Origin: Candidatus Bathyarchaeota archaeon
GTDB lineage: Archaea; Asgardarchaeota; Lokiarchaeia; Sigyniarchaeales; Sigyniarchaeaceae
Length of the DNA: 34,471 bases
Reading direction: 5' to 3'
NCBI GenBank assembly: GCA_014729935.1
Contig: WJJB01000395.1
Location: forward strand, 1 to 34,471
This document shows positions 1-34,471 of this stretch, in pieces. Position numbers and translations under genes: made by a program. The notes beneath the pieces were generated by a model that had not been told where the DNA came from, did not search any database, and worked only from the letters and a program-made list of their open reading frames with translations. The number at the start of each line of letters is the position of its first letter. The first letter of the stretch is position 1.

Positions 1-167
1 AGGCTATCCAATCTCTAAAGCACGGCATGCGATTCATCTTGATAGAAAGGACTGGAGGGGTGGCACACACTATACCGGGGGACATAAGAAAAGAAATTGA
101 AATATTCGACAGCATGGATGAAGTGCCTGCCTTTATCAAGCAATGCATCTCGAAATCACCGGATTAG
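1..167 (+). CDS. 3' end of an unidentified protein, possibly HAD-like
   Basis: An open frame enters from the left edge (codons begin at base 3) and ends with TAG at 165-167. It encodes about 54 residues, including the stretches FILIERTGG and EIFDSMDEVPAF. The frame is not in the ORF track because its start lies outside the window. The pattern of a hydrophobic strand, a glycine turn, an I-P segment and a final acidic-hydrophobic helix resembles the C-terminus of haloacid dehalogenase-type phosphatases, but too little is present to be sure. It ends 6 bp before the stop codon of the pyrophosphatase gene on the other strand, so the two genes converge tightly. The track ORF 97..285 is in another frame and is not credible. 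Confidence 0.6.
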   Translation, partial: AIQSLKHGMRFILIERTGGVAHTIPGDIRKEIEIFDSMDEVPAFIKQCISKSPD

Positions 168-173
168 CCAGAA

Positions 174-737
174 TCAAGGCTTGGTAATTGCAATATTACC
201 GAACTCCTCCTTGAATCGACTTATGCAATTCGAGATGATCCGTATGGCATCGTCGTGCCCGTGCCATTTCTTGACCTTCGCGTAAGCAGGTTCCTCGAGA
301 TTCTTGTAAGTATTGAAGAATTCCCTAATTTCATCAATGTAATGTCTTGGTAAATCGTCCAGATCATCCATCTCCCCGAAAAAGGGACAATCTCGTGGAA
401 CCGACAGGATTTTCTCGTCGCGCCCCTTTTCATCCTGCATCACGAGAACACCAATTGGTTTCACCCTAGCTAGCGTCATTGGTTGAGTGGGAGTATTGCT
501 TATCACCAAGACATCAAGTGGATCTCCATCAAGTGCATATGTCCCAGGAATGAACCCATAGTCCTGGGGATAAACCACGCTTGAATGCAATACCCTGTCC
601 ATGATTAGCAAATTCGTGCTTTTCGATAACTCGTATTTCTTGTGAGTTCCCTTGGGGCATTCTATAAATGCATATAACAGGGAGGGAGGATCAGGTCCCG
701 GAACTATATGCTTCCAATATATCATGTCATCATTCAT
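174..737 (-). CDS. ppa: Inorganic pyrophosphatase (family I, soluble)
   Basis: The 187-residue product matches soluble family I inorganic pyrophosphatases, which hydrolyse PPi to two phosphates in the cytosol and pull biosynthetic reactions forward. Visible family hallmarks are the N-terminal W-K-H...PG...PP segment, the active-site ECPKGTHKKYE region, the YPQDYGFIPGT segment and the metal-binding signature DGDPLDVLV. A second metal-site segment, DEKGRDEKI, and a lysine-rich C-terminal helix follow. Length is typical for prokaryotic members. The ATG at 737 overlaps the TGA of the upstream disulfide oxidoreductase gene (ATGA, 4 bp), so the pair is probably cotranscribed and translationally coupled. 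The functional call is secure. Confidence 0.95.
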   Translation of the reverse strand: MNDDMIYWKHIVPGPDPPSLLYAFIECPKGTHKKYELSKSTNLLIMDRVLHSSVVYPQDYGFIPGTYALDGDPLDVLVISNTPTQPMTLARVKPIGVLVMQDEKGRDEKILSVPRDCPFFGEMDDLDDLPRHYIDEIREFFNTYKNLEEPAYAKVKKWHGHDDAIRIISNCISRFKEEFGNIAITKP

Positions 738-1369
738 GTCTTGTAACCTATGGCGTTGAATAATAGTTCCAAGCTTGGAACACCTTCAATTCTTTCGCTT
801 CCATTTATGATCGTGACGGGAACACCTGTAACCCCGTACTTTCTTGCGATGTCCGGGTTTTCGTATGACTCAATGATGTCGATATTCAACCGGCCATTGG
901 AATCAATGACGATGGAATTTTCTATCAATGCCGCCTGTGAACAATAGGGGCACGTGGGAGTAACGATCAACTCTAAATTTGCTTCCTTCAGCTTTTCAAG
1001 CTTGTCATCAAGCATCCCGCTAAAAATTGTTTTCCTTGTTGACGCCATGTATATGGTATAGATGAATGGTGAGGTTTCCAATCCCATTGGTGCCCCAGTA
1101 TAGCGAATACCAAGATTCTCGAATAACACGGTTGGAGCCCTGGTGACATTCAATTTCTTGCACGTGGCAACCTCATCAATTATTGAAATTTCCTCAAATG
1201 CAAGTAGATTAGAGCCTTTCGCAAGCTCTTCTACAAGCGAGGCGGTGTCCTCGCAAGCGGGACATTGCCGGTAGCCTTCCGCCGTCAAGGTAGTAATGAC
1301 TTTCAATCTAACGGGATTTTTCAAGGAATCCAACAAACGCCTGATATCAGCAGCACTCAACTCATTCAC
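734..1369 (-). CDS. Protein disulfide oxidoreductase (tandem thioredoxin folds)
   Basis: The 211-residue protein consists of two thioredoxin-fold units. The first has the motif CPAC at residues 36-39 and a cis-proline loop (RAPT). The second has CPYC at 140-143 and a second cis-proline loop (GVPV). This layout is the one known for archaeal protein disulfide oxidoreductases (PDO, glutaredoxin-like family), which make, reduce or isomerise cytosolic disulfides and are usually fed by a thioredoxin-reductase-like partner. The start is GTG at 1369. No in-frame ATG lies nearby, and GAGGTG, a good Shine-Dalgarno match, sits 11 nt upstream. It is the first gene of a two-gene unit with the pyrophosphatase. 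A functional link with PPi hydrolysis is not obvious and may only reflect joint expression. Confidence 0.88.
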   Translation of the reverse strand: MNELSAADIRRLLDSLKNPVRLKVITTLTAEGYRQCPACEDTASLVEELAKGSNLLAFEEISIIDEVATCKKLNVTRAPTVLFENLGIRYTGAPMGLETSPFIYTIYMASTRKTIFSGMLDDKLEKLKEANLELIVTPTCPYCSQAALIENSIVIDSNGRLNIDIIESYENPDIARKYGVTGVPVTIINGSERIEGVPSLELLFNAIGYKT

Positions 1370-1380
1370 TGGTCTCTCAG

Positions 1381-1440
1381 CACCTCGAATTCGTCATCAA
1401 ATCGGAACAGGTTGCCATAGGAAAGGATAGTATTAAAGCA
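1381..1440 (-). promoter_or_regulatory. Promoter and ribosome binding site of the PDO-ppa unit
   Basis: Reading the minus strand, GCTTTAATACTATCC (1426-1440) is a TATA-like element about 60 bp upstream of the GTG start. Transcription would begin near 1408 and leave a leader of about 40 nt, which contains the GAGGTG ribosome-binding site at 1381-1386. This gene is therefore leadered, unlike several others in the window. Confidence 0.45.
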
Positions 1441-1484
1441 ATGATAAGCATGTTGATAGGCAAGGATAATTAGCTCAAGCTCAA

Positions 1485-4400
1485 TCAAGGAAAGCAGGTT
1501 TCATGACATGTCGGGCACGTCACCCTAACATTGGCGGCATTCCAACCCTTGGATTGTTTCATGAGAAGCAAATCTCCACATTTCTTGCACGAGATGATTA
1601 TTGAAAATAATTCCCCACATGTCTTGCATGAATACAAGCAAGATCCTTCCAGGGGTTTAACCAGTAACTGCAAACTACACTTCGAGCAATAAAATCTCGT
1701 GAGATGAAGAATTCCACCGGAATGGGTATTGAATTGAATAAATTGCCTCTTGGTGGATTTTTTCCTTGCTAATAAATGCAGGCTGGTATCTCTTTGTGTC
1801 GCAAGATTATTATCAGTCATTGGAGCCATTTCTTGGCCTATTATGTCATCCAAGTCATTATATGCACGTGACACCTTGGGAGCAATGGAATCATTGAAGG
1901 AGGGGGTGATGATTCTATTCGAGTCACCGGAGTCTCTATTCGTAATTATCCTCGCAATATCAATGCCACCATCAACCCAGTCTTCCGGAATATCGAGGGA
2001 TGATACCTGCCTGTACAGCCTGTACATGCCATTGTATATTTCTACTGGATACGCTTGAACTGACTTTTTATTGCGTGATCTCCGGTTAATCAAAATGGCT
2101 GTGGTTGAAATACCAATCAGGGAAGCACTTGCAATCAAGAGCATGATGAAAAGCCCATTCCTGGTATCTTGATTTGTGTCAATGATCACCTCGCGTGTTG
2201 GGGATGAAACAATCTGCCAACCATCGTGGTATTGGAAGCTGATATCATGTGAACCTTCTTCCACCCGTGCGATGGCTTCATAAACTACGCCGCGGGTGAA
2301 ATCGGGATCCCCATTCTCGTGGCTCAAGGTAAAAGCATGAATCTCATGATCAATCCACAATCGCAATTGCTGGGGTTGGGAACCATCCAAATCCCTGAAA
2401 GACACCAATACTTGCAAGTTTCCCGATGGAAACTTACCAGAATTTATCGAAAGTAGCTCCACTTGGGATGGATGAAAATTCCCATCAAGGGGATAGCGGA
2501 AAAACAACATGCGATGTTCCATTCCCTCTTTTTCCTTCATTCCCGCGCACCATGCTCCAGTGATGAAAAGTGAATGTTCGGCTACGATGGCATTGAATGC
2601 CGTAACATTCATGGAAGGATTCCACACGCGTTCCATCTGGCGTGTTCCATTTGTTCCATAAGTGAATACAGTAATGCGATTCTCCCGCGAATTGGTATCT
2701 ATAGCATTTCCCACGATATAAATTGCATTCTCATCGCAATTAACAGACACGCATTGCTCTTCCTGCTGGGACCCCCAAGTCCGATACCACGTAACCACGG
2801 GTGAACCATCCGTTGAGGTTTTCACTAGCAAGTAGTCTGATTCCATCCCCGAACTCCCTGGAACACTTCCAGTTATGTATACGTCATCATCCTTCACGCA
2901 AATATCATTGGCACTTTCCCTGCCGTCCTCCATGATGAACCATGAAAACAACTCCGCTCCTTCCAATGTCCACTTCTGGTAGTGAATGCCATTCAGCCCC
3001 TGCGAGTCATAGCTGCAAGTATACAGGTATTCACCATCGGTACAAATTCCCCTCCCTTCTTGAAAGCCATTGGAGCCTTGACGGTACCAATCGAGTGTTC
3101 CATTCAATGAACAACATGCGAGGAATTGCCTGATTTCTAGCGATGCATCCACGGTGGTTCCGAATATGAAAACCTTGGTGCCATCAGTCGTGATGCTATT
3201 CGCCGACTGTTTACCTGGAAGCAACCAGTGGGATTGACCAGCAAAGAAGCCTGTGGTTGTCCAACGAATTAAAACGATCTTTTCGTTACTGAGATCATCA
3301 CATGCCACGTATACATGCCCATCATGAGCCACCATTGCTTGAACTTGAATATCCTGTTCGAGGAAAATGGAAACATTCCATGCTTGCTCCCCACCCCGGT
3401 TCCAGCAGGTCATGATAATTTCCCCCGTCGAAGGCTTTGAGGTGCATGTAAAAAATTTTCCCGCTTCTTCGCAGGCAAGTGACTTTGAAATATCAGCAGT
3501 TCTATGCTTCCCCACATGGTACCAAGGAATGAATTTGTCCACGACTGCGGGTGCTTCGATTAAGTCGGTCATGGTTGTGTATATTCCATCTGAACAGGCA
3601 AATGCATGTGTGTAATTACCCGGCGTCTCGATATCCATTTTTATCTCATACATGCACCCATCCATGTAGTTACAATCACTTGGATCCCGTTTATACATGG
3701 GATGAACGGCGGGCCCAATCAACACGTGCACGTATTCTGGTGGATTATTATCACCATCCTTATAATTAACGGAAAATGTGAATTCGGTGGTATCAGTTGA
3801 GCCGTTGAAGGGTTCCACAATTATCGGTTCCAATATTGGAGCCATGGTATTTGAATAGGTCACGACAAGTTCAGGAACGATCACGGTCGATTCATAAATC
3901 CCGTCATGGGCTGTTGCAAGGCAATGGTGCACTCCTGGTTGGAAATATGCTTCCACATAATAAATGCAACCATCCATGTAATTCTCATCAAGGACATCAA
4001 GCTTCTCCATTGGCATGGAGTAATTTTCGGTGGCTAGGTTAAGATTTCTCGGTCCGAGGTTATCAGCGTCCTTGTATTTAATGGTGATTCTAATCCTGTC
4101 GGCGGTGGTGGACCCATTTCTACAAATTGTTAGGTTCTCCAAGACGGGAGCGTGAAGATTTGGGAGAATTTCTAACGGGAATGAATTCGACCAGGTATTC
4201 ACATGGTATCCAGAGCTAAAGCCCACCCGCCAATAATAGGTGCCTGGATCGAGAGATGAGACATTGAGAAGACAGTGATGCAATCCATCTTGCCATGTTG
4301 CGTTGCATGTTGCCATCACGGTTGAGAAATTGGAAATATTTGAGAGTTGAAGGGTCCAATCATGCTCAATTCCAAATGAAAACGTGCTGGCCCACCGGAA

Positions 4401-5099
4401 ATCAATTATTCCTGCGGGAAAGCTTGATCCAGGCGCAGGTTCCACGTGCTGCAACGATAACGGACGGTAGCCTTCTTGATCCTCATTCAAAAAACCAAGG
4501 GTATTGGTAAACGATTGCATCCAATCCCCAGAATCATGCGTATCCGTATCGGATAACCTGCAAACATTATTCTGGTTCAGCGATAGGTTTTTCGATTCGG
4601 TCCAGATGGCTTCGAGGGGAATGGGCAAATCATATCCATTCATATCCATCCAATCAACATTCAATCCCCTGTCGTTAAAAATTCCTAGTGCAACAGGTTC
4701 GCCGCTGAATGGAAATATATCGTCAATGAAAAGATCCGAAAGGCTATCATTACCCGTGCCCTCATGAAGGACCAGGAAACTTTCACTTGGAAGCATGAAT
4801 CCTGCAGGGAATGAATAATTAATATCAATACCAGATTCGGTGAAACACCTGAACGTCCAGCCATTCATTGAAATAACAGAACCATAATTAATCAATTCCA
4901 CCCCCCGGGTTCCTCTATTGCACACCTCATTTATCAAGATGGTCCCCGGGTGGTTAAAGGATGATTGAGATGGTGTTTTCGTGGTATACTTCATCCCCGT
5001 TAGGTATTCAAAGGTGCAATCCAAGTTTGAACCATTAGAACTCTCTTGCGATTGCACGGTTATGGACATCCCTACAAGGAAGATGAAAAGAACCATCAT
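1485..5099 (-). CDS. Giant membrane-anchored surface protein: lamin-tail domain, Ig repeats, beta-propeller, cytosolic zinc ribbons
   Basis: The protein has about 1204 residues from ATG 5099, or 1225 from the TTG at 5162 used in the ORF track. From the ATG the order is as follows. A signal peptide (VLFIFLVGMSITV) is followed by a lamin-tail-type domain at about 50-160, with NEVCNRGTRGVELINYG and NGWTF as its typical core. An FN3-like unit comes next, then two Ig-like repeats with the pattern KDxDN...DG..Y...PG.H/Y. A long repeat region of aspartate-glycine blades (ITGSVPGSSG, YIVGNAID) looks like an SBBP-type beta-propeller, followed by a third Ig-like repeat. A single membrane helix near 985 precedes an approximately 190-residue cytosolic tail ending in two zinc ribbons (CSKC...CKTC and CKKC...CPTC). 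The layout suggests a surface receptor or adhesin with an intracellular signalling or docking end; this role is inferred. It is the third gene of a minus-strand run behind GH20 and the sulfatase-like gene. Confidence 0.85.
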   Translation of the reverse strand: MMVLFIFLVGMSITVQSQESSNGSNLDCTFEYLTGMKYTTKTPSQSSFNHPGTILINEVCNRGTRGVELINYGSVISMNGWTFRCFTESGIDINYSFPAGFMLPSESFLVLHEGTGNDSLSDLFIDDIFPFSGEPVALGIFNDRGLNVDWMDMNGYDLPIPLEAIWTESKNLSLNQNNVCRLSDTDTHDSGDWMQSFTNTLGFLNEDQEGYRPLSLQHVEPAPGSSFPAGIIDFRWASTFSFGIEHDWTLQLSNISNFSTVMATCNATWQDGLHHCLLNVSSLDPGTYYWRVGFSSGYHVNTWSNSFPLEILPNLHAPVLENLTICRNGSTTADRIRITIKYKDADNLGPRNLNLATENYSMPMEKLDVLDENYMDGCIYYVEAYFQPGVHHCLATAHDGIYESTVIVPELVVTYSNTMAPILEPIIVEPFNGSTDTTEFTFSVNYKDGDNNPPEYVHVLIGPAVHPMYKRDPSDCNYMDGCMYEIKMDIETPGNYTHAFACSDGIYTTMTDLIEAPAVVDKFIPWYHVGKHRTADISKSLACEEAGKFFTCTSKPSTGEIIMTCWNRGGEQAWNVSIFLEQDIQVQAMVAHDGHVYVACDDLSNEKIVLIRWTTTGFFAGQSHWLLPGKQSANSITTDGTKVFIFGTTVDASLEIRQFLACCSLNGTLDWYRQGSNGFQEGRGICTDGEYLYTCSYDSQGLNGIHYQKWTLEGAELFSWFIMEDGRESANDICVKDDDVYITGSVPGSSGMESDYLLVKTSTDGSPVVTWYRTWGSQQEEQCVSVNCDENAIYIVGNAIDTNSRENRITVFTYGTNGTRQMERVWNPSMNVTAFNAIVAEHSLFITGAWCAGMKEKEGMEHRMLFFRYPLDGNFHPSQVELLSINSGKFPSGNLQVLVSFRDLDGSQPQQLRLWIDHEIHAFTLSHENGDPDFTRGVVYEAIARVEEGSHDISFQYHDGWQIVSSPTREVIIDTNQDTRNGLFIMLLIASASLIGISTTAILINRRSRNKKSVQAYPVEIYNGMYRLYRQVSSLDIPEDWVDGGIDIARIITNRDSGDSNRIITPSFNDSIAPKVSRAYNDLDDIIGQEMAPMTDNNLATQRDTSLHLLARKKSTKRQFIQFNTHSGGILHLTRFYCSKCSLQLLVKPLEGSCLYSCKTCGELFSIIISCKKCGDLLLMKQSKGWNAANVRVTCPTCHETCFP

Positions 5100-5170
5100 G
5101 CTTCCCTTCTTGTACCGTGATATACCAAACCACACGTGAATTCCCCGTGTAAATGCATGCAAGACTTGTT

Positions 5171-5204
5171 GGTAATAAAAAGTTGAGTTATTATAATATT
5201 ATCT
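5171..5204 (-). promoter_or_regulatory. AT-rich promoter region of the lamin-tail protein gene
   Basis: Two TATA-like candidates lie here on the minus strand: CTTTTTATTA (about 5173-5182) and ATAATATTATAATAA (about 5190-5204). The nearer box would start transcription near 5152, after the TTG at 5162, and so favours the ATG at 5099. The farther box would allow the TTG start. The gene may therefore have its own promoter despite lying only 59-122 bp behind the sulfatase-like gene. Confidence 0.4.
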
Positions 5205-5221
5205 GCTTCCTTCAAGATTCC

Positions 5222-6781
5222 CTAGTTATTGAAAAACACTTGATCCTTGTCGAAACCGCCATACATTGCCCGAGTTCGATGGGTGAAGCCCTCTCTTAGC
5301 GTGACACCGAAGCGTTTTTGCGGATCCGTCGTCTCGTGCTTTTGACACAGCAACTTTATCCATTGTTCAAGCGAATCATCAAGTATTTTCCCGATATTGC
5401 TTGCTTCATCGATGATATTCTTGTGTTCCCTGGGATCCAGCAGCAGGTCATACAGGTGCTTGGAAGGCATAGATGGATAGGAATCAATTTTCTTTATATA
5501 TTTCCACCTGTTCGTTCGGATCGCTCTTTGTACATGATAGGTGTTTTCCACAAGCAACATTCCTTGGCGTTTACAAGCAAGATGCTTGGGATGATCGGGA
5601 TCGTTGGGGTATTCGGGTATCGATTCCTTTCCATTACCGAGCTCGCATGCCAGCGCTGGAACGAACTCAATTTGCTGCTTGAGGGTTGGAATAAGGCTAA
5701 CTCCGTCGAAATTACCAGACACGAGCTCCTGTTCCAACCCAATAGCATCCAAGACAGTTGGTACGATATCAAGTTGGCAGGCAGGCTCAGCCCATGGTTT
5801 CAAGCCTCCATCGGTGATCCCGGGCACGTGCAGGATGAACGGTATGGTGTGATTGGGATTTGTCAAACCAACATGTGAAAACATGGCAGGTTGCCCACAA
5901 ATCAAGTTATTCGTCTCATCTAGCGTTTCACCATGATCACTCGTGAGAAAAACCATGGAATGTTCTATTAAATCAAGTTCAGCCATTCTTTGAAAGATTA
6001 GACCACAATGGTGATCAGCAAAAGCAATCTCTCCATCATACAAGGACACGATATACTTGGGATCCGTTACGTCCTTGTATCGCGAGTCGAGCTTCCTACC
6101 CCAATCTTCCAACCAATGACCAATATTGCAATCGTTGAGGGCATCAAGCATGTGCATGCGTGGATCTCTTGGATCCCTGCCTTCAGAATAAAAACTTGAG
6201 AAGGTGTCGGGTGGGATGTATGGTGTGTGTGGATCCCAGTAATGAATGAATAGGAAGAAGGGCTTGCGTGCATCCTGCCAAGATCTTGCGCACTCCTCGA
6301 GTAGATCAAGTGCTTGTACGGTGATGCGGGGTGCCGGTACGACTAAACCACCTTGATGCTGCTCGGTTAAACCCATATCTATCTTATACTTGTTGTTTAA
6401 CTCTCGAAATTCAAACCGGTCGAAGCCCTCTACTAGATGTTCTCCATGCTCTGGATAATCTGCCAATGTGCTCACTTGAGCAGTGAAATAGCCGGCGTCG
6501 TGCAATATCCCTGCCAAGGTTTGCACTCCATTCCTGATTGGCCACCGGGGAGCGTGGGCTACCACGTCATGAGCGGTTGGAAACAACCCGGTGAACATTG
6601 ATGTATATCCTGGTAGAGTGCAATTCGATACTGAGAACGCTGGATCAAATAACACACCGTGTTTCTTGAAGAAAGCATCAATATTGGGTGTGGTGGGAAG
6701 GGGATACCCGTACAATCCAACATGATCAGCCCGCAAGGTATCAATGCTGATGATGATCACGTTCAATGGTTGATCGGTCAT
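5222..6781 (-). CDS. Sulfatase/alkaline-phosphatase superfamily hydrolase with Thr at the nucleophile position
   Basis: The 519-residue protein has the alkaline-phosphatase-type fold of the sulfatase family. Visible features are the N-terminal metal strand IISIDTLRADH (Asp14), the nucleophile region CTLPGYTSMFTG (54-65), HYWDPHTPY near 180, the second metal site TSDHGET (Asp282, His283) and the C-terminal LYDLLLDPREHKN. In formylglycine sulfatases the nucleophile region reads C/S-x-P-x-R. Here the residue in register is Thr55 and the arginine is absent; Cys54 is one residue off. The enzyme is thus more likely a phosphodiesterase or phosphotransferase-like member, or a sulfatase with unusual chemistry. 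No signal peptide is seen, so it should be cytosolic. It begins 52 bp after the GH20 gene, in the same direction, which fits a glycan-degradation unit. Confidence 0.85.
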   Translation of the reverse strand: MTDQPLNVIIISIDTLRADHVGLYGYPLPTTPNIDAFFKKHGVLFDPAFSVSNCTLPGYTSMFTGLFPTAHDVVAHAPRWPIRNGVQTLAGILHDAGYFTAQVSTLADYPEHGEHLVEGFDRFEFRELNNKYKIDMGLTEQHQGGLVVPAPRITVQALDLLEECARSWQDARKPFFLFIHYWDPHTPYIPPDTFSSFYSEGRDPRDPRMHMLDALNDCNIGHWLEDWGRKLDSRYKDVTDPKYIVSLYDGEIAFADHHCGLIFQRMAELDLIEHSMVFLTSDHGETLDETNNLICGQPAMFSHVGLTNPNHTIPFILHVPGITDGGLKPWAEPACQLDIVPTVLDAIGLEQELVSGNFDGVSLIPTLKQQIEFVPALACELGNGKESIPEYPNDPDHPKHLACKRQGMLLVENTYHVQRAIRTNRWKYIKKIDSYPSMPSKHLYDLLLDPREHKNIIDEASNIGKILDDSLEQWIKLLCQKHETTDPQKRFGVTLREGFTHRTRAMYGGFDKDQVFFNN

Positions 6782-6832
6782 GATTTCAATCCCAGTAATA
6801 TGCCTGTTTCGGTTGGTTCCCTACACTATCCT

Positions 6833-9163
6833 TTAAAAACGCCTGATGAACCCTTGTTGCAATTTTTCCATGGCGAGGGAAAATATCAAGTGATCGAGTT
6901 TCTCCGCAGCCTCACTCAAGGCATCTTGAAATTCAGACATGATTTCAACCAATGCACCGTCAATTGAGGCGGTTTCCATGGTATCAACCATGGTTACACA
7001 TTCTTCCAGGGATTCCACGGGAGGAAGGGAATCGTTGCCGGACTCCCACTTGACAAGATTTCCCGCGATTTCCAATACATGATGTCGGAGATCCCGGGGA
7101 AATGATTTATCATCAAGGTGAACCAAGTTATCCTGCACGGCTTGCGATTTTTCCACAAGCATCTCCAAGGATAATCGTGCATTAACCAGCCGGTCACGCA
7201 CCGACTCCAAGTATTCCCTAGGTTCTTGGAACCGGTACTTCCACTCCATGAGAAGCTCGGCATCGTATATCACCTTTTCGTATACCTCCCTTGTCCGGTA
7301 TTGAAATAATTCGAATTTCTCTATCAATTCATCGATGACCCGACACTTGTCTCGCAAACCATCAATGGAGAGAAATTTGCCAGCGCCACTACCGTATTCG
7401 TCCAAAATTCTCACTAATTCGTTGAGAACCATGAGCATGTCTACCTTCATCTCTTGAAGCTTGAGGCCGTGCACGATGTTTTCCACCGTATAATCCCCGG
7501 CTTGGATATCCCTTCTCATCCCTTGCCAAGCATCAATTGCAGACCTGATCTCCCCAGCGATGATTCCCAGATCATTTGCCTTTTGAGGAGGGACCGTGCA
7601 AGAGACCAGGTTCCGTAACAAAGCTCCATGCTTCTCCCATAACTTCCGAGGCATGTAAAAATATTGTGATAACATCTGCTTGGTGGTGAAATCAACCGTG
7701 GCAAGGGTGAAGGGAACCTTTTTAACGTTCCAACAAGATTCCGCAAAATGAAGGATGCCGGGAACGGTCGTTTCCATAGGGGACCTGCATACAGCCCAGG
7801 ATGTCGCCAATGCCCCGGTGTTCTTCCCCCTTTCCGATGTTCCGAGAGCAAGATGAAGCTCGTGAATATTCTGGAATCTCATGGAATAATTGGGAATTGC
7901 ATATTGGAAATCGCTTCTCACGCTGCTAGCTGCAAGCACCTGGAATCCCTTATCCTTGAAGAAATTCATCTCTTTCTTGAAATCATTTGGTTGCTTATCC
8001 TTGCCATATCGCCAGTACACGATGATGGTATCCTTGTCAAGCTCGTCCACGTATTCAGGATACTTTAACAAGTAATCGTGCCAGATCATGGGTATCTTCC
8101 CAAATCCTTTCACTATCTTGATTACCTTGTTCATGTGCTGGATGTATAGCTTGCTTTTGCCCTTTTCGTCATCCCCGTGACCATGTTCTTTAATGTATTG
8201 CTTGCATCGATCGCAAGTTCCAATGGTGTATACCTCATCTCCACCAATGTGAAGGAATCTCGATTTTGGATGGTAGGAAATCATATCCGAGATCATGTCC
8301 CGCAATAATGGCATGGTGTCTTCGTGCAATGCGCAGACATCCAATGTGCTATCCGGACTATATTGCTTGGATTGATCCTCGTTTAAATGCTTGTATTTAT
8401 CAAGCTTGACCACGAATTCCAAGTGCCCGTACGTTTGGACGAGTGGAATGGATTCAATACCGTACATGGTGCATAAATTCATCAATTCAACCGTTTCCGC
8501 ACGGTTGAATGCAAGCTTGTGTTGCAACTCGGGACGAGTCTTGTATGGAAATTTGTCCTCCCATTCCCACAAGATGGCGTTAATTTTATAGCGAGCAAGC
8601 ATCCTTACGTGATCCTTGAGATATTCCAGTGAATGCATCTGTTGCTTGAGATCCACGTGCACCATCCTCAAGTCAAGATCGGGATAGTCCACCACGTGCA
8701 GGCACGGGAGTGATACCAACGGTTTCCCGGTCGTTCTATCCTTCTTGACTTCAATATCCTCCCAGAGTTGTTGAACGGTGAGTACACCGTTAAAAAAACC
8801 CCTGATGGAAGGGGAAATGATGTACATCTCATCCGGCGTTATGGTTAAGTCATAGCCCTCAAGGGGAAGTGATTCCGCAACATCCACGAGTGTCGAGGTA
8901 AACGAATCTGGAATGGACTTGCCAGAAATATACATGAAGAATCCCTTCTCGTATTCTTGCTTGTATTCACGGTCTCGTATCGCGGTGATTCGAAGGTGCA
9001 ACTTGAAATTTTTCCAGAAAAATCCAAAAAAATCAATCACGTGATCCTGAACCTTCGCCTTGTTCACGTAAATATCACGTTCCTCGCTTAGTAAGAATTT
9101 CCCATCGCCCGGGTCCGTTGTGATCGACTTCGGGGTTGGGAGCAACACGGGTTCCTTGTTCAT
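6833..9163 (-). CDS. GH20 family beta-N-acetylhexosaminidase
   Basis: The protein belongs to glycoside hydrolase family 20, which removes terminal beta-linked GlcNAc/GalNAc by substrate-assisted catalysis. The start of the family domain (LLPTPKS) is followed by an N-terminal alpha/beta domain. The TIM barrel begins near DYPDLDLRMVHVDLK and carries the catalytic pair in HIGGDEVY (Asp309/Glu310 from the ATG at 9163). A helical C-terminal extension of about 250 residues follows, longer than in small bacterial enzymes. The ORF track starts at 9262. I prefer ATG 9163 because the GH20 domain starts right after it and a TATA element at about 9189-9200 would place transcription start about 5 nt upstream. 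No convincing signal peptide remains with this start, so it is probably cytosolic. It heads the run GH20, sulfatase-like, surface protein. Confidence 0.9.
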   Translation of the reverse strand: MNKEPVLLPTPKSITTDPGDGKFLLSEERDIYVNKAKVQDHVIDFFGFFWKNFKLHLRITAIRDREYKQEYEKGFFMYISGKSIPDSFTSTLVDVAESLPLEGYDLTITPDEMYIISPSIRGFFNGVLTVQQLWEDIEVKKDRTTGKPLVSLPCLHVVDYPDLDLRMVHVDLKQQMHSLEYLKDHVRMLARYKINAILWEWEDKFPYKTRPELQHKLAFNRAETVELMNLCTMYGIESIPLVQTYGHLEFVVKLDKYKHLNEDQSKQYSPDSTLDVCALHEDTMPLLRDMISDMISYHPKSRFLHIGGDEVYTIGTCDRCKQYIKEHGHGDDEKGKSKLYIQHMNKVIKIVKGFGKIPMIWHDYLLKYPEYVDELDKDTIIVYWRYGKDKQPNDFKKEMNFFKDKGFQVLAASSVRSDFQYAIPNYSMRFQNIHELHLALGTSERGKNTGALATSWAVCRSPMETTVPGILHFAESCWNVKKVPFTLATVDFTTKQMLSQYFYMPRKLWEKHGALLRNLVSCTVPPQKANDLGIIAGEIRSAIDAWQGMRRDIQAGDYTVENIVHGLKLQEMKVDMLMVLNELVRILDEYGSGAGKFLSIDGLRDKCRVIDELIEKFELFQYRTREVYEKVIYDAELLMEWKYRFQEPREYLESVRDRLVNARLSLEMLVEKSQAVQDNLVHLDDKSFPRDLRHHVLEIAGNLVKWESGNDSLPPVESLEECVTMVDTMETASIDGALVEIMSEFQDALSEAAEKLDHLIFSLAMEKLQQGFIRRF

Positions 9164-9186
9164 AATGTTACGTGGGGGCTTGTTGC

Positions 9187-9201
9187 TCTTTAATATTATG
9201 T
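9187..9201 (-). promoter_or_regulatory. TATA element for the GH20 gene
   Basis: On the minus strand, CATAATATTAAAG lies about 31 bp upstream of ATG 9163. This spacing predicts an almost leaderless transcript. The element lies inside the longer ORF-track reading frame, which argues against the ATG at 9262. Confidence 0.45.
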
Positions 9202-9279
9202 GATAGAAAACCAAGTAACCTGACAATAACGCCTTTTCCATAAAAATGGCTGGATAGAGCATGAGCTCCCATGACCAAT

Positions 9280-9308
9280 CTTTTTATTGGAAGACATTGA
9301 TATACAGT
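9280..9308 (+). promoter_or_regulatory. TATA elements for the membrane-protein pair
   Basis: CTTTTTATTGG (9280-9290) and GATATACAG (9299-9307) are two plus-strand TATA-like candidates. Either would start a transcript with a leader of roughly 75-90 nt before ATG 9399. That leader holds a short open frame (ATG 9343, ten codons then TAA) of unknown meaning. Confidence 0.35.
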
Positions 9309-9398
9309 ATAACACCAAGAAGGAATTAAAGGACAAATCACCATGAAACTTGCCCTAATTCCATTTCAAGAATAATTGAATGATTGGAGATTATACAC

Positions 9399-9920
9399 AT
9401 GAAGTTCATCAAGGGTTTCATCATCACGATTGCGGTGTACTTCGGCTTGAGTTTTCTCTTCCTTGCACTCGCTACAAGCATTGGAGGGGGAGACATCTCG
9501 GCTCTATTCTCATCCACGTCGTCTACCGCATCTATATTTTATACTAGTTTGGCCTCACCTGGAATTTCCACCAGTATACAGGCTGCATTTGGTATAGGAA
9601 TTGTAGGGATAGACATGATCTTGCTTTACATCATGCTTTATGCAGTTACTCCCGCATTAGCAGCTATCCTTGGTTCCCTTGCAGAGAGAAAAAGCAATAC
9701 ATTAAAGCATATCTTCTCTGCCACTTGGCTTGGTTTAATGGCCCCCCTGGCAATAGGGGTGATAATGCAAGTTGCAGCATGGGACGAGGTTGCACTATTT
9801 GGCGTGCTTGGATACACGAGATGGCAATGGTTCTTACCAGGCACTCTCATCATGGGTGCAATCATGGCATTTTTCTGGTGTTCCATCGGATTGTTAATCA
9901 TACGGAAGAAATGGGATTGA
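9399..9920 (+). CDS. Polytopic membrane protein of unknown function (first of a pair)
   Basis: The product has 173 residues and about four membrane helices. One is near the N-terminus (FIITIAVYFGLSFLFLAL), a longer hydrophobic stretch lies around 55-90, and others lie around 105-120 and 140-165, ending in a basic tail RKKWD. The ORF track begins at TTG 9384. ATG 9399 is preferred because GGAG sits 9 nt before it and because the hydrophobic segment then starts after a short basic n-region. A serine/threonine-rich loop (SSTSSTAS) lies between the first two helices. I do not recognise the family. It is followed after 15 bp by a second membrane protein and is divergent from GH20, so a role with the glycan enzymes is possible but unsupported by motifs. 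Confidence 0.7.
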   Translation: MKFIKGFIITIAVYFGLSFLFLALATSIGGGDISALFSSTSSTASIFYTSLASPGISTSIQAAFGIGIVGIDMILLYIMLYAVTPALAAILGSLAERKSNTLKHIFSATWLGLMAPLAIGVIMQVAAWDEVALFGVLGYTRWQWFLPGTLIMGAIMAFFWCSIGLLIIRKKWD

Positions 9921-9935
9921 GGAGGCTGACACAAG

Positions 9936-10643
9936 ATGAATAGATTAGCTAAACTGGTTATCACCATCGTCTCGTTTATCGTGACCGTGTTTGTATTGGA
10001 TATCATCGCAGCAGCGGTGATCGCCGATGATACAATTGGTCTCGCTCTTGTTGGCAACTTCCCAGTTTCAGGGGCGGATCCAGCATTACCACTCATGGAT
10101 AGATACTTCCAGTACATGGGAACCGACACGCTCGGCTGGTTAACCTACTTGTTCTCGAATGGTGCACAAAATCTTGAATTGATTGGCGGGGGAGCAATAG
10201 CGGTTGGGGATGCAACGGGATACATCCCAATTCTCATGGAATTCCACCCGAATAGCACTGCACCCCAGTTTTTCATGCCGCATGTCATTGGCTTGACCAA
10301 GTTGATCGTGCCCTTGATCGTGCCAGCCGTCGTGAGCGGGTTGATTTCAAAAACGACCAAGCAAGCACTGATTAATACCTTTGCAGCATTCCTGATCATT
10401 GGCGTGGTTGCATCGGTCCTGAATATCATTCACGTGTACATGAATTGGACATCATTAGGTTGGAAATTCAACGCAACATTGCAAACTAACCCGTTATTGG
10501 TAGATTTTTGGACCAATTATGCAATGATAGTGCCAGACCAAACCATGTATATTGTATCCACGACCACCATCATCATGGTCTTTTCCATCGTAAACGGTGG
10601 CGTGATGTGCGTCGTGAGTGCTCTGAGTTCACGGAAGAAGTAA
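9936..10643 (+). CDS. Polytopic membrane protein of unknown function (second of a pair)
   Basis: This 235-residue protein has about four membrane helices: residues about 8-30, about 116-136, about 143-165 and about 200-225. A loop of about 85 residues, rich in glycine and proline, lies between the first and second. It ends in a short basic tail (SSRKK), as its upstream neighbour ends in a basic tail. The ATG at 9936 is well supported by GGAGG ten nucleotides upstream, immediately after the stop codon of the preceding gene. The two genes thus form an operon and probably make interacting subunits. No transporter or enzyme motif can be recognised, and the family remains unidentified. Confidence 0.75.
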   Translation: MNRLAKLVITIVSFIVTVFVLDIIAAAVIADDTIGLALVGNFPVSGADPALPLMDRYFQYMGTDTLGWLTYLFSNGAQNLELIGGGAIAVGDATGYIPILMEFHPNSTAPQFFMPHVIGLTKLIVPLIVPAVVSGLISKTTKQALINTFAAFLIIGVVASVLNIIHVYMNWTSLGWKFNATLQTNPLLVDFWTNYAMIVPDQTMYIVSTTTIIMVFSIVNGGVMCVVSALSSRKK

Positions 10644-10660
10644 TCATTTACCTTCCAACC

Positions 10661-10679
10661 CTTTATTTTCAATTTTTTC
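10661..10679 (+). terminator. Possible oligo-T terminator after the membrane-protein pair
   Basis: T-rich runs (CTTTATTTTC, then AATTTTTTC) follow the stop codon by about 20 bp. Archaeal RNA polymerase often terminates at such oligo-T tracts without a hairpin. The tract could instead be part of the AT-rich upstream region of the next gene. Confidence 0.3.
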
Positions 10680-10688
10680 ACGTGGAAA

Positions 10689-10698
10689 CCTTTTATTC
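10689..10698 (+). promoter_or_regulatory. TATA element for the small zinc-ribbon gene
   Basis: CCTTTTATTC lies about 42 bp upstream of ATG 10736. This predicts transcription start near 10720 and a leader of about 16 nt. Confidence 0.35.
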
Positions 10699-10735
10699 TT
10701 ATCCCATCCACTCCATCCTTGAACGTGAATTAATC

Positions 10736-11002
10736 ATGGACGAAAATAGCGTGGAACCATCCGAAGAACAGTTGTTTTGCATGTTTTGTGGCACCAAGTT
10801 ACCGCAAATGGAAAATGAAGTGGTGTATTGCCCGAAATGTGGAAGATCAAGACATGATGGAAAGGTAGCAACACACTCACGAACAGCCAAGCAAATTAAC
10901 AGGAATATCAAATTTTGCATCTACTGCGGAACCTTGTTGGACACACATTCGTATCATGCCGGCACATGTCGCAGTTGCGACAAGTTAATCCCATCGCCTT
11001 AG
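10736..11002 (+). CDS. Small protein with two zinc ribbons
   Basis: The ORF track lists a 164-residue frame from 10508, but its first part overlaps the membrane-protein gene in another frame and looks non-coding. Starting at ATG 10736 gives an 88-residue protein. It has an acidic N-terminus and two CxxC...CxxC modules: CMFC...CPKC and CIYC...CRSC. Each module is a typical zinc ribbon of the sort found in archaeal transcription factors, ribosome-associated proteins and zinc-ribbon adaptors. A basic linker (HSRTAKQINRNIK) joins them. Its partner and role cannot be told from sequence. It is oriented towards the six-hairpin glycosidase gene, 10 bp from that gene's stop codon. Confidence 0.7.
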   Translation: MDENSVEPSEEQLFCMFCGTKLPQMENEVVYCPKCGRSRHDGKVATHSRTAKQINRNIKFCIYCGTLLDTHSYHAGTCRSCDKLIPSP

Positions 11003-11012
11003 CTATTGATTT

Positions 11013-14000
11013 TCAGGAAGGTGCGGGGGGATATTTCACGAGCGAGAGGGTGAGGTGACGCATGGTTGCGGGTTTCTTGCTCGATCGGATGTGCCGGTTC
11101 ACGGGACGTCCCGGGTGTATTAGAACTCGTAGCTCCTTCATCCCGTTTTTCAACCGGTGCATCTTCACTGGATCATACAATCGTTCCCATTGCGGGGACC
11201 TGAAGTTTTGCTGGTGAAAGGTTGCTGGAAGGGTGATGGTGATTGCCATGGAAACGGGTATTGGCGCATCGGCTTGAATCGATATTTTCATCGCGTGATC
11301 TCCCTTGGCAATGCCGGCAGCTGCCAAATCAAACGGTGCATATGGTGCTTGAATGTTAATGGCAAGGTATGCCGGTGGTCGTTTTACTGCTCCTTGCGAT
11401 CCCCTGGTATCAATATCTCCCATCCAATTACCATTGAAACCTTTGAAAGAATCCACCTTTTGGCCTTGAATGAAAATATCCATCACTCCAGCTTCATCCT
11501 TGCTTGATGATTGAATGGAAGTGCATGATATCTCAATGGGAATAACGTCTTGGATATCATCACCGAAGTAATCCGAGAACTGAAGCATTCCATGCGGGTG
11601 CATGCTAATGGGTTTCATGCGCTTGGGGAGCAGATGCAATCGTAAGTCTTGGATGAACTTGTTGGTGTCACGGTAGGGATCACCTTTATCTGGAATCCAC
11701 ATGATGAGTCCTTCTTGATGCTTGAAACTATTATATTCCCGCTTATAAAACTCCGGGGCGACTTGGTTCATGAACGGATTTCCCTCAATCAAGGAGGGGA
11801 TTTCCTTGGATATCCAAATGAGATTGCAGGGTAACGATTGACACGTGGAGTCCAGCGGTGTTTCAATTACCGGTGGCAAGATATTCAACAGGAAGGATAC
11901 TTGCCCGAGGATCTCTATCGCGTGTATCTTACTACCAGGATCGTGAATGATGGCACATTTTGGTTGCCCTGTGGTTCCGATGAAGAAACCTTCCATGGAT
12001 TTCCAAAACTTGCACTTGGACGAAGGATTTGCGAGTGATATCATTTTAATTGGCTTTGATGCTGTTTGTGTTCCTCCAGATTCGTACATGCTGATTTGCT
12101 TCAATCCATTGTACCTTGCAATTTCTTTACCATCCTTTTTCACCGCACATAGTAATTTGCCAGACTTTCGAGTCATTCGGAAGGAATAGTTACTTCCCCT
12201 GATCTTCACGTTGTCAAATGCTATTGATTCCACCCAAGCGGGGCAATAGGGAACCAAGTGAATGGCTGACCGGGTGATGCGGATTCCTAACAGGTATTGC
12301 ATGATTGATTCCATGACCACCATGGTGTCCCATAACCGTCGACGCTCGGTCCCCCACGACCTATCGTAAATATCATGTATCTCATTAACCGATCCAGTGC
12401 AATTAAGGAAATCAAGCATGCCATCTAAGAGCACGTCCCCTGCTTCCCTGGCATTCCCGAATCCAAGTGCTTCCAATGCATATCCAGGACAATTCCCCGT
12501 CAAGCATGATGTTGCGGAATGCGAGCGAATGATGGTATGGCAACTTGATTTATCACCCGAGATACCCGAGAAAAAAGGTGTCTTGCAATGTTGCCAGATT
12601 TTCTTGAGGCCATTGGATGCAATTTCATGAAACTCGGGAAAATAATGGAGGAAATCGAGGATGAAGGGACGTGCGAGAGGGATGGTGATGGCACTTTCAT
12701 CTTGAATACCATCGTCGTCCAATGCAACTGCAAAAACTTGCTGGTTTTCAATCACGAGTTTTTCCATTAATGCAGCCCTCATTCGATCCAGGGAGTTCTT
12801 GCACTTGGTCTTCATGGCGGAGTCGAGGAATTCCTCCAGCCAATCCAAGGTTGCAGCGAGCGCCGTCATGGTTAGGACGGAATTATCAAGCACAGCTCCG
12901 GTCTCTCTCACGTCGGATGCCCATATCCATGTTTCATCGCTATTTAAAGGAAGCAATCCTACTCCAGGTATCGTTAATTCATTGATGACCGTGGTAACCA
13001 TGGCAAGGACCCGATCCTTGGAAAGCTCGCGCTGCGCCAATCCTGGCGCCCATTTATATAACTCTATGATCATGAGCAGGAGGTATGCCGGCAACTCAAC
13101 AAGTACCTCGCACTGTGGATTTGAGCGGCCATAGTTAGTGATTCCATAGCTGTTGGAAAACTTATTGGCATTCTTGTGGAAGGCGTCAAGGAAAAATTTC
13201 ACGTTATTAAAGCAGAATCCATGAAATCCAACTTCATGCAATGCCTTTTGATTCCAATAATTATCCCTTGTCCACGCGCGATCGTGAGAGTAATAGACGC
13301 TGCCAGAATGGATACCCTTTGAACTCACGTGATTTAGCCCCATTGTTTTCATAGCATCAAGGGCATCTTCCAACCGTTGATTTGAAGACTGGCAGGCAGA
13401 TTTCTTTGAAATTTCCTGCCATGCATCATAGGTGGCATCAAGCATTGCAATTATATCGTTAGGAGGGAAATGAGCAGCGGCTTGGGCATTTAGATCGCTT
13501 CCAGTCCCAAATGGTGCTTCACTCGATTTCCATTCACCCGGCTTGATAGCAAGCGCGAGCATCCGTTCTTCACAAGGCTGGATATTGCCCAAACATACTC
13601 GGATGCATGTAATCTCACAATTACCACCCTTTTCATCATCGTGGACATTCTTCATGGCTTTCATGCTATCAGGGGATCCATCCCATTCGATGACATCCAG
13701 CTCAAGGTTTCCAACATCCATCGGGATTACTTGTATCTTGAAGCGGGACTCCTCCCTCTCATCTTTCACGAAAAGAGTGGAACGGTTCCTAGAAAACTGC
13801 CAGGACCACGAGCATGCCCTGTTCTCCAAGATAACATCAATGAAAACATCCTCAAGCGACCGATTTCCCAAGTTGGATACGGTCAATATCCTGAATAGGT
13901 AGGGAAGATCAGGATTTTTCGGGCAAAAATCCAACACAGAAACACCCAGACTCGATTGGGTAAGCTCGGAAGCAATGATTGAGGTGCCCTTGATCCTGCT

Positions 14001-14435
14001 TGATATTTGGACCATTTTTGCAGGGTGCATCGACATGAACTTATCACCTTCCTTGAACCTGAATTGAAAATCCTGGATCTTCCACACAGTTGGCAGGTTC
14101 CTGAAATGAATCTGTTCCTTCCGTGGGCCGTATAAGGTGGATAATGCAAGCACGTTAATCGGAGGGAGGAAGGAGGCGTCATTTCCAGGCTCTTGGTAGA
14201 ATTGATACACCCGTTCCATGTCGATCAAGGGAATGCCCACTGCTGCAAAGATTTCTTCGTTTCCCAAGGTATATCCATCGGGAGAGACCGGTATGTAACG
14301 ATCACCCCTTTTAATCGCCCCATGGGGTGGTTGGGAATGCTCTGGAATCGAGAAGACACGATACATGGACATTTCCTTACCTTCCAGCCATTGCTTGATA
14401 TTCATGGAAGATGAAGGTCGAGATGGAGAAGCCAT
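11013..14435 (-). CDS. Large protein with a six-hairpin (alpha/alpha)6 glycosidase-like core
   Basis: The protein has 1140 residues. About 350 residues of beta-rich sequence precede an (alpha/alpha)6-barrel-like region at about 360-720. That region contains HDRAWTRDNYW near 388 and PLNSDETWIWASD near 501, followed by VLDNSVLTMTALAATLDWLEEFL. The W-x-RD and acidic-Trp segments are reminiscent of GH15/GH63/GH65-type and amylo-alpha-1,6-glucosidase-type six-hairpin glycosidases. I cannot assign a GH family or substrate. After the barrel come a beta segment typical of such enzymes (LVPYCPAWVESI) and several further beta domains. No signal peptide is present, so it is predicted to be cytosolic. 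The ATG at 14435 is supported by a TATA box that would give a near-leaderless mRNA. Confidence 0.75.
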   Translation of the reverse strand: MASPSRPSSSMNIKQWLEGKEMSMYRVFSIPEHSQPPHGAIKRGDRYIPVSPDGYTLGNEEIFAAVGIPLIDMERVYQFYQEPGNDASFLPPINVLALSTLYGPRKEQIHFRNLPTVWKIQDFQFRFKEGDKFMSMHPAKMVQISSRIKGTSIIASELTQSSLGVSVLDFCPKNPDLPYLFRILTVSNLGNRSLEDVFIDVILENRACSWSWQFSRNRSTLFVKDEREESRFKIQVIPMDVGNLELDVIEWDGSPDSMKAMKNVHDDEKGGNCEITCIRVCLGNIQPCEERMLALAIKPGEWKSSEAPFGTGSDLNAQAAAHFPPNDIIAMLDATYDAWQEISKKSACQSSNQRLEDALDAMKTMGLNHVSSKGIHSGSVYYSHDRAWTRDNYWNQKALHEVGFHGFCFNNVKFFLDAFHKNANKFSNSYGITNYGRSNPQCEVLVELPAYLLLMIIELYKWAPGLAQRELSKDRVLAMVTTVINELTIPGVGLLPLNSDETWIWASDVRETGAVLDNSVLTMTALAATLDWLEEFLDSAMKTKCKNSLDRMRAALMEKLVIENQQVFAVALDDDGIQDESAITIPLARPFILDFLHYFPEFHEIASNGLKKIWQHCKTPFFSGISGDKSSCHTIIRSHSATSCLTGNCPGYALEALGFGNAREAGDVLLDGMLDFLNCTGSVNEIHDIYDRSWGTERRRLWDTMVVMESIMQYLLGIRITRSAIHLVPYCPAWVESIAFDNVKIRGSNYSFRMTRKSGKLLCAVKKDGKEIARYNGLKQISMYESGGTQTASKPIKMISLANPSSKCKFWKSMEGFFIGTTGQPKCAIIHDPGSKIHAIEILGQVSFLLNILPPVIETPLDSTCQSLPCNLIWISKEIPSLIEGNPFMNQVAPEFYKREYNSFKHQEGLIMWIPDKGDPYRDTNKFIQDLRLHLLPKRMKPISMHPHGMLQFSDYFGDDIQDVIPIEISCTSIQSSSKDEAGVMDIFIQGQKVDSFKGFNGNWMGDIDTRGSQGAVKRPPAYLAINIQAPYAPFDLAAAGIAKGDHAMKISIQADAPIPVSMAITITLPATFHQQNFRSPQWERLYDPVKMHRLKNGMKELRVLIHPGRPVNRHIRSSKKPATMRHLTLSLVKYPPAPS

Positions 14436-14456
14436 GCATTCTAATAAACCCCAACG

Positions 14457-14470
14457 GCATAAATAACTTC
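14457..14470 (-). promoter_or_regulatory. TATA element for the six-hairpin glycosidase gene
   Basis: On the minus strand, AGTTATTTATGCC is centred about 28 bp upstream of ATG 14435. This predicts an essentially leaderless transcript. Confidence 0.5.
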
Positions 14471-14507
14471 ACGGAAGGAGTCGTTTCTTGAGAATGGGCC
14501 GTCAAAT

Positions 14508-14521
14508 CGATAAATACTTTC
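14508..14521 (+). promoter_or_regulatory. TATA element for the TPR/propeller gene
   Basis: CGATAAATACTTTC is a plus-strand TATA-like element. It predicts transcription start near 14540, about 30 nt before ATG 14572. Together with the element at 14457-14470 it makes a compact divergent promoter region. Confidence 0.45.
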
Positions 14522-14571
14522 AAGTACCAGTATTGTCTAGCAGCAAGCAATGAAGAAACAAGTGGAACCTG

Positions 14572-17500
14572 ATGGATGAGCCAGAAACATCATTGATGTT
14601 ATTGATCAACGATCTATTATCGGACCCAGAGAATCAAGACACGTGGTATCAAGTCGCCAACGTGATAACAAGTGAGACGAAAACAGTGTTTCTTTCCTTT
14701 CTAAAAAATCATCCCGCGTTGCTCAAGGCATTTTTAGACATCGTGGAACGAAATCCACGTGCCATGCAAGATTTTTGCCTTGAACTCGAAGACATGGATT
14801 CCCTTGAACCATTCATTGCACGCCTGATGGACCCGGGTGAGAAGCCACCTTCCCTGTTGGAAGATGAGGCACTGGAAACGGCGATTTCATCAAGAAAGAC
14901 GGCTGGATCCGTGGGAGAAAATATCGAGACACGTGATTCAACCATCTCGCAGTTTGACAGGGATCTGGAAGAACTGGAGATGGACATCAAGGACTCACCA
15001 GGAGTAGATGAGCGCTTCAATACCTTGGTTAGGGAGGCTAGCTTAAAAGCATATGCAATCACGGAAGAGGAACTAACGGAGGCGATTACACTCTACGAGA
15101 AAGCGCTTTCCTTGAAGCAGGGCGAAGCCATCCACTGGTATAATCTCGGGCAGGCGTATTTAAAAAGAGCTCAACGAATTGCTGGTATTTTTACATATTC
15201 CTTCGAGGGGCATTACAAGGATGTTACTGATTTCTACTTGGCCTTAACTGCCATGAAAAAGGCGGTCGAACTTAAGCCGGGGGACAAGCTTTACTGGCAA
15301 AACTTGGCAACCCTCTTGGAACTCATGCAAATGGAACCTTTAGCACTTTTTTCGTTGAAAAAGACAAGGCAATTGTATGGAAATCAATCAGATACTGTTT
15401 CAGGTTCGGATCTCCTCGAAAAGGGATCGAACCTGCAGGAAACCACCCTTGCAATGCTTGATTCCAAGATACAGCAATTGGAGCAAAATGGGATTGAACA
15501 CATCGACCCATTCGATGATGTGGCAGTTTCAAGCTATGAATCCAGAGAGCGAAAGCGGAAAATAAGGGAACAATTACCATTAAATCATCATGAGCTATAC
15601 AAGGAAGCACGCGAGTATTACGAGCAGGAAAACCGGGAAAAAGCAAAGCAGCTCTTGAATAAGGCGATTGAGCTTAAGCAAGACTTCTTCGAAGCGTGGA
15701 TCTTGCTTGCAGAAATATCCCTTGAATTAGCCGTGAATATTGAAGATGCTGAACTCAAGCATATTGAGTTTTCAGATGCAACCCGGTGCATCGAGAAAGT
15801 TATCGAAATAAATCCATCATCCGCGGAACCATACAAGCTCCTAGCCAAGAAGCACGAATTGACTAACGAAAGGGATGAATACATCAAGGCCCTTGCTCGA
15901 ATCATCGAGCTTGATCCCGGGAGCCTGGAGTACAGGAAGAAATTAAGTAACATATTCCTCGAAAAGGGAATCAATTTCCACGTGTATGGAAACACGACAG
16001 CTGCCGATATTTATCTCAGGAAATCCATCGACCTGTACAGGTATGAACCAAACGCGTGGCTCTGGATAGGGAGGAATTACACGGAACGCCAAGAATTCAA
16101 CGAGGCAAAGGAAGCCTTCAAGGAATGCATCGAATTAAACGAGGGGGACCCAAGAGCCAAGTCAGGCTTAATTGAAACCCTGTTGAAGGAAGCCATGTGG
16201 TTCAACCAGCGTGGCTTGAAGGATGAGGCCATTGAAGACTTGGATGCGTTATTTTCATTAAACCCCGATTACAAACCCGCGATTCACTTGCAAGGGGTAA
16301 TCTTGGATGATTATTGCGAAAGGGGTTTTGATTTGATAGAGACTGGCAACTTTGAGGGTGCAAGGGAACTCTTCAAGAGGATCATCGACATCAAGGAAAT
16401 TTTTCCTTTTGCATGGCTTGGAATGGCTTATTACCATTTCCAAAAGAACGAGATCAGGGAGGGTGCCGAAAAAGCACTTGTTGCCATCAAGCAATGGAAC
16501 CAGGATATATTGAAACACGTGGATGGGTTCATGATGGAAGGGGCAATGGATATCTTTCGAGAACTTGCCACTTCAAGCATGCAAGTGGACGATCACGTGA
16601 TGCTCAACTTGTCTATCACGTTCAAGGATTTATTGCAAAACTTCATGAGCGTCACTCGTCTCGTGCACGAGGAAAAGGTGCATTTCAAGCACTTATATAC
16701 TGCCATTTTCGACTTCTTCCTTGATATCGCCAAGGCAAATATAAACGGTGATAATGTGAACGTTTCCATCTTTCTAAAAACCTTTGAGGCAGCGGAATTA
16801 CCCACGCACTTGGAAAAGTTACCATCCTGGGGAATCACTGTTACCAGCTCCGATCCATCCATCCAGGAAGCAAGGAAAGGTGTATTACGCTCCTTACGGT
16901 TTTTTCTTGGCAAGCTCTTCGATATGTTTGCATTCAAATCTAACACTAGTAACATAAACAATATCATTACTTTTCTCAATTTCATGTTACAAGATTTCAT
17001 GATTAATATTCCTGAGATATATGACTTCTTGAGCATGATAGAAAATGGTCCTTTCATGATCAAGATTTTCGACGTGTTGGCTACCACCACTTATGCAAGG
17101 GAAGTAATCTTTGGAGAGCCTGATTTGGATTTCTTGGATGCTCCAAAACCTCTTGAAAAAATTCGGCCCCATCCAGCCTTGGCGGTAAATGCAGTGATCA
17201 GCCGCGACAGGCGACTCATGTTCACGGATGCACGGTTCAACAAGCTGGATTCATTGATTTATTCTGGAAAATTAGCAAGGGGACATTTTGACGATTTCCA
17301 ATGGAGTCCTGATGGCATGAAAGGAATCGCCGTTCAAAATAAAGTTGCCAAGCGTGCCTTCAAGGCGTTAATGCAAGGATCACCAAAATTATTGGTTTTA
17401 GACTTTTCAATGGATTCATTGGTTAACCCTTTCGCAGATCCAGTTGATCTCGATCAGGAAACAAAGGATCAACTGCATAACTTTTACGACTTGAATGCAA

Positions 17501-18285
17501 ATGCAAGGCTCTTGTGCTGGAAGGACAAGGATACCTTCCAAGCATTGCTGGAAAATGGCGTCATGAACCGGTGGATAGACCAGGGAACGACCGTGAACCA
17601 CCAGGGGGTACCACTTCCTGCTAGTCAGGATGCCATCGCTTCCTTGTCACCGGACCAAGGAAAACTTGGACTCTTGCAGCCGGATCGGATGAGCCTGCAA
17701 GTCGTGGATTTGGAACGTGATGAAAGCCGTCAGATTTCACTGACGAATGGGATGGACGGGGGCCCGAGTTACAAGACCATCACGTGGGATGAATCATCGA
17801 AAGATCTCTTCATGCTGGGAGCTAATCCTGACAAAGGTACGTGGCAAGTGTCAAGAGCGGGAATGGAAGGTGTTGAACCCTTGGTGACGTTTGAGGAATC
17901 ACGGCTGATGCCCACCTTCCTAGGTGCCACATGTTGTGGCGATCATGTTCTATTCCTCTGCCGGACGGTGGATTCACTTATCGCCATGGATAGCCACGGG
18001 CTCCTGCAGTTAAAGTTGACGCCAGATGATGCAACGAGGAATCTATTTCCCGATGCAAATGACTCCTTCAGCATGCACGGGGATTGCACCATCCAAGTTT
18101 TGTTGGAAAAGCCGCAAGTCGCCATGCTTGACTTGAAACAACACTTGCTACACGCCATCGAGGAAAGGATGGCATTCTTGGCGCGATTTCCCAGGGAGAA
18201 TTTCAAGAATCGAGTTGATCTTCTCCAATCATTGAAAAACGTGCTGAAGATTATCCCATCTGGTGAAGACGTCACCCCGCCTTGA
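14572..18285 (+). CDS. TPR-solenoid protein with a C-terminal beta-propeller-like region
   Basis: The product has 1237 residues and no signal peptide or membrane helix. A helical, acidic N-terminal region (about 1-150) is followed by an array of TPR units. The first set lies around 160-280 (AITLYEKALSLKQGEAIHWY) and the second around 345-650 (KAIELKQDFFEAWILLAEIS, KAFKEC-type helices, KPAIHLQG). A non-TPR helical region spans about 650-860. The last 350 residues are beta-rich, with propeller-like blade signatures: FQWSPDG, SPDQGKLGLLQPD, ITWDESSKDLFMLG. This is a solenoid-plus-propeller scaffold protein, probably for protein assembly; partners are unknown. The ATG at 14572 overlaps a 9-codon upstream mini-frame in another phase, which I regard as incidental. 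Confidence 0.85.
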   Translation: MDEPETSLMLLINDLLSDPENQDTWYQVANVITSETKTVFLSFLKNHPALLKAFLDIVERNPRAMQDFCLELEDMDSLEPFIARLMDPGEKPPSLLEDEALETAISSRKTAGSVGENIETRDSTISQFDRDLEELEMDIKDSPGVDERFNTLVREASLKAYAITEEELTEAITLYEKALSLKQGEAIHWYNLGQAYLKRAQRIAGIFTYSFEGHYKDVTDFYLALTAMKKAVELKPGDKLYWQNLATLLELMQMEPLALFSLKKTRQLYGNQSDTVSGSDLLEKGSNLQETTLAMLDSKIQQLEQNGIEHIDPFDDVAVSSYESRERKRKIREQLPLNHHELYKEAREYYEQENREKAKQLLNKAIELKQDFFEAWILLAEISLELAVNIEDAELKHIEFSDATRCIEKVIEINPSSAEPYKLLAKKHELTNERDEYIKALARIIELDPGSLEYRKKLSNIFLEKGINFHVYGNTTAADIYLRKSIDLYRYEPNAWLWIGRNYTERQEFNEAKEAFKECIELNEGDPRAKSGLIETLLKEAMWFNQRGLKDEAIEDLDALFSLNPDYKPAIHLQGVILDDYCERGFDLIETGNFEGARELFKRIIDIKEIFPFAWLGMAYYHFQKNEIREGAEKALVAIKQWNQDILKHVDGFMMEGAMDIFRELATSSMQVDDHVMLNLSITFKDLLQNFMSVTRLVHEEKVHFKHLYTAIFDFFLDIAKANINGDNVNVSIFLKTFEAAELPTHLEKLPSWGITVTSSDPSIQEARKGVLRSLRFFLGKLFDMFAFKSNTSNINNIITFLNFMLQDFMINIPEIYDFLSMIENGPFMIKIFDVLATTTYAREVIFGEPDLDFLDAPKPLEKIRPHPALAVNAVISRDRRLMFTDARFNKLDSLIYSGKLARGHFDDFQWSPDGMKGIAVQNKVAKRAFKALMQGSPKLLVLDFSMDSLVNPFADPVDLDQETKDQLHNFYDLNANARLLCWKDKDTFQALLENGVMNRWIDQGTTVNHQGVPLPASQDAIASLSPDQGKLGLLQPDRMSLQVVDLERDESRQISLTNGMDGGPSYKTITWDESSKDLFMLGANPDKGTWQVSRAGMEGVEPLVTFEESRLMPTFLGATCCGDHVLFLCRTVDSLIAMDSHGLLQLKLTPDDATRNLFPDANDSFSMHGDCTIQVLLEKPQVAMLDLKQHLLHAIEERMAFLARFPRENFKNRVDLLQSLKNVLKIIPSGEDVTPP

Positions 18286-18500
18286 ATTGAAAGGTGTGGC
18301 TTCCATCGAGTCCATCGCGGCTTCTACAACGCGTGGGACTGCGTGTCGATGCAAGCCATCTAAAAATAACTAAACAGTATAGGGGGAATTTGATAATTAT
18401 CATTAGATCACGGGAACGATGCTACTTGATATGGAAGTTTCCAGGCAGGAATCAATGGTGGGCTCCCATGCAATCGCGAGAAAAGCATGATTCAGTAGAT

Positions 18501-20639
18501 TTACTTGTCTCCCTTCTCACCATCCGAATCGCCCCCGTCATCACGACCGAAGACCCGCTTGATCCACGGTGCAGTTGACGAGATGGGTTTCTCGTACTTT
18601 ACTTCCTTCTGTTCTTCCTTCATCTCCATTAGCTCCTGTATTTCTTTCGCTGCTTGTGACCAGTCCATTTTCCAACGATTGTGCAACGGGGAACGTCGGG
18701 CGCCGAATAACACCGCCTTGTACAGGGGCATCGAGATCAGGCGGCTGGGACCGGATAAATCCACCGCTTTCCGGAAGGTTAGCAGTCCAAAATCGTCCCA
18801 ACCCCCAAGAAATCCCGTGAGTGGTAGGAATATGCACAGGGGCACAATCAAGATCCCGATCACGACATAGATGGCTGCTGGAACGAGTAACGCGTACTCC
18901 CCGAGTATCGGCACAAAGAAATTTTCTATAGGCTTGAAGGCGAAAAGATAATAGAGGTTACCAAAAAGGAGCGTTGGGATTGAGGAGACGATGGGGATGA
19001 CGAACGTTTGCATGAAGTTCAGCTTGAGCTTGAAGATTCTCTTTTGCGTGTAGACCCAGCACATGATCATCTTGATGAACCTGGGAAAGAAATGTTCAAA
19101 CGAAAGAATGAAAACGATACCGTTGAAGCCGAAGACCACATTCAGCTTCAACCCGTACAAGAACAGCCAGATGAAAAACACCTGCATGCCTTCTTCCAGC
19201 AGGCGGACGAACGTGTAGAACCCGATGTGCCTGGTTGCAATCAGGACCGAGTTTGGCATGTCGATCCACGGCCTGAAAAATTGATGGATGAGGGTGGGAA
19301 TGAGGAATGGTGCCGCCAAGACATAATTCTCAAGTCCCGGAAGACGCGTGACTTCGGTGATCAGCATGGGCAGCACCCCGAGCAAGGTAAAAGTCAGGAA
19401 ACACATGAGAAAGCCATTCCACTTGAACGTGCTGAGCAGGTAGAATCTAGCAAGCTCCTCCTTGTCATTCATGTAGCTTTCTGCCAGTGATGCAGTGAGC
19501 TTGAAGGATCCCACGTTCACCACGCCAGAAATACCAGCTGCTAAGCCCTTCAACGTTACGAACGTCGCGTACTGGGGCATGGCATCCACGTACATGAGCA
19601 GCATCCACGTGCCCGTTGCCGTGTTGATCAATGGCACGATGCTTACTTGCAAACCAAACCACAGGCATTCCTTGGCAATATCCTTCCTGAAGCCCACCCT
19701 GAAGCATTCCCGGGCGGTCACGCCAAACGGCTTCAATGCCTTGTTGAAATAATACGCGGCCAACCACATGGCAAAAAAATCGTCAATGTATGATCCAATC
19801 GCCGCTCCAAGCACCATCCCCATGAGTTCCCCGATTGCTGGGTTCTGCGAACCGATGAATCTACCAATGATGATGAAAATGATGTTCGTCAGATTCTGGA
19901 AGACCTCGCCACTGATGAGAGACAGGATTTGCGTCTTGTTGTATAGCTGCAATCCCTCCAAGATCGCCTTGAAGGTGCCCAGCATGCCGGGCCACTGTTT
20001 CTGGAGGATGATCAGGAATACCCACGTGAGGTACGCGAACTGGCCGAAGCGGAAGGCGTTCAAGATGATAACGGATAGAATGAGCACTTGGATGATACCG
20101 GTGAACATCTGGTACCAGATGTAAAACTGGGCATATTCAATCATGCGTTTAGGTTCCTTGACCCTGTATTCCGCGATGAATCGGACAATACCGAACGCGG
20201 TGCCAACATCAAAGAGCTGGTACACGATGGCAAAGACCCCGCCTGCGATACCGTTGTACCCTTGTATTTCGGGATAAGGCCACAAGAACTGGTAGATGAA
20301 CGAGACCATAACGAGCCCGAGTATCGTGGTAAAAATCGTGATCATGTACCCGTACAGGAAATCACCAAGTGGACGTTGGAACCCGATATCCTCCCAGTGG
20401 TTGAATGCAACGCTTTTGTACCTTTCATTATCACCATACCCGCTAAAATCCAACTTGTTCCGGAATTTTTTCATTCTCCGAGATAAGCGTTCAGCCCTCC
20501 GGGCTTCGACACGATGCTTCATGGCTTTCCAGCGAGCCTTCAAGCCCTTCCCGTGGCCTTCCACGGTGTCACTATCCTCTATGTTACCAGTGGTCACTTC
20601 ATCTTCGGTTTTGGAACGGGTGTGTTCATCATGTGGCAT
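18501..20639 (-). CDS. MATE/oligosaccharide-flippase-like polytopic membrane protein
   Basis: This 712-residue protein has about 90 cytosolic, strongly charged N-terminal residues (KHRVEARRAERLSRRMKKF) followed by around 12-14 membrane helices. It ends in a charged cytosolic tail of about 60 residues with acidic-lysine clusters. The motif GIVRFIAEYRVKEPKRMIEYAQFYIWYQ and the general helix pattern fit the MOP superfamily (Wzx/polysaccharide-type flippases and MATE). Such proteins move lipid-linked sugars or other amphiphiles across the membrane. It is larger than typical Wzx (about 450 residues), partly because of the two tails and long loops. The substrate is unknown; a role in glycan export would fit the sugar-related genes to the left. 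GGAGG lies 14 nt before ATG 20639. Confidence 0.75.
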   Translation of the reverse strand: MPHDEHTRSKTEDEVTTGNIEDSDTVEGHGKGLKARWKAMKHRVEARRAERLSRRMKKFRNKLDFSGYGDNERYKSVAFNHWEDIGFQRPLGDFLYGYMITIFTTILGLVMVSFIYQFLWPYPEIQGYNGIAGGVFAIVYQLFDVGTAFGIVRFIAEYRVKEPKRMIEYAQFYIWYQMFTGIIQVLILSVIILNAFRFGQFAYLTWVFLIILQKQWPGMLGTFKAILEGLQLYNKTQILSLISGEVFQNLTNIIFIIIGRFIGSQNPAIGELMGMVLGAAIGSYIDDFFAMWLAAYYFNKALKPFGVTARECFRVGFRKDIAKECLWFGLQVSIVPLINTATGTWMLLMYVDAMPQYATFVTLKGLAAGISGVVNVGSFKLTASLAESYMNDKEELARFYLLSTFKWNGFLMCFLTFTLLGVLPMLITEVTRLPGLENYVLAAPFLIPTLIHQFFRPWIDMPNSVLIATRHIGFYTFVRLLEEGMQVFFIWLFLYGLKLNVVFGFNGIVFILSFEHFFPRFIKMIMCWVYTQKRIFKLKLNFMQTFVIPIVSSIPTLLFGNLYYLFAFKPIENFFVPILGEYALLVPAAIYVVIGILIVPLCIFLPLTGFLGGWDDFGLLTFRKAVDLSGPSRLISMPLYKAVLFGARRSPLHNRWKMDWSQAAKEIQELMEMKEEQKEVKYEKPISSTAPWIKRVFGRDDGGDSDGEKGDK

Positions 20640-20676
20640 GGGAAATCAACGGTCCTCCGATGATGAAATGTCAACG

Positions 20677-20692
20677 GGTATATAGAAAAAGG
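20677..20692 (-). promoter_or_regulatory. TATA element for the flippase-like gene
   Basis: On the minus strand, CTTTTTCTATATACCC lies about 45 bp upstream of ATG 20639. A leader of about 20 nt that includes GGAGG is predicted. Confidence 0.45.
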
Positions 20693-20720
20693 TTATGACG
20701 AGAAAACATGGGATCTCAAC

Positions 20721-23700
20721 CTAAAAAAACTGGTCGAGTTTCTTGATACCGATGATATCCTCGAAAGAGATACCGAGGGCGTCCAGCACCTGCTCGAAGG
20801 TACTCCGGAAGAGTTCCTTGTACTTCTTACGATCAACCTCTTGAACGTGTGCAATACCAATTGCTTTTGCTCCCCCATGAGTTTTCACGTATGTAAAAAC
20901 GTCTCCCGCCTCGAACTTGGATTTCTTTCCGAGAGCAATGAGCTGCCTGGCTGCCATTACATGCTGAAGCTTGAGATCTGGCTCCCTCTTGGCATTGATC
21001 TTCCGGGCGGTCTTGGAATTCAAGCCAATCTTTACGGCATACGCTTCAACCGGGAGATCCCCTTTCTTCAGCTTCGTCCAGTAGTATTTCACGAGGCTGA
21101 TAATGGTTTCCCGCTTGGCTTGAAAATCCGTCTCGTCCTTTATGCTTTCTATCAATTCCGTGAGCTTAAAGAAGGCATCTTGGATAAACTGCGGTGTGTT
21201 ACTCTTCTTTCCCGATAGCCCCTTGATATCGACGCCCCCGCCCTTGAATACCCCGAGGTAATTCTTCTTCCGGTTGGATAACGCCAGGAATCGGTATGCC
21301 TTGTCCACATCAAGCTCCAAATGCAGGTGTTCTTGGCTCCACTTGCTAAGCTGCTTGATGATTTCCTCTCCCGGGTTCTTCAAAAAAACCGAATCGCTAT
21401 CGCCATATAGCACTTCCACACCAAGCTTCTCCGCCTTATCCATGGTCTGCGTGATGGAATAGCGGCCGATCGCCGTGGTTGCCTCCGCAACTGGCAGGCA
21501 ATACAAGCTGAATGTGGGCGAACCATACACGCCGTAGCTCGCGTTGATGAGAACCTTGAGTGCGCTTTGGAGGGTATCATAGAAATCCCGGGTTGCTTCT
21601 GGTATTGAAGGATCCTTCGCTTTTGGCTTGAAAAAGAGCACCCTGAGGTCCCTGATCACCCCGGTGACCAATGACATGATGCCAATCCTGTCCCCGCATG
21701 CATGGTATGGGGTGTTCGAAAGGGGGATCTTCTCACAGCCATCGCATTGGCAATTGACGGTTTCATATGATAGATTGTATTCCTTGATGATGCTGGGATA
21801 CAGGGAGGCAAAATCCATCACCACAACGTCGAAGTATATACCGGGCTTGGGATTGATCACGATGGCTCCCTTTAGCTCCCTATCCCCACCTGATTGGGAG
21901 ATATCATCCCGATTGGGCACGAGGAAGTCTCGCTTCCTGTGTTCCCATATAAGTAACTGCTTCACCCAGCCAGAAACCCAAGTCCGGACGATCTCGTTCA
22001 TGGGAAGCCTGCATATCCTCATCAAGAGGATGACGAGAGATAACACCAAGTTTGACTTGAACCGGGTGAGCTCCAAGGTCAGGTAGCTGTCCTTCCAGTT
22101 GTAAAAGGCGAGATCCATGAAGGATAGCTCGGATATTCCCCCCTCATGCTGGAACTTCTGGGTACCCAGCAAGCCTTGGGCGACAGCGTCCAAGGAAAAC
22201 TCGTTATATGCACCCCCGAGTGCATAGCCTTGGATGGATGGATTCCTGAAAAATTGGTACAGGTCAAGGTGCAACCCGTATTTCAAGAATGCCGAGTGGC
22301 GAGAGATGCCTATCCCGCGAGTCATGGAGATGGGAATCTCGTCCTTGTCGGCAAATTTCTTGTTTTTTGCCCTGCGGGAAAGGTATCGAAAATCAAATTC
22401 GTCCCCGTTATAGGTAACAACAATCGGGTATTTCCACATCATCCTGAATAACTTCCGTACCAAGTCTTTTTCCTTGTCGTACACGATGATGCGAGCATTC
22501 TCGGGAAATGGATGATCGCTAGGGCCTATTGCCTTGAACTCGTGGGTTCCCAGCACGTATACCTCATTCAAGCCATCAGTACCCACGATGGAAGCGGCGA
22601 TGATGGGATACCTGGCGTTGGATGGATCGGGGAACTGGTTTTCATGCTCTTGGTAGATTTCCAGGTCAATTGCGGCACGGGAAATATCGGGAATTGGAGG
22701 TGAAAATAGCTGGAGGTATTGAATGAAAAACTCCTTGTATTCCCCGGGGGCATCCTGCATCACCCGATCGATTTCGCTGCGGGTTTCCCCGTCCAGCTCG
22801 ATGTCATCGAGCTCCACCTTCCCATCCTTGAAGGAGTAATACAAGCCTGGAACCAATTGGAGATCTGCGATGTAATTCAAGTGGTAGCGGATGTTTGCCT
22901 CGAGGGCATCGGGCACCTTACTTCGAACGCTTTTTCTGCCGCTGGCTATCGATAATGGAGTTTTACCCACGATTCTGGTGAGGGTGACATCTTGATTCGC
23001 GATAAGGTCTTTCTTGGTGACCCTTTCCATACGCACGAAACCATCCACGGTTCTCACACCCTTGTCTTCCAGCTTGTCGATGGAGAGACGCGAGAAACAA
23101 TACGGCTCATGGTTGGTGGGATCCAAGAGGAAATGCACTTGCTGGTTTTCCACATCATAGAATCGCATGAGCGCCTTGTTGGTATCCCTGTCATATTCCA
23201 CGTTCAGCAACAAGAAATGCTCGAAGCTCGCCGGGGCAATGATTGCGGGGGGCGTGATGCGAGAGTTCTCACTCGAACCCTTGAAAACCTTGCTATCACA
23301 TGCAATGAGATCATCGAGGTCGATCGACACTTCCTTTGAATGCGCGTGGACAATGTTCGTCTTGCTCCCTTCCTTGGAACGGGTGGATTTCTCAATGGAT
23401 CCTGTCATGCCGCGTTGTTTTGATTGACCCGAGTGGCCAATTCCTTCAGGTTGCTCGTGGGATGTTCCATGCTTGGTGTCCACCCTTCCAGATTTCCCCG
23501 GTTCCTTGGATACCTTTTTCAAGGGTTTACCGGGTTTTCCTGCTGATGCTGATGACGGGGCTCTAGCAGCACCTGCATTGGCATCACTGCTGGTTTTTTT
23601 CCCATCAGACTTCGCATTTTCTTCTTGCTCTTGTGGTGATGTCTTTGTGGCTCTCTTCTTTCCTTTGGCATCCCTGGAAAAATCGAATAGCGAGTGCTGA

Positions 23701-23753
23701 TTCTCGTCCAGATCGTCACCCGAACGTTTTTTCCGCGCGCACATGGTATCCAT
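20721..23753 (-). CDS. polB: Family B DNA polymerase with long basic N-terminal tail
   Basis: The replicative-type family B polymerase has about 1010 residues from ATG 23753; the ORF track extends to a TTG at 23843. All exonuclease motifs are present: Exo I AIDLEIY (about 362), Exo II YNGDEFDF and Exo III YNWKD. The polymerase motifs are also intact: A DFASLYPSII (about 647), B KVLINASYG (about 733) and C YGDSDS (about 783). Both proofreading and synthesis should therefore be active. Unusually, the first 180 residues are low-complexity, rich in Lys, Ser, Ala and Gly, and absent from typical archaeal enzymes of about 780-800 residues. A PIP-like QHSLFDF lies at residues 19-25, and the C-terminus ends in KKLDQFF, also PCNA-binding-like. 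ATG 23753 is preferred because of a TATA element at about 23800. Confidence 0.95.
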   Translation of the reverse strand: MDTMCARKKRSGDDLDENQHSLFDFSRDAKGKKRATKTSPQEQEENAKSDGKKTSSDANAGAARAPSSASAGKPGKPLKKVSKEPGKSGRVDTKHGTSHEQPEGIGHSGQSKQRGMTGSIEKSTRSKEGSKTNIVHAHSKEVSIDLDDLIACDSKVFKGSSENSRITPPAIIAPASFEHFLLLNVEYDRDTNKALMRFYDVENQQVHFLLDPTNHEPYCFSRLSIDKLEDKGVRTVDGFVRMERVTKKDLIANQDVTLTRIVGKTPLSIASGRKSVRSKVPDALEANIRYHLNYIADLQLVPGLYYSFKDGKVELDDIELDGETRSEIDRVMQDAPGEYKEFFIQYLQLFSPPIPDISRAAIDLEIYQEHENQFPDPSNARYPIIAASIVGTDGLNEVYVLGTHEFKAIGPSDHPFPENARIIVYDKEKDLVRKLFRMMWKYPIVVTYNGDEFDFRYLSRRAKNKKFADKDEIPISMTRGIGISRHSAFLKYGLHLDLYQFFRNPSIQGYALGGAYNEFSLDAVAQGLLGTQKFQHEGGISELSFMDLAFYNWKDSYLTLELTRFKSNLVLSLVILLMRICRLPMNEIVRTWVSGWVKQLLIWEHRKRDFLVPNRDDISQSGGDRELKGAIVINPKPGIYFDVVVMDFASLYPSIIKEYNLSYETVNCQCDGCEKIPLSNTPYHACGDRIGIMSLVTGVIRDLRVLFFKPKAKDPSIPEATRDFYDTLQSALKVLINASYGVYGSPTFSLYCLPVAEATTAIGRYSITQTMDKAEKLGVEVLYGDSDSVFLKNPGEEIIKQLSKWSQEHLHLELDVDKAYRFLALSNRKKNYLGVFKGGGVDIKGLSGKKSNTPQFIQDAFFKLTELIESIKDETDFQAKRETIISLVKYYWTKLKKGDLPVEAYAVKIGLNSKTARKINAKREPDLKLQHVMAARQLIALGKKSKFEAGDVFTYVKTHGGAKAIGIAHVQEVDRKKYKELFRSTFEQVLDALGISFEDIIGIKKLDQFF

Positions 23754-23798
23754 CCTTAGGAACGTGACTTCCCATACACTTCCTATGGATCTCGTTAC

Positions 23799-23812
23799 CT
23801 TTTTAATCTTGC
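23799..23812 (-). promoter_or_regulatory. TATA-like element for polB
   Basis: On the minus strand, AAGATTAAAAAGG is centred about 52 bp upstream of ATG 23753, giving a predicted leader near 28 nt. It lies within the longer TTG-initiated frame, arguing for the shorter protein. Confidence 0.35.
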
Positions 23813-23859
23813 ATCCGCGTGGAATTTGTGGACGTGGGACCAATACTGCAGGGGAACAA

Positions 23860-23870
23860 AAGATTTATGG
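23860..23870 (+). promoter_or_regulatory. TATA-like element for the tRNA-Thr gene
   Basis: AAGATTTATGG lies about 48 bp upstream of the mature tRNA 5' end. It predicts a 5' leader of about 20 nt, to be removed by RNase P. Confidence 0.35.
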
Positions 23871-23913
23871 CATGCGTACTTGGGGCTAGGCGATCACCCA
23901 ACACAATTTAGAT

Positions 23914-24016
23914 GGCGATATGGCTTAGCGGTAGAGCAATGGACTTGTATTTTTGCCGGGCATAGCCGTCGAAAATAGGCATCCATGGGTCAGGGGTTCA
24001 AATCCCCTTATCGCCT
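23914..24016 (+). tRNA. tRNA-Thr (anticodon UGU), intron-containing
   Basis: A full cloverleaf can be drawn. The acceptor GGCGATA pairs with TATCGCC, the D-stem GCTT with GAGC, and the anticodon stem ATGGA with TCCAT. The T-stem AGGGG pairs with CCCCT around the loop TTCAAAT. The anticodon loop, once the intron is removed, reads CTTGTAA, so the anticodon is TGT (reads ACA, Thr). The discriminator base is T and CCA is not encoded. The 5' exon is 23914-23949 and the 3' exon 23981-24016. Anticodon identity depends on the intron being at the canonical 37/38 site. Confidence 0.93.
23950..23980 (+). other. 31-nt tRNA intron at position 37/38
   Basis: The intron lies between A37 and A38. Its TTTT pairs with AAAA near the 3' end, with a GGC-ATA-GCC hairpin inside. 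The segment TAGG can pair, with wobbles, with the CTTG of the anticodon loop. This gives a roughly bulge-helix-bulge shape suited to the archaeal splicing endonuclease. The 3' bulge looks shorter than the strict 3-nt form, so this may be a relaxed motif. Confidence 0.8.
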
Positions 24017-24067
24017 CTCATTGCTTGAGGCACGGCAGATTCTCTACATAACAAGTAAGAACGAGAC

Positions 24068-24110
24068 CGGTCAACTACCCGTCCCCAACTAACTAAAGGG
24101 GCTGGTTTGC
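24068..24110 (+). mobile_element. Possible IS200/IS605-type right-end / omegaRNA-like hairpin remnant
   Basis: The stretch GGTCAACTACCC...CTAAAGGGGCTGG closely follows the pattern seen at the right end of IS200/IS605 and IS1341-type elements, where it forms the end hairpin and the guide-RNA scaffold after tnpB. A CCCC/GGGG stem with an 11-nt loop can form. No transposase gene is attached; only about 50 bp separate it from tRNA-Thr. A 24-codon open frame (24018-24089, stop TAA) runs into it and might be a leftover tnpB tail. It is most likely a decayed or solo end. The match is from memory of the consensus, not from an alignment. Confidence 0.4.
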
Positions 24111-24580
24111 AACTGGCTTCGGCATCAATTCGTCGTTGCTTGCGCTTCAGCGTCAGTGTGGCATGTATTTATCTAATTCCTGTTGGAGCGGTGGTTTGAC
24201 CTACAAAACGGCTACCATTTTTAAAATACGCCTCCCAATCTCCGGGAATATATGCCTGTTGATGAGCACGCCAGGCTTAAATTGAAAGGGACAGGTGCCA
24301 GGATGGAAATGTGCATGGAAGATAAGGAACATATTATCACTACAGGGACATGATCACCCGTTAACCTCTTGATGAACAACTCGATTTTGACCGATATTCC
24401 GTGCATGAACTACCAGTTCGTGAGCTCTCCCCCTTGCTTTTCCACCATCATCACCTCATCTACTGCCAGTATCTTAACCGGAATAATTACTATCGACAAG
24501 GAGGGGTGATCTAGCAGTATCACTTCATACCATGAAACCCATTGAACATCCACGGGACATGTTTCATTCGATAAACATCT
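24111..24580. other. Intergenic stretch without a convincing gene
   Basis: About 470 bp between the IS-like hairpin and the next promoter hold only short frames (61-64 residues, minus strand) with no protein-like composition. A strong-looking AGGAGGGGTGATC at about 24499-24511 precedes only a 16-codon frame (ATG 24532) at too long a distance. No CRISPR repeats and no second tRNA are seen. The region may be the degenerate remainder of an inserted element, or it may hold an unrecognised RNA. Confidence 0.5.
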
Positions 24581-24597
24581 AGATAAAATTCATAAGT
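24581..24597 (+). promoter_or_regulatory. TATA element for the solenoid/zinc-ribbon gene
   Basis: AGATAAAATTCATAAGT lies about 28 bp upstream of the GTG at 24617. This predicts a leaderless mRNA and supports that GTG as the start. Confidence 0.45.
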
Positions 24598-24616
24598 TTT
24601 TTCCTTCTCTATCACC

Positions 24617-27600
24617 GTGGAAAAGAGCACCAGCCAACGAGCCTTCTTGCAGGAGTTCCTTAAAGTGGAAATAAAAAACGACTTCACTCGGATCACGGCG
24701 TTACTTGATGACATCCTAACTCTTGGATTGAAGATGGATGATATTGCATCAAAAACGGATGTGGTGGGGAATATCGTTCGCCTGTATGCGGGACTTGGAG
24801 AACGAACGAGAAATCAAGCATTGATTGAAAAAGCACTTGACATCAGCACCAAGATCCCGTACGATTTTCGGCGCATACGCGAGCAGGTAAATATCGCAAG
24901 CCTGTTCAGGAAAAGGGGGAAGAAGGTACAGGCGATCAACCTGCTATGGCGTCTCCAAGATGAAGTGAAGAACATCAAGAATCTGGAACTCAATTCCGTG
25001 GCAAACTTGGCAATCGCTGGCGAGTTTTACATGTTAAACGAGCTGGATGATTACCATATGATCATGGAAAGGGTCTTATCGGCGATTGAAGATTACCAAG
25101 GTTCGATCCTGTTGAGGATCAACGCCTCCCTATCGGTCTATGGATTCTTGGTGGAGCATAATCTCACGGGGGAAGCATTCAAGATTTTTAACTCTATCAA
25201 GGACATCCTTTCCGCACAATCAGATGCCACCAACATTGGCGAGATCCTGCGAGCCATCGTGGCAACCTTCATCTCGCTCTCGAACAAATCCAGCAATTCG
25301 CAAGTGGATTTCCTGCTTGAAGCCTTGGATCTCGCAAAGGAATACCCCACGTTCTACGAGCTTGATATTATCTACCGGGATATCCTGAAGCAGCTATTCA
25401 TTACCAAGGATAGGGACTGGATTGAGGAAAACTTGGAGTTTCTCATCAATATCATCGATCAGGTGGATAATGACCGCATAAAACTGGAAATCATTTATAA
25501 ATTCCTCTTGAAAGCACATGATGAAAAGCTAGATATAGATCCAGAATACCTGGAGCAGCTGATCCAGAGTCTTGAGACCATGAAGGAACGGCTCAGCCCA
25601 TCCAGGTACATCTCCTTCCAATTAATGAAGTTGCAATTGATAGGTATTTTCGTCAACCAGGAGAAATACTTCACAGAAATCGAGCTCTTAATATCCGAAG
25701 TGTTGAAATCAAGCAAATTTCGCAGGAACTTGCCAGAAAAGGTGGCAACCATCCTTACCAATCCAGTGGAATTCTTCACTATCACCCAACCGGATTCCAC
25801 CGAAATGCTGGAGCGGGCTTTGCAACTTACCAAGCATTACGCTCTCTTGGAAAAGAAGAGCGAGATTTTGAAAAAAATACTCATCACCATGGCAAAACAC
25901 GGCTTGAAAATGCAAGACGTGGAAGTATTGGAGAAATCTTTGGATTATGCCAAGAAAATCAGTAATTTGGATGACCGGTTCTTCGTGCTTCATGAGATTG
26001 CAAATGCACTGCACGAGTTGAAACGCACGCTTCTTTCAAAGGATATCCTATCTGGATTACTTGATGAGATTGGCAATATAAAAGCACCAAAACAACGAGT
26101 GAAAGCAAAAATTGCCCTTGCACACACGATTGCAACACGGGAGCATGATATTGTAAAAGGATTGGAATTAATACGTGAGGGCATCCAAGACACCAAATTA
26201 TACATCGTTGGCAATGCGCACAAGACTGTTGCTCTTGATGAACTCGCAATTGAAGCTAGCAATATATTTGGCTGGATACACGAGACCGAGGAAGCAGCCC
26301 GCCGGCAAAAGTATACCACGCTCATCTCCGAGGCAAAGAAACAACTTGATCTGGAGACACGTGAAGGTATCATAAAGGCAGTGTCGATCTATAATGAAGC
26401 CCTCTCCTTCATCGATAAAAACGTCGATAAATATGAACAAGTGTGGTTGGAAGACAGGATAGAAAAATTGAAACGCTACCTTGAAACGTCGGATGATGCA
26501 GAGGAAATAGGGCTTAAGGAAGACGATTGGTTGAAAAAAGAAGATTACAGGATAAGAAAATCGGATATCACCACCAAGCAATCCATTGAATGGCGGAAAA
26601 AAAGGGAATTGGAATATATCATCAAGATCATTAATAACTCCAGATTCCAAGTGAACGAGCTTACCTGCAGGATGAAGAAATACGCAAGGGATTTCTTGGA
26701 GATGGAAAACGAGGATGTGCAGAAAAAAGACGTGCTCAATCCCGGTGAGTCCTTATCCTGCGAGTTCTTGTTTATTGCCCGCAGGGATATCGTTCCGAAT
26801 AATGCCATTGAGGCAGAAATCAATTTCTACGATCCCATCAAGAACAGGCCAGTTTCGAAAGATCTTGAAACCCCTGCAACCAACGCTAAATTCAGGTTTT
26901 TCGTGCCAAAGAAGGTATCCAGTGGGAAGTTCGACAAGATCAAGAATAAGTTCGAGAAGAAATCACACGAATTCCAAGTACCGTACAACGTGTATCTCAC
27001 TTGGCAAAAATTGAACACGTTGATCAAGAGCCCTTCGTTCACCTTCAAGGTGATCCAAAAGGAATATAACGAGATTGCGAATCAATTTTTCGGGGTTACC
27101 CGGTTTCATGCCGAGAGCCGATGGAATCGTTCCAGGCGGCACTCGACTGCCATCCAAGTGATCATCTCGGGGGATATTGGCGAGCGCGAAACGAACGTGA
27201 AAATGGAATTCTTCTTGCAGGATCCCATCATATTATACAATCTCATCAACCTGCTTGAAGAGGAAATCAAGGTATGGAAATGCCCGAATCCTGATTGCAA
27301 CGCGCCACTTGATAAGACGCAAATTGGCATTGATATTCCAGGTACCTGCAAGTTTTGCTCAACCATTTTCCTCCTTGACGTGAATACTAAGAAACCAGAT
27401 CGGCCCCTGAGTTTCGAGATACTTGATACCAGAGATCTCGAGTCGAAGGACCAATTCATGAATTACCTTAAGACGAGGGTAAAGGGCATGGACGATTCGA
27501 CACTCGATGCAACTGCCCTCTTGGTCCCCGAGGAAATGCGTGAACCTGCAAAGCAACTATTGAAACGCGCCATTAACGGGGAAATCAAGCCAAAAGAGCT

Positions 27601-27661
27601 GGTGCGTGAGGCTATCACGAATCACGTGGAAAAATTATTGCAAGCAATCCTCCTGCAGTGA
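24617..27661 (+). CDS. Alpha-solenoid protein with C-terminal beta-sandwich, alpha/beta domain and zinc ribbon
   Basis: The protein has 1014 residues and no signal peptide or membrane helix. Residues about 1-640 form an almost continuous alpha-helical solenoid of TPR/HEAT-like helix pairs (for example LLDDILTLGLKMDDI, LQLTKHYALLEKKSEILKKI). A beta-sandwich-like segment follows at about 655-765 (EYIIKIINNSRFQVNEL, LNPGESLSCEFLF), then an alpha/beta domain at about 775-880 and a zinc ribbon at about 888-915 (CPNPDC...CKFC). A helical tail of about 95 residues ends the chain. The order solenoid, beta-sandwich, alpha/beta platform resembles that of adaptin and COPI large subunits, though I see no sequence motif proving kinship. 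The start is GTG, supported by the TATA spacing. A scaffold or adaptor role is inferred. Confidence 0.85.
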   Translation: MEKSTSQRAFLQEFLKVEIKNDFTRITALLDDILTLGLKMDDIASKTDVVGNIVRLYAGLGERTRNQALIEKALDISTKIPYDFRRIREQVNIASLFRKRGKKVQAINLLWRLQDEVKNIKNLELNSVANLAIAGEFYMLNELDDYHMIMERVLSAIEDYQGSILLRINASLSVYGFLVEHNLTGEAFKIFNSIKDILSAQSDATNIGEILRAIVATFISLSNKSSNSQVDFLLEALDLAKEYPTFYELDIIYRDILKQLFITKDRDWIEENLEFLINIIDQVDNDRIKLEIIYKFLLKAHDEKLDIDPEYLEQLIQSLETMKERLSPSRYISFQLMKLQLIGIFVNQEKYFTEIELLISEVLKSSKFRRNLPEKVATILTNPVEFFTITQPDSTEMLERALQLTKHYALLEKKSEILKKILITMAKHGLKMQDVEVLEKSLDYAKKISNLDDRFFVLHEIANALHELKRTLLSKDILSGLLDEIGNIKAPKQRVKAKIALAHTIATREHDIVKGLELIREGIQDTKLYIVGNAHKTVALDELAIEASNIFGWIHETEEAARRQKYTTLISEAKKQLDLETREGIIKAVSIYNEALSFIDKNVDKYEQVWLEDRIEKLKRYLETSDDAEEIGLKEDDWLKKEDYRIRKSDITTKQSIEWRKKRELEYIIKIINNSRFQVNELTCRMKKYARDFLEMENEDVQKKDVLNPGESLSCEFLFIARRDIVPNNAIEAEINFYDPIKNRPVSKDLETPATNAKFRFFVPKKVSSGKFDKIKNKFEKKSHEFQVPYNVYLTWQKLNTLIKSPSFTFKVIQKEYNEIANQFFGVTRFHAESRWNRSRRHSTAIQVIISGDIGERETNVKMEFFLQDPIILYNLINLLEEEIKVWKCPNPDCNAPLDKTQIGIDIPGTCKFCSTIFLLDVNTKKPDRPLSFEILDTRDLESKDQFMNYLKTRVKGMDDSTLDATALLVPEEMREPAKQLLKRAINGEIKPKELVREAITNHVEKLLQAILLQ

Positions 27662-27697
27662 TCGCAACCAAGGAAAGATAATCATGGATTTGGATTA

Positions 27698-27730
27698 ATT
27701 ATTTATACTGGACCAGAATTATATATCAAG
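27698..27730 (+). promoter_or_regulatory. Two TATA-like elements for the C25 peptidase gene
   Basis: ATTATTTATACTGG (27698-27711) and AATTATATATCAAG (27717-27730) both read as TATA boxes. The second predicts a start near 27748 and a leader of about 35 nt. That leader carries CGGGGACC shortly before ATG 27784. Confidence 0.4.
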
Positions 27731-27783
27731 ATAGCCACGCGTGCGCCAGTGCACCAAGGGTAAAAATACTCGGGGACCACATC

Positions 27784-30438
27784 ATGAAACCCAAGCATTC
27801 CATGCATCGCAAGGTGGGATCTTCGCGTATCATGTTTCTCACCTTGATTTTCATCGTACCAGTCTTCATTTCAGGAGCTGTATTGCATCACAACAGCCCT
27901 TCTACCACGTTTCAAGGAATTATCCCTTCCCAAGCCATCGATCCCTTGGATTTGGATCAAATCATGCCAAATCAAACCTGTTGGTTCGATCCCGACATCG
28001 AGTGCTTGATAATCACGACGGCAGCTCTTTCGCCCGAGTTTCAGCCGCTTGCAAATCTGAAGACGAGCCGGGGTGTTTTCACTGAAATACTTACAATCGA
28101 ATCCATTTACTCGAATACTACGTTCACCACTGGAGCAAATGATAATGCAGAATCGATTCGTAACGCAATCAAGCATTATCACGAGAACAAGGGAACAGAG
28201 TTCGTGATCATCGGTGGGGACGTTGATGTCGTTCCGATCAGGTATACCTATAATCCAGATATTAGTGAAACACGTTTCAACAACGGCGATTATTATGACA
28301 CGCTCAAGCCAACCGACCAGTACTATGCAGGATTGAATGGCACGTGGGATGATGATGGGGACGGCTTGTACGGGGAAATGAACCTTCACAATGATAATAA
28401 TACCGACGAAGTCGACTGGGATGCAGAAGTTTTCGTCGGCCGACTTCCCGTGCACGATGCGAGCGAGGCAAATACCCTTATTTCGAAGATCATCGATTAT
28501 GAACTGTCCCCGCCAACAGGTGATTGGTTTAGCGATTCGATCTTTGCTGGAGCGGTGAGCCAATTTGCATATGGTCAATATTCTAGCGTGGATGAGGCGG
28601 AATTGAGTGACTTCATGATTAGTAATTACTTCTCTTCCATGGATCCAACAAGGCTATATTTCAATACCAGTGATTACAGTCCAGTTGAACCATTCACGAC
28701 GCTTTCTTGGGATAACCTCCGTTCTGCGTGGAACCAAGGTGCTTCCGTGCTCAACTTGGCAGGTCATGGCAATCCTTGCAGTTACGGGGGGTATGAAAGC
28801 GTGATGGGAGACGTAACATACATGAATAGTGTGAATTCTGCAACGTTAAGTAATGGAGGAAAGCTGCCCTTTGTATATATCTACGCGTGTTCATCTGGTG
28901 CCTTTGATTTGGAAGAAATTGGCTCTAGCACGCCGATCAATGGCGTTTGGCAATCCTTGGCGGAAAGACTCATCAGGAATCCATCAGGGGGCGCCATTGC
29001 AGTCGTATCTGGTATGCGCACCACGTATTATTTCGAAGGAGATGAGGAGTTGGAAGCGCTTAATCGGGGGCAAAACCGATTCTTCTGGCGGGAGTTCATG
29101 GTTAACCAAGAATACCAACCAGGTAGGACACTATATAAATCAAAAGAGACATATATAGAGGAGTTCATAAATAAGTATTGGAACGTGGACTTGAATTGGG
29201 ACCCCGAGAAGGCAGAGGATAATGATTACATGGAATACCAAGAGGAATTTCGCAAGAATATCCTCACGTATAATTTATTGGGGGATCCCGAGATGCCCAT
29301 TTACACTGCAACTCCTCGGAACTTTACCTCTGGCATCTTACCTCCCACGGCATATCACGGGGATAAATTACTCTTGGAGGTAACTGACCACCTGGGCATG
29401 CCAGTTTCAAATGCTAGAATTTTAATTAACAATTCAGAATACTATATCACGTGTACCACGGATGATCTTGGCATTGGCACCATTCGCATCCCGCATGATC
29501 CCGCGTTAATCGGGGGTGGTTTAAATTATACCATTTCCGCGCATAACATGAACCGGACCAATGGCGTGATTACAATCTTGAACGATACCGTGGCCCCAGT
29601 CCAATTATCAGGGGATATACCCACATCCAAGGTTTCATACAAGAAACCATTCACTATCAGTGCCACGGGAATTGATGATGGTTCCGGCATTAAATACGCG
29701 TTCGTGATCTACGTTGAAAGTAACGGGAGCCTTGACACGTTCCATGAAATGACCCTCGTGTCACATCAAGGGAACTCAACCTCATTTAATTATTCTTACC
29801 CGCTTGATCTGGACCCAGGAAGTACATTAAGTTTATATCTAGTCGGTTATGATGCATCCGGTTCTTGCACGGTTGCCATGAAGGATGGCACCTCGCTTTA
29901 CACCATTAATGTGAAAACGCGTGCCATGGAAATAATCATGCTGGCCTTCGCGGTCGTGGGAATCCCAGCCATGTGCATCCTTGCAATATTATGGTTGAAT
30001 AAATACCGGGAAAAGCAAGCCAATAGCATCCCCCTAGGACGCACGGCTGTCAATTGGGATACCAAGGAACGGGAGGAAACGTCTAAGAATGCAAAAGAAC
30101 AGCAACCAGTCCTTACCCATGATTTCCAGCATACAAAACTGGGATCTGAAGCAAAAAATGAATTGGCATCACGATTGACAAGGGAAATACCTGGTTTTCC
30201 AGGCATATCCGTGATTCAATTCCTTTCCAAGTGGTTATACAAGCGAAAGGGAGGGGGGGTGGCGGAACGTCCTGGTGAGGTTATCATGCTCGAAGAAGGA
30301 GACCTGCAACCCTTCGAACAGCATTTGTTTTCCACGCTCTCGTCAATCCCTACCATTGATGATCCAGATTCAATGGTTGAACGGTACATGGAAGCAATAA
30401 GGAATGGAATTGGCATGGCTGTGTGGAAAGTCCGGTAA
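27784..30438 (+). CDS. Membrane-anchored gingipain-type (peptidase C25) protease
   Basis: The protein has 884 residues. A signal peptide (MFLTLIFIVPVFISGAV) leads to a C25-type catalytic region. It contains GGDVDVVPIRY near 144, a calcium-like DDDGDG at about 189 and FVGRLPV at about 217. The catalytic His is in NLAGHGN (His328), the catalytic Cys in YIYACSSGAF (Cys369), and NLLGDPEMPIYT closes the domain. Two Ig-like domains follow (about 520-600 and 603-710), then a membrane helix (about 716-738). A cytosolic tail of about 145 residues ends the protein. The fold predicts an extracellular caspase-like cysteine protease held at the membrane; substrate specificity cannot be told. Unlike bacterial gingipains it has an intracellular tail, which suggests signalling or regulated anchoring (inference). 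Confidence 0.9.
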   Translation: MKPKHSMHRKVGSSRIMFLTLIFIVPVFISGAVLHHNSPSTTFQGIIPSQAIDPLDLDQIMPNQTCWFDPDIECLIITTAALSPEFQPLANLKTSRGVFTEILTIESIYSNTTFTTGANDNAESIRNAIKHYHENKGTEFVIIGGDVDVVPIRYTYNPDISETRFNNGDYYDTLKPTDQYYAGLNGTWDDDGDGLYGEMNLHNDNNTDEVDWDAEVFVGRLPVHDASEANTLISKIIDYELSPPTGDWFSDSIFAGAVSQFAYGQYSSVDEAELSDFMISNYFSSMDPTRLYFNTSDYSPVEPFTTLSWDNLRSAWNQGASVLNLAGHGNPCSYGGYESVMGDVTYMNSVNSATLSNGGKLPFVYIYACSSGAFDLEEIGSSTPINGVWQSLAERLIRNPSGGAIAVVSGMRTTYYFEGDEELEALNRGQNRFFWREFMVNQEYQPGRTLYKSKETYIEEFINKYWNVDLNWDPEKAEDNDYMEYQEEFRKNILTYNLLGDPEMPIYTATPRNFTSGILPPTAYHGDKLLLEVTDHLGMPVSNARILINNSEYYITCTTDDLGIGTIRIPHDPALIGGGLNYTISAHNMNRTNGVITILNDTVAPVQLSGDIPTSKVSYKKPFTISATGIDDGSGIKYAFVIYVESNGSLDTFHEMTLVSHQGNSTSFNYSYPLDLDPGSTLSLYLVGYDASGSCTVAMKDGTSLYTINVKTRAMEIIMLAFAVVGIPAMCILAILWLNKYREKQANSIPLGRTAVNWDTKEREETSKNAKEQQPVLTHDFQHTKLGSEAKNELASRLTREIPGFPGISVIQFLSKWLYKRKGGGVAERPGEVIMLEEGDLQPFEQHLFSTLSSIPTIDDPDSMVERYMEAIRNGIGMAVWKVR

Positions 30439-30456
30439 CCACCAACGGTCGCTAGG

Positions 30457-30466
30457 TTTATTTTTT
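30457..30466 (+). promoter_or_regulatory. TATA element for the small membrane-protein gene
   Basis: TTTATTTTTT is centred about 26 bp upstream of ATG 30487. This predicts a leaderless transcript starting at or next to the start codon. Confidence 0.4.
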
Positions 30467-30486
30467 CCATTTCCTTATTGTAGACC

Positions 30487-30990
30487 ATGATCCTTGATAA
30501 GATCAAGGCTTTTTTCCGGGACTACTGGTGGTTCTTCTATTTGCTGCTCACCATCACCGTGTTTTTCATCGATATCCAGTGGGGGATCGTGCTAGCCCTC
30601 GTCTTTTGTGGATTGATCGTGGGCATTACCCTGTTGAAGCGCATGGGGAAAGCGAAAATCTCCAAAAACTTGTTAGGGATCGACAAGATCAGTGAACGGG
30701 AACTTGCCGGGATAACTGGAACTTACGTGGAAAAAGTGCATGCATTCCTGCACGATGTCTCCCGCAATCCCGATGCGTCTGGAATTGCAATTCTCGTGAA
30801 GGGCGAGTATATCTATTTTTCTAACAAAGTTATAAAGAAATTCAAGTTGAAATACAAGGAAGGAATGGGCATGAAGGAGATCATTGCATCCATGGAACAA
30901 ATCGAGACCCGCGATGAATACAAGAAAATATTGCAAAGACTCGAAGAATTTGACGAGCTCCCAGAACGAGACAAGTCAACAAAGGAATAA
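30487..30990 (+). CDS. Small two-helix membrane protein with a cytosolic domain, function unknown
   Basis: The 167-residue product begins with two closely spaced membrane helices (about 14-30, WFFYLLLTITVFFID; about 32-50, GIVLALVFCGLIVGITLL). A basic stretch (KRMGKAKISKN) sets the orientation with the rest inside the cell. The soluble part of about 115 residues has mixed alpha/beta character (SGIAILVKGEYIYFSNKV) and ends in a charged, probably helical tail. I do not recognise a family. It follows the C25 protease gene by 48 bp on the same strand but has its own TATA box. It converges with the gamma-glutamylcyclotransferase-like gene, with 30 bp between the stops. Confidence 0.7.
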   Translation: MILDKIKAFFRDYWWFFYLLLTITVFFIDIQWGIVLALVFCGLIVGITLLKRMGKAKISKNLLGIDKISERELAGITGTYVEKVHAFLHDVSRNPDASGIAILVKGEYIYFSNKVIKKFKLKYKEGMGMKEIIASMEQIETRDEYKKILQRLEEFDELPERDKSTKE

Positions 30991-31020
30991 CTACATGGTA
31001 ATAACGGCATTGCAAGAAAC

Positions 31021-31518
31021 TCACGAATCCACAAATAATTCTGGCAGAGCCTCGACAAGTTCTGGATTATCCCTGGCCATTTTCTCTACCCACGTGTCTT
31101 TCTCCATCATTTCATCGTAGCTTTCCCTATCTTGCCGTTTCATCATCTTGAAGATGTTATCCAAACGTAAACTTTCGGTGGAATGAGATGGAACGTATAA
31201 CCAAGCATGAAATCCTTCAAGGGGGGTCGAGGGAAGGAGTCCTTGCTTGTCTGCAATAACTTCGACCGGGACAAGCTTTCGATCATAAAATGAAGGGTAC
31301 CCCTCGTACGTGTCCCAATACGATAATCCTTCTTCTGTTTCCACCATGAGGATGCCACGCATGGAAGCATTTTCCTTCTTGATTGCGAACGGGAAGGGGA
31401 AACCAAAAAGTTCACTATCATGATAGATGCGTTTATATCCATTTATTTCTGCAACGATGGGAAACTTTTGATAATTCATGGGGATGAGCGTGCCATACCC
31501 GAAAATGATGATAACCAC
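31021..31518 (-). CDS. Gamma-glutamylcyclotransferase (AIG2-like) family protein
   Basis: The protein has 165 residues. The N-terminal strand and substrate loop FGYGTLIP, the central GILMVETEEGLSYWDTYEGYP segment with the expected acidic residue (Glu72) and the following FYDRKLVPVEV are typical of the gamma-glutamylcyclotransferase fold. Members cyclise gamma-glutamyl groups to 5-oxoproline, and related ones act on gamma-glutamylamines. The natural substrate here is unknown. A C-terminal helical tail of about 50 residues is added. The start is GTG at 31518; no better start precedes the FGYGTL loop, and a weak TATA-like sequence about 25 bp upstream would make it leaderless. It lies 62 bp after the SDR gene in the same direction. 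Confidence 0.8.
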   Translation of the reverse strand: MVIIIFGYGTLIPMNYQKFPIVAEINGYKRIYHDSELFGFPFPFAIKKENASMRGILMVETEEGLSYWDTYEGYPSFYDRKLVPVEVIADKQGLLPSTPLEGFHAWLYVPSHSTESLRLDNIFKMMKRQDRESYDEMMEKDTWVEKMARDNPELVEALPELFVDS

Positions 31519-31580
31519 GATAAATCCTGCACCTGCAATTATGTAATGAGATACACTGCTACACTAAAAAATGACTCGGT

Positions 31581-32327
31581 TTACTTCCTGAATTGCTCCC
31601 GTTTTCTCGGTTTCAATTCAATCAACTTGGTGTTTGCAGTTTCGGATTGGTTCACGATATATTCAATGGTGTTGGCGACATCCTCAGGCTCCAGCAAGAA
31701 GGGACGGGTATCCTTTCCACCGGGCTCGACGCCACCGAATGTCGTGTTCACGGAGCCAGGGCAGATAACGGTCACGGCAATACCATGGTGCTTGACTTCT
31801 TCCCTCAAGGACTCGCTGAATCCCACCACGGCGAACTTGGAACTTGCATATGCAGTACCTCCAGCAAATCCATGCAAACCAGCCACGGATGAAATATTGA
31901 TGATTTGTCCCTTCAACTGTCTTATCATGTGTGGAATGACATGCCGAGTCATCAAGAAGGTACCAAACACGTTCACGTCGAAGATATCCTTGAATTCATC
32001 CATTTTAAAATCTTGGACTGGCTTGTACATGCCCTTGCCTGCATTATTAATTAACACATCAATGCATCCAAAGGTATCCAGGATTTCTTGGATGGTATTC
32101 TTGACTTGCATCTCGTCCGTCACGTCACAGGTTATCATCACTGGATTGGAGTTCTCGTGTTTTTTCTTGATGAGAGCAACCACTTTCCCGAGCAGTTTTT
32201 CAGTTCTTGCAACTAATGCCACTTGATGTTCCCCTGCCAAGCGTAAAGCGGTGGCACGACCGATACCCTTCGAAGCACCCGTTATCAAGACAACCTTTTT
32301 TTCATATCCCATGCATGAATCATTCAT
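31581..32327 (-). CDS. Short-chain dehydrogenase/reductase (classical SDR)
   Basis: About 248 residues from ATG 32327; the ORF track uses a TTG four codons earlier, and a third candidate is ATG 32312. The Rossmann motif TGASKGIG, the NNAG motif, the catalytic Ser in NISSVAG and the catalytic YASSK are all present, so this is an intact classical SDR. VARTE after the second strand favours NADP(H). The residues after the catalytic Tyr (GFSESLREEV) and PGSVNT match broad-specificity 3-oxoacyl or ketone reductases, so the substrate is open. The ATG at 32327 overlaps the end of the xpf gene by 8 bp (ATGAATGA), indicating translational coupling in one operon. Confidence 0.9.
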   Translation of the reverse strand: MNDSCMGYEKKVVLITGASKGIGRATALRLAGEHQVALVARTEKLLGKVVALIKKKHENSNPVMITCDVTDEMQVKNTIQEILDTFGCIDVLINNAGKGMYKPVQDFKMDEFKDIFDVNVFGTFLMTRHVIPHMIRQLKGQIINISSVAGLHGFAGGTAYASSKFAVVGFSESLREEVKHHGIAVTVICPGSVNTTFGGVEPGGKDTRPFLLEPEDVANTIEYIVNQSETANTKLIELKPRKREQFRK

Positions 32328-33030
32328 TTCCCTGTTCAATTAGTTTCCGGTTTTCCAGAACGAACTTGACACCAATTCCCTTTATATTGGCAAGGGGGCC
32401 TTCCAATCCCTTCGGATTTCCCGTGCGGGTGTAGACCACGCTTGTTGATGCCAATGCTTGGAACACGCCAAGAGGGGTCTTGAACGCATCAATCAATTTC
32501 ACCGCGGTTTTCGGGCCGACGTTATACATTCCTTCCAAGATGAATGCGCGCCTCTCGTCAAGGGTCATGAGCTTGGGAACCGATCGTGCCAAGATGGGGT
32601 CTTCATCCTTCACTTGAACCCGCAGCACGAGTCGTTTCAATATCAAGGCGGTATCCCGCCAATCCCTTGATGGAATCATTGGCAGGCTGAACCGAAAAGC
32701 AAGGTAGACCAACACGCCGAAAATTGATGCGGGGTTCATGGAAGTATTCTTGAAGATCGAATCGAAATCTTCCAAAATCAAGATGGGGGAGCTTGCTGCC
32801 TCGTACAGCCGGTTGATTTGCTCGAATAGCCTGTTATCCATGATGGAACTGGTCAGGTCATTTCCGGACTTCCTCTCCACCACCACGTCATTGGATACGA
32901 TGTAGTCCCCCACAGTTAGCTGGGTTTTCACGACATCTAACCCTTCTTCTTTCAACCAATCAATGATTTCTGCAGGTTCACGATGGTCTATCATGATGGT
33001 AGGAGTTGGTTCTCGATCTGGATTCATCAT
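32320..33030 (-). CDS. xpf: XPF/ERCC4-type structure-specific endonuclease (short form)
   Basis: The 236-residue protein combines an ERCC4 nuclease domain with tandem helix-hairpin-helix motifs. The nuclease motif appears as IDHREP near 14, VGDYIV and VERKSGND near 52, matching the GDx-nERKxxxD core. The HhH region contains MYNVGPKTAVKLIDAF and IKGIGVKFVLE. Such short archaeal XPF proteins cleave 3' flaps, nicked forks and related branches and act with PCNA. The long helicase domain of euryarchaeal Hef is absent. No clear C-terminal PIP box is seen. It starts at ATG 33030, with an alternative ATG one codon on. It overlaps the SDR gene downstream and diverges from rubrerythrin. Confidence 0.92.
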   Translation of the reverse strand: MMNPDREPTPTIMIDHREPAEIIDWLKEEGLDVVKTQLTVGDYIVSNDVVVERKSGNDLTSSIMDNRLFEQINRLYEAASSPILILEDFDSIFKNTSMNPASIFGVLVYLAFRFSLPMIPSRDWRDTALILKRLVLRVQVKDEDPILARSVPKLMTLDERRAFILEGMYNVGPKTAVKLIDAFKTPLGVFQALASTSVVYTRTGNPKGLEGPLANIKGIGVKFVLENRKLIEQGNE

Positions 33031-33054
33031 CCTTCAATAGAAGATAATGAAAAA

Positions 33055-33065
33055 CTTATAAAAAG
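33055..33065. promoter_or_regulatory. Single TATA element between divergent xpf and rubrerythrin genes
   Basis: CTTATAAAAAG, read CTTTTTATAAG on the other strand, is the only evident TATA box in this 73-bp divergent interval. Its centre is about 30 bp from ATG 33030 on the minus strand and about 44 bp from ATG 33104 on the plus strand. Both spacings are workable for archaeal initiation, so one box may serve both genes. Confidence 0.5.
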
Positions 33066-33103
33066 AGAAAGCAAATTCGTGCTTGCATTTGGTGCGTGAA
33101 ACC

Positions 33104-33619
33104 ATGGATGAAACCACTTTGGAAAAGCTGAAGGCGGCATTCGCTGGAGAGAGTCAGGCAAACAGGAAGTACTTGGCATTTTCACGGAAAGCGGAGAGGG
33201 AAGGATTCGAGAACGTTGCGTTGTTGTTCCGTGCTGTTGCAGAAGCGGAAACCGTGCACGCGTTAAATCATTTCAAGCTATTCGGATTGGGAAACACGGA
33301 GGATAACCTGAAATCCGCGATGAAAGGTGAACATTACGAGGTGAAGAGCATGTACCCTTCGTTTCTCGAGCAGGCAAAAGAAGCGGGCGAAAAGGGGGCA
33401 ATACGGACATTCACCTACGCGGTGGAAGCAGAAAAGATTCATGAAAAAATGTACGAGGATGCTATTAAAAACGTGGAAGATGGAAAGGATATTTCCATCC
33501 CTGGTGGAAAAATAGCCGTTTGTACTATTTGTGGGCATACCGTGTTTGGTACACCACCAGACGTGTGTCCAGTTTGCAATGCAAGCAAGAAAGCTTTTCA
33601 AATATTTCAAGGAAAGTAA
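33104..33619 (+). CDS. rbr: Rubrerythrin (copy 1)
   Basis: The 171-residue protein starts at ATG 33104; the ORF track begins seven codons earlier at a TTG. An N-terminal four-helix ferritin-like domain carries the diiron ligands in FAGESQANRKY, AEAETVHA and VEAEKIHE. A C-terminal rubredoxin-like knuckle follows with CTIC...CPVC. Rubrerythrins reduce hydrogen peroxide in anaerobes, taking electrons from rubredoxin or NAD(P)H-rubredoxin reductase. It is the normal-order form (diiron first, rubredoxin second) and slightly shorter than the classic 190 residues. A close paralogue lies tail to tail 30 bp downstream. Confidence 0.94.
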   Translation: MDETTLEKLKAAFAGESQANRKYLAFSRKAEREGFENVALLFRAVAEAETVHALNHFKLFGLGNTEDNLKSAMKGEHYEVKSMYPSFLEQAKEAGEKGAIRTFTYAVEAEKIHEKMYEDAIKNVEDGKDISIPGGKIAVCTICGHTVFGTPPDVCPVCNASKKAFQIFQGK

Positions 33620-33649
33620 AAAGGCTCGGAAATTATACAAGATCACGCG

Positions 33650-34159
33650 TCACTCGATGATCTTGAATATTTCTTTTTTAGCCTTGCACACGGGACACTC
33701 ATCCGGGGGACTACCGAAGGTGGTATATCCACACATCCCACACACGGATATTTTATTTTCATCAATTTCCATGTCCTGGTTTTCCAATACTTTTTCCAAT
33801 GCATTGATAAACATGCGCTCATGGATTTTCTCGGCTTCAAGGGCATACACGAATGTTTTCGATGCACGACCCTCTCCCGCGTTCTCCGCTATATCAATGT
33901 ACTCGGGATACATTTCTGTTACCTCGTGATTTTCTCCCTGAACCGCCGCCTTGACATTATCGGCTGTGGAACCCAAGCCAAATAACCTGAAATGATTATG
34001 GGCGTGGATAGTTTCTGCAGCAGCAACTGCTCGAAACAGTATTGCTACATTAGGAAAACCATCTTTTTCCGCTTTTTCTGCAAAAGCCAAGTATTTCCTG
34101 TTCGCTTGGCTTTCTCCCGCAAATGCGGCTTTCAATTTTTGTAGTGTATCATCATCCAT
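33650..34159 (-). CDS. rbr: Rubrerythrin (copy 2)
   Basis: This 169-residue paralogue of the neighbouring rubrerythrin shares its whole layout: diiron motifs FAGESQANRKY, AAAETIHA and LEAEKIHE, then the rubredoxin-like CGMC...CPVC. The N-terminal 60 residues are very similar between the copies, while the middle and the linker before the rubredoxin domain have diverged. In helix 2, AAAETIH replaces AEAETVH, but the usual ligand residues E and H are kept. ATG 34159 sits about 37 bp from a TATA element. The two genes converge with only 30 bp between stops, consistent with an inverted duplication. Confidence 0.94.
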   Translation of the reverse strand: MDDDTLQKLKAAFAGESQANRKYLAFAEKAEKDGFPNVAILFRAVAAAETIHAHNHFRLFGLGSTADNVKAAVQGENHEVTEMYPEYIDIAENAGEGRASKTFVYALEAEKIHERMFINALEKVLENQDMEIDENKISVCGMCGYTTFGSPPDECPVCKAKKEIFKIIE

Positions 34160-34189
34160 TAAATATCAGCTCTTGTGATTACATCCATG

Positions 34190-34203
34190 TTTTAATCTAT
34201 ACC
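34190..34203 (-). promoter_or_regulatory. TATA element for rubrerythrin copy 2
   Basis: On the minus strand, GGTATAGATTAAAA is centred about 37 bp from ATG 34159, predicting a leader of roughly 12 nt. Confidence 0.4.
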
Positions 34204-34297
34204 ACAACGTGGTTTGATTAACTTCATGATAAAAAAAAAGCAATTGGTTGTGGTGCATAATGTTCATGGGCAATCCATTTATGCTCCCATAAGCTAA

Positions 34298-34307
34298 GGA
34301 TATACAG
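34298..34307 (+). promoter_or_regulatory. TATA element for the FAD oxidoreductase gene
   Basis: GGATATACAG is centred about 28 bp upstream of ATG 34331, the spacing expected for a leaderless mRNA. Confidence 0.45.
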
Positions 34308-34330
34308 TCAATCCAACTCGTGAATGGATC

Positions 34331-34471
34331 ATGGAGGTCATCGTTATCGGTAATGGCGTGGGCGGGATGAGCGTGGCAAGCAAGATGCGAGGTCTTGATG
34401 GAAATGTTACCATCGAAATTTACTCGGATGAACCTTACGGGTATTATTCAAGGGTCTGGCTTCCTCAACTC
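34331..34471 (+). CDS. 5' end of a pyridine nucleotide-disulfide/rubredoxin-reductase-like FAD oxidoreductase
   Basis: The first 47 residues of a gene run off the right edge; this frame is absent from the ORF track. VIVIGNGVGGMSVASKM is the dinucleotide-binding GxGxxG strand-turn-helix for FAD. It is followed by the second strand (VTIEIYSDEP) and the segment YGYYSRVWLPQL, which matches the Y-Y-S-R...L-P pattern of NADH-rubredoxin reductase and nitrite-reductase-type flavoproteins. Beside two rubrerythrins it is a natural candidate for the electron donor of peroxide reduction (inference). ATG 34331 is supported by the TATA spacing. Confidence 0.8.
   Translation, partial: MEVIVIGNGVGGMSVASKMRGLDGNVTIEIYSDEPYGYYSRVWLPQL

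Follow-up and report, generated by a model that had tools for sequence, protein, structure and literature searches.

The origin of vesicle coats is one of the open questions in how eukaryotes emerged. Archaeal appendage domains made up of an IG and a TBP-fold part, comprising Meth_adaptin and Asgard families, were published in 2024, some of them in proteins that also carry TPR, longin, PCI or Vps28_C domains, so that appendages were known on ESCRT-related parts, and one described with a Zn ribbon in Methanobacteriales (PMC10936438), and AP domains were reported by Eme et al. (2023) to occur in Asgard archaea without being fused to each other (PMC10307638). Here, we describe an Asgard protein in which a solenoid ends in what is very probably a complete appendage, which is the layout of the large subunit of a coat or adaptor. 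The new element is this solenoid ending in a full appendage and not the appendage module, already known in archaea since 2024; as TPR repeats are named by Makarova et al. among the domains that accompany Vps28-C/appendage proteins (PMC10936438), solenoid-appendage proteins may also have been seen before in another form.

The protein shares its predicted two-subdomain appendage with the published archaeal adaptin-appendage proteins, at least one of which likewise carries a Zn ribbon, but differs from them in that the appendage caps a 600-residue solenoid, that no Vps28_C or longin domain was found, and that the gene lies outside ESCRT loci (PMC10936438). It resembles the Asgard AP-complex domains in being an appendage-type domain in Asgard archaea, but whereas those are unfused to each other, the appendage here forms one chain with a solenoid, albeit one that is not an Adaptin_N trunk (PMC10307638). 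Compared to the AP2 alpha and beta2 appendages and the beta-COP platform, the predicted fold is alike, with a sandwich followed by an a-b-a-b-b-b-b-a platform at the end of a solenoid; in contrast, identity in structural alignments is ~9-14%, the archaeal trunk is not HEAT/Adaptin_N, and a Zn ribbon and a helical tail are added. The tryptophan of the AP2 peptide pocket appears to be without equivalent, since none of the four orthologs has an aromatic residue at the aligned platform position, where the alignment is unsure and identity low. With the GAE domains of the BBSome (BBS1, BBS9/PTHB1) the likeness concerns the sandwich half, through relatives that match Pfam GAE profiles, but the archaeal protein has a solenoid in place of a beta-propeller, propeller fusions being found in its relatives.

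The window analyzed here (34,471 nucleotides) is one entire contig of a draft genome, in which the gene occupies positions 24617-27661 on the plus strand, an open reading frame of 1014 aa with a GTG start and exactly the limits given in an initial annotation of this DNA. The alignment to three full-length orthologs, 39-41% identical, extends from residue 17/21 to residue 1014 and establishes it as a real conserved gene; of the four other genomes in its family, three carry the ortholog, each as a single copy. Because the ortholog records are labeled Lokiarchaeota or Sigynarchaeota (Candidatus Lokiarchaeota archaeon Zod_Metabat.1055, Candidatus Sigynarchaeum springense, and Sigynarchaeota archaeon SQRJ_79), this is an Asgard protein, as the initial annotation had guessed. 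The GTG start is uncertain, as the orthologs may begin ~16-20 codons further in, and the true start may lie equally far downstream. Invariant residues run through the entire length of the four-ortholog alignment, including C889, C894, C911, and C914 of the zinc ribbon, and this alignment together with the structural models bears out the annotated succession of helical repeats, sandwich, alpha/beta segment, zinc ribbon, and helical tail (Table 1). Direct searches with the protein against Pfam, NCBIfam, and PDB sequences returned no homology, and since the 1014-aa protein stays below the cut-off of every Pfam family, database annotation would miss it. No transmembrane segment was found in the protein, its highest 19-residue hydropathy being 1.2.

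Table 1. Features of the solenoid-appendage protein and its conserved downstream neighbors (positions in the window)
Feature	Position	Residues	Strand	Basis
Alpha-solenoid trunk, ~28 helices	24677..26491	21-625	+	AlphaFold2, Foldseek, trunk profile
Predicted appendage beta-sandwich (IG/GAE-like) subdomain	26567..26887	651-757	+	Model, superfamily profile, Pfam matches of relatives
Predicted appendage platform (alpha/beta) subdomain	26888..27274	758-886	+	Order in model, superfamily profile, Coatomer_b_Cpla match of a relative
Zinc ribbon, C889-x4-C894 / C911-x2-C914	27275..27391	887-925	+	Invariant cysteines; equivalents in Asgard relatives
C-terminal helical bundle	27428..27658	938-1014	+	AlphaFold2 pLDDT ~62-85
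C25 (gingipain/PorU-like) protease with probable C-terminal transmembrane helix, conserved downstream neighbor	27784..30438		+	Peptidase_C25 E = 2.8e-57
Small membrane protein, predicted transmembrane N-terminus and soluble domain, conserved	30487..30990		+	53-61% identity, gene order

Residues ~650-886 very probably adopt an adaptin/COPI-type appendage fold, a claim made because independent families, both halves, their order, and the fold agree. In a template-free model of the excised residues 642-890, with the four sequences as alignment, the proximal IG-like sandwich has its strands at residues 651-749 (model 10-108) with pLDDT ~90, and the distal alpha/beta half follows in a-b-a-b-b-b-b-a order at pLDDT 30-50. 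This is the element order of the AP2 alpha-appendage platform; in adaptin/COPI appendages the distal platform has five strands with helices on its flanks. Folding was seen with the excised module alone, and full-length AlphaFold2 with four sequences leaves the module unfolded. Foldseek of the module model against the whole PDB placed AP2 alpha-appendages at ranks 2-5, 8, 9, 12, and 17, with alignments of 244-257 columns that cover both subdomains (E 1.7e-6 to 2e-4), so that eight AP2 alpha-appendages and one beta2-appendage stand among the 22 matches at E <= 0.001; the beta2-appendage ranked 15 and BBS1 ranked 26. TRAP-alpha ranked first, but over the sandwich alone (~150-160 columns), and GH20 was among the sandwich-fold matches as well. 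Full-length TM-scores are modest (~0.38-0.41), as the poor platform coordinates would lead one to expect, and assignment of the putative platform draws on element order, the full-length AP2 alignment, and the Coatomer_b_Cpla match of a relative. The Foldseek comparison with adaptin appendages that had been proposed for this segment thus recovered the AP2 alpha-appendage across both subdomains, and the appendage reading of residues ~650-880 held up in Foldseek, the superfamily profile, and the Pfam matches of relatives alike.

In whole-protein searches, residues ~640-955 were the part that recurred in numbers outside the protein's own family. Against a superfamily profile built without that family, residues 665-889 scored 95.7 bits (E = 7e-26, with the database size set to 500,000 for superfamily E-values), compared to at most 5.2 bits for 200 shuffled sequences; the sandwich (E = 1.8e-7) and platform (E = 1.4e-14) scored separately, and over these comparisons together no shuffled sequence exceeded 7.2 bits. 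By these profile searches, the homology spans both subdomains and the protein belongs to the archaeal appendage superfamily. The module is widespread in Asgard archaea, with matches to a profile of relatives in 131 of 228 genomes. It is carried by propeller-like cytosolic proteins (three loci), stands behind the predicted transmembrane segment of surface proteins with LVIVD-like or NosD/PKD-like outer parts (three further loci), the propeller, LVIVD, and PKD labels being read from sequence, and occurs on TIR, PCI, and TPR proteins, the TPR-plus-appendage combination in one case. Three scans of viral contigs yielded no relatives able to deepen the appendage alignment. Most genomes of the class encode module-bearing proteins of about 790-806 residues; a protein of 804 residues on another contig of the same genome (C167, 1089-3500, plus strand) combines PCI, E3_UFM1_ligase, and DDRGK matches with the module, and at locus L058 (936-5228, plus strand) an appendage platform shares a 1431-residue protein with NosD/beta-helix repeats and a TIR domain.

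To connect this superfamily with eukaryotic appendages, 41 divergent members were compared with the 24,736 families of Pfam, among which Alpha_adaptinC2 was matched most often (9 members, best 4.9e-4), followed by DUF11 (7), GAE_BBS1 (5), PTHB1_GAE (4), TRAPPC13_C (3), and Coatomer_b_Cpla, which represents the platform of the beta-COP appendage (2 members, best 9.5e-5); the generic sandwich family CARDB was, like DUF11, also matched by some members. One relative matches PTHB1_GAE and then Coatomer_b_Cpla, in the correct order. Across 83 genomes of the class, the best eight Alpha_adaptinC2 places all fall in proteins recognized by our own profile A2, and 10 of 23 such places overlap listed places of the module. 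Single Pfam matches are weak, since neither PF02883 nor PF14806 was matched over its curated cut-off in the 83 genomes and Alpha_adaptinC2 also matches in 2 of 14 control genomes. When profiles were compared directly with that of the AP2 alpha-ear (PDB 1ky6/1qts), no significant match emerged. From the agreement of independent families, both halves, order, and fold, we nevertheless infer with strong confidence that the archaeal module is homologous to eukaryotic appendages. Two further lines were set aside. The top PDB match of profile A5 was the beta-COP appendage platform (E = 0.036), which we demoted to a hint because it weakened to 0.12 with a platform-only profile and was absent with profile A9 (41-row alignment), and a Coatomer_b_Cpla search of the class returned chance places, with none of the eight retrieved loci matching the appendage profile.

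The trunk has a different affinity. AlphaFold2 with the four orthologs as input places ~28 helices in residues 6-624, and pLDDT over residues 21-625 is mostly 67-88 with a few weaker stretches. Foldseek searches of the PDB paired the trunk, at low TM-scores, with generic solenoids of the TPR, HAT, and HEAT kinds (Ctr9, spliceosomal proteins, Ton1535, VPS35L), and the 50 matches listed included no trunk of adaptin or COPI type; no Pfam repeat family reached its cut-off in the trunk, and Adaptin_N had no match at the locus. The trunk is therefore a generic TPR/HAT-like solenoid and not an adaptin HEAT trunk, and because a HEAT trunk was looked for and this solenoid found instead, we do not class the protein as an AP or COPI subunit. 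Of the coat-like trunk plus appendage suggested by the initial annotation, the appendage is supported and the adaptin/COPI trunk is not. A trunk-only profile run on 226 Asgard genomes found the four orthologs strongly and everything else as weak partial matches, so the trunk appears lineage-specific within the sampled genomes, four of which, all from one family, have it as a unit.

The genomic context directs attention to membranes. The two genes downstream of the solenoid gene encode a C25 peptidase and a predicted small membrane protein, and in all four genomes the three genes lie side by side and face the same way; the order C25, small protein, ERCC4-type nuclease, and rubrerythrin recurs at the three other loci. 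As read from sequence, a hydrophobic and probably transmembrane helix closes the C25 protein, and the small protein, whose counterparts at the other loci are 53-61% identical, has a hydrophobic N-terminus. Upstream and divergent is a family B DNA polymerase, seen in two of the three other loci. The solenoid gene has no GTPase, ESCRT, or coat gene next to it, and a search for neighboring small GTPases, advised when the gene was first annotated, found none in the entire contig and 56 Arf-family matches elsewhere in the genome.

We favor, at a probability of about 0.5, a soluble cytosolic adaptor-like scaffold that carries an appendage of the adaptin/COPI type. Its long solenoid might hold one partner or self-assemble, and could also serve as a spacer and second binding surface, while the sandwich-plus-platform appendage at its end would recruit proteins via short motifs, acting as a hub in the way the AP2 appendage does; docking or pairing surfaces may come from the zinc ribbon and the C-terminal helices. 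The likeliest membrane partners would be the products of the conserved adjacent genes, the transmembrane C25 protease and the small membrane protein, so that the scaffold probably acts like an adaptor, clustering or sorting membrane or secreted cargo. Binding of motifs and membrane cargo and a role in sorting are suggested with weak to moderate confidence, and that this is a true cargo-sorting coat or adaptor subunit is a tentative and somewhat unlikely step further. We hold in equally guarded terms the proposal of a single-chain subunit, with solenoid trunk and full adaptin/COPI-type appendage, that sorts membrane or surface cargo and whose trunk originated separately from the AP/COPI HEAT trunk. 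If such a single-chain coat or adaptor exists, the trunk-plus-appendage design would have arisen more than once, before or beside eukaryotes. The protein and its operon offer a concrete test of whether an archaeal solenoid-appendage binds membranes, motifs, or Arf-like GTPases.

Other roles are conceivable for the same architecture. An ESCRT-linked cargo adaptor, analogous to ESCRT-0 as has been proposed for archaeal appendage proteins (PMC10936438), would take the place of a coat subunit and draws on relatives in which the module is fused to PCI and VPS28 C-terminal domains (VPS28 above cut-off in one case), on two weak cases of such fusions in the protein's own genome, and on the two Snf7/ESCRT-III genes of that genome. 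We think it unlikely here, given that the protein showed no VPS28_C, steadiness box, PCI, or ubiquitin-binding domain, that no ESCRT domain was found in the protein or the window, and that the solenoid gene lies in no ESCRT locus. Similarly doubtful is a scaffold for the maturation, export, or regulation of the adjacent C25/PorU-like surface protease, unrelated to vesicles or cargo sorting: the conserved three-gene arrangement fits it, as does the likeness of the peptidase to PorU, the type IX secretion sortase, over the catalytic part of that enzyme (NCBIfam 4.5e-25, below cut-off), but the long cytosolic tail of the protease is confined to this genome and not conserved in the others, and adjacency by itself is no proof of interaction. 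A generic TPR-type signaling or regulatory scaffold whose sandwich and alpha/beta parts resemble an appendage by convergence would suit the TPR/HAT matches of the trunk and the recurrence of sandwich folds (TRAP-alpha, GH20, DUF11 matches), but is improbable given that both halves match appendage families independently and in the right order and that the fold search spans the whole AP2 appendage.

Large subunits of AP and COPI assemble with sigma and mu subunits and are recruited by an Arf GTPase; besides its Arf-like GTPases, the genome encodes, away from the solenoid gene, a protein with a mu-like domain, and neither shows a link to that gene. Matches to Adap_comp_sub, the adaptor mu-subunit domain, occur in four proteins of the same genome family (best 2.3e-8, over cut-off), with the same proteins matching DUF11 and the control genomes lacking a match.

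The zinc ribbon had been put forward as novel, a view overturned by equivalent CxxC pairs after the module in many Asgard relatives and other Asgard families, and by the published case in Methanobacteriales (PMC10936438). Behind it, the C-terminal tail weakly resembles that of another appendage-protein family (three loci; hhalign probability 34%, compared to at most 3.2% for 20 trunk segments used as control). Elsewhere in the window, two long proteins of 1225 and 1140 residues (1485-5162 and 11013-14435, both minus strand) have no Pfam match, and the 1225-residue protein ends in zinc-ribbon-like cysteine pairs after a hydrophobic stretch.
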